DNA of 64,000 nucleotides from Symbiodinium natans (lineage: Eukaryota; Sar; Dinophyceae; Suessiales; Symbiodiniaceae), in contig CAJNDS010002148.1 in NCBI GenBank assembly GCA_905221605.1, positions 462,046 through 526,045 on the forward strand, given 5' to 3'. The notes under the pieces were generated by a model. The model saw only the letters and a list, made by a program, of their open reading frames with translations. It was not told the origin of the DNA and did no database searches. The position numbers and the translations under genes were made by a program. Positions 1 through 64,000 of this stretch are shown here, piece by piece. Every line of letters starts with the position of its first letter. The stretch's first letter is position 1.

Positions 1-1095
1 GTTGGGGTGTTAGGGAGTTAGGGTTAATATAGGGTTTAGGGTTAGGGTGTTAGGGTGTTAGGGTCTTAGGGTGTTAGGGTTTATATAGTGTTCATATAGG
101 GTTTGTATAGGGTTTATATAGGGTTTATATAGGGTTTAGGGTTTCTGTAGGGTTTATATAGGGTTTATATAGGGTTTATATAGGGTTTATATAGGGTTTA
201 TATAGGGCTTATATAGGGCTTATATAGGGTTTATATAGGGTTTAACCCTAAACCCTAAACCCTAAACCCTAAACCCTAAACCCTAAACCCTATAGGGTTT
301 AGGGTGAAGGTTGGTGTCTTGCAGGTGTCGCACATCGGTAAGCTGAGCGGGCGTCGCAGCGGCAGGCACCTGACAAGTGCCCTTGGCTGCTCTGGCGCCC
401 CAAATCCAAGCGCGAAGCCACATAGACCCTAAAGCCTACAGGGTTCTTTTCAGGGGGGGGTTCAAGGGGGGTTTAGGGTTTAGGGTTTAGGTTTTAGGGT
501 TTAGGGTTTAGGGTGTAGGGTGTAGGGTTTAGGGCTAGGCCAATTTTCCTTAGGGCCTGCGTAGTTAATCTGTAACCTTTTTTAGGGTTTAGGGTTTAGG
601 GGTTTTTTGGGTAGATATAATCATCCGGACCAATTTTGGGCCAAGGTATTCATGCTTAGCCATGCCTTCGAGACCGCCCCATCAACGGACAGTCCCGTCC
701 CAAACTTCTTACAGGGAGAGGTCCTTCCTACTATTTAGGGGTGAGCGCGTATAGGGATTCCAACCAGACCCGGTTTAGGACATGTTTTTGTTCGATTTCT
801 CCTAGGGCTTCAATGCTGAATTCTAGAACTACTGCAAACCTTAAAGCCTAAACAAGCTTTTTGGTGATGATAGGGGTTGCAATCGAAATCGCCCTCCACA
901 TCGAGCAAGGCCTAAACAAGATCGGCAGAAATTGTAAGGCCTAGGGCCCCCAACCCCTAAACCCGAAACCCCAAAGCCCAAACCCCGAAACCCCAGACCC
1001 TAAACCCTCAACCCCTAACCCTAAACCCGAAACCCAGAGGATCGTGGGTGGCGCCTCCCTCCTGGCTTTGCTCCGGGGGAAGCTCCAGCGAGGCA
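1..1095. repeat. Telomere-type repeat mosaic with unique spacers
   Basis: Short runs of TTTAGGG and CCCTAAA and variants (TTCAGGG, GTTAGGG) alternate with GC-rich unique stretches. At about 241-292 a CCCTAAA run follows TTTATATAGGG-type repeats head to head. A unique stretch at 325-430 follows a CAG that could be a splice acceptor and stays open in one + frame; 600-940 is unique sequence with no recognisable gene. The short, degenerate, orientation-switching arrays do not look like a real chromosome end. Confidence 0.75.
88..247 (+). repeat. 11-bp variant telomere-type tandem array
   Basis: The unit GGGTTTATATA repeats about a dozen times, with single-base variants such as TTCATATA and CTTATATA. 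It reads as TTTAGGG expanded by four bases. It is directly followed by an inverted CCCTAAA run. Confidence 0.8.
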
Positions 1096-1104
1096 CTGGG
1101 TCTT

Positions 1105-1855
1105 TGGGTTTACTACATCTTAATAATTCCTGCATTTGGGATCATTTCCATAATAATTTCTGGGATTTTACAATTAATAATCTTTGGTAACCAATCAATG
1201 ATCTTTGCCATGTCATCTATTTCTCTTCTTGGAAGTCTTGTTTGGGGGCATCATATGTATACTGTAGGTTTAGAAAGTGATACAAGAGCTTATTTTACAG
1301 GAGTTACAATCTTAATATCCTTACCAACTGGTACAAAAATCTTTAATTGGCTTTGTACATATCTTGGAAATCCACCATTATTACACCTTCGAATAAGTTC
1401 TGTCTTCTTCTCACATCTCTTTTTTATTAATGTTTACTATAGGTGGTTCTACAGGAATAATTCTTGGAAATGCTGCAGTAGATCTAGGATTACATGATAC
1501 ATATTATGTTGTAGCACATTTTCATTTTGTTCTTTCTTTAGGAGCTATAATTTCTATCTTCTCCGGAATAATTTTTAATGGAGAAAAGATTGTTGGTACT
1601 AAGAATTTATTACTTTCATCCTCTAGTACACTTTCTCTTTTTCATCTACATTTAATATTTATTGGTATTCTTCTTGCCTTTTCCCCAATGCATTTCTTAG
1701 GATTTAATGTTATGCCAAGAAGAATCCCATCCTTTCCAGATTCTTTTAATTCCTGGAATTCCCTGTCATCTATTGGATCAGGAATAACTTTCCTATCTTT
1801 TGGTTGTTTTACTATTAAGGGGGCTTTTGTAATAATAATATTGTGGCCCCCTTAA
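1105..1855 (+). pseudogene. cox1: NUMT: cox1 C-terminal half, frameshifted
   Basis: This is a fragment of cytochrome c oxidase subunit I, the mitochondrial terminal oxidase subunit. The reading starts at [10 protein letters not shown], runs through [19 protein letters not shown] and [13 protein letters not shown], then shifts frame and continues with [19 protein letters not shown] and [10 protein letters not shown], which carry the conserved haem and copper histidines. The N-terminal half is absent. The frame changes at a six-T run (1420-1425). The natural C-terminus is replaced by a hairpin at 1815-1855. It lies among telomere-type repeats and is much more AT-rich than its surroundings, so it is best read as mitochondrial DNA inserted in the nucleus. 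A misassembled organelle read is the alternative. The gene identity is certain; the NUMT status is inferred. Confidence 0.85.
1815..1855. repeat. 10-bp inverted repeat at the end of the cox1 fragment
   Basis: TTAAGGGGGC (1815-1824) and GCCCCCTTAA (1846-1855) form a perfect stem with a 21-base AT-rich loop. GC-clamped hairpins of this kind are known in non-coding dinoflagellate mitochondrial DNA. Here it truncates cox1, so a recombined mitochondrial molecule was probably the source. Confidence 0.7.
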
Positions 1856-2095
1856 AATCCTTTGTTTCACTTCGTTCTCTCCATTATTGTATTTCGCGCG
1901 TCTTAAATTCCTTGCAAATACAATAATTGAGTTCACTGTTCGCAAGCTCACCATTAGTATTATAAGGTGTACTAGGAAATATATTTTTATGTATGGGTAT
2001 TGTAATTCCTAAGAAACAGCAAAAATTACAATTGTTGGGTACTTTACTTCCTAAGAAACAGCTAAAATGTCATGTTTGCTAGGGTTCCAAGTTCA
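1856..2095. other. Probable mitochondrial non-coding sequence attached to the cox1 fragment
   Basis: AT-rich sequence continues past cox1 to about 2095, where GC-rich nuclear sequence resumes. It has a direct repeat of CCTAAGAAACAGC at about 2011 and 2051. Fragmented mitochondrial rRNA pieces are possible but I cannot identify one. Confidence 0.35.
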
Positions 2096-2681
2096 GTACA
2101 GTTTAGGGTTTGTGATTGGGTGTAGGAGTCTAGGGTCTGGTTAATCAGGGGGCATGTAGGGCCTTTATTTCATTTGTCTAGGTTTTGGGTTCCTTTATAA
2201 GCCCTGTAAGCCAACGAGAATACCTTTCTGTACCTAGCTTGCTCTTCGGTCGAGTTTAGGACGAGCAGTTGGGTTTGGGCTCTCATGCGCCCATGGGCTG
2301 GCGACGTTTTGCTCGCTCGTTTCTTTGTTTTTTCTTGGGGGGTGTCAGGGTTTCGGGCTTAAGGCTTGGGGCTTTGGATTTGGGGTTTGGGGTTTAGGGC
2401 TTGAGGTTTCGAGTTTAGGGTGTGATTTTGGGGAGGGGTGGGGGTGGTGGTACCCTTAACAGAAGCCTCCGTATTCTAGCAATACCCCTTTGAGGCCCAA
2501 ACGACCCCCCACAGGGCCAGAAGGCTCGAACAGCTTTTTTGGTGCCTTGGTACCCAGAACAGCCAGAGACACCCTAAGACCGAAACCCTAAGCCCTAAAC
2601 CCAAAAACCTGAACCCTGAACCCTGAACCCTGAACCCTGAACCCTAAACCTGACGGGTGCTGCCCTTGATTCCCGCAACAG

Positions 2682-2717
2682 CAGGTGGCCCTCCTGGAGC
2701 AAGGGCTGTCACAACCC
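2682..2717 (+). CDS. Candidate exon, TMEM43-like gene
   Basis: A 36-base window preceded by CAACAG (acceptor-like) and followed by GTAAGC (donor-like) translates without stop to QVALLEQGLSQP, exactly 12 codons. In the TMEM43 family a short strand of the type V-x-x-x-x-x-G-x-S precedes an E-L/M-F motif; this exon and the next fit that order. The flanks are CCCTAAA arrays, which would then be intronic. Too short to identify alone. Confidence 0.4.
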
Positions 2718-3273
2718 GTAAGCCCTAAACCCTAAACCCTAGACCCTAGACCCTAGACCCCCTGAACCCTGAACCCTAAACCCTAAACCCTAAACCCTGA
2801 ACCCTGAACCCTGAACCCTAAACCCTAAACCCTAAACCCTAGACCCCAACCCCTCCCGCACGAAAGGTCGACCTCTTCAGTGAAGGGCTCGTCTCTGCTC
2901 AGGCGCGCGCTGAACTGCGAAGGGGGCTTTAGGGGCCCCAAGTCCCGCAGCTTTGCGTTGAAGGTTCCTCCCCGGGTTTAGGGTTTAGGGTTTAGGGTTT
3001 AGGGTTCAGGGTTCAGGGTTTAGCGTTAAGGGTTTAGGGTAGGGTTTCGGGCCTCGTATCCCTATTCATCACACACTTCTCCTGTACATGCGTACATGCA
3101 TGCATGTAGGGGCTTGCTGAAACGGGGGGGGGGGGGGGCCTTATTGGGGCAATTACGATTAAGGGGATTCCACTATCTGGCGATTTGCACAAGACGTCCC
3201 TGATTGTCGTCAACCCTCACAGACATGCATGTACACGCATGCATGGGAGGGGCTTGCGTATCATGTATGGCAG

Positions 3274-3339
3274 GAGTTGATATCGGTGGCGGAGAGCGAC
3301 AACATGCTTCCCAGCTGCACGAGAGGGTCCTTGAGACAG
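3274..3339 (+). CDS. Candidate exon, TMEM43-like gene
   Basis: After TGGCAG the window reads ELISVAESDNMLPSCTRG onwards for 22 codons to a CAG followed by GGGTTTAGGG. The acidic E-L-I...AESDN stretch fits the segment that in TMEM43 proteins comes just before the N...TW-x-LR-x-x-G block found in the next window. Splice sites are approximate. Confidence 0.35.
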
Positions 3340-3910
3340 GGGTTTAGGTTAGGGTTTAGGGTTTAGGGTTGAGGGTTTAGGGTTTAGGGTTTAGGGTTTA
3401 GGGTTCAGGGTTCAGGGTTCAGGGTTCAGGGTTCAGGGTTTAGGGTTGAGGGTTTAGGGTTTAGGGTTGAGCTCAACTCCCAACCCATTTAGTCCCTAAG
3501 CACCTATCGCTAAACGCCTAACCCTACATGAACTCTTAGCCCCTTAAACCATTCAAAGCCCTTACAAAAAAGGGGTGGAGTTGAGGGTTTTAGGAATTCT
3601 TAGATAAGTTGTTGCTGGGGTGTGTGGTTAGGGTTTCGGGTTTGCCTTAAGAACCCGCAAGATACTTTCTTGTAGGTTACCTAAGAATCCTACAAGGGAC
3701 TTTGCAGTAATGACCTACGAAGATGTAGGGTTGGGGTTGAGGGTTTAGGGTTTAGGCCTGAGGCCGCAGGAGATGAGGTTGCGAACCCTAAACCCTAAAC
3801 CCTAGCCCTAAACCCTAAACCCTAGACCCTAGACCCTAAACCCTAAACCCTAAACCCTAAACCCTAAACCATAAACCCTAGCCCTAAACCCTAAACCCCA
3901 ATTCGCGGAG

Positions 3911-3992
3911 GACTTCTACCTGGCTGATGCGAGCACTCGGCGTGTGCCTGACCGTGACGGGCGTGATCATGTTCTTGCCCCTCTTTGGCAGA
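3911..3992 (+). CDS. Candidate exon, TMEM43-like gene, transmembrane segment
   Basis: The window follows GCGGAG and reads TSTWLMRALGVCLTVTGV and on to MFLPLFG. The TW-L-M-R-x-L-G followed by a hydrophobic helix ending in P-L is the signature I associate with the C-terminal membrane domain of TMEM43 (DUF1625), an inner nuclear membrane/ER protein. TTTAGGG repeats begin straight after the exon. The next matching exon lies beyond the LINE at 12.2 kb. The family call rests on recalled motif similarity only. Confidence 0.45.
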
Positions 3993-4387
3993 GGTTTAGG
4001 GTTTAGGGTTTAGGGTTTAGGGTTTAGCGTTTAGGGTTTAGGGTTAGGGTTGCAGGGGGTTCATGGGGGGGGTACCTATAAGCAACCTTAGGGAAGCTTA
4101 GGGAGCTTTAGAACGCTTTAACGATAGGCCCCTTGCTCTTGTTTCAGGGGTATAAGGAAGGACCCCTAGAAGGGTCCCGTAATCTTATCCCTCCAAAAAC
4201 CTAAGTAGACATAGCCTGTACGGTCCCTCATAAGGGCCCCTCCTTTAGTCCATTGATTTACTCAACCCTAAGTCCTACACCCTAAACCCTAAACCCTAAA
4301 CCCTAAACCCTAAACCCTAAACCCTAAACCCTAAACCCTAAACCCTGGAAAGAGGCATTTGGCTGCCAGCAGTGCACGTGCATCAGG

Positions 4388-6091
4388 ATGGAGTGTTTGT
4401 GGTTACGAATTTTTCTTTTAGGGTCATTTAGGGCCCTTTTCGTCGTTAATGCTTTTCAGGGTAGGGAGCTGCACGGGCAGGTTACACCGCCGAAGAGCGG
4501 ACTAGAACCGAGTGCAGCCATGTCCAAGCCTACCAGCGCTGCCCAGCAAGCCGAACTGGCGCGGTCCACACAGGCGTACACCGCCCAGAGGCAGCTGGCG
4601 ACGTCGGAAGTTTTCGCCGCGCAGCAGCGGCTCTGGATGGAAGAGAGGCGCAAGAGGGGCCCACCATCCACGACGATCTCCTCGCTCAACACGCCGGCCG
4701 AAGACGACGAGATGCAGCAAGACGCAGAGCCATCGCGCCAGGCTACACCGCAGCCGGCCACATCGCTCTTTCAGCCCATCCCGGTGGAGGGTCAGGCCGC
4801 CTTCAGTATGACAGCTGCGCAAGCGGGGGTGGATATCAACGACCACACCGCCGTTCGCAACTACATGAGCGAGAAAGTCACCACCAGACAGCAGGTCCTG
4901 GAAACCATTCGCAACTATCATGTTGGAGTAATCCGCCCCGAAGTTTACCACCTGATCAGCCAGGTCGAGCTTGTCATCGCGGGCCTGGACGACCGACTGG
5001 TTAAAACGCAGGACAATCTCAACTGGATGGTGAGTGACAACCGTGCGCAGCAGAAGAGAGAAGCAGGGCTCATGGTCGTTCTCACCGGCTTCGACCCGAA
5101 GATGGACCCTACGCAACGGCTCGAACACATCAACTGGATGATGGGGCAGGTGGAAGAGATCAAGCAGTTCCTGGTCCAGAGGATGTACAACGCCTCGGAC
5201 CAGGTCCGACTGTGGTTTCTGCAGGCTTTGCAGACAGACCCCAGTACACCGCCGGCCGGGGAAGGGAAGTGGTCGACGGTTACAACGCTCCAGTTCAAGG
5301 CCTGGGACCTGCGCCGCGCCTTCATGACTGCATATGGGGGAGGAGGAGGTACACCGCTTTGGGGCCCGCAAGGGCCAGTCAAGGGCTTCCACATCCGCTG
5401 TACACCGTCGTCGCCGCAGTTTCAGCGCAAGCTGGAGCTACCAGTGAGAGCGATTCTCTTCATGCTTAATAAGCATGCGGAGATGAAGTCTACACCGCCC
5501 AGTCCAATGTTGATTTTGTGGCGGACCCTTACTCTGATGCACCCGGATTGTGGCCGCGAATTCGACGAAAGGGCCACAGCCTGGGCTCGCATGATTTATT
5601 TCACCCAAAATGGGGAATTCAGGGGAAGGCTCGAAATCACGGCTGACCTGGCGGATATCGTCAAAGCTAAACCGCCGGAGGACGCAGAGGAAGCCACCCT
5701 CTGGGACTTTTCCTGGAATTCGGTTGCCTTTGGCATTCAGGCAGAGTTGGACAAGGCCGAAAAGGCCATCATGCAAGAGGCCCAGGCCAAAGCCAAGGGC
5801 TCCAGCAAAGGGTGGTCGATCGGAAAGGGTAAAACGCACTGGTCCAATTGCTTCATTTACTCATCGGAGTACAACCCTTTCCCGATACCCATGTCCCTAG
5901 AAGTTGTAGAGAGCGTCAGCTACAGTTGGGATGAGTATTGTGACAAAACCAATACCACCGACAAGAAGTGTGGTAGCTACTCCACGGGCACGATTTGTGG
6001 CGCCCCGCCAACGGCTACACCGCCAGCCGGAGAGCAGACAGAGCTTTCTAAGGCTGCGCCCAAAGGAGCGAGGGAGTCGGGTCGCCGTTGA
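4388..6091 (+). CDS. LINE ORF1 (gag-like RNA-binding protein, putative)
   Basis: The ORF gives 567 aa from 4388, but the first 44 residues are partly read from telomere-like DNA, so the ATG at 4520 (MSKPTSAAQQ) is the likelier start. The N-terminus is Ala/Gln-rich and charged. The middle (about residues 170-260) is helical with repeated Asn-Trp-Met motifs. A Gly-rich turn follows, then a Lys/Gly-rich segment (GSSKGWSIGKGKTH) that could bind nucleic acid, and an acidic, aromatic C-terminus with Cys pairs. I see no RRM or CCHC knuckle. In LINEs, ORF1 coats the element RNA in a cytoplasmic RNP; that role is inferred from position. The ORF ends at TGA (6089-6091), with the same frame open directly after it into ORF2. 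Confidence 0.6.
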   Translation: MECLWLRIFLLGSFRALFVVNAFQGRELHGQVTPPKSGLEPSAAMSKPTSAAQQAELARSTQAYTAQRQLATSEVFAAQQRLWMEERRKRGPPSTTISSLNTPAEDDEMQQDAEPSRQATPQPATSLFQPIPVEGQAAFSMTAAQAGVDINDHTAVRNYMSEKVTTRQQVLETIRNYHVGVIRPEVYHLISQVELVIAGLDDRLVKTQDNLNWMVSDNRAQQKREAGLMVVLTGFDPKMDPTQRLEHINWMMGQVEEIKQFLVQRMYNASDQVRLWFLQALQTDPSTPPAGEGKWSTVTTLQFKAWDLRRAFMTAYGGGGGTPLWGPQGPVKGFHIRCTPSSPQFQRKLELPVRAILFMLNKHAEMKSTPPSPMLILWRTLTLMHPDCGREFDERATAWARMIYFTQNGEFRGRLEITADLADIVKAKPPEDAEEATLWDFSWNSVAFGIQAELDKAEKAIMQEAQAKAKGSSKGWSIGKGKTHWSNCFIYSSEYNPFPIPMSLEVVESVSYSWDEYCDKTNTTDKKCGSYSTGTICGAPPTATPPAGEQTELSKAAPKGARESGRR

Positions 6092-6214
6092 TGGTTTCTT
6101 TCGGCAATTTGCCACATTCGCACTGGCCAGTCCTGGAATACACCGCAGCCCCGGTGCAGTTGGACCACACAATCCCCTCATTTAAGGCAGACGGGCCCAT
6201 TTGAAACTTTCTCA

Positions 6215-9200
6215 ATGCCCAGTCGCCGGTCCTTTTTTCAAGCGGGGCTGCCGGACCTCAAAAGGCCAGTTGCTAATTTGGGGCGAGCCCAAACAGGGGG
6301 CTACACCGCCCAAGTTGCATGTTTTGCCAGATGCAGGGCTGACATACCCCAGTACATAGGATGGGATAGATCCCCTCTTCGCAGAAGGCATTTTAGAAGA
6401 AGAAAGGCTAAACCTCCACAAAAGACCCAATTAGGACAGAGCCTCACATTCTTGGGTATAGGCATCCTCACTTGCTTTTATTACACTTCACCCAATAGGT
6501 CCTCAATGCTCATTATAGGCATGGATGCCCTCATATGCACACATTGCCTGGCCACACTGCTTCAAGCTGGACTTCACATCGCAGCTGCAAGTGCAAAAAG
6601 AGCTGGGGGCGGCTTTCAAATCTGGACTACACCGCCAGTAGATAGGAACATAGGGGACTCTTACAGGTACCTAGAGATTGTTCAAAACTCCCTAAATCAA
6701 CTCATGCATGCTCTGAATGGCAATGTTGTCACTATCTGTTTGGAGTCCTTAATAGGTCACCAACACCCCGAAATTACTGCAGCAGATCTCCCAGAGACTG
6801 AAGCTGACTTTCTTTCCCACAAGCTAAGCTTGAGCCGGAACTTTTTACTTAGTTGCAGGGTTCCACCTAAGCCAGGGGTGCCCCTCATACATCCAATTCC
6901 AGTTTTACCACAATTAGCCCCCAGACCCCGGCTACACCGCTCTGGTCGTAGGAGGGTTTTCAGAACTTCGCAAGGTTCCAAAATTTTCTTCAGCACCCAC
7001 AAAACCAGAATTCGGAATTTACATCATACTGCTAGTAAGCCTACACCGCCTCAACGAGGCTTGCCGGGTACTACCACGGTAGTCAACGAAGAGTGTCAAC
7101 CCCATGACCCTCCGCTTCATTCCCTTTTAGGTTGGGGTACCCAGTGCCGTCGCCTTCGCCGGAGATTATTCCGGCGTTGGCGAGGCACTGTTAGGGAAGG
7201 TATACCATCGGTGAGCTTGGGTAACCTACCGGTGAAGGAGAGTCAACCCTTGAAAGCAGAAGCCAGATGCAGGCGTACAAAAAATGTGGCTAGATTATTT
7301 CGACAATTAGTACTGAAAGCCGAAAACTCCTGTTCCAGGGAAAGGAAGATTCTCAAACCACAGACTACACCGCCTCTAGGGTATGGTCAGGTTTTGAGAG
7401 TGGTTGCTTTGAATGTTCAGTGCATGACGGAGTTACTTAAGCATCAGGAGGTATTAAACCTCCGGTCAGAACTATCGCTGGACATTCTCTTCCTAACTGA
7501 GACACACTCTACTTCCTACTACTCATTTCGTTCTAGTTCACACCTATTTATAGTCAATGGTACTCATAAAGATAAATGGTCAGGAGTAACCGCTGTCATC
7601 GCTCCAAAATTGATCCCATATGTCAAAAATGTTACACAGCATAGCTCAAGGATTCTACAGGTCACCATCGCGTCTTGTTCGGGGGATATCCACTTCATTG
7701 GGGTCTATGCCCCCCACGACAAATCCGACATTACCACCAAAAAGGAACCTTTCTGGAGTAAACTGCATGACATCACCTCAGCTATCCCTCTGCCGGAACC
7801 CTACTACATCATTGGGGACTGGAATGTAAGATTACAGGGTCGTTCAGAGGAAGAAAAAGACATCCTCGGACCACACATATACGGTAGGGGAAAGCAGTTC
7901 GCAAACACCCGAGACAATTCCAACCGCACGGAGTACACCGCCTTCCTTAGTAGTCAGGCCGCAGTGGACGCCCTTTCCTACAAACAGCCCAACCTCTTAA
8001 AACAAATAACCTACAGAGACAAACAAGCCCCGCCTCGCTCGTGGGACCAATTCATCTCAGACGAACTAGGATGGTTGCAACTTTGGGACAAGGTTCAGGC
8101 CCTTCCAGCCCAAGAAGATGACCTCCTGGCTGTAGTAGGTACCATACGCAATTATTTAGGGGTAGATACCCTGCCTTTTCTGGGATCCTACGCCCCAGTA
8201 GTCGACCCTCTGAGATTTCAGAGCCTGGACCGGTTAGTGGTTGCTCGTAAATGGCTTCCCACAGTCCTGCAACTAAGAGCATTACATCACAAAGGCTTCC
8301 CTAGCGACCATTTCCCTCTCTTCGCAAAAATAAGAGTCAAGCTAGGTGCCCTACCAAAACCCCCCCCAGCTAAACCGCGCTACGCCTACAAATCAGATGA
8401 GTACACCGCTAAAACCTTTAACAGGGCTGTGAGGGCTCATTATGGAGCTACAACAGTATTAACCACGACTCAACATGGTGCTCCCAAACTTCAAGTATAT
8501 ACGGACGGATCGGGCAGCCGGGGCAAATGTAGTGCCACCACGCCGGCTGGTTGGGGCTATGTAGTTTTACAAGAACAAAAGGTCGTTCACGAAGCCTCGG
8601 GCCCTGTCTGCACTAACCAAAACGCCGCCCACTACCTAGGGGCCACAGTCGGTAGCAACAACACGGGTGAACTCACTGCCTGGCTCGAGGCCGCGCTCTA
8701 TCTCTTAGGTACCCCTGAATACGTGCCAAAAGCAGTCGAATTTTGCTACGATAGCAAATGGATGCATTCTATGGTTACGGGTACAGCCCGCCCAAAGCGA
8801 CATAAGGCTTTAGTTTACCTTTCAAAACGAGTACACCGCCTTCTCTCTAAACGTACCATAATCACCTGGCAGTGGGTCAAAGGTCACACGGGCAACCAGT
8901 ACAACGAAAAAGCGGATGAACTGGCGGAAACAGGGAAAACCACAGCGCAATTCCAAGGAGGACGCTCAGAGGCTCACACCTTTCTTTCCCCGGCTAACCT
9001 CCCTCATATAGAGGAGGCTCTTCCACCGCTCGAAGGCACACTAGATGAATCAAACAAACAACTGGTTAGCGCCTTGTTACAGGCGGAGGAAATTACCTTC
9101 CAACGTCAGGAATTCGCCCCTAGAGCAAACTGGATGCCACCAGAATTAGCCACCAGGCTGGAACAAATCAAAACTAGGCGCAGGGCGCATGATTACACCG

Positions 9201-11155
9201 CTCACCAGGATTATAAAAAGGCCAAGGCCGAGGCCCGGAAAATAAAGCGGGAATGGCTCAGAACGCAGCTGTACATGGATAGTCAATCAGGCTCCACCAA
9301 ACTGTGGCAAGCGACCCGCAAGCTAAAAACAGGATTTAGAGCCAGGCGTACACGACTCAAACAAAACGGAAGGCCTGTCCCCTGGAGCAAAACGCACCAC
9401 GTCTTCGCTGACCACCTCTCCAACAAACAATGGGCCCCGTCCACAGTCACGGAGGAGGAGCTTCAACTCTTAAGGGAATCTCCCCCTTTACATCCTCCAT
9501 CGAGTACACCGCCTTCCAAATTTACGCTAGAGGAACTTGAAGACATCCTATTTCAGCTCAAAAAAGGAAAAGCCCCCGGCCCGGATAATGTGCGAACAGA
9601 ATTGGTTATGTTGCTGGACCACTTCGGTAAACTACGCCTACTACAAATTCTTAACGAATCGTTCGAACAACGCTCAGTTCCATCATCGTGGAAAGAGGCC
9701 ATGATAGTCTCTATTTACAAGGGAAAGGGAGCAGATTCCGATCCTGCTAACTACCGCCCTATCTCCCTATTAAACGTCTTCTACAAGGTCTACGCCGCCC
9801 TCTTACAACGCAGACTAGCGCGCGCCCACGACCATCATTTACGTACAACGCAATACGGGTTTCGGCGTGACAAGTCGACACGGGACCCCCTCTTTATATT
9901 ACGCAGGGCACAGGACTTGGCTATTAAAACGGGTACCTCCCTGCAATTACTGTTTCTAGACTGGAAAATGGCGTTCGATAAAGTTGACCACACCGCCATG
10001 GCAATAGCGCTCGAAAGGCTAGGAGTACACCGCCACTATGTCGAAGTTATTACTGACATCTACACGGATCCTACCTTCACGGTTAAAGGAATGCATGGCG
10101 ACACTACTACGGCTACACCGCATACGGGAATACGGCAAGGTTGCCCCCTTAGCCCCTACCTCTTCATCATGGTTATGACGGTACTCTTCCACGACATAGA
10201 TTCCAGACTACTACGCCAAGGTGTCCCCACGAACTCCTGGTCAATCGGCAAACCAGTCTACGATTTGGAATATGCTGACGACACACTTTTATTGGCAGTT
10301 ACACCGCCACAACTAGAAGAGCTATTACGTACAGTTCAGGTAGAGGCCTCGCTGTACGGTATGATTCTCAACCCCGAAAAAACAGAACTGCTAATCCGAC
10401 CTGAATCTCCAGCGACTATTTCGTTTATAGATGGAACAGAAGTCCCGAGTACACCGCAAACTAAATACCTAGGGTCACAAATCTCGTGGAGCTCAGTTGC
10501 CAACACGGCAATACAGGCACGCAAAATAAAGGCTAAAGCAGCCTACATGAAATTGCAGCCCTTATGGAGAAGTAGAGTAAATGACAAGATCAAACTCCAC
10601 ATCTACCATGCGGTAGTTGTATCCACACTCACATACGGATTGGACTCGCTCACTCTCGAAATGAGACACCTGAAAACCATAGACGCATGGTACCACCAGC
10701 ATTTAAGACGATGCATAGGTATTAAGGCATCATATTACTCACATATCTCCAACAGAACGGTCTGGGAAAGAGCCCATAAGCCAGTAGTTCCATCGCAGCA
10801 GCTCCTCTCACAACAGCTACAGCAACTGGCTAAAATACTGAGTACACCGCCAACGAACCCCATTCACCATGTAGTTTTCTCACCCGGAATAAAGGATAGG
10901 GTTAAGTTTACCAAAGGAATCAAGAGGGGCCACCCCCAAAGATATTGGTTAGAGGTAGTGGAAGAAGCCGCATTAACAGCTTTCAAAGACTTCCTTACCG
11001 TAAGCTCCCAGGTACACCGCTCAGACCTCTTAGGCCTAAAGCAGTATCTTTCCAAACACCCCGAGTACGCCCTGCATCTGGCAGCTGCGCCTACGCGCCA
11101 GCCAAATATTTTTCAGAAGCACGGAAAGAGTCTGGGATGCGCATGGCAGCCGTAA
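6215..11155 (+). CDS. LINE ORF2: endonuclease, RNase H and reverse transcriptase
   Basis: A 1646-aa polyprotein that nicks target DNA and copies element RNA by target-primed reverse transcription. After about 390 poorly recognisable residues comes an exonuclease-endonuclease-phosphatase domain (about 391-705): VVALNVQCM, LFLTETH, IIGDWNVRL and SDHFPLF carry the expected Asn, Glu, Asp/Asn and Asp-His. RNase HI follows (about 760-900): YTDGSGS, GELTAWLEA, CYDSKWM and NEKADEL give the D-E-D-D set. Reverse transcriptase comes last (about 1110-1420): GKAPGPDN, LDWKMAFD, GIRQGCPLSPYLF and YADD at residue 1353. RNase H between endonuclease and RT is unusual; most LINEs have it after RT. The ATG at 6215 is only the first in-frame Met; the frame is open back to the TGA at 6089. 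Confidence 0.88.
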   Translation: MPSRRSFFQAGLPDLKRPVANLGRAQTGGYTAQVACFARCRADIPQYIGWDRSPLRRRHFRRRKAKPPQKTQLGQSLTFLGIGILTCFYYTSPNRSSMLIIGMDALICTHCLATLLQAGLHIAAASAKRAGGGFQIWTTPPVDRNIGDSYRYLEIVQNSLNQLMHALNGNVVTICLESLIGHQHPEITAADLPETEADFLSHKLSLSRNFLLSCRVPPKPGVPLIHPIPVLPQLAPRPRLHRSGRRRVFRTSQGSKIFFSTHKTRIRNLHHTASKPTPPQRGLPGTTTVVNEECQPHDPPLHSLLGWGTQCRRLRRRLFRRWRGTVREGIPSVSLGNLPVKESQPLKAEARCRRTKNVARLFRQLVLKAENSCSRERKILKPQTTPPLGYGQVLRVVALNVQCMTELLKHQEVLNLRSELSLDILFLTETHSTSYYSFRSSSHLFIVNGTHKDKWSGVTAVIAPKLIPYVKNVTQHSSRILQVTIASCSGDIHFIGVYAPHDKSDITTKKEPFWSKLHDITSAIPLPEPYYIIGDWNVRLQGRSEEEKDILGPHIYGRGKQFANTRDNSNRTEYTAFLSSQAAVDALSYKQPNLLKQITYRDKQAPPRSWDQFISDELGWLQLWDKVQALPAQEDDLLAVVGTIRNYLGVDTLPFLGSYAPVVDPLRFQSLDRLVVARKWLPTVLQLRALHHKGFPSDHFPLFAKIRVKLGALPKPPPAKPRYAYKSDEYTAKTFNRAVRAHYGATTVLTTTQHGAPKLQVYTDGSGSRGKCSATTPAGWGYVVLQEQKVVHEASGPVCTNQNAAHYLGATVGSNNTGELTAWLEAALYLLGTPEYVPKAVEFCYDSKWMHSMVTGTARPKRHKALVYLSKRVHRLLSKRTIITWQWVKGHTGNQYNEKADELAETGKTTAQFQGGRSEAHTFLSPANLPHIEEALPPLEGTLDESNKQLVSALLQAEEITFQRQEFAPRANWMPPELATRLEQIKTRRRAHDYTAHQDYKKAKAEARKIKREWLRTQLYMDSQSGSTKLWQATRKLKTGFRARRTRLKQNGRPVPWSKTHHVFADHLSNKQWAPSTVTEEELQLLRESPPLHPPSSTPPSKFTLEELEDILFQLKKGKAPGPDNVRTELVMLLDHFGKLRLLQILNESFEQRSVPSSWKEAMIVSIYKGKGADSDPANYRPISLLNVFYKVYAALLQRRLARAHDHHLRTTQYGFRRDKSTRDPLFILRRAQDLAIKTGTSLQLLFLDWKMAFDKVDHTAMAIALERLGVHRHYVEVITDIYTDPTFTVKGMHGDTTTATPHTGIRQGCPLSPYLFIMVMTVLFHDIDSRLLRQGVPTNSWSIGKPVYDLEYADDTLLLAVTPPQLEELLRTVQVEASLYGMILNPEKTELLIRPESPATISFIDGTEVPSTPQTKYLGSQISWSSVANTAIQARKIKAKAAYMKLQPLWRSRVNDKIKLHIYHAVVVSTLTYGLDSLTLEMRHLKTIDAWYHQHLRRCIGIKASYYSHISNRTVWERAHKPVVPSQQLLSQQLQQLAKILSTPPTNPIHHVVFSPGIKDRVKFTKGIKRGHPQRYWLEVVEEAALTAFKDFLTVSSQVHRSDLLGLKQYLSKHPEYALHLAAAPTRQPNIFQKHGKSLGCAWQP

Positions 11156-12231
11156 AAAAAACCCTGGAAAGGGGAGGGGGAGGTTCCCGAGCAAACGCCA
11201 GGGAACCAAGGAGGCTCCCCCCCCCCCCCTTGTGTTCCTAGGCTCCTGTAGGGACCTGATTCACTAAAGTTTAGGGTTCAGGGTTTAGGGAATGCGTTTA
11301 GGGTTCAGGATTTAGGGCTTTAGTTTAGGGTTTCGGGCTTTGGAACAGAACCTTCCGCTTCTTGCCTGCACGTAAACGCGAAAGCCAAGAGGCTCCTGAC
11401 GGCCTAAACCCATAACTAAACCCTAAACCCTGTTTAAGCAGTTTAGGCCTTAGGTTTTCAGGATTAAGGGTTTAGGGTTTAGGTCTTCTACAACCCGCAA
11501 GTTTTCAAAGCCCTGAGATCCTAAACTTCAACATGCTAAAGGCCTAGATAAAGGGCGCCATAACCATAGATATAGGGTTTAGGGTTTAGGGTTTAGGGTT
11601 TAGGGTTTAGGGTTTAGGGTTTAGGGTTTAGGGCCCTCAACCCCCCAAAACAAGAAGATCCGGGCCAAGGAATCCTCTGCAAACGATCGCCAACCTCGTG
11701 GATGACTTCTTCTCCTGGCTCGGGCCTGAGTTGCCCAAAAAATTCGGGTTTAGGGTTTAGAGTTTAGGTTTTAGGGTTTGCTGTAGGACGGTAGGGTTTA
11801 AGCTTTAGGCGTTTAGGCCGGAAAAATGTAATTTTAACCCTGAATCCCAAACAGAAGAAGGGTCTAGGGTAGGGTTTAGGGTTTAGGGTTTAGGGTTTAG
11901 GGTTTAGGGTTTAGGGTTTAGGGTTTAGGGTTTAGGGTTTAGGGTTTAGGGTTTAGGGTTTAGGGTTTAGGGGTTTCATGTTATGGGCCTTCGGGCTTAG
12001 GGTTCAGCGCCTTTAGACCCCTAAGCCCTCAACCCGGACATGGCTAGGTCCTCTAAGTCTCCAGGCTATGACCCTTCTTATGGGCCGGATGACGCCCTAC
12101 ACCCTGCACCCTACATCCTAAGCCCTACGCACTCTACTTAACGGCTTGGGCAGAGGGGAGGACTGCTTCGGTAAGGCCTAAACCCTAAACCCGAAACCCG
12201 AAACCCTAAACCCTAAACCCTAAACGGAGAG
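11156..12231. repeat. Telomere-type repeat mosaic downstream of the LINE
   Basis: After a short LINE 3' tail with C- and G-runs, TTTAGGG arrays dominate. The cleanest are at 11575-11632 and 11869-11970, the latter about 14 units. Unique spacers of 50-120 bases lie between. Apart from the exon-like windows listed separately I see no gene. Confidence 0.75.
11686..11748 (+). CDS. Candidate exon between telomere-type arrays
   Basis: A 21-codon open window reads IANLVDDFFSWLGPELPKKF. The amphipathic, protein-like composition contrasts with the repeats around it. It could lie between the two membrane segments of the TMEM43-like gene or belong to another gene. No clear splice donor. Confidence 0.25.
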
Positions 12232-12318
12232 GTTCCGCGCCATTCCTTTGCTGGGTTGGCTCCTTGACACCTTGGGCGACGCCGTCGCCATGGCCGTGGG
12301 CTGCGCCACCGGGACGGC
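12232..12318 (+). CDS. Candidate exon, TMEM43-like gene, second C-terminal membrane segment
   Basis: After GGAGAG the window reads FRAIPLLGWLLDTLGDAV and a small-residue hydrophobic stretch. In TMEM43 proteins the P-L block found at 3.9 kb is followed within about six residues by I-P-x-L-G and a last hydrophobic helix, which fits this exon. That would put the LINE inside the intervening intron in the same orientation. The splice phase with the 3.9-kb exon is not clean in my reading. Confidence 0.4.
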
Positions 12319-12439
12319 TTAGGGTTTGGGGGTTAGGGTTTAGGGTTTATAGGGTTTATAGGGTTTATAGGCTTCAGGGTCTCGAAACCCTAGGGGTTCA
12401 GGATTTCAGGGGTTTGGGGTTCGGGTTTAAGGTCTAGGG

Positions 12440-12639
12440 TTGGGATGTTCTCCCTATGAAGGACTGCTGATTTATAGTACCCCTATTAGAATCCCTATTT
12501 GGGTGGTTGTCAAAATTATGATCCCTTTTGGGGTACCCTAAATATGAGGTGTCGTATTATAATCGGGATCCAAAAGGGACCAGAATTTTGACAACCACCC
12601 TTTTAAGGACTGTAGTATAGCGAGGGGGGAACATCCCAA
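12440..12639. mobile_element. MITE-like hairpin element, family A copy 1 (200 bp)
   Basis: The ends TTGGGATGTTC and GAACATCCCAA are perfect inverted repeats. A second nested pair, GGGTGGTTGTCAAAATT and AATTTTGACAACCACCC, makes most of the element self-complementary. It has no ORF. The same terminal sequence bounds the shorter element at 52538-52624, so this is a family. It lies in telomere-type repeat DNA. Confidence 0.7.
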
Positions 12640-12775
12640 CTTTGGGGGGTTCGAGTTTCGGGAAAGTTTGGGGGACAAAAAGCGCAGGCCTGCAGCACGC
12701 GTGGGGGATTAGGCTTGTCTTTCTAAGGAGGGCTCCTGGAAGGGATCCTGAAATCTTATTCCCCTATATAGCCCC

Positions 12776-12847
12776 TCTATATACATATATATATATATAT
12801 ACATACATATATGTATGTATATATATATATATGTATGTATATGTTTG

Positions 12848-12928
<81 letters not shown>

Positions 12929-12930
12929 AC
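12776..12930. repeat. TA / TATATG microsatellite
   Basis: TA dinucleotides pass into ATGT tetramers and then a long run of the hexamer TATATG. Six-base periodicity keeps spurious reading frames open on both strands (MYMYMY and TYTYTY proteins), which are not genes. Confidence 0.9.
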
Positions 12931-13928
12931 ATACCTCATATAGTCCCGATATACCTAGCTAGCCCCTAAACAACCCCGAAAGAACCCCCGACGCCCCTTA
13001 AAAAGCGTCCCTCGTCTAGTCCCTTGAGAATGTTGGTGTCAGCTCAGACGGGAAGAGTGCTCGGGGCTGCCTCTTACCCCTAAACCCTAAACCCTAAACC
13101 CTAAACCCTAAACCCTAAACCCTAAACCCTAAACCCTAACCCTAATCCCTAGGGTTACGCAAACCAACAAGTCCTCCTAGACCTTCCACAGAACCCAGAA
13201 GCTTTGTCGACAACTCCGAAGTTGGAGCCAATAAAGGCATTTGGCTTCAACACAAGGGTTTGTAATTATCTGGGCGCCACGGTCCTGCGAATTGTGGTGC
13301 TGAGGCTGATGTCTTGCTGTGGTGAAGCCCTAAACCCTAAACCCTAAACCCCCTGCCTTCCTCTCCGAACAAAAAGCCCAGAACCACCGCTGGCTAAGGC
13401 CATTTTTGGCGTTTCGGTGGGCATCGGCTTGCCATCTGCCTTGCTTGTGATGAGCCGCCTGGGCTTAGGGTTTCGGGTTCAGGGTTTAGGGCTTAGGGTT
13501 CAGGGATGAGTGCTCTGACCCTGCCCTTCACAAGCTTGAAGCCCCTAAGTCCTGAATCCTATAGACACGAAGCCCACAGCCCCTAGATCCCATAAAGCCC
13601 AACATCTTAACCCTGAGCCCTAAATCCTGAACACCTAAAGCTTACTATAGGGGTTGGAGTAAGAAGGTGTTCCCTTATGGTCCCTATATAGATATACTAT
13701 AACAAAACCCAAAAACCATATTCTAATCTTTCAGGCCCCTACATTATAGACATGGATCTGAAGCAAACAAACACCGCGAGCAGCGTCTGCTCTTAGGTGA
13801 GGAGGCGATTCTTTGTTGTGGGTTTAGTGTTTAGGGTTTAGGGTGCAGGGCTAGAAGGTGTTTTTGACAAACAAATAATTCTCTGTGAGTGTACATGCAG
13901 GGGTGTCCTTTCGGGGATAAGACGCCCG

Positions 13929-13964
<36 letters not shown>

Positions 13965-16275
13965 CCCCCCTAAAAGTCTCGAGAAGCCTAAGTTCCCCAA
14001 ACAGTCCCGCCCTAAGCTTCCTCGACACCCTAAACCCTGTAAACCCTAAACCCTAAACGCTACACCCTACACCCTGTAAACCCTTATCCCTAAACCTCAT
14101 GGGTTTCCCTATACTACCCCCTCTAAATTGCATTCCCCGCTTAAATGACCTTAATTCGGCTTAACGACCCCTAAATATGGGGGGGGGAACCTAGGAGGGT
14201 AGTATGGGTAGTTAGCCCTACATCCTCAACCCTAAACCCTAAACCCTAAACCCTAAGCCCTAAGCCCTAAACCCTAAACCCATGAAAAAAAAACAGAAGC
14301 TTCGTTGCTCGAAAGCTCTGCCCATCGAGGCCTCGCTTGGTGTGCAGTGCGCCCCATCTTGGGCCCCTTTCTGCAGTGTGTTTAGGGTTTAGGGTTTAGG
14401 GTTTAGGGTTAGGGTTCAGGGTTTAGGGTTTAGGGTTCAGGGTTCAGGGTTCAGGGTTCAGGGTTCAGGGTTCAGGGTTCAGGGTTTACGGTGTTGAGGG
14501 GTCTGGGTTTGAGGTTTAAGGGTGGCGGCCTCGCTGTTTCAGGTTTCCCTGATTCCTAAACCCTAAACCCTAAACCCTAAGCCCTAAGCCCGAACCCCTA
14601 AACCCTAAACCCTATACCCTAAACGCTAAACCCCAAACCCCAAACCCCAAACCCTAAACCCTAAACCCTAAGCATAAACCCACACCTTGGGGTACAGGGG
14701 GTTTGGGTTCCGGGCGTCAGGGCTTGAACTTGGGACTTCAGGGCCTTCGCTCTCTGAGGGCTTTACGGGCGTTTTGGGCTTAGGGTTTCAGGTTTTGGGT
14801 TAGGGTTGAGGGTTGAGGCTTGAGGGTTGAGGGTTGTGGGTTGAGGGTTGAGGGTTTAGGGTTTAGGGTTTAGGGTTTAGGAATGCAGGGCTTCGGGGCG
14901 TTTTTTGGGCTTTTGGGTTTCAGGGCTCTGGTGCCAAACCCCACCTATGGTTTGGGGCTTTGGTGCCCCTAAACCCTAAACCCTAAACCCTAAACCCTAA
15001 GCCCTAAGCCCTAAACCCTACACCCTTTTTTGTTTGGGCTCCGGGTGTACTATGTGAGTTCCGTGCACTTTAAGGGTTTGGAACCTGGAGCCCTAAACCC
15101 TAAACCCTAAACCCTAAAGACCAGGATTCAGATCAACACCACCACCCCCCCCCCCCCCCCCCCCCCCCCACCCCCCAAGCATTCGCTAGGTCCCTAGGTG
15201 TGCCGGAATCACGTCAAGGCGTGCTGATTCATGTGTGGGGTTTAGGGTTAAACCCTAGGCCCTAAACCCTACACCCGACACCCTAAACCCTAAACCCTAC
15301 TTTAACGAAGTTCCACCTCACAGGAACTCCCCTCCCCAGACCTCCCGTGGGACTCATGGCAGAGTCTTGGCAACTGACAGAACGCTGACCCCTCATCCCT
15401 ACTGTTTAGGGGGTCCTAAATCCTGAACCCTACACCCGACACCCTACACCCCAAACCCTAAACCCACCTAAACCCTATTGCTAGAGTGCCGTGCGCTGAG
15501 GTGTGCCCATGCTCCTGGGCTGTGTTGTGGCTATCTGCCTCTCCCTCAAGCGGCCTGGTCCGAAAGTGTGTCGAATTTAGTGTTCGTTAAGGGTTGTGGG
15601 GCGGTCCTTCGGCCATAAGCAGCCTAATTTCTGATAGGTGGCACGGTGGCCCCTAAACCAAAAACCCTAAACCCCCTTGCAACTTGCCACAGCTTACCTG
15701 CCACTCCGGACAGCCCAAGGTAGCTAAACCCTAAACCCTCAACAGGCTTTGGGGCTCTCAAGGTATATTCCAAGCCAGGGTTGAATGACTGTCGGGTTTC
15801 TTTGGTGCTGGCTAGGTGGCCTCCATTGCCTGGGGACTGGGTAGGGAGCCTTTAACCTTTTTTGGTTATACAAAATCTTACTATATATAAAAGGTTAACC
15901 TATTTGAGGCTAGGGTTTCAGCCGCTAAGATCGTCCGTAAAGCTCAAAGGTTATTTTTGTTTGCGACTTGAAATTTGGCAGCTCAGGCTTAGGGAGTTTG
16001 AGTTAGAGTTTTCAGACCCTAAACCCTAATCCCACAACAAAAACGGAAAAAAAATGACCCTCACAAAATCAAAAGGCTGCCCTAAACCCTAAACCCCTGA
16101 ATAACCCTAAACCCTGAATCCCCAAATCCCGAAACCCTGAACCCTAAACCCCAAACCTCCAAACCCCTAAACCCCAAAACCCTGTACCCAAACCCAAAGC
16201 CCCGAAGCCCTAAACCCTAGACCCTAAACCCTAAACCCTAAACCCCAAACCCCAAACCCCAAAACCCTGTACTGA
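12931..16275. repeat. Telomere-type repeat mosaic with homopolymer tracts
   Basis: CCCTAAA arrays (for example 13079-13137, 14225-14280, 14560-14670, 14965-15020, 16200-16250) alternate with TTTAGGG/TTCAGGG arrays (14380-14490, 14790-14880) and unique spacers. Poly-C runs lie at about 13929-13963 and 15145-15169. A head-to-head junction TTTAGGGTTAAACCCTA lies near 15240-15256. Windows around 13230-13325, 14295-14380, 15505-15580 and 15690-15716 look exon-like; the last is bounded by CCACAG and GTAGCT. No complete gene is visible. Confidence 0.7.
13393..13464 (+). CDS. Candidate exon encoding a hydrophobic helix
   Basis: A 24-codon open window reads AKAIFGVSVGIGLPSALLVM and ends SRLG. It looks like a membrane-spanning helix with a basic end. 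It lies downstream of the TMEM43-like exons on the same strand and may be part of that gene. TTTAGGG repeats begin immediately after it. Confidence 0.3.
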
Positions 16276-16515
16276 GTTAGGACCCCCTTCGCCCAGTTTG
16301 GGTGTATGATACCACCCACCCACCACCCCACCACCCAAATGCCTGAAGACCACCCCAAGACCACCACCAACCCACCACCAACCCACCACCCTAGGCATCC
16401 CAAGGTCCCACCACCTACCACCACCCACCACACCAACTACCCGAAACCCCCCTAACCTCAATCCCCAACACCAACCACCGGACCCAACCCTAAGTGGGCA
16501 AGGGGATTCTTATTC
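16276..16515. mobile_element. MITE-like repeat, family B copy 1 (about 240 bp)
   Basis: The outer end GTTAGGACCCCCTTCGCCCA and the inner end (reverse complement GAATAAGAATCCCCTTGCCC) are imperfect inverted repeats of each other around a CCACCA-rich core. The first 88 bases match 47126-47212 in inverse orientation with one difference by eye. Spurious Gly/Val-rich ORFs here come from the GTGG-rich core. Confidence 0.75.
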
Positions 16516-16845
16516 AGTCCCGCAACTTCATACTTGCGGCCTTGGGGGAGTGGCAATCCTGGATGTAGCTTCCTGCGAATGGACGCTTTCCTCGGCCACA
16601 ACCCCGATGTCTTCGTGCCCGACCAGACGAGGACTGACTTGTGGGAGTGAAGACAAACTGCCATTGCAAGTATCTGCGGCGATTCAAATCAATGGCCAGG
16701 AGAGTTAATTTGCAGCGGCCGTGTGTAGATGTTCAAGTTTGCAAATCCACTGTAGCGACCGCAATTGTCGCCTGACCCGCAGCTCGTCCAGGCTCAGCAG
16801 TAGCAGGTTTGATTTGCTGGCCTGTGCAAAGAGATAACAGGCGAC
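16516..16845. other. Unique sequence upstream of the membrane-protein gene
   Basis: No telomere-type repeats and no convincing coding. It presumably holds the promoter or 5' UTR of the following gene. I could not find a dinoflagellate spliced-leader relic or a TATA-like box. Confidence 0.3.
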
Positions 16846-18213
16846 ATGGCCGGACACGGTTGTCGCGCCGCAACATGTGCGTGCTTGCTCTTCAGTTGGA
16901 ATCTAGTCATGATATTGATTCCTGTTCCCGTCCTCCTTGATTCCATTAGCACTGGCCACACCTGGGATCCCAGAGTTTTGCACAACATGTCTGAGGCGCC
17001 ACTTGATTGCACACGCATACTGCTCACCGACATTGTGCCCAATGCATCCATAGCTGGTGAATGCCAGCAATGGTGTCATGAGAGCATAGGTCCCAGGAGT
17101 CATATTGAATATTTTCTGGTGGCCCCTTTCATTGGGTGGACTTTGGCCACCACTCGTGGGGCCGAGACATTCACCATCTTCATGTGCTGGAAAGTGGAGA
17201 CGGCTTCGTTTGGGCTTTGGTTTTGGCCTTCTGCTGGGTGCGCTTACATGGCTGCGTTCGTTTATGGCTCTGCGAGTTTCATGTTGCTCGTCTACTCCTG
17301 GAAGGACACCCCCAAAGAGCTTTGCAGCCTTGGTCCAAAGCAGGACGGCCTCCAGCAGAACGGGCCCTTCGCCACAGGGCGCTGCAAGGCACCTCTCTGC
17401 TGCATCTCAGTCAGCTCGGACCGCGAAGCCTCCGAATGGGACCTGTGCTTCTCAGCGGTCCTCCTGTCCTTGGAGCCAACCCTGGATGCGCTGTCCATCA
17501 TTACCTTCCTGAGATGCGGACAGATCTTCTATGCGGCACTAGCAATGTTGGGCGTGACGCTGGCAAGTGCTGAAAGGCTTGACCTTCTCCAGACCACTGG
17601 TGCTAAAGTCATGGCTCAGAGCCTTGCCCAAGGCTTTGCAACGCGCGGTTTGCATGACCACAAAGCATCAGAGTTGTTTGAGAGCGTTGTAGTTACCGTG
17701 ATACAGTGCAATGCGCTGCTCCGGGCAGATCCCTTAGAATCAGCGCCGAGCTTTGTAATCAACCTTTTGGCAGGTGTCAGCATTAGCTTGTTCATTACTA
17801 TGCCGGAACAAAGCAGATCGTGGATATTGACCACTTACGAGGAAGCTCCCTTGTTTCAGGACTTCTACGCATTGGAGAGGACGAAGGCCAAGATGAACAT
17901 AGTGCCAAGATATGTGTGCTCGTTGATGTGTGTAATTGCTGCAGCATTTTGGATTCTGGCATCACCCGGCGCATGGTTGGCGTTGCTCACACAAGAGCAT
18001 GAGTGGACAAAGCCCTCTGGGGCATTGCTCGCCAGCTGCTGGTCCCTTGTGCTGTTCAAGATGGCTGTCGTCCTTACAACAGGACTTTGGTGCATTGTGA
18101 TGTGTGTGGGGGGTTTGGTTATGCAGATCTGTGACTGCCTCAGCGTTTGCTGGCCCTCCGCGTATGCTCCTCTTCCGCCACGAGAAGCGCACTTGGCTGT
18201 ACACAATCCATGA
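16846..18213 (+). CDS. Multipass membrane protein of unknown family (single exon)
   Basis: An intronless 455-aa ORF from ATG. The N-terminus (about residues 10-35) is a hydrophobic, signal-anchor-like helix. Further membrane helices are likely at about 90-110, 125-150, 205-250, 300-320, 350-385 and 395-425; the last is rich in Cys, Val and Gly. The 40-80 loop has Cys residues and NMS/NAS sequons, so it may be lumenal or extracellular. I do not recognise a family; a channel or transporter is possible. It is GC-balanced and unlike the AT-rich viral block to its right. The same frame stays open for 83 codons after its TGA and includes another likely helix (TAFIGGVAYVVSSVIV), so the protein may really be longer, reaching 18465. 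Confidence 0.6.
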   Translation: MAGHGCRAATCACLLFSWNLVMILIPVPVLLDSISTGHTWDPRVLHNMSEAPLDCTRILLTDIVPNASIAGECQQWCHESIGPRSHIEYFLVAPFIGWTLATTRGAETFTIFMCWKVETASFGLWFWPSAGCAYMAAFVYGSASFMLLVYSWKDTPKELCSLGPKQDGLQQNGPFATGRCKAPLCCISVSSDREASEWDLCFSAVLLSLEPTLDALSIITFLRCGQIFYAALAMLGVTLASAERLDLLQTTGAKVMAQSLAQGFATRGLHDHKASELFESVVVTVIQCNALLRADPLESAPSFVINLLAGVSISLFITMPEQSRSWILTTYEEAPLFQDFYALERTKAKMNIVPRYVCSLMCVIAAAFWILASPGAWLALLTQEHEWTKPSGALLASCWSLVLFKMAVVLTTGLWCIVMCVGGLVMQICDCLSVCWPSAYAPLPPREAHLAVHNP

Positions 18214-18465
18214 CTGCCTGTCTCGGCTTCGAGAGTGATGTTGAGCGTGCAGACTGCCTTCATTGGTGGGGTTGCCTATGTTGTCTCCAGCGTGATCGTG
18301 AATCATGCAGACTGGCGCTTGGGGCTTCCAGTCATTCCTAAGGGCCTGATGGTTTCACCAGTTGTTCGGCCAAAGCAGCCTGCTTCGCACCGGCACTGCC
18401 CCAGAGTCTCCGTTTCCCAAGGATTCGGGAGGGGGGACGTGAAACTGCATGATGATAATTTGTGA
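18214..18465 (+). CDS. In-frame extension of the membrane-protein ORF after TGA
   Basis: Directly downstream and in the same frame as the 455-aa ORF, 83 codons are open to the stop at 18465. It contains a hydrophobic segment ending VIVNHADWR and a basic tail. It may be the true C-terminus behind a nonsense or read-through TGA, or chance. Confidence 0.3.
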   Translation: MPVSASRVMLSVQTAFIGGVAYVVSSVIVNHADWRLGLPVIPKGLMVSPVVRPKQPASHRHCPRVSVSQGFGRGDVKLHDDNL

Positions 18466-19200
18466 GCTTTTTGCCCACAGAATTTGGGCTGTGACCACGA
18501 GGTATTTCCTAGCTACCCCAAGGCTTTTCAGAGCTACCCCTCGTTACTGCAAAGCTATCCTAAGTCATGTGGCACAGCTCAATACGTGAAACTACTTGCT
18601 AAAGGCTACGTACCCTGAATACAGCTCCCAGAATGGGCCACAAACATCCAGGCCGAGAATGCTCAGTGAAATCATTCTGCAATTCAACCCTAGCCCGACA
18701 CCCTGACCCTAAACCCTATGTTAACCCTAAGCCCGAAACTCTAAACTCTCAACCCTAAACTCTAAAGCCTTAATCCTAAACCCAGACCCTTACCCCAAAC
18801 CCTAACCCTAAGCCCTAACCCTGAACCCTAAACCCTAAGCCCTAAACCCTAACCTGAAACGAACCCCGCCACTCTCGCCCCCTGAAGGAGATCGCCACAG
18901 ACTGTGACTACTCGCCCCTTTGTGGGAGGGGGTGGGTTTTGGAAGGGTTGTTAAGGGAGGGCTGACTTAAGGAGGGCTTTGATTTCAGGGAGGGTCGGTT
19001 CTTTGGACGGTAGGTGGGTGGGCGTGCCTCCTTCAGGGTCTTTCTGTTTTTTGTTCTTCAGGGTTGTTGAGTTTCCTTCTTCTGCTTCTTCTTCCTGTGG
19101 TTGTGTTACTTGTGTGTGCCTCTATATGTTTGTGGCTGGTGTTTACCCAAGCCTTCTGTTCTGGGTTGGGTTCGTATTTCTCTCAAGGGTTTAAATAGCT
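18466..19200. other. Intergenic sequence with degenerate telomere-type repeats
   Basis: Unique sequence to about 18680, then degenerate CCCTAAA/CCCTGAA repeats to 18860, then GT-rich unique sequence. A short ORF at 18979-19194 has no recognisable features. This marks the change from host to viral DNA near 19.2 kb. Confidence 0.5.
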
Positions 19201-19210
19201 ACTAACAGCA

Positions 19211-19266
19211 ATTTTACGGCAAATGGATCGGGGTTTCTGGATTTCAGAATTCGTTTGCCGTAAAAT
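19211..19266. repeat. 13-bp perfect inverted repeat at the left edge of the viral region
   Basis: ATTTTACGGCAAA (19211-19223) and TTTGCCGTAAAAT (19254-19266) flank a 30-base spacer. A second pair, TTTTATTGCTTT (19314-19325) and AAAGCAATAAAA (19384-19395), follows. They sit where GC-balanced host DNA turns AT-rich, so they may mark or derive from the element's terminus. No matching copy is seen near 46.9 kb. Confidence 0.6.
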
Positions 19267-19455
19267 GCTTAAAATACATTTTCAAGAAACAGTCTTGAGA
19301 CAAATATGTTTGGTTTTATTGCTTTCTTTTTTTCCTGAAAAAATACACCAGATACTGTATGGAAACACCAACAAAAACAATTTAAAGCAATAAAAACACA
19401 AAAACACAATCCAATGCAAAATAATCAGCATGATTACGGATTTTTGGATCAACCC

Positions 19456-20370
19456 TCAAACCTTCAGTAACTCAAAACGCAAATATGATCTGTCAAAGCC
19501 TTCAATATAATAATAGCTCTGACCCAATTTCTTATCAATTCTCTCAATGGTGTAAATATCCTGCGACCAGTTGCTTATCCTTTCCTTTTCGTTTGGTTTC
19601 CGTTTCCGGAAGATCTTAACCTCACCACCAACATTCAGATCAGGATAAACGCGATTCCGTTTAGCACCAGCGCTCAAATTCATTTTCACCTTCAATTCGT
19701 TACTCGGTTGTCTGGCATCTTTCGGGATGAATCCTGAAGCCGAATGTTTCATTTTATTGTTATAAGTCACTAATATTTCAAAAATATAATCTGTCCACTG
19801 AATATTGTCCTTTGCTTTTTTCTTCTCATCCGCCTCAACACGGCGATATGGTGAATCCTTAAAGGTTCTAGTAGCTCTCTCGCTGAAGTTCGGGTGCGCC
19901 CTCGTTCTATGGTGTTCTATGCCTCGATCTTGCAAATACTTTTGTATGGACTCTGTGTTCAAAGCACCCTCGTCATCTGAATAAACTATTTTTGGCTTCT
20001 TTCCCATCTTGTGTAAGCACTCAATCATCCCACTTGCGACATCGCCCTCTTGTTTACTTTTAATAGCCACTACATGCATGAACTTATCAAAGATATCTAT
20101 CATAAGCATTCCGACCTTAAATTTTTGATCTCTCAAGTCGTTTATAAAGAATAAGTCCATCTGATATTCGTAGGCTGAATGTGGAGCGACAAAGCTGTTT
20201 GAACCTACGAGCTTACGCTTTTGTTCAACATTTTTCCTGAAAAACTTATTGATATCGCCCATAGTGATGGTGTTGTCTTTCTCCCGTGCTTCTGCTAAGG
20301 TTCTCTGTTCAGATCCATACCCGGCCCGATCAAAATACACATCATTAATGATTTTTTGTTTCTCACTCAT
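19456..20370 (-). CDS. Retroviral-type (rve/DDE) integrase of Polinton-like virus
   Basis: A 304-aa protein that would insert the viral genome into host DNA. The catalytic core runs about residues 60-180: Asp72 in YQMDLFF, Asp132 in VYSDDEGALN, and Glu164 in PNFSERATRTF give a D,D,E triad with slightly short final spacing. An N-terminal basic helix (KFFRKNVEQKRK) precedes it, and the C-terminus has a small SH3/chromo-like beta region (GGEVKIFRKRKPNEKERI). Zinc-binding HHCC residues are not evident. It is one of the few intact viral ORFs. Upstream, to its right, lies an AT box (ATATAATATATATATAT), a possible promoter. It is separated from the other viral genes by the 10-kb repeat block. Confidence 0.88.
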   Translation of the reverse strand: MSEKQKIINDVYFDRAGYGSEQRTLAEAREKDNTITMGDINKFFRKNVEQKRKLVGSNSFVAPHSAYEYQMDLFFINDLRDQKFKVGMLMIDIFDKFMHVVAIKSKQEGDVASGMIECLHKMGKKPKIVYSDDEGALNTESIQKYLQDRGIEHHRTRAHPNFSERATRTFKDSPYRRVEADEKKKAKDNIQWTDYIFEILVTYNNKMKHSASGFIPKDARQPSNELKVKMNLSAGAKRNRVYPDLNVGGEVKIFRKRKPNEKERISNWSQDIYTIERIDKKLGQSYYYIEGFDRSYLRFELLKV

Positions 20371-20373
20371 ATA

Positions 20374-20417
20374 ATATATATATATATGAAAGAGCAGCCT
20401 TTAGGGTCTATTTAGCT
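20374..20417. repeat. Left arm of inverted repeat bounding the 10-kb repeat block
   Basis: The core CCTTTAGGGTCTATTTAGCT (20398-20417) is perfectly complementary to 30571-30590. Outside it both arms also share an AT-rich TATATATATATATGA stretch, giving an imperfect arm of about 44 bases. It could be a viral terminal inverted repeat or the end of a separate element. Confidence 0.75.
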
Positions 20418-20590
20418 CATTCCTTTTTTTTTAATAAGCAGAAAATAATTTAATTTATTTAAATAAATTAAACTATTTAAATAGAGAGAGCTTAATTAAA
20501 TTATTTAAATCCTACGCCCTATTTTTTTGAATAAGTAAGGCGTCGGATTTAATTAATTTAATTGGCTCTGTGCTTGTCTATACTCACCTC
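20418..20590. other. AT-rich leader of the satellite block
   Basis: Simple TTTAAAT-type sequence with an early degenerate copy of the satellite motif. No gene. Confidence 0.5.
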
Positions 20591-23140
20591 CCACCACAAT
20601 TAAATTAATTTAAACGATTTAAACGATTTAAACGATTTAAACGATTTAATTGGGTCCAATTAAATCGTTTAAATCCTACGGTCCAATTAAATTATTTAAT
20701 TGAGGCGTCGGATTTAAACGATTTAATTGGGCCCAATTAAATTGTTTAAATCCTACGGTCGAATTAAATTATTTAATTGAGGCGTCGGATTTAAACGATT
20801 TAATTGGACCCAATTAAATCGTTTAAATCCTACGGTCTATTTAAATTATTTAATTGAGGCGTCGGATTTAAACGATTTAATTGGACCCAATTAAATCGTT
20901 TAAATCGTTTAAATCGTTTAAATTAATTTAATTGTGGGGGGACTCAGCCAAGCCATAAACCAATTAAATCATTTAAATCCTACGGTCTAATAAAATTATT
21001 TAATTGAGGCGTCGGATTTAAATAATTTAATTGGCTCTGTGCCTGTCTGTACTCACCTCCCACCACAATTAAATTAATTTAAACGATTTAAACGATTTAA
21101 ACGATTTAATTGGGCCCAATTAAATCGTTTAAATCCTACGGTCCAATTAAATTATTTAATTGAGGCGTCGGATTTAAACGATTTAATTGGACCCAATTAA
21201 ATCGTTTAAATCCTACGGTCGAATTAAATTATTTAATTGAGGCGTCGGATTTAAACGATTTAATTGGACCCAATCAAATCGTTTAAATCGTTTAAATCGT
21301 TTAAATCGTTTAAATCGTTTAAATTAATTTAATTGTGGGGGGACTCAGCCAAGCCATAAACCAATTAAATCATTTAAATCCTACGGTCTAATTAAATTAT
21401 TTAATTGAGGCGTCGGATTTAAATAATTTAATTGGCTCTGTGCCTGTCTGTATTCACCTCCCACCACAATTAAATTAATTTAAACGATTTAAACGATTTA
21501 AACGATTTAAACGATTTAAACGATTTAATTGGGCCCAACTAAATCGTTTAAATCCTACGGTCCAATTAAATTATTTAATTGAGGCGTCGGATTTAAACGA
21601 TTTAATTGGACCCAATTAAATCGTTTAAATCCTACGGTCGAATTAAATTATTTAATTGAGGCGTCGGATTTAAACGATTTAATTGGACACAATTAAATCG
21701 TTTAAATCGTTTAAATCGTTTAAATCGTTTAAATTAATTTAATTGTGGGGGGACTCAGCCAAGCCATAAACCAATTAAATCATGTAAATCCTACGGTCTA
21801 ATTAAATTATTTAATTGAGGCGTCGGATTTAAATAATTTAATTGGCTCTGTGCCTGTCTGTATTCACCTCCCACCACAATTAAATTAATTTAAACGATTT
21901 AAACGATTTAAACGATTTAAACGATTTAATTGGGCCCAATTAAATCGTTTAAATCCTACGGTCCAATTAAATTATTAATTGAGGCGTCGGATTTAAACGA
22001 TTTAATTGGACCCAATTAAATCGTTTAAATCCTACGGTCGAATTAAATTATTTAATTGAGGCGTCGGATTTAAACGATTTAATTGGACCCAATTAAATCG
22101 TTTAAATCGTTTAAATCGTTTAAATCGTTTAAATTAATTTAATTGTGGGGGGACTCAGCCAAGCCATAAACCAATTAAATCATTTAAATCCTACGGTCTA
22201 ATTAAATTATTTAATTGAGGCGTCGGATTTAAATAATTTAATTGGCTCTGTGCCTGTCTGTACTCACCTCCCACCACAATTAAATTAATTTAAACGATTT
22301 AAACGATTTAAACGATTTAAACGATTTAATTGGGCCCAATTAAATCGTTTAAATCCTACGGTCCAATTAAATTATTTAATTGAGGCGTCGGATTTAAACG
22401 ATTTAATTGGACCCAATTAAATCGTTTAAATCCTACGGTCGAATTAAATTGTTTAATTGAGGCGTCGGATTTAAACGATTTAATTGGACCCAATTAAATC
22501 GTTTAAATCGTTTAAATCGTTTAAATCGTTTAAATTAATTTAATTGTGGGGGGACTCAGCCAAGCCATAAACCAATTAAATCATTTAAATCCTACGGTCT
22601 AATTAAATTATTTAATTGAGGCGTCGGATTTAAATAATTTAATTGCCTCTGTGCCTGTCTGTATTCACCTCCCACCACAATTAAATTTATTTAAACGATT
22701 TAAACGATTTAAACGATTTAAACGATTTAAACGATTTAAACGATTTAAACGATTTAATTGGGCCCAACTAAATCGTTTAAATCCTACGGTCCAACTAAAT
22801 TGTTTAATTGAGGCGTCGGATTTAAACGATTTAATTGGACCCAATTAAATCGTTTAAATCCTACGGTCGAATTAAATTATTTAATTGAGGCGTCGGATTT
22901 AAACGATCTAATTGGACCCAATTAAATCGTTTAAATCGTTTAAATCGTTTAAATCGTTTAAATTAATTTAATTGTGGTGGGAGGTGAGTACAGACAGGCA
23001 CAGAGCCAATTAAATTATTTAAATCCGACGCCTCAATTAAATAATTTAATTAGACCGTAGGATTTAAATGATTTAATTGGTTTATGGCTTGGCTGAGTCC
23101 CCCCACAATTAAATTGTGCCTGTCTGTACTCACCTCCCAC
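20591..23140. repeat. About 400-bp palindromic satellite, five direct copies and one inverted
   Basis: The landmark GTGGGGGGACTCAGCCAAGC recurs near 20934, 21335, 21745, 22145 and 22546 (spacings of about 400, 410, 400 and 401) and appears inverted near 23085-23105. Each unit is built from TTTAAACGA repeats and nested palindromes around TCCTACGGTC and GAGGCGTCGGA, such as TTTAATTGGGCCCAATTAAA. No coding; an ORF at 22651-22848 is made of KRF repeats from the 9-mer. The regular spacing and inversion suggest expansion by recombination or rolling replication. Confidence 0.85.
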
Positions 23141-23164
23141 CACAATTAAGTTAATTTAAACGAT

Positions 23165-23635
23165 TAATTCTTTTACCCCACCCCCCCAGCCCTCCTCCAC
23201 CTTTCGTGCCCTCTACCTCAAAAACGAAGGCTTGTACTTGCACTTGTACTTGTAATGTACTCTGATAGGCGCAGAGTGTGCCTAGGTCACTTGAGAAGTT
23301 TTGAGTGGTGCAGCAAACCCAGCTGATGCTCATGATTTCTCTGTCTCCCTATATATGGGCGATGGAACGGGTGTCCTTTTTGATCGTTTTCTGCATCTTG
23401 AATGGAGAAAAAGGACCCCCCAAGAAGGAAAAGTAACATAAGAAAAAGGGAGGGACATTGAAGAGCTCCTCTCTTTACTTAGTCATTCCCTGTCCTCTCT
23501 TCGTATCTGTTGTTTTTCTTAGTCGCTTCAAAACGCAAAATAAGGGAAAGGCGATTTCCTGAAGAGGAAGAAGGGCACCTATCTGTGAATAGCAAGATTG
23601 GCTTTTTCTAATTAGGGAGAGACAAGGGAGTTATA
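23165..23635. repeat. Dispersed repeat copy 1 (about 470 bp)
   Basis: Starts AATTCTTTTACCCCACCCCC, includes GGCTTGTACTTGCACTTGTA and TGCAGCAAACCCAGCTGATG, and ends near GAGACAAGGGAG. It is directly repeated at 24627-25130. No ORF of note. Its second half is shared with the pyrimidine-rich array to the right. Confidence 0.75.
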
Positions 23636-23640
23636 AAAAG

Positions 23641-23850
23641 CTTTGATTAAAAAAATTACATAATTTAAACAATTTAAATAGTTCAAATAATGTAAATAAC
23701 TTATATAGTTTAAATAGTTTAAATCCGAAAAGAGGGGGGAACCACCCTCCCCGCCCCCTAAGAATTAAATAATTTAAATAATTTCAATCCGAAACCTCCC
23801 CGTCGTACTTAAATTAATCATTATTAAATTCTTGGGAGGGGGGGAAGCTC
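23641..23850. other. AT-rich spacer
   Basis: TTTAAATAATTTAAA-like sequence with two G-runs, similar in style to the satellite. No gene. Confidence 0.5.
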
Positions 23851-24510
23851 CGGGCAAAACTTGGCCAAATCGAGCCGCGCACTTCTCATCGCATACGAAG
23901 AGCTGCCCGATTTGGCCAAATTTTGCCCGAAGGCTGCCCGGCAAAATTTGGCCAAATCGAGCCGCGCCTTTCTCATCGCCTACGAAGAGCAGCCCGATTT
24001 GGCCAAATTTTGCCCGAAAGCTGCTCGGCAAAATTTGGCCAAATCGAGCCGCGCATTTCTCATCGCCTACGAAGAGCAGCCCGATTTGGCCAAATTTTGC
24101 CCGAAAGCTGCTCGGCAAAATTTGGCCAAATCGAGCCGCGCATTTCTCATCGCCTACGAAGCGCAGCCCGATTTGGCCAAATTTTGCCCGAAAGCTGCCC
24201 GGCAAAATTTGGCCAAATCGAGCCGCGCCTTTCTCATCGCGTACGAAGAGCCTGATTTGGCCAAATTTTGTCCGAAAGTTGCCCGCCAAAATTTGGCCAA
24301 ATAGAGCCGCACCTTTCTCATCGCCTACGAAGAGCAGCCCGATTTGGCCAAATTTTGCCCGGAGGCTGCCCGGCAAAATTTGGCCAAATCGAGCCGCGCA
24401 TTTCTCATCGCGTACGACGAGCAGCTCGATTTGGCCAAATTTTGCCCGCAGACTGTCCGGCAAAATTTGGCCAAATCCAGCCGCACGTTTCCCATTGTTG
24501 GGCCCTTTGG
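23851..24510. repeat. 87-bp hairpin minisatellite, seven copies
   Basis: TCTCATCGC recurs at 23884, 23971, 24058, 24145, 24232, 24316 and 24403: an 87-bp period with one 84-bp unit. Each unit holds a near-perfect palindrome, TTTGGCCAAATTTTGCCCG opposite CGGGCAAAATTTGGCCAAA. Because 87 is a multiple of 3, long ORFs stay open in several frames on both strands (a 271-aa FGQI-repeat ORF on the minus strand, 230 aa on plus). That pattern argues for a repeat and against a gene. Confidence 0.85.
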
Positions 24511-24626
24511 GGCCGTTTTTTTGAGGCCGAATTGGGCCCAAAGGGCAAATGTTGCCCAAAATTAGCCAAAGGAGAAAAAAAGAGCCCACTTCATAAACTG
24601 TATAAACCTTATAAGTGGTTTTATAT

Positions 24627-25130
24627 AATTCTTTTACCCCACCCCCCCCAGCCCTCCTCCACCTTTCGTGCCCTCTACATCAAAAACGAAGGCTTGTACT
24701 TGCACTTGTACTTGTAATGTACTCTGATAGGCGCAGAGTGCGCCTATGTACTTGTAATGTACTCTGATAGGCGCAGAGTGCGCCTAGGTCACTTGAGAAG
24801 TTTTGAGTGGTGCAGCAAACCCAGCTGATGCTCATGATTTCTCTGTCTCCCTATATATAGGCGATGGAACGGGTGTCCTTTTTGATCGTTTTCTGCATCT
24901 TCAAGGGAGGAAAAAGGACCCCCCAAGAAGGAAAAGTAACATAAGAAAAAGGGAGGGACATTGAAGAGCTCCTCTTTTTATTTAGTCATTCCCTGTCCTC
25001 TCTTCTTATCTGTTGTTTTTCTTAGTCGCTTCAAAACGCAAAATAAGGGAAAGGCGATTCCCTGAAGAGGAAGAAGGGCACCTATCTGTGAATAGCAAGA
25101 TTGGCTTTTTCTAATTAGGGAGAGACAAGG
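24627..25130. repeat. Dispersed repeat copy 2 (about 500 bp)
   Basis: A second copy of 23165-23635, with an internal duplication of TACTTGTAATGTACTCTGAT and following bases (about 33 bp). It leads straight into the pyrimidine-rich array. Confidence 0.75.
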
Positions 25131-28100
25131 GAGATATATAAAGCTTTGCGACAAGTTTTGTCACTCCGTCTCCTTGCTTCCTGTCTGTTCTATTCCTTGC
25201 AGAGATAAGGGAAAGAGGATAGATAAAGAAGAGTGCCATCTTCTTTGCTCCTTGTTTTGTCTCTCCCTCTCCTTTATTCATCTCTCTTCCATTCTTTTCT
25301 TGGCTCTTCCCATTAAAATTGTGTTCTTTTTATCGCTCATCTCTCCTTCTCTTTCCCTTCTCTTCTCCTGTTCCCCTTTATATGACAAAAAACACAAGAA
25401 AGGAAGAACAGGAGGGGAATGGAAGCCCTTTTCCTGTCTTCTCCTGTTGCAATGAATAAGGAAAAGAGCATAGGAGATAAGGAAGGGAATTGAAGAGTAA
25501 ATGGGCGATGGAACGGGTGTTCTTTTTGATAGTTTTCTGCATCTTCAAGGGAGAAAAAGGACATCCCCCCAGAAGGAAAAGTAACATAAGAGATAGGGAG
25601 GAAAATTGAAGAGCTCCTCTCTTTACCTAGTCATTCCCTGTCCTCTCTTCTTATCTGTTGTTTTTCTTATTCGCTTCAAAAAGCAAAATAAGGGAAAGGC
25701 GATTCCCTGAAGAGGAAGAAGGGCACCTATCTATCTGTGAATAGCAAGATTGGTTTTTTCTAATTAGGGAGAGACAAGGGAGATATATAAAGCTTTGCGA
25801 CAAGTTTTGTCACTCCGTCTCCTTGCTTCCTGTCTGTTCTATTCCTTGCAGAGATAAGGGAGAGAGGATAGATAAAGAAGAGTGCCATCTTCTTTGCGCC
25901 TTGTTTTGTCTCTCCCTCTCCTTTATTCATCTCTCTTCTATTCTTTTCTTGGCTCTTCCCATTAAAATTGTGTTCTTTTTATCTCTCCTCGCTCCTTCTC
26001 TTTCCCTTCTCTTCTCCTGTTCCCCCTTAAATGACAAAAACGCAAGAAAGGAAGAACAAGAGGGGAATGGAGGCCCTGTTCTTTTCACAATGGATGGGGC
26101 AAGTGAGCGGGGTTGGCTCCTTGCCCGTAGACCCTCCCCATGCTTCAGCAAATTCTTCCTCTCGCCCTATCGCCTCTGTTCTTTTCCTTGTTCCCAAACG
26201 GAAAAAGTGAACGGGTTCCTGAAGACGAGAGAGGGCGCCTTTTTTTCATTATAGAGGGAAAAGGGAAAGACAAGCAAGGGAGAGATGATAGATAAAGAAG
26301 AGTGCCATCCGTGTCCTTGTTTCTTGTCTTTTCTCTTCTTTTCAATACCCTTCCAGAAAATTAAAATGACCTCCTTGTTGTCTCTCCTCTCTCACTTCTC
26401 TTTCCCTTCTCTCCTTCTGCTTCCGTTTAGCTGTAAACCACAAGAAAGCCTTCTCCTTTTCATAATTCTTCCTGCTTAGTTTTTCTTATTTCGAAAAGAA
26501 AAAGGGAAGGGAGAGATAAGGGAGAGGGGATGGATTAAGAAGAGCGCCATCTTCTTTGCAACTTGTTTTGTCTCTCCCTCTCCTTTATTCATCTCTCTTC
26601 CATTCTTTTCTTGGCTCTTCCCCTTAAAATTGTGTTCCTTTGATCGCTCCTCTCTCCTTCTCTTCCCCTTCTCTTCTCCTGTTCCCCTTTATATGACAAA
26701 AAACACAAGAAAGGAAGAACAGGAGGGGAATGGAAGCCCTTTTCCTGTCTTCTCCTGTTGCAATGAATAAGGAAAAGAGCATAGGAGATAAGGAAGGGAA
26801 TTGAAGAGTAAATGGGCGATGGAACGGGTGTTCTTTTTGATAGTTTTCTGCATCTTCAAGGGAGAAAAAAGGACATCCCCCCAGAAGGAAAAGTAACATA
26901 AGAGATAGGGAGGAAAATTGAAGAGCTCCTCTCTTTACCTAGTCATTCCCTGTCCTCTCTTCTTATCTGTTGTTTTTCTTATTCGCTTCAAAAAGCAAAA
27001 TAAGGGAAAGGCGATTCCCTGAAGAGGAAGAAGGGCACCTATCTATCTGTGAATAGCAAGATTGGTTTTTTCTAATTAGGGAGAGACAAGGGAGATATAT
27101 AAAGCTTTGCGACAAGTTTTGTCACTCCGTCTCCTTGCTTCCTGTCTGTTCTATTCCTTGCAGAGATAAGGGAGAGAGGATAGATAAAGAAGAGTGCCAT
27201 CTTCTTTGCGCCTTGTTTTGTCTCTCCCTCTCCTTTATTCATCTCTCTTCCATTCTTTTCTTGGCTCTTCCCCTTAAAATTGTCTTCCTTTCATCGCTCC
27301 TCTCTCCTTCTCTTCCCCTTCTCTTCTCCTGTTCCCCTTTATATGACAAAAACACAAGAAAGGAAGAACAAGAGGGGAATGGAGGCCCTTTTCCTGTCTT
27401 CTCCTCTTGCAATAGATAAAGGAAAGGGAGGAAAATTGAAGAGCTCCTCTCTTTACCTAGTCATTCCCTGTCCTCTCTTCTTATCTGTTGTTTTTCTTAT
27501 TCGCTTCAAAAAGCCAAATAAAGGAAAGGCGATTTCCTGAAGAGGAAGAAGGGCGCCTATCTATCTGTGAATAGCAAGATTGGTTTTTTCTAATTAGGGA
27601 GAGACAAGGGAGATATATAAAGCTTTGCGACAAGTTTTGTCACTCCGTCTCCTTGCTTCCTGTCTGTTCTATTCCTTGCAGAGATAAGGGAGAGAGGATA
27701 GATAAAGAAGAGTGCCATCTTCTTTGCGCCTTGTTTTGTCTCTCCCTCTCCTTTATTCATCTCTCTTCTATTCTTTTCTTGGCTCTTCCCATTAAAATTG
27801 TGTTCTTTTTATCTCTCCTCGCTCCTTCTCTTTCCCTTCTCTTCTCCTGTTCCCCCTGAAATGACAAAAACGCAAGAAAGGAAGAACAAGAGGGGAATGG
27901 AGGCCCTGTTCTTTTCACAATGGATGGGGCAAGTGAGCGGGGTTGGCTCCTTGCCCGTAGACCCTCCCCATGCTTCAGCAAATTCTTCCTCTCGCCCTAT
28001 CGCCTCTGTTCTTTTCCTTGTTCCCAAACGGAAAAAGTGAACGGGTTCCTGAAGACGAGAGAGGGCGCCTTTTTTTCATTATAGAGGGAAAAGGGAAAGA

Positions 28101-30338
28101 CAAGCAAGGGAGAGATGATAGATAAAGATCAGTGCCATCCGTCTCCTTGTTTCTTGTCTTTTCTCTTCTTTTCAATACCCTTCCAGAAAATTAAAATGAC
28201 CTCCTTGTTGTCTCTCGTCTCTCACTTCTCTTTCCTTTCTCTCCTTCTGTTTCCGTTTAGCTGATAAACCACAAGAAAGGAACTTGTATGATAAGGGCAG
28301 TGGGAGGGTAAGCAGAGGGTGACTCCTTGCGTGTGGACCTTGCCATACTTCATCATATCACTCTTTTCGGCCTATCTCTTCTGCTCTTTTCCTTACCCTT
28401 CTCCTTTTCATATTTTTTCTTATTTCGAAAAGAAAAAAGGAAGGGAGAGATAAGGGAGAGGGGATGGATTAAGAAGAGCGCCATCTTCTTTGCAACTTGT
28501 TTTGTCTCTCCCTCTCCTTTATTCATCTCTCTTCCATTCTTTTCTTGGCTCTTCCCATTAAAAGTGTGTTCCTTTCATCGCTCCTCTCTCCTTCTCTTCC
28601 CCTTCTCTTCTCCTGTTCCCCTTTATATGACAAAAACACAAGAAAGGAAGAACAAGAGGGGAATGGAGGCCCTTTTCCTGTCTTCTCCTGTTGCAATGAC
28701 TAAAGAAAAGAGCATAGGAGATAAGGAAGGGAATTGAAGAGTAAATGGGCGATGGAACGGGTGTTCCTTTTGATAGTTTTCTGCATCTTCAAGGGAGAAA
28801 AAAAGGACATCCCCCAAGAAGGAAAAGTAACGCACAATTGAAGAGCCCCTCTCTTTACCTAGTCATTCCCTGTCCTCTCTTCTTATCTGTTGTTTTTCTT
28901 ATTCGCTTCAAAAAGCAAAATTTGGGAAAGGCGATTTCCTGAAGTGGAAGAAGGGCACTTATCTATCTGCGAAGAGCAAGATTGGTTTTTTTCTAATTGG
29001 GGAGAGACTTGCCCCGCCTGAGCCTCCCTGGCCTGCTTGTTGTGGCCACATTCCGCTACAGTTGCCCCGCCTGAGCCTCCCTGGCCTGCTTGTTGTGGCC
29101 ACATTCCGGTACAGTTGCGCTTCCAGAAAAATGCCGTCCAAGTCATCTCTCCTCTCTCGCTTCCCTTTCCCTTTCTTGTATGATAAGGCAGTGGAAGGGT
29201 AAGCAGAGGGTGACTCCTGGCGCGTGGACCTTGCCATACTTCATCATACCCCTCCTATCGGCCTATCCTTTCCGTCCCCTTCTCCTTCTCATAGTTCTTC
29301 CTTTTTGTTTTCTTATTTCGAAAAGAAAGAGGGCAGGGAGAGATAAGGGGGAGAGGATAGATAAAGAAGAGTGCCATCTTCTCTGCGCCTTATTTTGTCT
29401 CTCCCTCTCCTTTATTCATCTCTCTTCTATTCTTTTCTTTGCTCTTCCCAGTACAAATGCAATCCTTGTTGTCTCTCCTCTCTTCTTCTCTCTCCCTTCT
29501 CTTCTCCTGTTCCCCTTGATATGACAAAAACACAAGAAAGGAAGAACAAGAGGGGAATGGAGGCCCTGTTCCTTTCTTTTCCTGTTTCAATGGATGGGGA
29601 AACTGAGCGGGGTTGGCTCCTTGTCCGTAGACCCTCCCCATGCTTCAGCAAATCCCTCCTCTCGCCCTATCGCCTCTGTTCTTTCCTTGTTCCCAAATGG
29701 AAAAAGAAAACGGGTTCCTTTGCATGTTCATTGTTCTTCCTTTTGTTTTCTATTTGACAGGGAAAAGAACAAGAGAAGAAAGATGAAAACGAGCACCATC
29801 TTCTCTTAGCCTGATTTTGCACCTCCCTCTCCTGTCTTCATTTCTCTTCCATTCTTTTCATTGCTCTTCCCATTAAAATTGCATTCCTTTTGATCTCTCC
29901 TCTCTCCTTTCTCTCTCCCTTCCCGTCTCCTGTTCTCTTTGAATTTCAAAAACACACAAAAGGAAGCTTCTTTTCCTTATTGAATGAAAAAGAAAAAGAA
30001 GAAAAGAGATAGGGAAAGACACTGAAGAGCTCCACTGCCTATTGTTTCATTCCCTTTCCTCTCTTTCTATGTGTTGTTTTCCTTGTCGTTTCAGAAAGCA
30101 AGCAAAATACGGGCAAGGGGGCTTCCTGAAGAGGAGAGAGATCTGCGAAGACCAAAAAAAGTCTTGTCTTTTGAATTATAGAGGGAAACGGGAGAGGCAA
30201 GGAAGGGAGAGATGATAGATAAAGAAGAGTGCCATCCGTCTCCTTGTTTCTTGTCTTTTCTTTTCTTTTCAATACCCTTCCAGAAAATTAAAATGGCCTC
30301 CTTGTTGTCTCTCCTCTCTCACTTCTCTTTCCCTTCTG
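25131..30338. repeat. Pyrimidine-rich tandem and interspersed repeat array
   Basis: Modules of about 500-660 bases repeat with rearrangement. The landmark GATATATAAAGCTTTGCGAC recurs at 25133, 25792, 27094 and 27612. Other modules begin CTGATTTTGCACCTCCC-like, TTCGAAAAGAAAAAGGGAAG or GGGCGATGGAACGGGTGT. One strand is CT-rich (CTCTCCCTCTCCTTTATTC). The many short ORFs recur between copies only because the DNA repeats. TATATAAAG followed by the hairpin GACAAGTTTTGTC looks promoter-like but no gene follows it. Confidence 0.75.
29009..29114. repeat. 53-bp tandem duplication
   Basis: TTGCCCCGCCTGAGCCTCCC and the following 33 bases to ATTCCGCTACAG are repeated twice in tandem with one substitution. 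This GC-rich insert within the CT-rich array looks foreign to it. Confidence 0.8.
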
Positions 30339-30570
30339 CCGCAGCCAAACAGCGACTTTTTCACGCAGGCTGAAAAAAGAACACGCATACACAGACAGCA
30401 AAGAGAAACAAATGAAAATAAGAATAACCAGAAATTCGCAGTTCGTAATGGCGTGCGGCTAGGCCTAGAACCGCTGGGCATGAGATTTGCGTGCCATATG
30501 TAGGTGTAAATATGTATTTTTGTATTACGATGTTTATATTCGCTCTTTTAAAGCAATAAGAAAAACCCAA
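30339..30570. other. Unique spacer between repeat array and inverted repeat
   Basis: About 230 bases of unique sequence without a supported ORF, lying between the end of the CT-rich array and the inverted-repeat arm. It may be the inner end of an inserted element or a host flank. Confidence 0.4.
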
Positions 30571-30615
30571 AGCTAAATAGACCCTAAAGGCGGCGGGCTC
30601 ATATATATATATAAT
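30571..30615. repeat. Right arm of inverted repeat bounding the 10-kb repeat block
   Basis: AGCTAAATAGACCCTAAAGG (30571-30590) is the exact reverse complement of 20398-20417. It is followed by a diverged 8-base stretch and CATATATATATATA, matching the AT stretch next to the left arm. Confidence 0.75.
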
Positions 30616-30660
30616 AAAACTAAGAAAATAATAGTGATGTGAATTGAAATTAAATCATCA

Positions 30661-30975
30661 TCATTCGGTAATCGGTGCTATGATTTTGAACTTGCTCACA
30701 TGGCATTTTTGTGTGCCGTGCTTTGGTTTCACTGCCTTTCTAGACTTCATGATTTCTGTTAGCAACTCTTCAGATATTTCGTCTGGGTTTAATTTGATAT
30801 TGTGCTTTTCTTCATATTCCCGAGTCTTCTTTTTTTGTAAATGCCTTTGGGACGCTTCTCGTTTTTTCTGCATGTAACTTTCATCTTCCCGTCGTTTGCT
30901 GTAATAAAGCCTGTTGTATATTGCCAGTTGCTCCAGTATTTCTTCCATCGTCAAATCCTCAGGATTTTTACTCAT
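30661..30975 (-). CDS. Small charged protein of unknown function (viral region)
   Basis: A 104-aa ORF on the minus strand, first gene right of the inverted repeat. It is rich in Lys, Glu and Tyr and probably helical; NRLYYSKRREDESYMQKKR and EKHNIKLNPDEISEELL suggest a coiled coil or DNA-binding helices. It diverges from the PolB gene across a 130-base AT-rich intergenic region holding both start sites. The function is unknown. Confidence 0.55.
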   Translation of the reverse strand: MSKNPEDLTMEEILEQLAIYNRLYYSKRREDESYMQKKREASQRHLQKKKTREYEEKHNIKLNPDEISEELLTEIMKSRKAVKPKHGTQKCHVSKFKIIAPITE

Positions 30976-31108
30976 ATTAGTATACTATGTATAATTTTTT
31001 CTTTAGATACTACCTTTCATTAGTATAAAAATTAAATAAGACTAAAAACAGCATCCTAAGAAAAACCACTTAAAGGATTATTAATATATAGTTTAATTAT
31101 ATTGATAT

Positions 31109-32116
31109 ATGAGTAAGAACATAAAGCGAAATTTAGATGCACTTCAAACATTCTACCAAATCAGAAGAAACCGCATCAACCAATCCACCAGAACACAGGT
31201 CCAAAACATAATAAACTTATACTCAGATCGTAAGATCGCACAATTCACCACGGCAGACAACCTAATCAGAAAACTCACCACCGCAAAAACAGAGAAAGAC
31301 AAAGAAAAAGCCGAAAAAGATTACAACAAGATCTATGACAAACACAGAGATAAACAAAAACTAAGCCAGAGAATGGCGGAAGCCAAAGAAGAAAGCAAAA
31401 GAACAGGAAGAACCAACCCAAGAAAACCAAGAGCATATTCAATCAATGTCCATTTATACCAACTTAAGACTGAATCACATCAGTTATTATCAGTATCATT
31501 CAGAGACAGCAGAGGTAGGGCGTATGTTCCGATTTATATGCGCGATCTAACAGCCAATGTAGCAACCACAGCGTGGATTGAAAACCTGGCGAGGAGACGA
31601 ATATTTAGAGATGAGAAGAAAGAAACGAAAACATTCCATAGGCTCAAATTGTTATTAATGACAGACGACAGTTTTAAAGCCGATGTCAGTTATGCAAAGG
31701 GTTATATTGCTTGTATCAAGGTTAATTATACCGAGAGAGTAGATAACGCCGATGCTTTCAAACCACAAGACGAAGATCTAACCAACAGCACAGAGAATGT
31801 CAGCATGTATCATAGATATATCCAGACGCCCTTAGACCCACAGTATGAGACCTTTAAGGAAGCCATTAAAATAAAGCACTATGTTAAGAACGAGTGTTGG
31901 TTTAACACCTTGACTGATTATTGTAAAGATACCCTTATGGGAGACAAGAAGCGAGAGAAGAACAAACTCACCAAAGAAAATATTTTAAAAATCATTGGTA
32001 AGACGGAAGAGGATTTTAAAACAAAAGGGGCGTCAATAACCGATATGACCAAGGTGTTTGAACATTATAATATGCAGGTCAGAATTTATGACGCCTTTGA
32101 GAATCTCAATTTTTAA
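31109..32116 (+). pseudogene. PolB-helicase polyprotein, N-terminal segment (frame 1)
   Basis: The first 335 residues of a replication protein that continues in other frames to 35071. The start ATG at 31109 follows an AT-rich leader. The N-terminus is a Lys/Arg-rich helical region (about 1-115), then a compact domain with NECWFNTLTDYCKDTLMG and ITDMTKVFEHYNMQVRIYD, a segment I associate with the N-terminal part of polymerases in Polinton-like elements of protists. The frame ends at TAA just after a five-T run (32110-32114); removing one T would join it to the next segment, which continues the same domain. Either a one-base insertion or a sequencing error. Confidence 0.6.
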
Positions 32117-32594
32117 ACACGACCCCGTAAAAAGAGACCACCATATCCCAGCCTTATATGCTATAGTGAAGAACAGCCACATCTACACAGTCAGTGATAA
32201 TTTGAATATGTTACGGCAGATGCTACCCAAAAACTCTAGTAATTACGATATCTCGGTGAAAGCATCTTCAGATTATCACCTTAACGAGAAAGAAGAACCC
32301 GTAGAGTGTAAAATGATCACGACCTTAGACGACATCCGGAAGCACACAGAACATAGCGAATATACCTTAGTTTATGACGGTTATGACTTGTCCCATCTGT
32401 TTTATCTTAGCAAGGAAGCGGGATATGAACGGCAAATTAAATTTAGTGCAGGGTGCGTGTCGGAACTTAACTTCAAGTTCAAGATCAAGATAAACCAAGA
32501 AACACAAAAAGTTATCAAATACAAGGTTAAGACCCAGAACTTGGTCAATAATTTTATTGATGGTTCCATCTGCGTGAGAACTGAGCAGATCTAA
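32058..32594 (+). pseudogene. PolB-helicase polyprotein, exonuclease-region segment (frame 2)
   Basis: The genuine part begins about 32110 with KHDPVKRDHHIPALYAI, directly continuing the previous segment; the upstream ATG at 32058 is out of frame. The reading runs to TAA at 32592. LVYDGYDLSHLFYLSKEAGY lies where a 3'-5' exonuclease-like region of a B-family polymerase would be, but I cannot assign the exonuclease Asp/Glu motifs firmly. Past the stop the protein seems to resume in a third frame (HKSYYNEVDVNIFKECRTIP, about 32650-32710) before the main ORF, so two more one-base shifts separate it from 32711. Confidence 0.5.
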
Positions 32595-32710
32595 ACAAGA
32601 TGTCCAAAGCCATGTTTAATTCAACACCGCCCTCTTCAAACAAACTCACAAGTCGTATTACAACGAAGTAGATGTAAATATTTTCAAGGAGTGTCGCACC
32701 ATTCCCCCCG

Positions 32711-34972
32711 GTGGGTGAAATAAATAAGCATTATTATTTATATAACCCTAAGACAGACAAAGACGACAAATACTTTTATACCCCGGAAGTGGCTACGGAG
32801 ATAGATGTCAGAAAAGCTTATACTTCGGCATTTAACAAGATTTCTGAAATCCCCGTGTTCACTCAGTTTGATATCTGGAAGCCCTTCAACGACGATGGCA
32901 ATCATCTCACTGATTACCACGATTTAACTCTCTACTTAGTGAAGCCAACCAAGAGAAGCTTATTCTTTAATAAAGCCTACACTTTAGTATATGGTAAGTT
33001 TTTAAAACACTTTACGAAGCAGTGTAAGATAATCTACTATAAACAACCGTCCAGAGTATACAAGGTGGACTACAGAAAGATCACAGCCGAGTTATGGAAA
33101 ACCGACATCTCCGACAAACTAGCCGAAGACATCAGAATAAAGAAATTAATAGCCAATGTTAATTTCGGGCTACTTGAGAGGAACACGAATAAAGCTCATA
33201 AAAGTTATGCCTTTGACACTCTAAGGGAAGCCTTATATTATCAAAACAAGATCGGCGGAAAGGTTAACAGAATCTCGGGTATGTATGTTGATCAGGTTGA
33301 GAACATTAATGGCGAAACGGACTTTGTAGAAAAGGAGATGGACAAAAAATATTATTGCTTAACAGTGACGGATACAGCCACCCTACGAAACGGATATATA
33401 TACATAAAAGAGTTACTATTACAACACCATAACTTTAAAATGCACACCGACTACACAACATTAACAGAAAATCATATAGGAGTATGGAGTGTTAAGACCG
33501 ATGCCTTCGTGATCAGGAAGGAGCATCTGAGAAGAGCCAAGAACCTAATAGAGTTTAATGAGCATATCGGGGGGTGGAGACACGAAAAGAGTAAAAACAT
33601 AGCGGAACCTACAGAGCTGTGGAAACCAAAACAGAACGAACTGATCCGGCTACCGGTGTTTAAGAACGACACCCGACCAATAGACGACGAATGGGACACG
33701 GAAAGCATAGCAAAGGACATCGTAACGCATAACCCTATTATGATCCGATCCAAGTATGCAGGAGGAGGCAAGTCACACATAGCGAAGCATTTCAGCAAGA
33801 TGTTAGGTTACAAAACTCTGTTCGTAGTTCCCCAGAATAGTTTATCGCAGAATATAGACGATGATGCGGTAACCACTAATAAGTTTTTTGCCATCCCAGT
33901 TGGCGACGGGGAGCTTCGCTCCCCCTCAGGGCGAAGCCGTGACGGGGAGAAATTGCCCGAGTTTGATCATAGTAGTTATAACTGTATAGTCTTTGATGAG
34001 ATTTATATGAATGGAACGCACATCCTAAATGGGATCAGAGAGTTTGTGAAAAAGAACCCCAATAAGATCATAGTCGGGGCTGGTGATGTAAAACAGCTAC
34101 CACCCATTCAAGACCTAACCAACACAAGGAAGCCCGACGAATACGCCGACGAATGTATTAATCAGATCTTCAAATATAATGTTATGCATACCATTCGTAA
34201 GAGACTCGGGCCACAGGGTGATCCGATAGCAGAAGCCAACCGAAAAATCTTAGATATGATGTATGATGACATCTGGGTGTATAAGATATCTTTAGATGAG
34301 TTCGTTCGCAAGTATTTTAAAACAACAGACGGCCTAACAGAATCTCATAAGAACATAGCCTATACTAATATGAGATGCCTAGCAGTGTCAAATGCGATCA
34401 GAAAGAGCTTGGGTAAATCAGATAAGTATGAGGTCGGTGAGATCTTAATATGCAGATTATATAAGAACACGAATAATGTAAAATTCAATGTGAACTACAG
34501 GTTTAGGATCGTAAGCATATCCAAGAATATATTTATACTAGAGAATGTTAAACCAAAGCAACAGTATATGATGGACATAGCTACCTTAGACAAACATTTC
34601 AGATACGACTACTGCACTACGTGCCATTCTGCACAAGGGGCTTCAATTGACGGCAAGATCGTTATACACGAGTGGGAGAAATCGCATTTGGTAACTCGTG
34701 AGTGGTTGTGGTGCGCCTTGACCAGAAGCACGGATGTTAATAATGTGTTGTTTTATGAGAGCACCGCCGAACCTCAAAACGAACTGAACGAAACAACCTT
34801 GCGAAAATACCTAAACAATAAGATAGAAGCATACAAGCAACAAGATCAAAAAGCAAAGAGAGAAATAGATAAAAGTAAGTATGTTGATCCCGAGTGGTTT
34901 ATGAAAAGAATCTACGGGCATTGTAACAACTGCGGTTGTAAGTTTGAATTTGAGATTAAGAACGGCCTCTGA
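32711..34972 (+). CDS. Family B DNA polymerase fused to SF1 helicase (main open segment)
   Basis: 753 codons, no ATG (the GTG at 32711 merely follows the shift). The polymerase part has motif A at residues 32-39 (DVRKAYTS), motif B at 144-153 (KLIANVNFG) and motif C near 261-266 (VKTDAF, Lys in place of the usual first Asp). It would be the replicative, probably protein-primed, polymerase. A superfamily 1 (Pif1/RecD-like) helicase follows in the same chain: Walker A AGGGKSH at 350-356, Walker B IVFDE at 426-430, GDVKQLPP at 458-465, motif V CHSAQGASIDG and motif VI WCALTRS. A C-terminal zinc motif (HCNNCG) runs into TGA at 34970, but the frame stays open to 35071 with HHVDNCEAWCKLCNC, completing a Cys/His cluster, so the TGA is probably a nonsense mutation. 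Confidence 0.82.
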   Translation: MGEINKHYYLYNPKTDKDDKYFYTPEVATEIDVRKAYTSAFNKISEIPVFTQFDIWKPFNDDGNHLTDYHDLTLYLVKPTKRSLFFNKAYTLVYGKFLKHFTKQCKIIYYKQPSRVYKVDYRKITAELWKTDISDKLAEDIRIKKLIANVNFGLLERNTNKAHKSYAFDTLREALYYQNKIGGKVNRISGMYVDQVENINGETDFVEKEMDKKYYCLTVTDTATLRNGYIYIKELLLQHHNFKMHTDYTTLTENHIGVWSVKTDAFVIRKEHLRRAKNLIEFNEHIGGWRHEKSKNIAEPTELWKPKQNELIRLPVFKNDTRPIDDEWDTESIAKDIVTHNPIMIRSKYAGGGKSHIAKHFSKMLGYKTLFVVPQNSLSQNIDDDAVTTNKFFAIPVGDGELRSPSGRSRDGEKLPEFDHSSYNCIVFDEIYMNGTHILNGIREFVKKNPNKIIVGAGDVKQLPPIQDLTNTRKPDEYADECINQIFKYNVMHTIRKRLGPQGDPIAEANRKILDMMYDDIWVYKISLDEFVRKYFKTTDGLTESHKNIAYTNMRCLAVSNAIRKSLGKSDKYEVGEILICRLYKNTNNVKFNVNYRFRIVSISKNIFILENVKPKQQYMMDIATLDKHFRYDYCTTCHSAQGASIDGKIVIHEWEKSHLVTREWLWCALTRSTDVNNVLFYESTAEPQNELNETTLRKYLNNKIEAYKQQDQKAKREIDKSKYVDPEWFMKRIYGHCNNCGCKFEFEIKNGL
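33905..33949. repeat. GC-rich palindromic insertion inside the helicase
   Basis: GACGGGGAG occurs at 33905-33913 and again at 33941-33949, 36 bases apart. Between them lie GGGGAGCTTCGCTCCCC (7-bp stem) and a second pair GCTTCGC / GCGAAGC. It is GC-rich inside an AT-rich gene, adds exactly 12 codons between Walker A and Walker B, and keeps the frame. It resembles a tiny palindromic mobile element with a 9-bp flanking duplication. Confidence 0.6.
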
Positions 34973-35071
34973 ACAAGTAACATGACAGCCCAGAGACTGT
35001 GTAATGATGAACCGCACCATGTAGATAATTGCGAAGCTTGGTGCAAGTTATGTAATTGCAGTGCAAGATAA
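34973..35071 (+). pseudogene. C-terminal zinc-binding tail of PolB-helicase after TGA
   Basis: In frame with the 753-codon ORF, 32 codons run from the TGA to TAA at 35069-35071: TSNMTAQRLCNDEPHHVDN then CEAWCKLCNC. The Cys and His residues pair with HCNNCGCKF just upstream, so this is very likely the missing end of the same protein. Confidence 0.5.
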
Positions 35072-35100
35072 AAATCAATAAAGATTGTGATTGATTTTTA
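35069..35100. terminator. Hairpin between convergent viral genes
   Basis: TAAAAATCAAT (35069-35079) and ATTGATTTTTA (35090-35100) form a perfect 11-bp stem that includes the natural stop codon of the PolB-helicase. It sits between the 3' ends of convergent genes and so may act in 3'-end formation on both strands. Confidence 0.5.
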
Positions 35101-35157
35101 GCTTACTTTTTAAGTTTTATATGCAAGTTCGCGAACTTTCCATTAGATTTTTTACTC

Positions 35158-35912
35158 TTATATATATTCTATAGTCTTACCAGAAGATGAACTACGAACG
35201 CTTACTGGGGCGGAACTTTCAACATATTCTACTGTAGGCGCGGGAGAACTGCGAACACTATGTGGTGATGATGTATGTTGAATACTTGTAGGCAAAACAA
35301 CGCCAACACCACCACTATTAGACGAATTCCTTGAAGATGATGATGAACTTGATTGCCTCGGTGGTGTGGGGATTATTCCTTTCTCTTCCATTGCTTCTTC
35401 CTGACTATGAACACTACTTGCCTTGTCATTACTTTGTCTTTCTTCCCCTCCTCCAAATGAAAAAACTCTCTTACCCTTCTTAGATCTTCTCCTATTCCAC
35501 TTGTTCTTTGTGTAGGGTTTTCTTCAACTTCTGAACTACTTCTACTTCTATGTATAATGTTTGATGATTTTCTACTGCTAGAAGAACTTGAAGATGACGA
35601 CGGTAATGAACTATAGGGTGTTTCATTTTGTCTTAACATACATCTAAAAGTTTGAGTCATCTTGTCTCTTCTTTCTTTTAACAAATTCTTATAATCTTTA
35701 ACCTTACTATCGTATAACCACTCAACACCTTCTATCATCGGAAAATCAACTTGTATCGCTTTATTTGCAGTTCTTATGGGCGCTTCTTCAACATCATAAC
35801 CTTTTGTATCAAGAGATGGGTTATAAGTTCCTTCTACATTAATATCATCATCTACTTTGAACCTTTTTCGCTTTGGTAGTTTGTCTTTGTATAAGTTTAA
35901 GTGTTTATACAT
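35158..35912 (-). pseudogene. Ser-rich viral protein of unknown function, one frameshift
   Basis: Two overlapping minus-strand ORFs make one gene. The first (35912 to about 35465) starts MYKHLNLYKDKLPKRKRFKV and contains a run of serines followed by RKSSNIIHRSRSSSEVEEN. The frame then changes at a six-A run on the plus strand (35460-35465) and continues as RVFSFGGGEERQSNDKASS and on into the second Ser/Pro-rich ORF ending at 35158. The apparent tail of the first ORF and apparent Met of the second are artefacts of the shift. Basic N-terminus and disordered Ser-rich tail; it could be a virion or scaffold protein. No family recognised. Confidence 0.5.
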
Positions 35913-35914
35913 TG

Positions 35915-35941
35915 TTATATAATATCTTCGATATTATATAA
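35915..35941. promoter_or_regulatory. Perfect AT hairpin just upstream of the Ser-rich gene
   Basis: TTATATAATATC and GATATTATATAA form a 12-bp stem with a TTC loop, two bases 5' of the ATG at 35912. AT-rich TATA-like boxes also precede other viral starts (for example near 20375, 31090, 40315 and 41935), so this may be a promoter or RNA structure at the 5' end. Confidence 0.4.
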
Positions 35942-35988
35942 TAATATTGGTAGAACCAACATTGTATTATCGGATAGATTTTTGTTGT

Positions 35989-37074
35989 TTAAATTCCAAA
36001 TGCTCTTTTAACTAACATTTCACCACCTTTAATCGCAGCGGCTTTAGCGACTTGTTTAACACCTTCTTTCGCACCTTCACTTATGCTTTCACTAAAACTC
36101 TTACCTTTGTTTTTGCCCCGTTTTCTCATCCATTGCTTCTTCCGTGCTGTAACGTCTTCATCACTTATTGGCATTGCCCAAGTTCCCTCATCTATAGTAT
36201 CTTGCAATAGATCCAATAAGTATCGTTTATAAGTTCTTCCTGGTGCTTTTCCTGATCCTTTCCCTTTGATTGGTTTCAGCTCTTCTTCTACTTCGTTTTC
36301 TTCGGGGACTTCAATACCTCTCAAAAAGAACTGATACTTTATTTGATCAATCGTTTTTCGTTCCCAAGTTTTCATACTGACACCGTAATTAATTTCTTGT
36401 AGTGGTGTCTCTGGCAAACTTGGTGGGACTTGTTGTTGTTGTTGTTGTTGTTGTCTAAACTGTTGATGGTCATCATCTGCTACTAGTTCTTCTTCATCAT
36501 CTGAATATTGAATACCTGCTGACGCAGATGCTGTTTGTGGGATTTGCGGGATCTGCCTTCTTAACATGTCTTCCATAACGGGACTGACATATTGTCTTAC
36601 TAACTGTTCGTGTCTTTGTGCCATTTCTTGGTCTCTTGTTATTTGTTGTCTTGCTCTTTCTTGTAGTTCTCGTTCTGCATCGGTATGACAGACTACCACG
36701 TCACTAGGTGGCAGAGATGCAGTATTATAAGATTCCGAATCAATGGGAGTAGTTTGTCCCGAACTTTGTAAGTGTTGTTCTAAATGTAAGGTTCCGCCGT
36801 TTTGTTGAACTTGTCTTCTCATCATCAAATCTCTCATTTGTCTGTCCATTATCCTATTCTGTTGCTCCTTCAAAAGTTCTACTGCATCCGAACCATCAAA
36901 GAAGCTACCCTGCGGACTGTTTCTAAACTGTGTTGCCCTTCTGTCTAAAAAAGGTTTCAACGTTTTCTGCTCATGACTTATTAATCCTACAATTTCGTTA
37001 AAGGTCGGCTTTCTCTTGAGACCAAATTTCTGATATGGGTTGTTCAATTCAAACCTTGCTGTTTTCATTGCCAT
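35989..37074 (-). CDS. Gln-rich virion-associated protein (putative, unknown function)
   Basis: A 361-aa intact ORF. The N-terminus (FELNNPYQKFGLKRKPTFNE and RNSPQGSFFDGSDAVELL) looks conserved and folded. The centre is low-complexity: an eight-residue Gln run near 207-214, acidic DDEEELVADDDHQQ, and Arg/Gln-rich helices (RQMRDLMMRRQVQ). The C-terminus is basic (RKKQWMRKRGKNKGKS) and then helical and hydrophobic (EGVKQVAKAAAIKGGEMLVK). I recall proteins of this style beside capsid genes in Polinton-like viruses but cannot name a family. A structural or DNA-condensing role is a guess. Confidence 0.55.
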   Translation of the reverse strand: MAMKTARFELNNPYQKFGLKRKPTFNEIVGLISHEQKTLKPFLDRRATQFRNSPQGSFFDGSDAVELLKEQQNRIMDRQMRDLMMRRQVQQNGGTLHLEQHLQSSGQTTPIDSESYNTASLPPSDVVVCHTDAERELQERARQQITRDQEMAQRHEQLVRQYVSPVMEDMLRRQIPQIPQTASASAGIQYSDDEEELVADDDHQQFRQQQQQQQQVPPSLPETPLQEINYGVSMKTWERKTIDQIKYQFFLRGIEVPEENEVEEELKPIKGKGSGKAPGRTYKRYLLDLLQDTIDEGTWAMPISDEDVTARKKQWMRKRGKNKGKSFSESISEGAKEGVKQVAKAAAIKGGEMLVKRAFGI

Positions 37075-37141
37075 TTAATAATAATTATACTATTTCAGAA
37101 AATAATATTCTTATTAAACAAACGTCGCGAATGCTCGTGAG

Positions 37142-37478
37142 TTATACGAACGTCAGTTTCTTCAGTTCCTCAATACGTTTTTTCATATGCTCTATGGTTG
37201 AATGTGGAAGGTTAGGACGATGTAACTCGTTAGTTAATCTATCTAATTCTTGCTGATAGTTTTTTGCGTCTGTTGCTCTCTAATAGTTCCTTTCGTTTAA
37301 GCACTGGCCCCTCATAACTCTCTCTTAATTTGGTATGATCTCTAAGGTGTTCCAAATAACGTGTGTCTTGCATTTGAAAAGGGCTGTATTGTTTCGTAGA
37401 GGTGCTTATCTTAAAGCCTTTAACATCATCCGGATGTTGTTTCTGTACATACTTTCTACCATATCTTTTACTAAACAT
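37142..37478 (-). pseudogene. Small coiled-coil viral protein, frameshifted
   Basis: The first 70 or so codons read MFSKRYGRKYVQKQHPDDVK onwards to KRKELLE. After a one-base shift near 37270 the other frame continues as ATDAKNYQQELDRLTNELHR and ends MKKRIEELKKLTFV with TAA at 37142-37144. The continuation is a clear heptad-like coil and its composition matches the first part, so the 79-aa ORF that stops at 37239 is a truncated view. The function is unknown; it lies in the minus-strand cluster of presumed structural genes. Confidence 0.5.
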
Positions 37479-37510
37479 TGTTGTTATATATTAATGTAGA
37501 ATTTATTGTT

Positions 37511-38078
37511 TTATCTTCTCTTTTGCCTACCACCTGAAAACATGCTTTGGAATAATGTGTTTGCCTTCTCTTTTCGTTTGGTGTTCTTGATGTATTAAAA
37601 GTAGGTTCTCATTAATGATTTCTTGTGGCGATTTCATCCTAACTGGTTGTGTTGGTTTTTTTTGTAACCTTTTGCTTCACTTCTTGAAAATACGGTGCTT
37701 CGTGCATACTAGAATGGCTTTGCCGTGCTTCTTGTTCTTGCTGCATGATTTGATTTTGTGGGTGTTGTATTGCCACGGCTTTGACTTTAGGTTTCACTTT
37801 CGGTTTGGGGTTAATCGGTTTGTCTTCTAGCTTTTTACATTTATGAGTATATCTCATTGTCTTCAAAAAAAATTTGCCCCACAGTCTTTACAATTAACAC
37901 TTTTACTTACCATCCTATCTTTTTTGTTTTTGAATTCTGGTTCATCTGCTTCAGTTTTAATTTCATTCGCTATTGGTTTGTCGGAGGTTGCTTCATTAGT
38001 TTGTTCAGGTATTGCTTCGGGCACTTCTTCATTAACGATTTCATTGACTGCTTCAATATTGGTTTCAGGCTCAGTCAT
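37511..38078 (-). pseudogene. Zinc-finger viral protein, three frameshifts
   Basis: Reading starts MTEPETNIEAVNEIVNEEV, an acidic disordered N-terminus, and reaches a zinc motif VNCKDCGANFF. At an eight-A run (37865-37872, plus strand) the frame shifts and continues MRYTHKCKKLEDKPINPKPK, giving CxxC plus HxC ligands. A second shift at an eight-T run (37656-37663) leads to TQPVRMKSPQEIINENLLL, and a third near 37585 to NTKRKEKANTLFQSMFSGG, ending at TAA 37511-37513. About 189 codons in total. A single zinc finger followed by a Pro/Lys linker recurs in PLV and giant-virus proteins; its role here is unknown. Confidence 0.55.
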
Positions 38079-38201
38079 TTATATTTTATTCTACATTATT
38101 TCTATTTTTTAAGTAAATAGAAATAAAATAGATACAGTTTAAGGCTCTTCTTGGGGTTCTTCTTGACTTAACGATTTTAGGTATTGCTGGTGCTTATTTG
38201 T

Positions 38202-39038
38202 TTATAGATTTACGAAAAGTAGACTAAGTTCAATACTTTGATTATGAAAGTCAATGACACGACCACGAGCATCGGTAATTTTAAACCGTAATCGTTTGAA
38301 ACTTCTGTTAGAGACGTCAATATAATCATTTAGAAGAGGTGTAGATGATGATACAACAACCCCGCCCACATTGGAAGCAACGGGGATTTCTTTGATAATA
38401 CAATTACTATATCCGTTAGGAGCGCTATAATGGTAATCAGATAACTCAGGACTTAAAACATAAATGCTACTAAATGGCACGAGGTTAAACATGCTTGAAT
38501 CCCAATATGTGGCCTTCTCTTTGATTTCCCAATTCCCGATAAGTCTGTTAATACTATCAGGCTCACTAATTATGTTTCCATCCCATATTGTAGTAGTTGT
38601 TATTTCTTTGTCGGTAACAACTTTGAAAGTGTAAGCGCCATTCGTTAACAGTAATCGCATAGTTCTGGAGTCAGAGTCATATACGAAATCAAATAAATCA
38701 GTTTGTATATCGTTTGTTGCTTGATTTAGTTTTGAACTTACAGCACCCGAAAGAGCCGAAGCAAAATAAACGCTGTTGACCATATCAACTTTTACATAAC
38801 GATTAACACTACCATCGCCGTTATATAAAATCAAACAAAAGTAATGAAAGAAGCCTTCCTGCGTGGTATAATATGACTGTGGTATAGCTTCTTCTATAAC
38901 ATACATCACAGTATTAGGGCCGGTTTCTAACACCTCTTCTAATTCTATAATAAAGTCGCTACTACTGACACTTTGAGGAAGTCTGTATTCTGAATTTACA
39001 TAAACTTTATTATATGCTAATTTTCTCGTAGAAAGCAT
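38202..39038 (-). CDS. Penton-like minor capsid protein (single jelly roll)
   Basis: A 278-aa intact ORF that would form capsid vertices. The pattern is that of Polinton/PLV minor capsid proteins: an N-terminal VNSEYRLPQSVSSSDFIIEL, a Tyr/Asn-rich middle, SSIYVLSPELSDYHY, and the C-terminal signature RLRFKITDARGRVIDFHNQS followed by IELSLLF. The start at 39038 follows an AT-rich leader. After TAA (38202-38204) the frame stays open for 20 more codons (KHQQYLKSLSQEEPQEEP, stop at 38139), so a short acidic tail may have been lost to a nonsense change, though the jelly roll itself looks complete. Confidence 0.78.
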   Translation of the reverse strand: MLSTRKLAYNKVYVNSEYRLPQSVSSSDFIIELEEVLETGPNTVMYVIEEAIPQSYYTTQEGFFHYFCLILYNGDGSVNRYVKVDMVNSVYFASALSGAVSSKLNQATNDIQTDLFDFVYDSDSRTMRLLLTNGAYTFKVVTDKEITTTTIWDGNIISEPDSINRLIGNWEIKEKATYWDSSMFNLVPFSSIYVLSPELSDYHYSAPNGYSNCIIKEIPVASNVGGVVVSSSTPLLNDYIDVSNRSFKRLRFKITDARGRVIDFHNQSIELSLLFVNL

Positions 39039-39089
39039 TAATTATATAATTAACATAGATTTTTTTTATTAACTAATAATAATAATATA

Positions 39090-40027
39090 ATGGCATCGGT
39101 AGGTTTAAGAATTGGTGAGTTATTAGCGAGTGTAGGAGGCAGGGCTATAGCAGGTCTTGGAACAGGAGCTGGAGAAGCAACAATGGAAGCACAAGCGTTA
39201 AGAGGTTTCCGAATGAGTGAAGAAGGCTGATTAAGAGAACGACAAGCATTACGGGGATATAACGATGGGGACAATATACCCGAACAAATTATGAACAGCA
39301 TTTTAGAAACAGACCATTTTTGCCACAAGCGCATAACACAAATAATAATCAAGAAGAAGAAGAAGATAAACGGTTAAAAAGATTAAGAACACAGGCAGAC
39401 AGTTTTAACCACCACTGGAACGCTAAACAATCAAGGCAATATCCTATGTATAGGGAAACCGTTAATGTAGAAAATAAGAAGAGAATAGATGATGTAAAAG
39501 GACTTGATATAGCATATCGTAAAAATGACGGGCTATTTGTTGATAATAATACTTTATACATTTCAGGAACAGGTGGTAAAGCAGGTTTCGGTTCAAAAGT
39601 AAATGATGTCATTAGTGATATTTTCTTAATTCCAACTCATAATGTTCAGTTTTCGGAGAAATACCAAGATGTAATGAGGGAGTTAGAGAAGAACCCGCAG
39701 CTTACTAGGCTGGTTGGACACTCCCTCGGTTCGTCCGTTGTTCAAGAGATTAATAACCGTCATAATCAGAAATATATTACTACTGTTTATGGCTCACCTT
39801 TTGTATCCTTCGGTAATGAAAAAGTAGATCCACGGGCTCTACGACTGAAAAACCGAAACGACCCAATAGCAGTTTTTGATAGAAATGCTATAGCGGTTGA
39901 TAAAGGGACATCTAATCCCATAGATGCTCATCATGTTGATAATATGACTACACAAGGCAATTATTCTAGAGAGGTTGATGGTTCTGATCAAGTTGCTCAA
40001 AATTTACAACAAAACCGATACAAATAA
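39090..40027 (+). pseudogene. Class 3-type lipase / alpha-beta hydrolase, broken N-terminus
   Basis: The gene starts at ATG 39090 with a Gly/Ala-rich segment (MASVGLRIGELLASVGGRAI) that could cross or disrupt membranes. An in-frame TGA at 39228-39230 and a later one-base shift (39263-39360) separate it from the long ORF. That ORF holds the lipase fold: an oxyanion-type TLYISGTGGKAGFG, nucleophile Ser in VGHSLGSSVVQE, then Asp in RNDPIAVFDRN and His in IDAHHVDNMT. Polinton-like viruses often carry such a lipase, thought to help particles escape or enter through membranes. Substrate unknown. The catalytic domain is uninterrupted; the N-terminal region is not. Confidence 0.72.
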
Positions 40028-40042
40028 ATCTCGGTTAAAGTA

Positions 40043-40249
40043 ATGAATAATAAAAGTAATAAATATTTACCATATAAAGAATTAATATTAAGCGGTAAGC
40101 AAAATAAGTTAAATAACATCATCCAGAAAGACCTTAATAAAAAAGATTATAATTCAATTAAGGAAATGCTAGAAGAGAAACAAGAAATAATAAGTAAGAA
40201 TAATGAAATTAAATCTAAAAAGATTTTACCACCACCGGAACGTTCATAA
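40043..40249 (+). CDS. Small basic protein of unknown function
   Basis: A 68-aa ORF 15 bases after the lipase stop, same strand. It is Lys/Asn/Glu-rich, predicted helical (KLNNIIQKDLNKKDYNSIKE, MLEEKQEIISKNNE), with a Pro-rich end. The tight spacing between lipase and MCP suggests a real gene. Confidence 0.5.
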   Translation: MNNKSNKYLPYKELILSGKQNKLNNIIQKDLNKKDYNSIKEMLEEKQEIISKNNEIKSKKILPPPERS

Positions 40250-40324
40250 ACCAAAAAGAAATAAAATTATTAGTATAAACTGAAATTACAATTTAAAATA
40301 ATCTATTGTAATTATATATTAACT

Positions 40325-41901
40325 ATGGACACATTGTAGCAGAAGCAAATGACCAAATGTCACCGGCATTAGACTTCGGTTTACCTAAAACCGCACAGTA
40401 TGTAACAGATAGACGTCATGTAAGTTATTTTCCTAGCGGGTCAAACATTTATAAAGTAGGCAGTGGGAATTCTACTATTCGTTTTTACATAACTGGTGAA
40501 GATGGAACATATCTGGATTTATCTTCTATTAGATTATTTGCTAATTTAAAAAATGATGACACTACAGAATCTAATTTCCTACGCCCGCTTTCAGGATTAC
40601 ATGCATTCTTCAGTCGTTACAGATGTACCGTAGGAGGTCAGTTAGTTCAAGACATTGACCAATATAACAGACATTGCGAGTTATACAATTCTTTCAAAAG
40701 CACGGACGTTAGACACATGGACGATATTGAAGGTTCGGCTAATCCCCGATGGGATGACGACTGGCGTCATAAATACGCAAATGGCACAGACCAATATGTT
40801 AGGATGAATGATGCTGGAACTGCTGTTGAACTGGCACCTGCCAACGACCCATAATGGCGAGACCGTAATAGATTTGGTGTATTGGAAAATCGTTATACAC
40901 GTCATTCAGTTTCGGGTATTCGTGGAGGTGAATATTTCCGACTCGGGCACCAGTTTAAATGTGGATTTATGGAGAGCGGATATTATCTACCCGTTCGTTA
41001 CGCCCCATTAGAGATTGAAATCACTATTGTTTCCGACCAACATACACCCGTAATTAGTCCAGTTGATACCGCAACATCAACCGCCAGAGGAGCAGACGGA
41101 GCAGGTTATTTTTTCACTACAGGCGATACTACAACAGACTGGCAACTAAATAACTTAATCCTACGAGCAGAAGTTGTAACTTTAGATAGTGCTGTCAATA
41201 ACAATATCACACGACATTTATTAGAAGGTGGGTCATTGAAAATTGTTTATCCTATGTATCATATTTTATCACAAACATTTAATGCTTTTGGAACCGAGAT
41301 CAACATGAACGTCGTCAAATCTGCAAGTAAATTAAATGGTGCTTTCATTACTTTCTATAGAACTCAACGGGGAGGACATTACCCGTTTGGTGAAAAAGAT
41401 GAAAAATACCTGCCAGACAATTACGTTTACAAGCGTTTTAAGTATTTTTCCAGTCCTATGATTAATTCAAGATTTAATGACCTTGGAACTCCCGGTGTAG
41501 ATGGTGGCGAAGCCGGTTATGGGTTTGCTGATAAGAATTATAACATTTCGTGGCAATTACAGATTGCCAATAAGAAGTACCCCGAATTTGAATCTCAAAG
41601 TTTATCAGAACACATGTATTTCCTTCGGCGTATGTTAAATTATGTAAACCCCGACCAAGACGCATGTTCAATTACCTATAAGCAGTATGCGACAGATAAG
41701 TTCATTATTGGTATAACATTTGAAAAGATGAATGAATCGAATATGACACGGATAAATACCAAGATGGGTTCGTTAATGACTGCTAAAATCAAACCATTTA
41801 AAACTCTTACAGCAGACGAAATGATACACGAGGTGTTTGTTCATATGGTATCCGAAGCAGTGGCTGAAATCCGCTCAGACTCTACCGTTATCTATGATTA
41901 A
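40325..41901 (+). pseudogene. Major capsid protein (double jelly roll), two lesions
   Basis: The main building block of the icosahedral capsid. From 40357 one frame reads 515 codons to 41901, broken by a single TAA at 40852-40854 between ANDP and WRDRNRFGVLEN. The sequence on both sides clearly belongs together: LDFGLPKTAQYVTDRRHVSY, YRCTVGGQLVQDI, YTRHSVSGIRGGEYFRLGHQ, and the C-terminal MIHEVFVHMVSEAVAEIRSD. The order and style match Polinton-like virus MCPs. Upstream, ATG at 40325 (MDT) would give the natural start, but one base appears lost before VAEANDQ, so the frame from 40357 begins internally. With an internal stop and damaged start no full-length protein is expected from the sequence as read. 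Confidence 0.8.
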
Positions 41902-41954
41902 TAATAATAATTATCAATAATAATATTATTATCTAAAATATATTAATATTATTA

Positions 41955-44053
41955 ATGATAAACCACCCAGCGTCATTAGATGGAACGAATACAATTTATG
42001 CCCACGAGTTTTATCAAATATCAAGCACAGGCATATCAACTTTAGATAATACATATGCCAAAATCGGAGAAGGAGGAGCAGGTGGAGGAGGCTATACCAC
42101 AACCGAAGTAGATGCTCTAATTACGGTAGTTCAAACTGACATAACGGCAGTGAAAGACGATTTAAGGGACAATTGTTTAAATCATACAAATTTAGCATTG
42201 AATTATTATAACAAAACCGAAGTAGGAGCAGAGGTTACAACATTAGAAGGAAGTATTCAAAGTGTTTCAGATACTTTAACTAACGATTATCTTAGCACAA
42301 CACAACTACCATTACAATATTATGACAAAACCACATCAGACGGACGTTACTATACAAAAACCGAAGTTGATACGGACATATAAAAAAATCGGATGTATAT
42401 ACAAAAACTGAAATTACTGATAACCACTATACCAAAACACAAATAAGTCCTAATAAATATGATAAAGCTGATGTTTATACAAAAACTGAAATTACTGATA
42501 CCCATTATACAAAGACCGAAGTTGATACGAACATATATAAAAAAGCCGATGTATATACCAAAACTGAGATTACTAATAACCAATATACAAAGACCGAAGT
42601 TGATACGAACATATATAAAAAGGCAGATGTTTATACAAAAACTGAAATTACTGATAACCACTATACCAAAACACAAATAGATGATAATAAATATGATAAG
42701 GTGAATGTATATACAAAAACCGAAGTTGATGCGTTAGTAGCGGGAGTTGGTGGAGACCCTAATAATATTACTGGTGATTTAACGGTTACCGGAGACATCC
42801 GGGTAACCGATGCTAGTACCAGTTTTGAAAGATATGTTAATGCTGTTAAATCTAATGTTTCATTGGATTTAACGATAAACGAAACTGCCTCGGCAATTAG
42901 ATTGATAAACGGTGAAAATTTTGCTAATGATACAAATGTTTATTTTGAATGTAATAACACCACAGCAAATACAACGATGTTTAAACCGCTTCATTGTAAA
43001 GATACGGCTACTTTTACAGGTGCCGTCAGTCTTGAAAACCAAACATTGAATACACCAAGCGGTTCAAGTTTGTATATTACTAAAGCTGGAACAGGTGAAA
43101 CTATGAGAATTATAAATGACAGCAGAAAATTAACATTTGATGGCACTGTCATACATGCTTGCACTAATACAGGCACACCAACTCACTTGGCGTTAAATAT
43201 GTTAAATGGGGATGTTCGTATGAACCAGTTAGGGGTCGGTGGAAGCGCTGGGTCGTTTAAATTTATTGTAAGTGGTGGTTCGGCGTGTTTTTACCAAGGA
43301 TTAAGAAGCGACAACCCAACTACATTAAACGGAAATACGTATGTATCAACGAAGAATAGAATATATCAACGAGCAGATGCTAATAACAGTTTAAATATTA
43401 TTAGTGAAAAAGAAATTAATCTTTCATTACAGACAGACCGCGACGCAGACCCCGACAACTCAAGTATAGCCATTCAAATTGAAACTACTTGGGGAATTAC
43501 TTTTAACAAAAAAGCAACGGCTAATGAAGATTTGTTATTGTTGAAAAATTTAGCATTAAACAGTGAAAATAATACAATAGGTGAGTTTTATACAGGTTCG
43601 GGTGATGATATGTTATTAACAAATTCAGTTTCAACACAGGGAATACGCTTGCGCATAGGGACAACGGATATATGTGAAGTAAGTTCAACGGGACTACACG
43701 TTACAGGAGCAGTTACAGAAACATCAGATAAACAATTGAAAGAGAACATAAAGGAAATAGACAGTAACAAATGCGTTGAGATGATTAAATACATTAAACC
43801 TAAAACATACAACTTTATAGGTAACGATAAAAAATGCGTGGGTTATATTGCTGACGACTTCAAAACTAAGAAAATGCCAGAAGAATGGGATAATATTATC
43901 TTTGAAAGTAAAGACGGTTATTTAAGAATGGACTATAATAAAACCACGCCGTTGCTTTGGTCTGCTTTACAGAATACATTAAAAAGAATTGAAAAGTTAG
44001 AAAAAGAAATCAAAGCTTTAAAAGGAAGTAAAAACAACAGTGAAGGAAAATAA
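41955..44053 (+). pseudogene. Fibre-like protein with YTKTEVD repeats and S74-type chaperone, one frameshift
   Basis: About 699 codons in two frames. The first 142 codons end at TAA 42381 in a seven-A run (42382-42388); one missing base there restores the second frame, open to 44053. The N-terminus (NHPASLDGTNTIYAHEFYQI) may anchor to the capsid. The shaft has many repeats of the type YTKTEVDT-NIYKKADV, a trimeric beta/coil fibre pattern known from phage and algal-virus spikes. A beta-rich region (NNITGDLTVTGDIRVTDAST) follows. The C-terminus is an intramolecular chaperone like endosialidase S74: TSDKQLKENIKEI with the Ser-Asp cleavage site, VGYIADDF, and a final coiled coil (LQNTLKRIEKLEKEIKALK). 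It would trimerise the fibre and cut itself off. Probable host-recognition spike. Confidence 0.78.
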
Positions 44054-44075
44054 AATTATCTAAATACCTATATAG

Positions 44076-44222
44076 ATGTCGGATTTTCACTCTCAATACG
44101 CCGAATGTCTTAAACTAATCAAAGAAAAAAGCAATCAAGTCTCTGAAACTGACATACTTTTACGAGCAATGAAAGATCTGTTACAGCGATTGGAAGAGGA
44201 AGAAAAGAAAGTAGAAGCATGA
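44076..44222 (+). CDS. 48-aa helical protein
   Basis: A short ORF 23 bases after the fibre stop: MSDFHSQYAECLKLIKEKSN to a Glu/Lys-rich coil (KDLLQRLEEEEKKVEA). It overlaps a tiny 19-codon ORF at ATGA (44219). The spacing and composition support a real small gene; function unknown. Confidence 0.45.
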   Translation: MSDFHSQYAECLKLIKEKSNQVSETDILLRAMKDLLQRLEEEEKKVEA

Positions 44223-44321
44223 CAAAAGAAACGAAAATGCCCTTGCTTTGGAGGTTTTACTCATCTTCATTGCTGTAACCCATCTTTGTTCTGATAATTA
44301 ATAATATGTTAATAAATATTA
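44223..44321. other. Short intergenic region between convergent genes
   Basis: About 100 bases with a Cys-rich but very short reading (CPCFGGFTHLHCC) and AATATTAAT palindromes. No supported gene. Confidence 0.4.
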
Positions 44322-45131
44322 TTAATCATCTTCTTCTTGTATTTCAATATATTCTTCAAACCTTTTCATAAACATTTTATTAATGTCCGACTGCATTAAA
44401 TTAACGAACAGAAAACTAAAAGGGTCCTCCGTGGCAATATTATATATCTCTAATAAAATTTGCTTTGCTTGGTGAAGACTTTTCATATCAGCCATTGCTT
44501 TTTTACTTATCAACACTCCCGATAATTCATCTAGAACTGCTTCAACTTCTTTATAGTTTCGTAGTTTGAAAAACACTAACTGTCTGGAATTGGTTCTTAT
44601 CGTAGTGCTTAGACCGTTATATTTCTGCGATGAGCTTATTATATTCACTCCATAATGTCTTGCTTTAATATGCAAAGCATTTAACAAATTGTTATGTTTA
44701 GCAAATGATGCTTGGTCTATAAAATCATCCACCAAGAACAACACCGAGAACAATTTAGTTTCTCCATTTTTCTTTTGGAACTCGTTAATCTGATGTTGTA
44801 AATTTAATACCTTCTGCATTTCATCAATATTGAAAGTATCAAAATATACTTTTTCTTTCTTTGTGTCAATTTTTAGAGTATTTTCAATATAATCTTTGAC
44901 TGGTGTCCAAACTGGATCCAAGTCAATAGAACTGGACCAAATAAAGATACGACTAAAACAACCTCTGTATATATTCAAAATCAAATTTGATAGTAAAACT
45001 GTTTTACCACTTCCTGATTGTCCTGTAATGACCATTGAAAACGGAATGCGGGGCGCCATTTCGTATTTACTTTGTGTGAATGTGTATTCCTTCGTTTTAT
45101 ATGGTTTCACTAACGGTATATTGTCGTTCAT
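44322..45131 (-). CDS. Genome-packaging ATPase (FtsK/HerA, A32-like)
   Basis: A 269-aa intact ORF. It would pump viral DNA into the capsid using ATP. Walker A ITGQSGSGKTVLLSN (residues 37-44 core), Walker B LFLVDDF (131-137), a SSSQKYNGLSTTIRTNSRQL stretch corresponding to the sensor and arginine region, and a C-terminal helical part ending in acidic EEDD. Length and motif order match PLV, virophage and NCLDV A32-type ATPases. The promoter region lies in the AT-rich gap to 45173, shared with the divergent small gene. Confidence 0.88.
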   Translation of the reverse strand: MNDNIPLVKPYKTKEYTFTQSKYEMAPRIPFSMVITGQSGSGKTVLLSNLILNIYRGCFSRIFIWSSSIDLDPVWTPVKDYIENTLKIDTKKEKVYFDTFNIDEMQKVLNLQHQINEFQKKNGETKLFSVLFLVDDFIDQASFAKHNNLLNALHIKARHYGVNIISSSQKYNGLSTTIRTNSRQLVFFKLRNYKEVEAVLDELSGVLISKKAMADMKSLHQAKQILLEIYNIATEDPFSFLFVNLMQSDINKMFMKRFEEYIEIQEEDD

Positions 45132-45173
45132 TATTAATACATAGAAAATAAATATATCATTAACATAATAAAG

Positions 45174-45338
45174 ATGAAATCAGAGTATGACACATACATT
45201 GAAACGATAAACGAGATTGAACAAGTAGAAGAAATCGTTATGAAAGAGAACAAACTAAAAAGGTGTTGTATATCATCGCTTGAACTATTGAAGGTTGCTA
45301 TAAGATATATTAAGCAATGCAAACAATCTAAAAAATAA
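45174..45338 (+). CDS. 54-aa protein of unknown function
   Basis: MKSEYDTYIETINEIEQVEE followed by a basic helix with two Cys pairs (KRCCISSLELLKVAIRYIKQ). Its start is divergent from the ATPase by 43 bases, and its stop lies 5 bases before the next ATG. Compact spacing supports it. Confidence 0.45.
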   Translation: MKSEYDTYIETINEIEQVEEIVMKENKLKRCCISSLELLKVAIRYIKQCKQSKK

Positions 45339-45343
45339 TATTA

Positions 45344-45703
45344 ATGCAAGACAAAGAAGAAAACGAACCAAACGGAAATTTACACATTGACAAAGGCAGT
45401 GTCAGTTGTAATTTATGTAGGTGTGGTAGAAAATCGTTTCATAAAGGGACCAGAACAACAACAGACAAAGAAGGCAACAAAGTAGTAAATGAAATTGAAG
45501 AAAGGTCTTCGTGGCGCGTTGGCGGTCGTGGAGTTACACCCGATGGAAACAAAATCTTTGAAACAAGCAATAAAGAAGATAAAGAAGACATAGATACTGT
45601 AAGCACGGGATGGGGTTCTAGGTTGCCTACACCGCCAGAATTGGTAGATCGTGTAGGGAAGTTGGAAAAGGAATTAGAAGAATTGAAAAACAAAATCGCT
45701 TAA
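45344..45703 (+). CDS. 119-aa protein with N-terminal Cys cluster
   Basis: MQDKEENEPNGNLHIDKGSV then CNLCRCGRKSFHKG (possible zinc or metal site), a polar middle, and a short Leu/Lys coiled coil at the end (VGKLEKELEELKNKI). Five bases after the previous gene and five before the next. Function unknown. Confidence 0.5.
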   Translation: MQDKEENEPNGNLHIDKGSVSCNLCRCGRKSFHKGTRTTTDKEGNKVVNEIEERSSWRVGGRGVTPDGNKIFETSNKEDKEDIDTVSTGWGSRLPTPPELVDRVGKLEKELEELKNKIA

Positions 45704-45708
45704 GTTCT

Positions 45709-45954
45709 ATGGATTGGTATATACTTGTATTTATGATGGATTGTCTTTGCCCTAAAAAAGAGAAGAACAACAATAATGAAGAGAACAAAGAAACTACACA
45801 CCCAGATTATTTTGACAAAAGGAGCATAAGAAAACATAATGCTAGATTACAAACAATATTGGAAGAATTAAAGGATTATCAAGATTTTGACAAATACAAA
45901 CAGAAATTCAAATTATTGTTTGAGTTCTACAACTTAGAAGAATTGTTAAAATAA
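45709..45954 (+). CDS. 81-aa protein, hydrophobic N-terminus and helical tail
   Basis: MDWYILVFMMDCLCPKKEKN begins with a short hydrophobic stretch, possibly a membrane anchor or acylation/Cys site, then an Asn/Glu linker and a helical region LQTILEELKDYQDFDKYKQK. Third gene of a tight + strand run. Unknown function. Confidence 0.5.
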   Translation: MDWYILVFMMDCLCPKKEKNNNNEENKETTHPDYFDKRSIRKHNARLQTILEELKDYQDFDKYKQKFKLLFEFYNLEELLK

Positions 45955-46323
45955 TGTTTTAAAAAGTTTTTCGCGTGTTACATTGGAGATATGCCTAACT
46001 CATCTTGAACAGGAGTGGGGCATTAATCACAAAAGAAAAAATACATCTCTAGCTTTGGAAAGTAAGTAAGTAAGTAAGTATGATCGCAAAAAATCAGTGA
46101 CATGAGTAGCACAGACGCTTTGGAGCCCCGGTAATTAATCAAGAATTTGCCACGAAAGCATTCCCCAAGTTCAGTGAGTGAGTGATTATCATAAGCACAC
46201 CGCCATAAGAGTGAGTGTGGTAATGAGGAATTAATGAATTAGAAAGCTTTTCATAACTAGTCGTCGTCGTCGTCGTCGTTTGGTTATGAAAAACTTTCTC
46301 AATTGTAATACAAGTAGTGAGCG
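45955..46323. promoter_or_regulatory. Non-coding gap with simple repeats and a TCG-loop hairpin
   Basis: Contains AAGT x5 (46062-46081), GTGA/GAGT repeats, and a hairpin with arms GAAAGCTTTTCATAAC (46242-46257) and GTTATGAAAAACTTTC (46283-46298), 15 of 16 paired, whose loop is (TCG)6. It lies just upstream of the zinc-ribbon genes, so a regulatory role is possible. An origin is an alternative. Confidence 0.45.
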
Positions 46324-46545
46324 ATGACTATATATATGAAATCATTAATCGTTGATTTTGCCCCTTATAGTAGTGATACAGAATTCCGCATTGTTCGGAA
46401 GGTTCAGTGTTGTGAATGTAAAGAAATGAAAGACATTGAAAGTTTCAAAAAGATGGGAATGTCAGGACATGTTTTCAAGAGATGCTATGATTGTTTGAAA
46501 AAGCTTAGGGAGAAACCAAAATTGGAAAATGAATTAAAAGGATAG
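46324..46545 (+). CDS. Zinc-ribbon protein, 73 aa
   Basis: VQCCECKEMKDIESF and later KRCYDCLKKLREK form a CxxC...CxxC metal site with about 22 residues between. It is followed almost directly (17 bases) by a similar protein, so the two are probably tandem paralogues. HNH-nuclease-like zinc cores have this layout, but no HNH residues are clear. Confidence 0.55.
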   Translation: MTIYMKSLIVDFAPYSSDTEFRIVRKVQCCECKEMKDIESFKKMGMSGHVFKRCYDCLKKLREKPKLENELKG

Positions 46546-46562
46546 TGTCACTAAATAGTAAG

Positions 46563-46880
46563 ATGGAGACAGTCAAATGCACAAGATGTCACAGTAAAAA
46601 ACCAGTTGAAGAGTTCGGATATAATAAATTGGGTCAGCCTTGGCACAATTGCATCAAATGCAGAGAGAAAAGAAAAGAATACAAGAAAACGACAACTATA
46701 GATAAGAAGAAGCCCGAAGTCCAAGAAGTGTTTGATCACGTTCGGCGGTTGCTGTCAGACGATCCGGTTTTGGAGAAATACTACATGTTGTTTGGTATGC
46801 ACAAGGACAGAGTAATGATTGAAATTCCTGTCGAAGGCACAACGGGACAAGCAACTGTCGGCGATATAATCACGATGTAA
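46563..46880 (+). CDS. Zinc-ribbon protein, 105 aa
   Basis: Starts METVKCTRCHSKKPVEEFG and continues to NCIKCREKRKEYKK: CxxC...CxxC with a basic follow-on like its left neighbour. The ATG at 46563 is preferred to the GTG at 46545, which would overlap the previous stop. The C-terminal half (DHVRRLLSDDPVLEKYYMLF) is helical then beta-like. Possible DNA- or RNA-binding regulator. It is the last viral-looking gene before host repeats. Confidence 0.6.
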   Translation: METVKCTRCHSKKPVEEFGYNKLGQPWHNCIKCREKRKEYKKTTTIDKKKPEVQEVFDHVRRLLSDDPVLEKYYMLFGMHKDRVMIEIPVEGTTGQATVGDIITM

Positions 46881-46916
46881 ACATATTCTACAGTTAAGCA
46901 GTTCTAGAATATGTTT
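46879..46916 (+). terminator. Hairpin overlapping the last viral stop codon
   Basis: AAACATATTCTA (46879-46890) and TAGAATATGTTT (46905-46916) make a perfect 12-bp stem with a 14-base loop, beginning inside the TAA stop. Likely 3'-end structure; it marks the right edge of AT-rich viral DNA. Confidence 0.55.
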
Positions 46917-46963
46917 ATTTCATTTTGCAACCCTAAACCCCTAACCTAAACCCCTAAATTATC

Positions 46964-47212
46964 GAATAAGAACCCCCTCGCCCAGTTAGGGTTTAGGGGT
47001 GGTGGTGGTGTGGTGGTGGTGGTAGGTTGGTGTTCGGGCTGATTGGGGTGAAGGAGTGTTCAGGCATTTGGGTGGTAGGTGGTGCTAGGCGGTGGGGTCT
47101 TGGGATGAGATCTTGAGTGGTGGTGGGTCTTGGGGTGGTCTTCAGGCGTTTGGGTGGTGGGGTGGTGGGTGGGTGGTATCATACACCCAAACTGGGCGAA
47201 GGGGGTCCTAAC
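46964..47212. mobile_element. MITE-like repeat, family B copy 2 (inverted, about 249 bp)
   Basis: An inverted copy of 16276-16515. The right-hand 87 bases match with one difference. The left end GAATAAGAACCCCCTCGCCC matches the other copy's inner end at about 25 of 28 positions. It starts about 85 bases after the last viral stop. Confidence 0.75.
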
Positions 47213-47805
47213 TTACTGTACCCAAAAAGCCTTTTGAGCAGCGGGAGGTCGCTGTTCCGCATGGCCGAGCAGGGCAAGGGGAAGAGGAAGATGGCGTGAG
47301 AGCTTTGAGAAACAGGGCCTCCCTGGTTTAGGGTGTAGGGTTTAGGGTTTAGGGTTTAGGGTTTAAGGGCATCCCTTGTTGTCCAAAGTTTGGGAGGTTG
47401 AGGGTGGTTTAGGGCTTAGAGTAAGTGTGATAGGACAATCGGCTTTTGTTTTATTGATTGTGGGTTCAGCTTGTTGATCCTTGGGTGTTATGATGGTTCT
47501 GGGTGCAGGGCCGAGGACCCTAAACCCTAAACCCGAAATCCTAAACCCTAAACCCACGGAAACCCACCCAAAACCGGAACGCAGCAAGTGAACAGCTCTC
47601 TGCCAGAGAGGCCCATCCATGCGGCGCAAGCATCGTTTAACATCGTTTAAGTGGCGGAGCCGCGTCGAATGCGGTTTGGACCCCTAAACCCTGTACCCTG
47701 AACCCTAAACCCTAAACCCTAAGCCCTAAACCCTAAACCCTAAACCCTAAACCCTAAACCCTAAACCCTAAACCCTAAACATAAACCCTAAACCCTAAGC
47801 CCCCC

Positions 47806-47910
47806 GCTGAGCTCCTTGACTTCTGCTGCTGGTGGACCGTTGCACAGGGCAGCACGCAGCCAGAAGAAAAAGGGCGCTACATGGAGGAGTTTGTTCCATC
47901 CGCGGGTTTT
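47806..47910 (+). CDS. Candidate exon in the right repeat block
   Basis: 35 open codons reading AELLDFCCWWTVAQGSTQPE and on through GRYMEEFVPSAGF to TGA. The composition is protein-like and unlike the flanking CCCTAAA and TTTAGGG arrays. It could be a last exon. No family recognised. Confidence 0.3.
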
Positions 47911-48539
47911 TGAAGGGTTTAGGGTGTAGGGTTTGGGGTTTAGGGTTTAGGGTTTAGGGCGAGAAGCTACTGTAGCTAGGCCCTCGAGATGTTTTCTATT
48001 TTCCATTTTCCCTTTTATTGGGTTGAAGAGGATTATATATTTACGGAATACTATAGCCGCCTCATGCTTTTTCTATTGTGTTAATACAAAACCCACGGGA
48101 AGATAAGAAGTATTCTTCTTCTCAATGTTCCAAAGGGAGTATAGAATATTTTTCAGAGGGTTTTAAGGGCAATCCTGGGAAGGCTGAAGGCTTGCCTCCA
48201 GGCTCCGGTTTTTGCTTCCACCCTAAACCCTAAAGCCTAAACCCTAAACCCTGAACCCCAAACCCTAAACCCTAAACCACAGCTTCGCCTGCGCCATCTT
48301 GCCCTCGCCCTTGTGCCACACCCTCTGGGCTACCCGTGATGCCCTACACCCTAAACCCTAAACCCTAAACCCTAAACCCTAAACCCTAAACCCTAAACCC
48401 TAAACCCTAAACGATGCAGCCAAAAGAGCCTGAGTACCAGTCCCAGGCCCCTTCCACCAGCTGTATGCTGGCCGAAACCTCCAAAGCCTGAAGCCCCCAA
48501 AAACCCTAAAAGCAGAACCCTAAAGACCTAAACCGCTAA

Positions 48540-48775
48540 ACCCTAAACCCCTAAACCCCTGAACCCCTGAACCCCTGAAACCCCTAAACCCCTGAACCTC
48601 TGAACCCCTAAACCCCTGAACCCCTGAACCCCTAAACCCCTAAACCCTTGAACCCCTAAACCCCTGAACCCCTAAACCCCTGAACCCCTAAACCCCTGAA
48701 CCCCTAAACCCCTGAACCCCTAAACCCCTAAACCCCTAATCCCCGGAACCCCGGAACCCCGGAACCCCCGAACCC
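48540..48775. repeat. 8-bp variant array CCCCTAAA/CCCCTGAA
   Basis: About 25 octamer units with alternating A and G (CCCCTAAA, CCCCTGAA), ending in CCCCGGAA variants. The unit is one C longer than the usual heptamer. Confidence 0.85.
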
Positions 48776-48849
48776 TTGAGGCGCTCTGAGTCAGCTGGTC
48801 GAGGGGAAGTCCGAGGAAGCCGCTTGGCACCCCCTTTGGGGTTGGCTGG

Positions 48850-49065
48850 GTTTAGGGTTCTAGGGTTTTAGGGTTTTAGGGTTCTAGGGTTTTAGGGTTT
48901 TAGGGTTTTAGGGTTTTAGGGTTTTAGGGTTTTAGGGTTTTAGGGTTTTAGGGTTTTCGGGTTTTCGGGTTTTCGGGTTTTAGGGTTTTAGGGTTTTAGG
49001 GTCTTAGGGTCTTAGGGTGTTAGGGTTTTACGGTTTAGTGTTTTAAGGTTTTAGGGTTTTAGGGC
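48850..49065. repeat. 8-bp variant array TTTTAGGG
   Basis: About 20 units of TTTTAGGG with TTTTCGGG, TCTTAGGG and TGTTAGGG variants. It faces the CCCCTRAA array across a 75-base unique window (48775-48849) that is open as ALSQLVEGKSEEAAWHPL. Confidence 0.85.
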
Positions 49066-49586
49066 TTAGGGTGTAGGGGTTTAGGGGATGAGGGTTTGGG
49101 GCGTTTAGGGCCTCTAGCTTTCGGGAATTACCCCTTAGCTAAGGCGAATGCCTTATAGGTTTTGGCCTTAGGTTTGTTTAGGGGGGTTGAGTTCGATTGT
49201 AGGCGCAAACAGCCCTACTTCAGGGGTTTAGGGTTTACGTTGTTCAGTCTTCAGGGTTCAATCCCCTCCCCCCAATATTAAACCACCCTTACCCCCCTAA
49301 TATGTAATACCCCCAGTAGAGTCGTCTTGTAGTATATTGGGGGTTCGGGTTTATGTTTTTTTGGCTTCGGTTAAGTTTTGGATTTAGGGTATGGGGTCCT
49401 GTACCCCTTAGACTTCAAATCACAAGAAGAACTCATATCATGGAATGAGGAATATTCCTTATTCAAGGCTTATTGGGCTCTTTGGGGGTAGGGTTGAAGA
49501 CTTAAGGGTTTCTGAGGAGCAGCGTTTAGGGCGTCGCGCTCAGTGCTTTCAGGTTTCAGATTAGGTGGTCGGCTAAAACCTAAATC

Positions 49587-49741
49587 TAAGGGTAGTTACA
49601 TGGGCCCTGAATATGGTCCCTTGGTCCCCTGCCTCCTTTAATGCGTTCTGAAGTATGGCCCCTTAGGTTAGGTAGGGTCTATCAGGGGAATCTAAGGGGT
49701 CCCCCTTCTAAGGGCCCATACTAAGGGACCATGCAACCCTA
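49587..49741. mobile_element. MITE-like element, family C copy 1
   Basis: Starts TAAGGGTAGTTACATGG and ends AGGGACCATGCAACCCTA, imperfect inverted ends. It shares both ends and a similar GTTCTGAAGTATGG / GTTCTGATGTATGG interior with 50593-50766. Confidence 0.55.
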
Positions 49742-50140
49742 AACCCGAAACCCTAAACCCTAAACCCTAAACCCGAAGCCTAAACCCCAAACCCCAAACC
49801 CTAAACCCGAAACCCGAAACCGTAAACCTTCGTCCCAAAACCACCAAAAAACCTGCAAGCCGCGAGCCGCCTGCAAAAAAGAAACGACCGTCGGGTTTAG
49901 GGTTTAGGGTTTAGGGTTTAGGGCTTAGGGTTTAGGGTTTAGGGTTTGGGGACCCAACCCTCAAACCCCAATCCTCACACCCCCAATGTCAAATCCCTCG
50001 GGTTTGAAGGGAAATCCTAACACCCTCAACCCTCAGCCCTCAACCCTCAACCCTCAACCCTCAACCCTAAACCCTAAACCCTAAACCCTAAACCCTAAAC
50101 CCTAAACCCTAAACCCTAAACCCTAAACCCTAAACCGAAC

Positions 50141-50212
50141 ACCGGAAGCGAGGAGCTGGGACTCTCACAGGCCCGACTCAATGCCTTCCGCCTCTCGCCA
50201 GCCGAGTTTCAG
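50141..50212 (+). CDS. Candidate exon
   Basis: 24 open codons reading TGSEELGLSQARLNAFRLSP and ending AEFQ, then GGGTTTAGGG. Bounded by CCCTAAA on the left and TTTAGGG on the right. Unknown family. Confidence 0.35.
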
Positions 50213-50592
50213 GGGTTTAGGGTTTAGGGTTTGGGGTTTAGGGTTTGGGGTTTGGGGTTTAGTGCTTAGGGTTTGGGGTTTAGGGTTTAGGGTTTAGGGT
50301 TTGGGGTTTGGGGTTTGGGGTTTAGGGTTTAGGGTTTAGGGTTTAGGGTTTAGGGTCGGGTGTAGGGTTTAGGGTGCCGGGTTTAGGGTCTGGGGTTCAG
50401 GGCTTACGGTCCCTAAACCCTAAACCCTAAACCCTAAACCCTGGTGGGATCCCACTGTTTGGGCTTCTCGTGGTTTCCTGCAGAGCTGTGTCGAGATTGG
50501 CAGGCTGTGGGATTGAGTTTGGGTGGCTTTGGGTTTAGGGGGTTTAGGGTCTCGGGGTTCAGGGCTTAGGGTTCAGGATTTTCGGGTTTTTC

Positions 50593-50766
50593 TAAGGGTA
50601 GCTATGTGGCCATGTACATGGTCCCTCACCTCCTTGAAGAGTTCTGATGTATGGGCCCTTGGGTTGTACAGGGTTTAGGGTTTAGGTTCTAGTTTTTAGG
50701 GTTCAGGGTTTAGGGTATATAGGGCCCTTATAAGTGGTTCCCTGTTAAGGGACCATGTAGCCACCC
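50593..50766. mobile_element. MITE-like element, family C copy 2
   Basis: TAAGGGTAGCTATGTGGCCA at the left and GGGACCATGTAGCCACCC at the right are inverted repeats. A TTTAGGG array has expanded in the middle. Related to 49587-49741. Confidence 0.55.
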
Positions 50767-51489
50767 GAAGAGCTTGAGGTTGCGGGGTATTTCCCAAAAC
50801 TCTCAAAGCCGACTGCACTTCTGCTAGGCCCCAGTCTGAGTTTCTAATGCAGCATCTAGGCTTCTGTAGCCCTAAACCCTAAACCCTGAACCCTGAGCCC
50901 TGAACCCTGAATCCCAAGCTGGCCCTAAACTCCCACATAGACACCCTGAGACTGCGAGCACTGCGACCTAAGTTCTGCTCATCCACCTGGCAGACACCGT
51001 GAAGAAGGATGCCGGCAATTTTGGGGTTTGGGGTTTGGGGTTCAGGGTTTAGGGTGGGCTGGCAGTTTTACTTGGCTGTCTTCTGGCTGGCTCTTAGGAC
51101 TTTAACCTTTTGGGGGTTTTGGTAGAAACTACAACAAGAAGCCTCGAAGTTAAACTTTTCGGGGTGTTTCAGAAGTCGGCCAAGTTTAGTGTTGAAGGTT
51201 TAGGGTTGCAGATTGCCCAAGTGGCTTGTGAACCCTTCAGGGTTTAGGGTTTAGGGTTTAGGGTTAGGGTTTAGGGTTTAGGGTTTACCCCTCAAACCCT
51301 AGCTGGGATGGGTTGGGTGGGGACTGCTACCAGTAAATGTCAGCGGGTCTTCTTGGGTTGCAGAGGGAACTAGTTCCCATCGCTACGTCAAAGCAACCTC
51401 GGTGCACCTCAAGCCCTAAACCCGAAAGCCATACCCTAAACCCTAAACCCTAAACCCTAAACCCTAAACCCTAAACCCCCCCACCTCAG

Positions 51490-51570
51490 ACCTTTCAGAC
51501 CAAAGCCAGCAGCCTGTTCTCCACAGTCGACAGACTTGGCACTGTTGGTGCTTGCATTTGGGCGTTCCAG
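51490..51570 (+). CDS. Candidate exon
   Basis: After CACCTCAG, 27 open codons read TFQTKASSLFSTVDRLGTVG and end ACIWAFQ. The window is bounded by CCCTAAA repeats upstream and TTTAGGG downstream; donor not canonical. A preceding short window, 51364-51413, after TTCTTGGGTTGCAG also looks exonic. Confidence 0.35.
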
Positions 51571-51612
51571 TCTTTAGGGTTCAGGGTAGGGTTTAGGGTT
51601 TAGAGTTTAGGG

Positions 51613-51642
51613 CTCTATCTCTCTCTCTCTCTCTCTCTCTCC
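51613..51642. repeat. CT dinucleotide microsatellite
   Basis: About 14 CT units inside a repeat-rich intron-like stretch. Confidence 0.9.
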
Positions 51643-51963
51643 TCTCCTTTTTGGAAGTGTCCGTCGCCTCAGGAAAGGCACAAAGACATGCGAAGAAACT
51701 AACAAACAAGTTAGACCCCGTGGTCCACACATAAGGGTTTTACGAAAATAGGGGGTTCCGAGAAAGAAGGATCCACTGATAATGAGGACCCCAAAACGGT
51801 AATTACCCCTAACATCGTAAACCCTAAACCCTGAGCTCCCTGAACTCCCTAAACTCCCTAAACTCCCTACACCCCAAACCCCCATATGGGCCCCTTGTGA
51901 GCCCCAAGCTCCAGGTTTTAAGCTTCAGGGCTTGGGCTCGCCAAGCCCGAACCCCCTGCGCAG

Positions 51964-52039
51964 GAGAAGACATTGCTGTCCAAGATCTTCAAAACCGAGA
52001 ACAAAGGGCCACCCAGACAGCAGCTGCCTCAGCCTCTGG
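51964..52039 (+). CDS. Candidate exon
   Basis: After GCGCAG the window reads EKTLLSKIFKTENKGPPRQQ and ends LPQPL at a G followed by GTCTGT, a possible donor. Basic, helical then Pro/Gln-rich. It looks like one gene with the next four windows: same strand, 75-100 bases each, repeats between. Confidence 0.4.
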
Positions 52040-52137
52040 GTCTGTCTAGGGTTTAGGATTTAGGGTGTAGGGTTTAGGGTTTAGGGTTTCGGGTTTAGGG
52101 TTGAGGGTTGAGGGTTGAGGGTTTAGGGTTTTGGTGC

Positions 52138-52212
52138 CTGAACCTTACCCTGTTGGAGCATTTCTTACATGGCCTCCTGAAGCTCAACGGCCACTTCCGA
52201 GGCCTTTCCCAG
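52138..52212 (+). CDS. Candidate exon
   Basis: 25 open codons reading LNLTLLEHFLHGLLKLNGHF and ending RGLSQ, followed by GTTGGG. A Leu-rich amphipathic helix. The acceptor is unclear because TTTAGGG repeats abut it. Confidence 0.4.
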
Positions 52213-52325
52213 GTTGGGGGCTTCCCTAAACCCTAAACCCTGAACCCTAAACCCTAAACCCTAAACCCTAAACCCCCAAACCCCTAAACCCCTAAACCCT
52301 AATCCCTAAACCCTAAACCCTGGAG

Positions 52326-52423
52326 AAATCCAAGCCCTTAGGCTGGAAGTTGCCGAATTTATGCGTGGCCTCGGCCGGCTGGGCATCCTCCATGAGATGG
52401 ACCTTACGCAGGCAGACCGGGAA
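52326..52423 (+). CDS. Candidate exon with GTAAGTA donor
   Basis: The window reads IQALRLEVAEFMRGLGRLGI and on to MDLTQADRE, and stops exactly at GTAAGTA, a near-perfect 5' splice site. That donor is followed at once by a TTTAGGG array of about 100 bases. Acceptor CTGGAG. This is the clearest case of a telomere-type array starting an intron. Confidence 0.5.
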
Positions 52424-52537
52424 GTAAGTAGGGTTTAGGGTTTAGGGTTTAGGGTTTAGGGTTTAGGGTTTAGGGTTTAGGGTTTAGGGTTTAGGGTTTA
52501 GGGTTTAGGGTTTAGGGTTTAGGGTTTAGGGCTGAGG

Positions 52538-52624
52538 TTGGGATGTTCCCCCTTATAGTAACAGGCCTTAGCAGGGGTTATGGTACCCTCTTAAGGACTG
52601 TTACTATAAGGGGGAACATCCCAA
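52538..52624. mobile_element. MITE-like hairpin element, family A copy 2 (87 bp)
   Basis: TTGGGATGTTCCCCCTTATA plus GTAACAG at the left is matched by its exact reverse complement at the right end (to 52624), leaving a loop of about 30 bases. Same termini as 12440-12639. Confidence 0.8.
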
Positions 52625-52701
52625 GCTTTAGGCTGTCAGGGTTTAGGGTTTAGGGTTTAGGGTTGAGTGTTTAGGGTTTAGGGTTTAGGGTTTAGGTTAG
52701 G

Positions 52702-52785
52702 GCGCTTAACAAGAAGCTGGCCGAGTGTTTGGCCGACCTTGCTTGGCATCAAGAGTGGTGCCTCGAGCGTATTGCGGGCATCGGG
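52702..52785 (+). CDS. Candidate exon
   Basis: 28 open codons reading ALNKKLAECLADLAWHQEWC and ending LERIAGIG, between GGTTAG and a TTTAGGG array. A charged amphipathic helix; clearly protein-like. Confidence 0.45.
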
Positions 52786-52938
52786 TTTAGGGTTTAGGGT
52801 TTAGGGCTTAGGGTTTAGGGTTTAGGGTTTAGGGTTTAGGGTTTAGGGTTTAGGGATGATGCAGAAACTCGGGAGCGCTGGAACCTATCACAGTGTTGAG
52901 GCGTTTGGCATCTTGATGAGAGTTCGTACGGGGGACGT

Positions 52939-53238
52939 GTGAGAAGTTCCAGTGACATGATTTTCGAAGGACTCATTCGGGAGTGCTTGCGCCGCTTGAA
53001 GGCGGGAACAAGTTCGACCAAAGATGTTCCCGAGGACCACCTGTGCCCACTTCCAGTCCACGAACAAGAAACTGGCATGTTACAGCCGATGGCTGTGCAC
53101 GGCATCTTCCCCATTCTCCAAGACCTCTTGTCCACAGATTTGGCCAGATGGGCTGCGCTTCCGGTGGCAGATGCTGGATTGAGGCACCTTAAATCCTCAA
53201 CCCTAGAGTGGGTTTCGGGGTTAAGGCTCAAGTCTTGA
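52939..53238 (+). CDS. Candidate larger exon or 3' exon, unknown protein
   Basis: An open stretch of 99 codons: SSDMIFEGLIRECLRRLKAG, then ETGMLQPMAVHGIFPILQDL and LLSTDLARWAALPVADAGLR, ending before TGA at 53236. The upstream frame from ATG 52856 (MMQKLGSAGTYHSVEAFGIL) may be spliced or shifted into it. It is the longest unique coding-like window in the right block. No recognised domain. Confidence 0.4.
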   Translation: MRSSSDMIFEGLIRECLRRLKAGTSSTKDVPEDHLCPLPVHEQETGMLQPMAVHGIFPILQDLLSTDLARWAALPVADAGLRHLKSSTLEWVSGLRLKS

Positions 53239-54310
53239 CTAGAGCTCATGGACGTCCGACAGAAACGTTTTGTGATTCAGAAGCAGCGCATGTTAGGGAA
53301 CCCCAAAACCCGTAAAACCTCAGACCCTACCAAGGCACTCCATCTACCCTTGAACCTTTCGGCCCTCATTGCTGTAGGGTTTAGGGCTTAGGGTTTAGGG
53401 TTTTGGGTTCGCAGGTACAACCCTGAACCCTCGAACGTAAACCCTCTCCAGCCCGCAATGCCAAGCCCGAAATCTACTAAACCCCTGATCACCCAGCCCG
53501 AAACCCTAAACCCTAAACCCCAAACCCTAAACCCCAAACCCTAAACCCTAAACGCCGGGAGCCCTCCAAACTTGAGCTGTTGGGGAGGCTTAGGATTTGG
53601 GGTTTAGGGCTGACGGAGAGTCGTTAGGTCTTTCCGGGGCTTTCTTGGGTTCAGGGTTTAGGGTTTAGGATTTAGGGTCTAGGGTTTAGGGTTTAGGGTT
53701 TTGAGTAAGGAAACTCATCCCCAAGGGACTAAAGGAGGGACTGGGTATATAGGGACTATACAAGGTGTATACATATGTATATATATATATATATGTTTAT
53801 TTATTTAGTTAGTTATGTAATTATTTATGGGGAGTAAAAAAGTCGTATATATACATATATTACATATCAGATTAAGAGTCCCTCTAGGAGTCCCTCTCTT
53901 CACTCCTTAGTATCTGCAGAAGGTTCATGTTCGGGCCTTTCTTCTTCCAACCTTCGCCTTTCGGCCTTCTTGAACTTTAAAGCCAACAAACCTCCATCCC
54001 CTCTTGTCCCCCCCGCACAAAAGAAAGCTGGAGACACCAAGGGATTCCCCTAAACGCTAAGCCCTAAACCCTAAGCCCTAAACCCTAAACCCTAAACCCT
54101 CAACACTAAACCCTAAACCCTAAGCCCTAAACCCTAAACACTAAACCCTAAACCCTAAACCCTAAACCCTAAACCCTCAACACTAAACCCTAAACCCTAA
54201 ACCCTAAACCCTAAACCCTAAACCCTAAACCCTAAACCCTAAACCCTAAACCCTAAACCCTAAACCCTAAACCCTAAACCGCACCTGAGCCCTCAACAGC
54301 CATCTTGCAG

Positions 54311-54379
54311 GAAGAGCTGTGTGAAGCCCTGATGGAGGTGGACCCGAGCCCGCAACCCAGCTCTTGGAGTTTTCTGCAG
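54311..54379 (+). CDS. Candidate exon
   Basis: After CATCTTGCAG, 23 open codons read EELCEALMEVDPSPQPSSWS and end FLQ; a TTTAGGG array follows after 8 bases. Acidic and protein-like. Confidence 0.4.
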
Positions 54380-54758
54380 ATCTGGGGTTTAGGGTTTGGG
54401 GTTTAGGGTTTAGTGTTTAGGGGTTAGGGGTTAGGGTTTAGGGGTTTAGAGTTTAGGGTTTAGGGTTTGGGGTGGGTGGGCGTCGGCTTTGGAGTTTTAC
54501 GGAGTTACCCACGCCTTGGGGTTGAGAACATGTGGGCTTCAGGGTTCAGAGTCTTAGCACGGCTTCAAACCCGCAGATGCGTTGGGCTTGCGCGGCTCCT
54601 AGACCTACAATCAATGCACCCTAACGCCCAAACCCTTAACCCTATACTCTAAACGTTAAACCCTAAACCCTAAACCCTAAACCCTAAACCCTAAACCCTA
54701 AACCCTAAACCCTAAACCCTAAACCCTAAACCCTAAACCCTCTCCATCCTCCCTGCAG

Positions 54759-54824
54759 CCTTCGACGGGCGCGTGCACCTTCCAGTGCTCAGCCGTGCCA
54801 TTACGGCTGGGGAGCCCGGAGAAT
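54759..54824 (+). CDS. Candidate exon with pyrimidine tract, CAG acceptor and GTGAGG donor
   Basis: CTCTCCATCCTCCCTGCAG precedes a window reading FDGRVHLPVLSRAITAGEPG, which ends at GTGAGGGTTTAGGG. Both splice sites are textbook. A CCCTAAA array lies upstream of the acceptor and a TTTAGGG array is part of the downstream intron. Confidence 0.55.
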
Positions 54825-55386
54825 GTGAGGGTTTAGGGTTTAGGGTTTAGGGGTGAGGGTTCAGGGTTCAGGGTTTAGGGTATGTAACGCAAGGTGCCCT
54901 GGCACTCCCACTGCTCCCTAAGGCTCCCTAGGCTGCCTAAGCATCCCTAGGTACCTCCCCTTCATGGACCCCTTCCGATAAGTTTTCTCCCAGATGTTGA
55001 AGAAAATTTCAGAACCAGCAGCCCCAGGTTCAAATCACCTGATTACCTACATCCTACACGACATAAAACCCCACAAGCCCCTAAACCCTATAAGCCCTAC
55101 ACCCCATAGGCCCTAAACCCTATAAGCCCCACAAGCCCTAAACCCTATAAGCCCTAAACCCTAGAAGCCCTAAACCCTAGAAGCCCTACACCCTAAGCAC
55201 CACTGTGGCCTTCAGCCGTCCAAAAACGTGGGCCGCCTGAGTCCTCTGGAGTTCTCTGGAGATGTGTGACCCTGTGTGACCCTCACGTAGACAGCTTAGG
55301 GTTTAGGGTTTAGGGTTTAGGGTTTCGGGTTTCGGGTTTCGGGTTTAGGGAGCTGACCAGACCGGCCTCGGTTGCCAAGCCTTGCA

Positions 55387-55464
55387 AGGACACCCGAGCA
55401 GCAGGAAGCCAAGCAGAAGGAGAATGTATTCATATCCCCCGTGTCGACACGCAGTATGGAAGCC
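55387..55464 (+). CDS. Candidate exon
   Basis: 26 open codons: RTPEQQEAKQKENVFISPVS and TRSMEA, just before CCCTAAACC. Charged, phosphosite-like Ser/Pro content. The acceptor is probably within TTGCAAG or CCAAGCAG; not firm. Confidence 0.35.
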
Positions 55465-56369
55465 CCCTAAACCCTCAACCCTCAAGCGCTCAACCCCCTC
55501 AAGCCCTAAAGGAAGTAGGGGCCCCTACCATGCTCGCTACGTTGAACTCTCCGAAGCCCTCAGTTTCCGCAGCCCTTGTTTGCCCCGAAAGGGCCAAAGC
55601 GCCCCCTTATCCAGAGAGCCGGCTTCGATGTCTTGATGTTTGTAGGTTCATCTCGGTTTGAAGGGTTTTAGGGGTTCCAGGGTGTAGGGCTTTAGGGTTC
55701 TTTAGGGTTTAGGGCTACGTAGCCCAAATCCTCTGGGATCCCTATGGATCCCTAATCTGATTTAAGGCAAATTCCTCATTGAATCGGGTTTGGGCTCTTT
55801 GGGTACTTTGAGGGACGCAGGTCTGACTCTAACCCTTCATAGCCCTCAAATCCTAAGCCCTGAGCCCAGCATTCAACCAGCAGCCCCTCAAACCAAGAAC
55901 TGGTTCAGGGCTGTGAGCCTTTCAGTGCATGCGTTTCAGGAAAAGGGCATTTTTAAAAAAGTGAAAAACAAAAGCGCCATGGCTCTTCGCGCAGAGACAT
56001 GCTCAAGCCTCCCAAAGTCTTCTCGGCCCATGAGTAGTTCAGAGACTATGCCTTTGTAGGCTTAAGGATCCCTAAACGCTCAACCAAGCTCGGACCCAGA
56101 GTAGGCCCTTATTCCTTTTTGTTTAGGTTTTGGGTTTCCTTACAAGCCCCTTTAAACCAAAAAAGGGCACCCTTGTTATTCCTAGGTTACTCTTAAGTAT
56201 TAGCAAGGCATGTAGGCCCCAAGCCCTAAACCCTAGACTACACCCTAAACCCTGAACCCTACACCCTAAACTCCCTAAACTCCCTTAAACCCTAGACCCT
56301 ACTCCCTAAACAAACCCTAAACCCTAACCCTTAAGCCTTTTTACCTTAAGCCCTAAAAAAACCCAACAG

Positions 56370-56465
56370 AACTTTGTCCAGGTCGTCGAGGCGAACGCCG
56401 CAGAGCACCGAAAGCACATGAAGGGAGAGGAGGAGCTGAGACATGCGAGGGCGCTAGAAGCCCAA
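56370..56465 (+). CDS. Candidate exon, coiled coil
   Basis: After ACCCAACAG, exactly 32 codons read NFVQVVEANAAEHRKHMKGE and end HARALEAQ, followed by GTAGAC. Phase 0 at both ends. A highly charged helix. Repeats flank it on both sides. Confidence 0.5.
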
Positions 56466-58320
56466 GTAGACCCTGTAGAAGCCCAAAACCGTAAAACCCC
56501 CAAAAATCGATAGGGTTTAGGGTTTAGGGTTTAGGGTTTAGGGTTTAGGGTTTAGGGTTTAGGGTTTAGGGTTTCGGGTTTAGGGTTTAGGGTTTAGGGT
56601 TTAGGGTTTAGGGTTGTTTAGGGTTGTTTAGGGTTAAGGACCCTAGAACCCTAAAACCCGAACCCTAAAACCCGAGAGCCCTGAAGCCCTAAAGCCCTGA
56701 AACCCTATACGCCTGCGGGCTTTAGGGTAATTCTTAGAAGGGAGAGAGGAGGAGTTAGGTGCCCTACATCGTCCCTTAAAGTGTATATATCCCTGCACCC
56801 TAAACCCTCATTCCCTACGAATAACCTGGCGCCGTTGGAAGCCCCCGGCGGGTGACCCATTGCAGGGTTGAGGGTTTTGGGATTTCGTGTTTAGGGTTGT
56901 GGGGTTTAGGGATTTAGGGTTTGGGGTTTGGGGTCTGCGCTTAGGGTTTAGGGTGTGGGGTCTAGGGTTTAGTATCTAGGGTTTGCGGACTTAGGGTTTT
57001 GGATGTTGCCAGGCCCTAAGCCCGAGCCCCCAAAAGTACCCCTTCGTACATCTACTCTCAACAGCTGGGAGCTTGTACTGCTTTACCATCGCACATAGTA
57101 TCATACTTTTACAAACCTCAAACCCTAAACCCGAATCAAGCCCTAAACCCCAAATCCGAAACCCCAAACCCCAAACCCTAAACCCTAACCCCCAAACCCT
57201 AAACCCTGAACCCTACACCTCCTCCTTCCTCTGTCCATTTCGGCTGAGCTTTGCCCCCCCATCGTCCCCCCGCCCCTCGTCCGGGCCATGGCCGGGACCT
57301 TAGGGTTTAGGGTTTAGGGTTTGGCGTTTAGGGTTTAGGGTTTCGGGTTAGGGTTTGGGGTTTAGGGTTTGGGGTTTCGGGTTTAGGGTTTAGGGTTTAG
57401 CGAACTACGTGCTTCACTAAGCATACTTCATTTAGTAACTCATGGGGTTGAGGGCTTCGGGTTTAGGGTCCCGAGGCTGAGAGGGGACTCTGAGCCCCAT
57501 GTCCCAACGCATTCTTCAAGGACGCCCTAGATTCGTTTGGGGTTTGGGGTTTAGGGTTTGGGTTTTGGGGTTTGGGGTTTGGGGTTCAGGGGTTGAGGTT
57601 CAAGCTTTATAGGCATTAACTCTCAGAGCTTCGGGCTTTGCGAGGCTGCTACAAGGATGTCCCAAGCTAGGGTACCTGTTTGAGGGCTTCCTGACACTTT
57701 GGGGCTCTTCTTGTTGTACAATAAACCCTAAACCCTAAACCCTAAACCCTAAAACGCGGGGGCCCTTGTGGCTCGTAGGGCTTCAGGGTGTGAAGGGCTT
57801 ACAGGGTTTAAGGTTTGCCGCTCCCCCATCCTGGGTCTGGCTTTCACGGTTTAGGAATGTAGGGTACAACCGAATTTAGGGTTTAGGGTTTAGGGTTTAG
57901 GGTTTAGGAATGCCCAAACTGCCAAAGCCCTACCATGAATGCGAAGGAACTCGCGTTGACCCCATATGGCATGCCAACGGAAACGTACTCGGAGGTTCAT
58001 GGTACTTAGTAACTAATTATATCAGTACTTATAAACCGCTTATAAGGTCTTATAATATTATAAGCCCCTTAAGTGCCCTGACATGGTTATAAGTACAGTT
58101 GTAAGTACAGTAACCCTAAACCCTAAACCCTAAACCCTAAACCCTAAACCCTAGACCCTAAACCCTAAACCCTAAACCCTAAACCCTAAACCCTAAACCC
58201 TAAACCCTAAACCCTAAACCCTTACTCTGAATCCTAAATTGTGGGATGTCAATCTGGTGTCTCATGAGTGGCCACCTTGCGATTGCGGCGGGAGAAGTAC
58301 TCGATGCACTTGACAAGAAC

Positions 58321-58460
58321 TTTAAGAGAGTAGGGACCCAAAGAACCACATAAACATCAGGATCCTACAAACAGGGCCAATCGGAATCCCCCTTAAAGAG
58401 GGGCCCTTATACCCTAATAGTGGGATCCTTATGTTTATGTGGTTTTTGTCCCCCCTTAAA
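58321..58460. mobile_element. MITE-like hairpin element (140 bp)
   Basis: TTTAAGAGAGTAGGGACC and following AACCACATAAACAT...GGATCC pairs with GGATCC...ATGTTTATGTGGTT and GTCCCCCCTTAAA at the other end. Imperfect but long complementarity; no ORF. Confidence 0.6.
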
Positions 58461-58745
58461 GAGACAATGGACACAAACGTCCCTGCAGGTCAACAAAAGC
58501 CCTAAACCCTAAAGCCAAAACCCTAAACCCTAAGCCCAAAACCCTAAACACCCCACATCCCTAGACCCCATGAAAGACCACTTGAAACTCTCGCCAAAAA
58601 GCCCCCTTAAGAACCCTACTAAGCGGTTTAGGGTTTAGGGCTCGAAGCCGCGAACTCCATAAGGGTTCAGGGTTCAGGGTTCAGGGTTCAGGGTTCAGGG
58701 TTCAGGGTTTAGGGTTTAGGGTTTAGGGTTTAGGGTTTAGGGTTT

Positions 58746-58835
58746 GCTCCCGAAGCCTCGGTTCGTTTTGCCCAGGCTCGGCTCGTGCCTTTGCTCGGCG
58801 CCGCAGCTCTTGGCCTGGCTGCTGCCCAGGCCCAG
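58746..58835 (+). CDS. Candidate exon, Ala/Leu-rich helix
   Basis: 30 open codons: APEASVRFAQARLVPLLGAA followed by ALGLAAAQAQ, between a TTTAGGG array and GGTGC...TTTAGGG. GC donors (CAG followed by GC), common in dinoflagellates, are available. Could be a membrane or targeting segment. Confidence 0.4.
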
Positions 58836-59121
58836 GGTGCTTATTGGGGGTTTAGGGTTTAGGGTTGAGGGTTTAGGGTTTAGGGAGTTTCGGGGTTGAG
58901 GGTTTAGGGGTTTGGGCTTCCTAGCTTTTGAGTGGTACCTTTTGGTCCTTTTGGGGTTTGGAGTTCCCTTGTAATTGCAATGAGGTGCTACCCTAGTTTT
59001 GGACCGATCTATGGCCCCTCATCGGAAGCATGTTCCGTTGTGTGGACATAGAAATCAAGTGAAGATGAAAAAGGCGAAGCTCCAAACCCTAAACATGTAA
59101 GGCCTGTTCTCAGTTTTTGAG

Positions 59122-59157
59122 TTTTTTTTTTTTTTTTTTTGGGGGGGGGGGGGGGGG
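59122..59157. repeat. Poly-T followed by poly-G tract
   Basis: About 19 T then about 17 G with no interruption. A spurious minus-strand ORF with poly-Pro/poly-Lys covers it. Possibly a template-switch or replication scar; assembly error is possible. Confidence 0.85.
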
Positions 59158-59417
59158 CGGGGCATAGCCAGAGGCTCCTACAGTGTCGAGCATTCAGGGG
59201 TAAGGGTTTAGGGTACTTGTGGGGTCCGTCAGTGTTTTGGGCTTGAGGTTTTTGAGGTTTGCGCGTCGATTGCGCGTTAAGGTTTTCTAGGTAGGCCTTC
59301 AAGGGGTTAGGGGGTACGGTCTGAGTGTCACGAATCACGAACCTTTCGTCCTGCGTTCAGCAACACGGCACCACGATTCGTTAGTACCACACACGATGAC
59401 CGCTCGTGCATCGTGTT

Positions 59418-59508
59418 CGCTGTTGTTGCTGAGCTGACCCTTTGTCGATGACAGCTGTGCTCGCAGGGCTACAAAGCAGAATTGGCAAAGACTCAAGCCT
59501 CTGTGGAA
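59418..59508 (+). repeat. 91-bp direct repeat, copy 1 (contains exon-like sequence)
   Basis: Matches 60147-60237 with one substitution (ACAAAG here, ACAACG there). It includes a splice-acceptor-like CTCGCAG and the start of the exon-like window at 59467. Confidence 0.85.
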
Positions 59509-59520
59509 GCCATGAAGAAG
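59467..59520 (+). CDS. Candidate exon, short coiled coil
   Basis: Between GTGCTCGCAG and GTCGGT, exactly 18 codons read GYKAELAKTQASVEAMKK. Phase 0 both ends. It may be the next exon of the gene seen at 47-59 kb. Its first two-thirds are duplicated 729 bases downstream. Confidence 0.4.
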
Positions 59521-59898
<378 letters not shown>

Positions 59899-60146
59899 GA
59901 GAAATACAGGGTGGTGTTACGAGGCAAAGTCCTCAAAGGAGCAATACGAGTCGGAAATCGAGGCTGGCCTGGATCACTCACCGGATGCTATGGAATGCCG
60001 GTTCCCTTGATCAGTTCAGACACATTCCTGCCCCAGGTTTTCTTTCTTCCGTGTTTTTCACAAGACAATGAAGCGCGTGCATGAACTCACAATCGTTGTA
60101 GAGGTAGGCCAGTCCAAAAGGCAGTTGCGTTCCTGTGTCTAGTGCG

Positions 60147-60237
60147 CGCTGTTGTTGCTGAGCTGACCCTTTGTCGATGACAGCTGTGCTCGCAGGGCTA
60201 CAACGCAGAATTGGCAAAGACTCAAGCCTCTGTGGAA
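60147..60237 (+). repeat. 91-bp direct repeat, copy 2
   Basis: The second copy of 59418-59508. The coding-like part breaks off after TGTGGAA, so this copy is probably a non-functional duplicate. Confidence 0.85.
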
Positions 60238-63200
60238 TGTTCTATTTAAATTGTGCGTGTGTGTGTATATATATGTTACAGTTCATCAAGCACGGCAAGA
60301 GTACCTTCCGCACGTCTTGTATTTGTGGACAAGCGAAAACATATCATACTCAGCTCTCTGTACCTCAACCCAGTCGTGTGTGACTAAATGCCAGCTCTCT
60401 TTTTCGTGGCTTCCTGAGACACCCAATGTTATTGTTTGTGTCTCTGTGTGTGTGTGTGTGTGACACAGAAAATGTCACTGTTTTTCTTAATGGTGCAGAG
60501 CATCTTGTCGTTCCGTGCGTTTATCATTATGTATGTTTGGTCTGCACGATGCGAGAAACACGGTTCCTTGTCTTACTCGAAACTCAACCTTGAGGCGTTA
60601 TAGTCCTAATTCCTAGTTGATAGAATTTACAACAGCCAGCGCGTTCCTGCAACGTTGCTGCACGTGCCTCCTGCAGGCACGTTTTATGTCAAAGTTGTTT
60701 TCAAGTCATCAATGCTGGCACTATGCCCAAGTCGTGGCCTTGAAGTTCAAGTTTAAGATAACGCTTGATGGAAATTTTAGGAATGGTTGTTGGGATGGGC
60801 AGATTGGCAACTCATACGGTTCCACGTCCTGGTTATCCCGATTCTGAGCATATGTTTTGGCTTGTTGTCTGGTTGACAGGTTTAGGGTTTAGGGTTACAG
60901 CCCCCAAAGGCTCAATTGCTAGCCTTAAACCCTTATGTATTCCCCAACTTTCTCCTTCGCCTCGTTGATTTTTTCGATGCTGTTACTATTTATTACCGGG
61001 GCAACTGGGCACTGCGATTGCCACGACAAGCAGCATCAGTTTCGACTTTTGACGACGTGCGAGCCCTGTAGTTCCGACCAGCCGTAAGCATAAGTTTTGC
61101 AGGCACTACCGGATGCAAGAACTTGTTATCCGATTATGTTAGGTGAATCTTGAACATTCCATCGCCGTTGTCTTCCAGTACGCAAGACAGACACTTTGCT
61201 CAGATCCTCGAGATGGAGCCAATATGGCGCGAGGCACACGTTGCTTTCGACAGCAAGAGTGTTTTCATAGAAAGAGCTTCTGCGTCTAGACGGGTGTGCA
61301 ATCTTTGTCGTAAATCAGGACCAGCGAAAACATTTCGAGATTTTGGATACTTCCAATGTTCGTGTGCTTGTGTGCCCACGGCGACAGATCCAGAGAATAT
61401 CTTAGCGCGCAATTGGCGCGGCGCTTCTCAGGGTGACGGCACCAGGCTTTCAGGTTTCATGACATGAGGCAAAGGCAAATTGCGACAGTGTGAGAAATGT
61501 AGTAAGGGGCAGATTTCACTCGCGCCAGTACCACCGTTGCATTGCCTTGCCCAGATGTGTGAGTACAGGAAGCTGCCGAAGACCTCCGCGGCCGTGAGCT
61601 GCTGGAGGATTAATAAGCGGGCGCATTGTGGCCGATAGGCTCATTTTGCTTGATCCACGTATCGGCTAAACAGCCTGAATGCCAAACACGTGGCAGATGT
61701 AGGACGGCAAGGGAGCCTCGTTGTGTTGTTTTTTCTCAAATCCTCCCAATTTGAACTCCCAAGACTGTTGGATCCTCGATGGTTTGTCTGCTTACAGACT
61801 CTGATTCCACACGGATTTTCGCGCGGCAACAGAATCATTGTTGTGGCGTACAGTGAAAATTTCATGAGGGTTTGTTCCTAAACAGGAATTATGGGACGGA
61901 TCCAAGTCGAGCGGTCCGCTTCGCACCTTCAATCACAGAGTTTGCAAGCTGCAAGCCTTGCTAGTTTCTTGGCTCGCAGCAGCCGGGGCAACCGACTTTT
62001 CTCAACGTGCCGCCGAGAAGTCTCAATTTATTGGAGTTGATGTGGACATCAGCCAGCTCTTTTTCTATACCCAATTGGGACATCGCAATCTCTAGCCTAG
62101 GCAACAGTTAATTTACCCTAAAAAAACCTTAAACAACCCTCGCCCCTGAACCTTACGGACATCTTCTGGCGAAGCGGTCTGCGCGTATCATGTGTCAGAT
62201 GCCGAGAAGCTTCGTGCTTATGCCTCAGTAGAACACCCGGTCAGAAGTTGCCGTTGCGGGGGTAAGTCCTCGTCCAGTGGTAAGTCGGACAAGTGGAACA
62301 GTTGTTCAAAGGACCTGCCTGCAACTCTCCGTGACTCTTCGCTTCACCCTTCGGATGCTAGCGCAGCACCTGCTGAGAAAAAATCTGTCCTGCTGCTCAT
62401 ATCTGGTACTGGGCAGGGCTGATGCCAGTGCAACCGATTGTTTTGTTTCTCGACAGCTTGGTCGAAGCAATAAACCACGTAATCTTAACGCGACCAGCGT
62501 TCATCGAGTTTATGAACCTCAGTCTTCCGTATATGGATGCGTGCGATTGGGAGGACTGCGACTGTGACGGTTTTTGCAGCGCATCAGTTGTTCACTCACT
62601 TTAAAATTTAGTAATGATCCATATGCTTTCGAGGAAAGATTTGTCTGGCTTGAACGAGAAGGTGTTCCAGTGGCCACATGGCGTGAATGATTGTCGCTTG
62701 TCGGCGCATGGAAGACACTTGTACTTTTAGGCTTCTTCGGCAAAATGGCACGCGGGCTGGCTCCACACACTCTTGCACTGAAGTGCCAGCTGCACTGAGT
62801 ATACACACACACAGTGATGAGTCATTACTTGAGTTGTGTATAGTTGTTTGCGCAGTTAAGGCGAGAGGTTTCTGAACTTCTGCGTTGATCTGACGACCGA
62901 GAAAGTCAAGGGCATCTTTTGTTCGGGCCGGCGTCATTTTTTCGTCTACGTCATGTATGAAAGCCAGGTCCTTTACATGCCACGCGGTGTAATGCACCAG
63001 CATTTCTGAGCATGAACACGCACCTCCGAACGAAATACAGAACACTTTACTGTGACATTTGAGGCGAACATAAACGGCCATGTTTTTGTACGACCTCGGC
63101 ATTGCGGACAGGCCAAACACGCTTGTTGAAGAAAGCGTATGCATCGACGCACGCAGTGAGCTGATGCGCAAATGATTGCCGTGCGTGTTGCTCTGTGTTT

Positions 63201-63722
63201 GCTCTGTGTGTGTGTGTGTGTTGCAAACAATGTCTTTGGCCTGAAGATGTTTGCGCCAAGAAGAATTGTGATTTTGTAAATGTTCCAATCTTCAATCTGG
63301 GCTGCTATTCCGCATCATGCCAAGGTAGCGGATACCCACAAAAACTATTGGCGCAACGAGCTCATTGAGCACGCAAGGAATCGACATTGAACACACCGCT
63401 CGAATCACCGAGCGTCATGAGTTCAAATTGTGTTGTTTGGCGGCGAGGTGATCTGAACATAGCCGCGGCGCCAGCGTCACCCACCAGAGCCCTACTGATA
63501 TCATGAAGAACATCAGCAAATGTGTTTTTCAAATGCTTTGAGATGCGAAAGCATACGATACTTAAGAGAGAAAAATGCTCCTAGAAGTGCTGCACAGCCA
63601 GAGCCTGCATCCATGTTCATTGCGCACCAGCTTCAATTCCCAAAATGTAACAGTTTTTCTGGAGCAATCGAGCGAAGGGTCACCTGGCATTTTGTTGCCT
63701 TGATCTGCTCGGCCCAAACAAC
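60238..63722. other. Unique intergenic or intronic sequence without a supported gene
   Basis: GC-balanced unique DNA with short CA/GT runs (60430-60462, 62800-62813, 63190-63222). Several ORFs of 60-226 codons overlap on both strands without recognisable domains. The best are 61150-61467, with Cys pairs in RRVCNLCRKSGPAK and FQCSCACV, and 62192-62604, two overlapping frames. Isolated TTTAGGG appears only near 60880. Confidence 0.4.
61150..61467 (+). CDS. Weak ORF with Cys pairs
   Basis: 105 codons; the middle reads ERASASRRVCNLCRKSGPAK then FGYFQCSCACVPTA, which could bind zinc. No neighbours or splice context to support it; possibly an exon of a larger gene. Confidence 0.2.
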   Translation: MNIPSPLSSSTQDRHFAQILEMEPIWREAHVAFDSKSVFIERASASRRVCNLCRKSGPAKTFRDFGYFQCSCACVPTATDPENILARNWRGASQGDGTRLSGFMT

Positions 63723-64000
63723 ATGGCACCTTATCGTCCTAAGAAGACCTTCAACAAGCGCCGCCAACGGCAGCGCTGGTTACTGCGAACGAGCCGAGGC
63801 AATGTGGTTCAGCAGATCATCCAAGAATCCATTTCCGACCCGTGGGACGACGAGTACACCTATTGCAACCCCACAGAGCTAAGAATGTTCTTGCGCACCC
63901 TGCCTATCGCCAGTCAGTCTTCTTCGTACACAGCAAGATTCCGGACCAGAAGTCTATGGCAGGACGCCTGGGCCTTTTTGACACAGCGCTACGAGCTGGC
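63723..64000 (+). CDS. Partial CDS running off the right edge, basic N-terminus
   Basis: From ATG at 63723 the frame is open for 92 codons to the end of the window. It starts MAPYRPKKTFNKRRQRQRWL, a strongly basic segment, then NVVQQIIQESISDPWDDEYT and an aromatic/Arg-rich part (SLWQDAWAFLTQRYEL). Could be ORF1 of another retroelement or a host nucleic-acid-binding protein. Unrecognised; incomplete. Confidence 0.45.
   Translation, partial: MAPYRPKKTFNKRRQRQRWLLRTSRGNVVQQIIQESISDPWDDEYTYCNPTELRMFLRTLPIASQSSSYTARFRTRSLWQDAWAFLTQRYEL

Follow-up and report, generated by a model that had tools for sequence, protein, structure and literature searches.

We report an octamer, TACACCGC, repeated 24 times along the sense strand of a LINE in Symbiodinium natans; the repeat is real, strand-specific and dispersed over the element, and comparison of related proteins indicates that the signal is kept among relatives in clade-specific variants, here called dialects. 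The explanation that we favour by a modest degree is that the sense RNA of the element carries putative binding sites dispersed along it, that each clade spells them in its own way, and that the element's own protein, for which ORF1p is the best candidate, likely recognises them. The window, i.e. the whole stretch of DNA analysed, spans 64 kb, and all positions given below refer to it.

The LINE and its surroundings

The LINE occupies positions 4353-11158 of the forward strand (6806 bp) and is intact-looking as judged from its sequence. Its limits were drawn from a 13-bp target-site duplication, AAACCCTGGAAAG, found in the same form and orientation at 4340-4352 and 11159-11171, the 3' limit being uncertain by a few bases inside an A run; this duplication, together with the lack of long terminal repeats, is what is expected of a LINE. 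ORF1 (4388-6091, forward strand, 567 aa) shows in its structure model a long helix (residues 167-199) followed by an RRM-like domain (about 218-344). The model is middling (pLDDT 73, pTM 0.44), its fold matches include human L1 ORF1p, and a Pfam search of ORF1 matched no family at E 0.1. ORF2 (6215-11155, forward strand, 1646 aa) comprises an endonuclease-like region (residues 399-548), an RNase H (758-907) and a reverse transcriptase (1177-1423), the RNase H thus sitting between the other two. The reverse transcriptase was identified by Pfam as RVT_1 (PF00078, E 8e-35), while the endonuclease-like region gave a weak match to PF03372 (E 6e-4, 20.1 bits, under the cut-off of 24.5), a match that varies among the aligned relatives (P0002-P0025 range; 23/26) and is carried by many of them in precomputed annotation. 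At 11153-11171 the ORF2 stop codon and about three A form the end of the LINE, directly followed by the target-site duplication, so the element is practically without a 3' UTR.

Directly upstream of the LINE, at 4270-4352, lies a CCCTAAA array, and one such heptamer begins the duplicated target; TTTAGGG and CCCTAAA heptamers are abundant across the window (260 and 285 copies, respectively). The dinoflagellate spliced-leader pattern has no match anywhere in the 64 kb. Scattered virus-like genes occupy 19456-45131, among them an integrase core below the cut-off (19456-20370), a helicase-like gene (32711-34972), an S74 endosialidase chaperone (42701-44053) and an A32-like packaging ATPase (44322-45131), an assemblage that resembles a Polinton-like element. 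Open frames at 1048-1855 resemble mitochondrial cox1, probably in a nuclear mitochondrial fragment, and at 23774-24717 a repeated KFGQI-like unit makes up open frames on both strands.

Count, strand and codon phase of the octamer

A first-pass annotation of the window had placed 24 octamers on the sense strand of the LINE and none on the antisense strand, and our counts agree: all 24 are exact, and 0 occur in antisense within the element. Fourteen coding copies are read in the Thr-Pro phase, in ORF1 at 4483-4490, 4744-4751, 5245-5252, 5350-5357, 5491-5498 and 6016-6023, and in ORF2 at 6628-6635, 7042-7049, 7366-7373, 9505-9512, 10114-10121, 10300-10307, 10450-10457 and 10843-10850. Five are read as Tyr-Thr-Ala, at 4577-4584 in ORF1 and at 6302-6309, 7934-7941, 8402-8409 and 9194-9201 in ORF2, and four as His-Arg, all in ORF2 (6933-6940, 8832-8839, 10026-10033 and 11013-11020). 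The remaining copy, at 6139-6146, lies in the linker between ORF1 and ORF2, where its non-coding position is confirmed; the annotation's figure of fifteen Thr-Pro copies had counted it in, while its five Tyr-Thr-Ala and four His-Arg copies stand.

These numbers are far above chance. Markov models of first, second and third order predict 0.12, 0.26 and 1.06 copies in the LINE, and the third-order value already draws on pieces of the repeated octamer itself. When codons were swapped among identical amino acids, keeping both the protein and the exact codon usage, the two ORFs yielded on average 1.57 copies and at most 7 in 5000 trials, as against the 23 observed. The claim that protein sequence does not account for the repeat is thus strongly supported, since the codon-shuffled null that had been named in advance as its refutation falls well short of the count. 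Among the corresponding peptides of both ORFs, every Tyr-Thr-Ala (5/5) and His-Arg (4/4) and 14 of 18 Thr-Pro are spelled with the octamer, and once it is masked every other octamer in the LINE occurs four times or fewer.

The shared context is wider than eight nucleotides: of the 24 copies, 20 have G at -3 (p 1e-9) and 21 have a purine at -2 (p 2e-4), and none has G at +8. The motif in this LINE therefore reaches about 12 nt, G-R-N-TACACCGC-H. Gaps between copies range from 88 to 568 nt and are more even than random placement would give (p 0.0025 by the coefficient of variation and 0.00025 by the minimum gap). Two exact copies of GACCACACCGCC, the form deduced below for the HTA clade, stand on the sense strand at 4841-4852 and 9986-9997 (expected 0.0009). 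They contain the variant CACACCGC at 4844 and 9989, the second of which had been located correctly and the first at 4834; the near-variant TACACCGT is present at 5401-5408, in the Thr-Pro phase of ORF1, as first described.

Outside the LINE, about 57 kb hold two copies on both strands together: one sense copy, the single one that had been noticed, at 45628 rather than 45626, and an antisense copy at 62984. In the former, position -3 is again G and position +8 is C (GCCTACACCGCC); it lies beside the A32-like ATPase gene, and a LINE remnant was sought around it and none was found. RNA folding around the LINE sites revealed no common structure: the mean unpaired probability was 0.54 for the sites, compared with 0.45 for random positions and 0.57 when the octamer was inserted at such positions. 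The core CACACCGCC resembles a conserved stretch of small-subunit rRNA, but mimicry of rRNA looks unlikely, because other dialects depart from this core.

Footprint of the motif in related LINE proteins

Relatives were compared by protein only, the potential codings of an octamer being read from amino acids. For each of the 65,536 octamers we scored the places at which a protein could encode it in the three phases, relative to amino-acid composition. The footprint was sought in 92 related ORF2 proteins, with 48 out-group LINE proteins as a control. A first protein search had returned 82 proteins, of which P0001-P0044 were most like ORF2; a search with P0028 added 48 further family members (P0157-P0204), 46 of which were counted and two dropped, inclusion requiring at least 45% identity to the nearest earlier row. 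Some relatives carry the name Symbiodinium.

As a calibration, both ORFs of the window's LINE place TACACCGC at rank 5. Among proteins 52-61% identical to ORF2 it ranks 1 in P0002 and P0004, 2 in P0010, 7 in P0003, 8 in P0038, 9 in P0005, 15 in P0041 and 22 in P0006; it falls to rank 74 in P0001, a shorter protein with 98% identity, and to rank 430 in P0007. When sites were restricted to columns at which the window has none, P0010, P0004, P0041, P0038 and P0003 were still extreme, and P0002, P0005, P0006 and P0007 less so. The footprint scan gave no clear dialect for P0007, P0020 and P0021, and the 48 out-group proteins showed the footprint at expectation. In proteins picked by type, potential sites reached 3 to 6.6 times expectation in sense as against 0.1 to 1.6 times in antisense. 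This sense excess, with antisense near background, is more in keeping with reading on RNA or single-stranded cDNA.

The footprint is weaker in ORF1 than in ORF2: in the nearest ORF1 relatives (P0084-P0096) the octamer ranks 15-1174, almost solely in the Thr-Pro phase, and Tyr-Thr-Ala appears in one of the 13 (P0093). With a two-phase score, a motif-type octamer exceeded all 12 local shuffles in 12 of 41 proteins, the window's ORF2 not being among them; Pro-rich poly-C octamers were often on top in this comparison.

No relative turned up among viral contigs scanned with the window's ORF2, an ORF2 alignment, P0033, P0034, an ORF1 alignment and P0022. Among genome contigs one distant relative was recovered (L001, 33% identity); its contig is catalogued under a bacterial MAG and is probably eukaryotic contamination. 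In L001 TACACCGC is absent from both strands, and a tandem repeat at 287-700, with TTTCAATTGAT as its basis, precedes the LINE-like reverse transcriptase frame; L001 is neutral on the motif, because its repeated words mostly sit in that repeat, outside the frame.

Clade dialects and linked differences between phases

The footprints suggest a signal at the level of nucleic acid that is written in clade dialects. As read from amino acids, these are GACCACACCGCC (DHTA/TTPP), GACCACAACGCC (DHNA/TTTP) and TACTCCKC (YSA/YSS). In whole distant ORF2s the most over-represented tripeptides are DHN/HNA or DHT/HTA, e.g. DHN seven times in P0027 (p 2e-11), HNA eight times in P0032 (p 1e-10), and DHT eight times in P0029 (p 4e-11) and nine times in P0040 (p 1e-11). 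These may be read as GACCACAACGCC and GACCACACCGCC, respectively, both variants of the window's 12-mer, and the companion phase of each gives TTT and TTP in turn. When the dialect labels are placed on a 53-member ORF2 tree, 12 changes account for them, whereas shuffled labels require 32.3. Of the ten rows labelled YTA, nine belong to a single ten-row group of which the window is a member, and the remaining one is an out-group row. The members P0157-P0204 repeat the dialect pattern. Among them, P0165, P0166, P0176 and P0182 are HTA-type rows nearest to rows of the HNA clade and P0170 is the reverse case, and in all of these the phases switch together.

Over 60 rows of the HNA and HTA clades, those with more HNA than HTA had more TTT than TTP in 17 cases and the opposite in 4, while those with more HTA than HNA had more TTP than TTT in 33 cases and the opposite in 0; the p of 1e-10 for this association between phases is overstated, because the rows are related. 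An independent-pairs test on a masked tree offered four pairs only, in which the second phase was unchanged in 2.9 on average, and was not significant.

Individual sites were aligned in 46 of 59 rows, 16 of HNA type and 30 of HTA type, the 13 mixed rows having been dropped. Eight columns have sites in both types, four with HN[AS] versus HTA and four with TTT versus TTP, and across them the expected state occurs 71 and 105 times and the opposite state once per set, the rest being other residues, a result that is partly circular because the 46 rows were typed on HNA, HTA and TTT counts. In the third phase, which was not used for typing, the ratio PQR:PHR is 13:2 versus 6:14 (p 0.0016); in the later-fetched proteins PQR and PHR are barely over expectation (9 against 5.6 near HNA, 7 against 6.0 near HTA). 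Differences of this kind, concerted across codon phases, follow from one nucleotide (C or A at position 8) of one word and are not explained by a protein-level cause, which extends to the relatives the conclusion drawn from the codon shuffle. The case rests on totals over clades, on the out-group control and on the concerted columns, the significance for individual proteins being mixed.

Alternative explanations

The alternative that survives best, though we hold it to be rather unlikely, is that the reader is a host RNA-binding factor, one concerned with the nuclear export, stability or translation of a long intronless RNA or with suppressing its splicing, in which case the element would display them for good handling and the dialects would mirror different hosts or host paralogues. 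Dispersed, evenly spaced sites on the sense strand suit an RNA-handling protein of the host too. However, Symbiodinium sp. CCMP2592 has proteins of two dialect types (P0203 and P0129), albeit on few sites, and the rest of the window, with its two copies on both strands, has no excess of the octamer.

A role in double-stranded DNA, in which the copies along the element would serve transcription factors, chromatin or recombination, appears improbable: a site of this length is presumably compatible with a DNA-binding protein, but all 24 copies and both GACCACACCGCC share one orientation, and the sense bias recurs in the footprints of relatives. Still less probable are seed sites for a small RNA or antisense RNA with a guide carrying GCGGTGTA. 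An exact 8-nt core on the sense strand is what such a guide would need, yet a silencing target would be expected to be lost and not kept 24 times, and both the G at -3 and the 12-nt variants run past a seed.

Constraint on the protein, through a Thr-Pro or Tyr-Thr-Ala peptide or linker repeats combined with biased codons, has very little probability left. Although Thr-Pro makes up 14 of the 23 coding copies, often in Pro-rich stretches, and a Thr-Pro footprint alone is common to most ORF1 relatives, shuffling the codons of the same proteins does not reproduce the count, the octamer is read in three phases and also stands in the non-coding linker, and nucleotide-level differences are linked across phases in relatives. 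Least probable of all is a mutation or gene-conversion bias writing the octamer, for which we found no supporting observation, since the dialects are clade-specific and gain or loss of sites in relatives consists, at the columns inspected, of residue differences without a gap.

A putative tag for self-recognition

The fuller form of the favoured explanation, to which we give slightly less than an even chance, is that dinoflagellate LINEs write their own identity into their RNA as dozens of near-exact 12-nt tags in a clade dialect, which their own ORF1p reads, so that each lineage assembles only its own transcripts. Sites of about 12 nt (G-R-N-TACACCGC-H here) would be kept by selection along the whole sense transcript, each clade writing them differently (TACACCGC, GACCACACCGCC, GACCACAACGCC or TACTCCKC), and the element's protein, likely ORF1p through its predicted RRM-like domain, would read them on its own RNA. 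The transcript would thereby be coated many times over, other LINE and host RNAs being ignored, and the outcome would be a cis-preference and RNP assembly written in sequence and evolving like the dialects of DNA uptake. We infer the reading on RNA rather than DNA, the element-encoded reader, the part of ORF1p and the purpose, and self-recognition by the element's own protein stands at about even odds. The interpretation first proposed for the repeat is thus partly supported: among the roles suggested, distributed sites for an element-encoded protein seem to fit best, whereas a small-RNA target or a splicing-silencing signal would explain the dialects poorly.

Genomic DNA carries uptake sequences on either strand, whereas the tag has no antisense copy in the LINE. 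In the Neisseriaceae the dialects of these sequences track phylogeny and raise barriers between lineages (PMC3630211). Like the putative LINE tag, they are short, exact, repeated sequences for recognition of own nucleic acid, but they serve bacterial genomes as a double-stranded-DNA signal during transformation, while the tag is eukaryotic, sense-only and probably read on RNA. Clade variants are common to both, the LINE labels clustering on the tree and the columns changing in concert, as seen in proteins. For single-stranded RNA viruses, dispersed packaging signals have been proposed to bind the virus's own structural protein for assembly (PMC7793301). The LINE resembles them in having many sites along one RNA (24 here; by protein footprint in relatives), but its sites are linear and near-exact, and no local stem-loop like those of packaging signals was found around them. 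By analogy, the tag may work like either system, belonging to neither.

The window's element appears to share with L1 a layout in which ORF1 has a long helix and then an RRM-like domain, with an endonuclease/reverse transcriptase ORF2 downstream (PMC10202459). The cis-preference of L1 can, on that account, arise without sequence-specific RNA binding, unlike the sequence-written recognition that the pattern described here would imply (PMC10202459). The placing of RNase H ahead of the reverse transcriptase, as in ORF2, has been called unique to the Utopia LINEs of oomycetes (PMC4640811); the Utopia endonuclease is restriction-like, whereas ORF2 appears to have an apurinic-type endonuclease-like domain before the RNase H and reverse transcriptase. 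The SymbioLINE-Dnmt elements of Symbiodinium are likewise dinoflagellate LINEs with two ORFs, but their ORF1 carries a DNA methyltransferase (PMC5890265), whereas the window's ORF1 has no Pfam match at E 0.1.

A literature search among open-licence papers, mostly judged from their listing lines, found no description of such a signal, and of the 23 papers there that contain one of four exact motif strings, none of the 15 listed was on retrotransposons by title. How a LINE protein chooses its own RNA is an old open question. If the proposal is true, a sense-strand tag that bears a dialect would make this choice directly testable, and a single RNA signal would be shaping the coding sequence of a retrotransposon across all of its reading frames.
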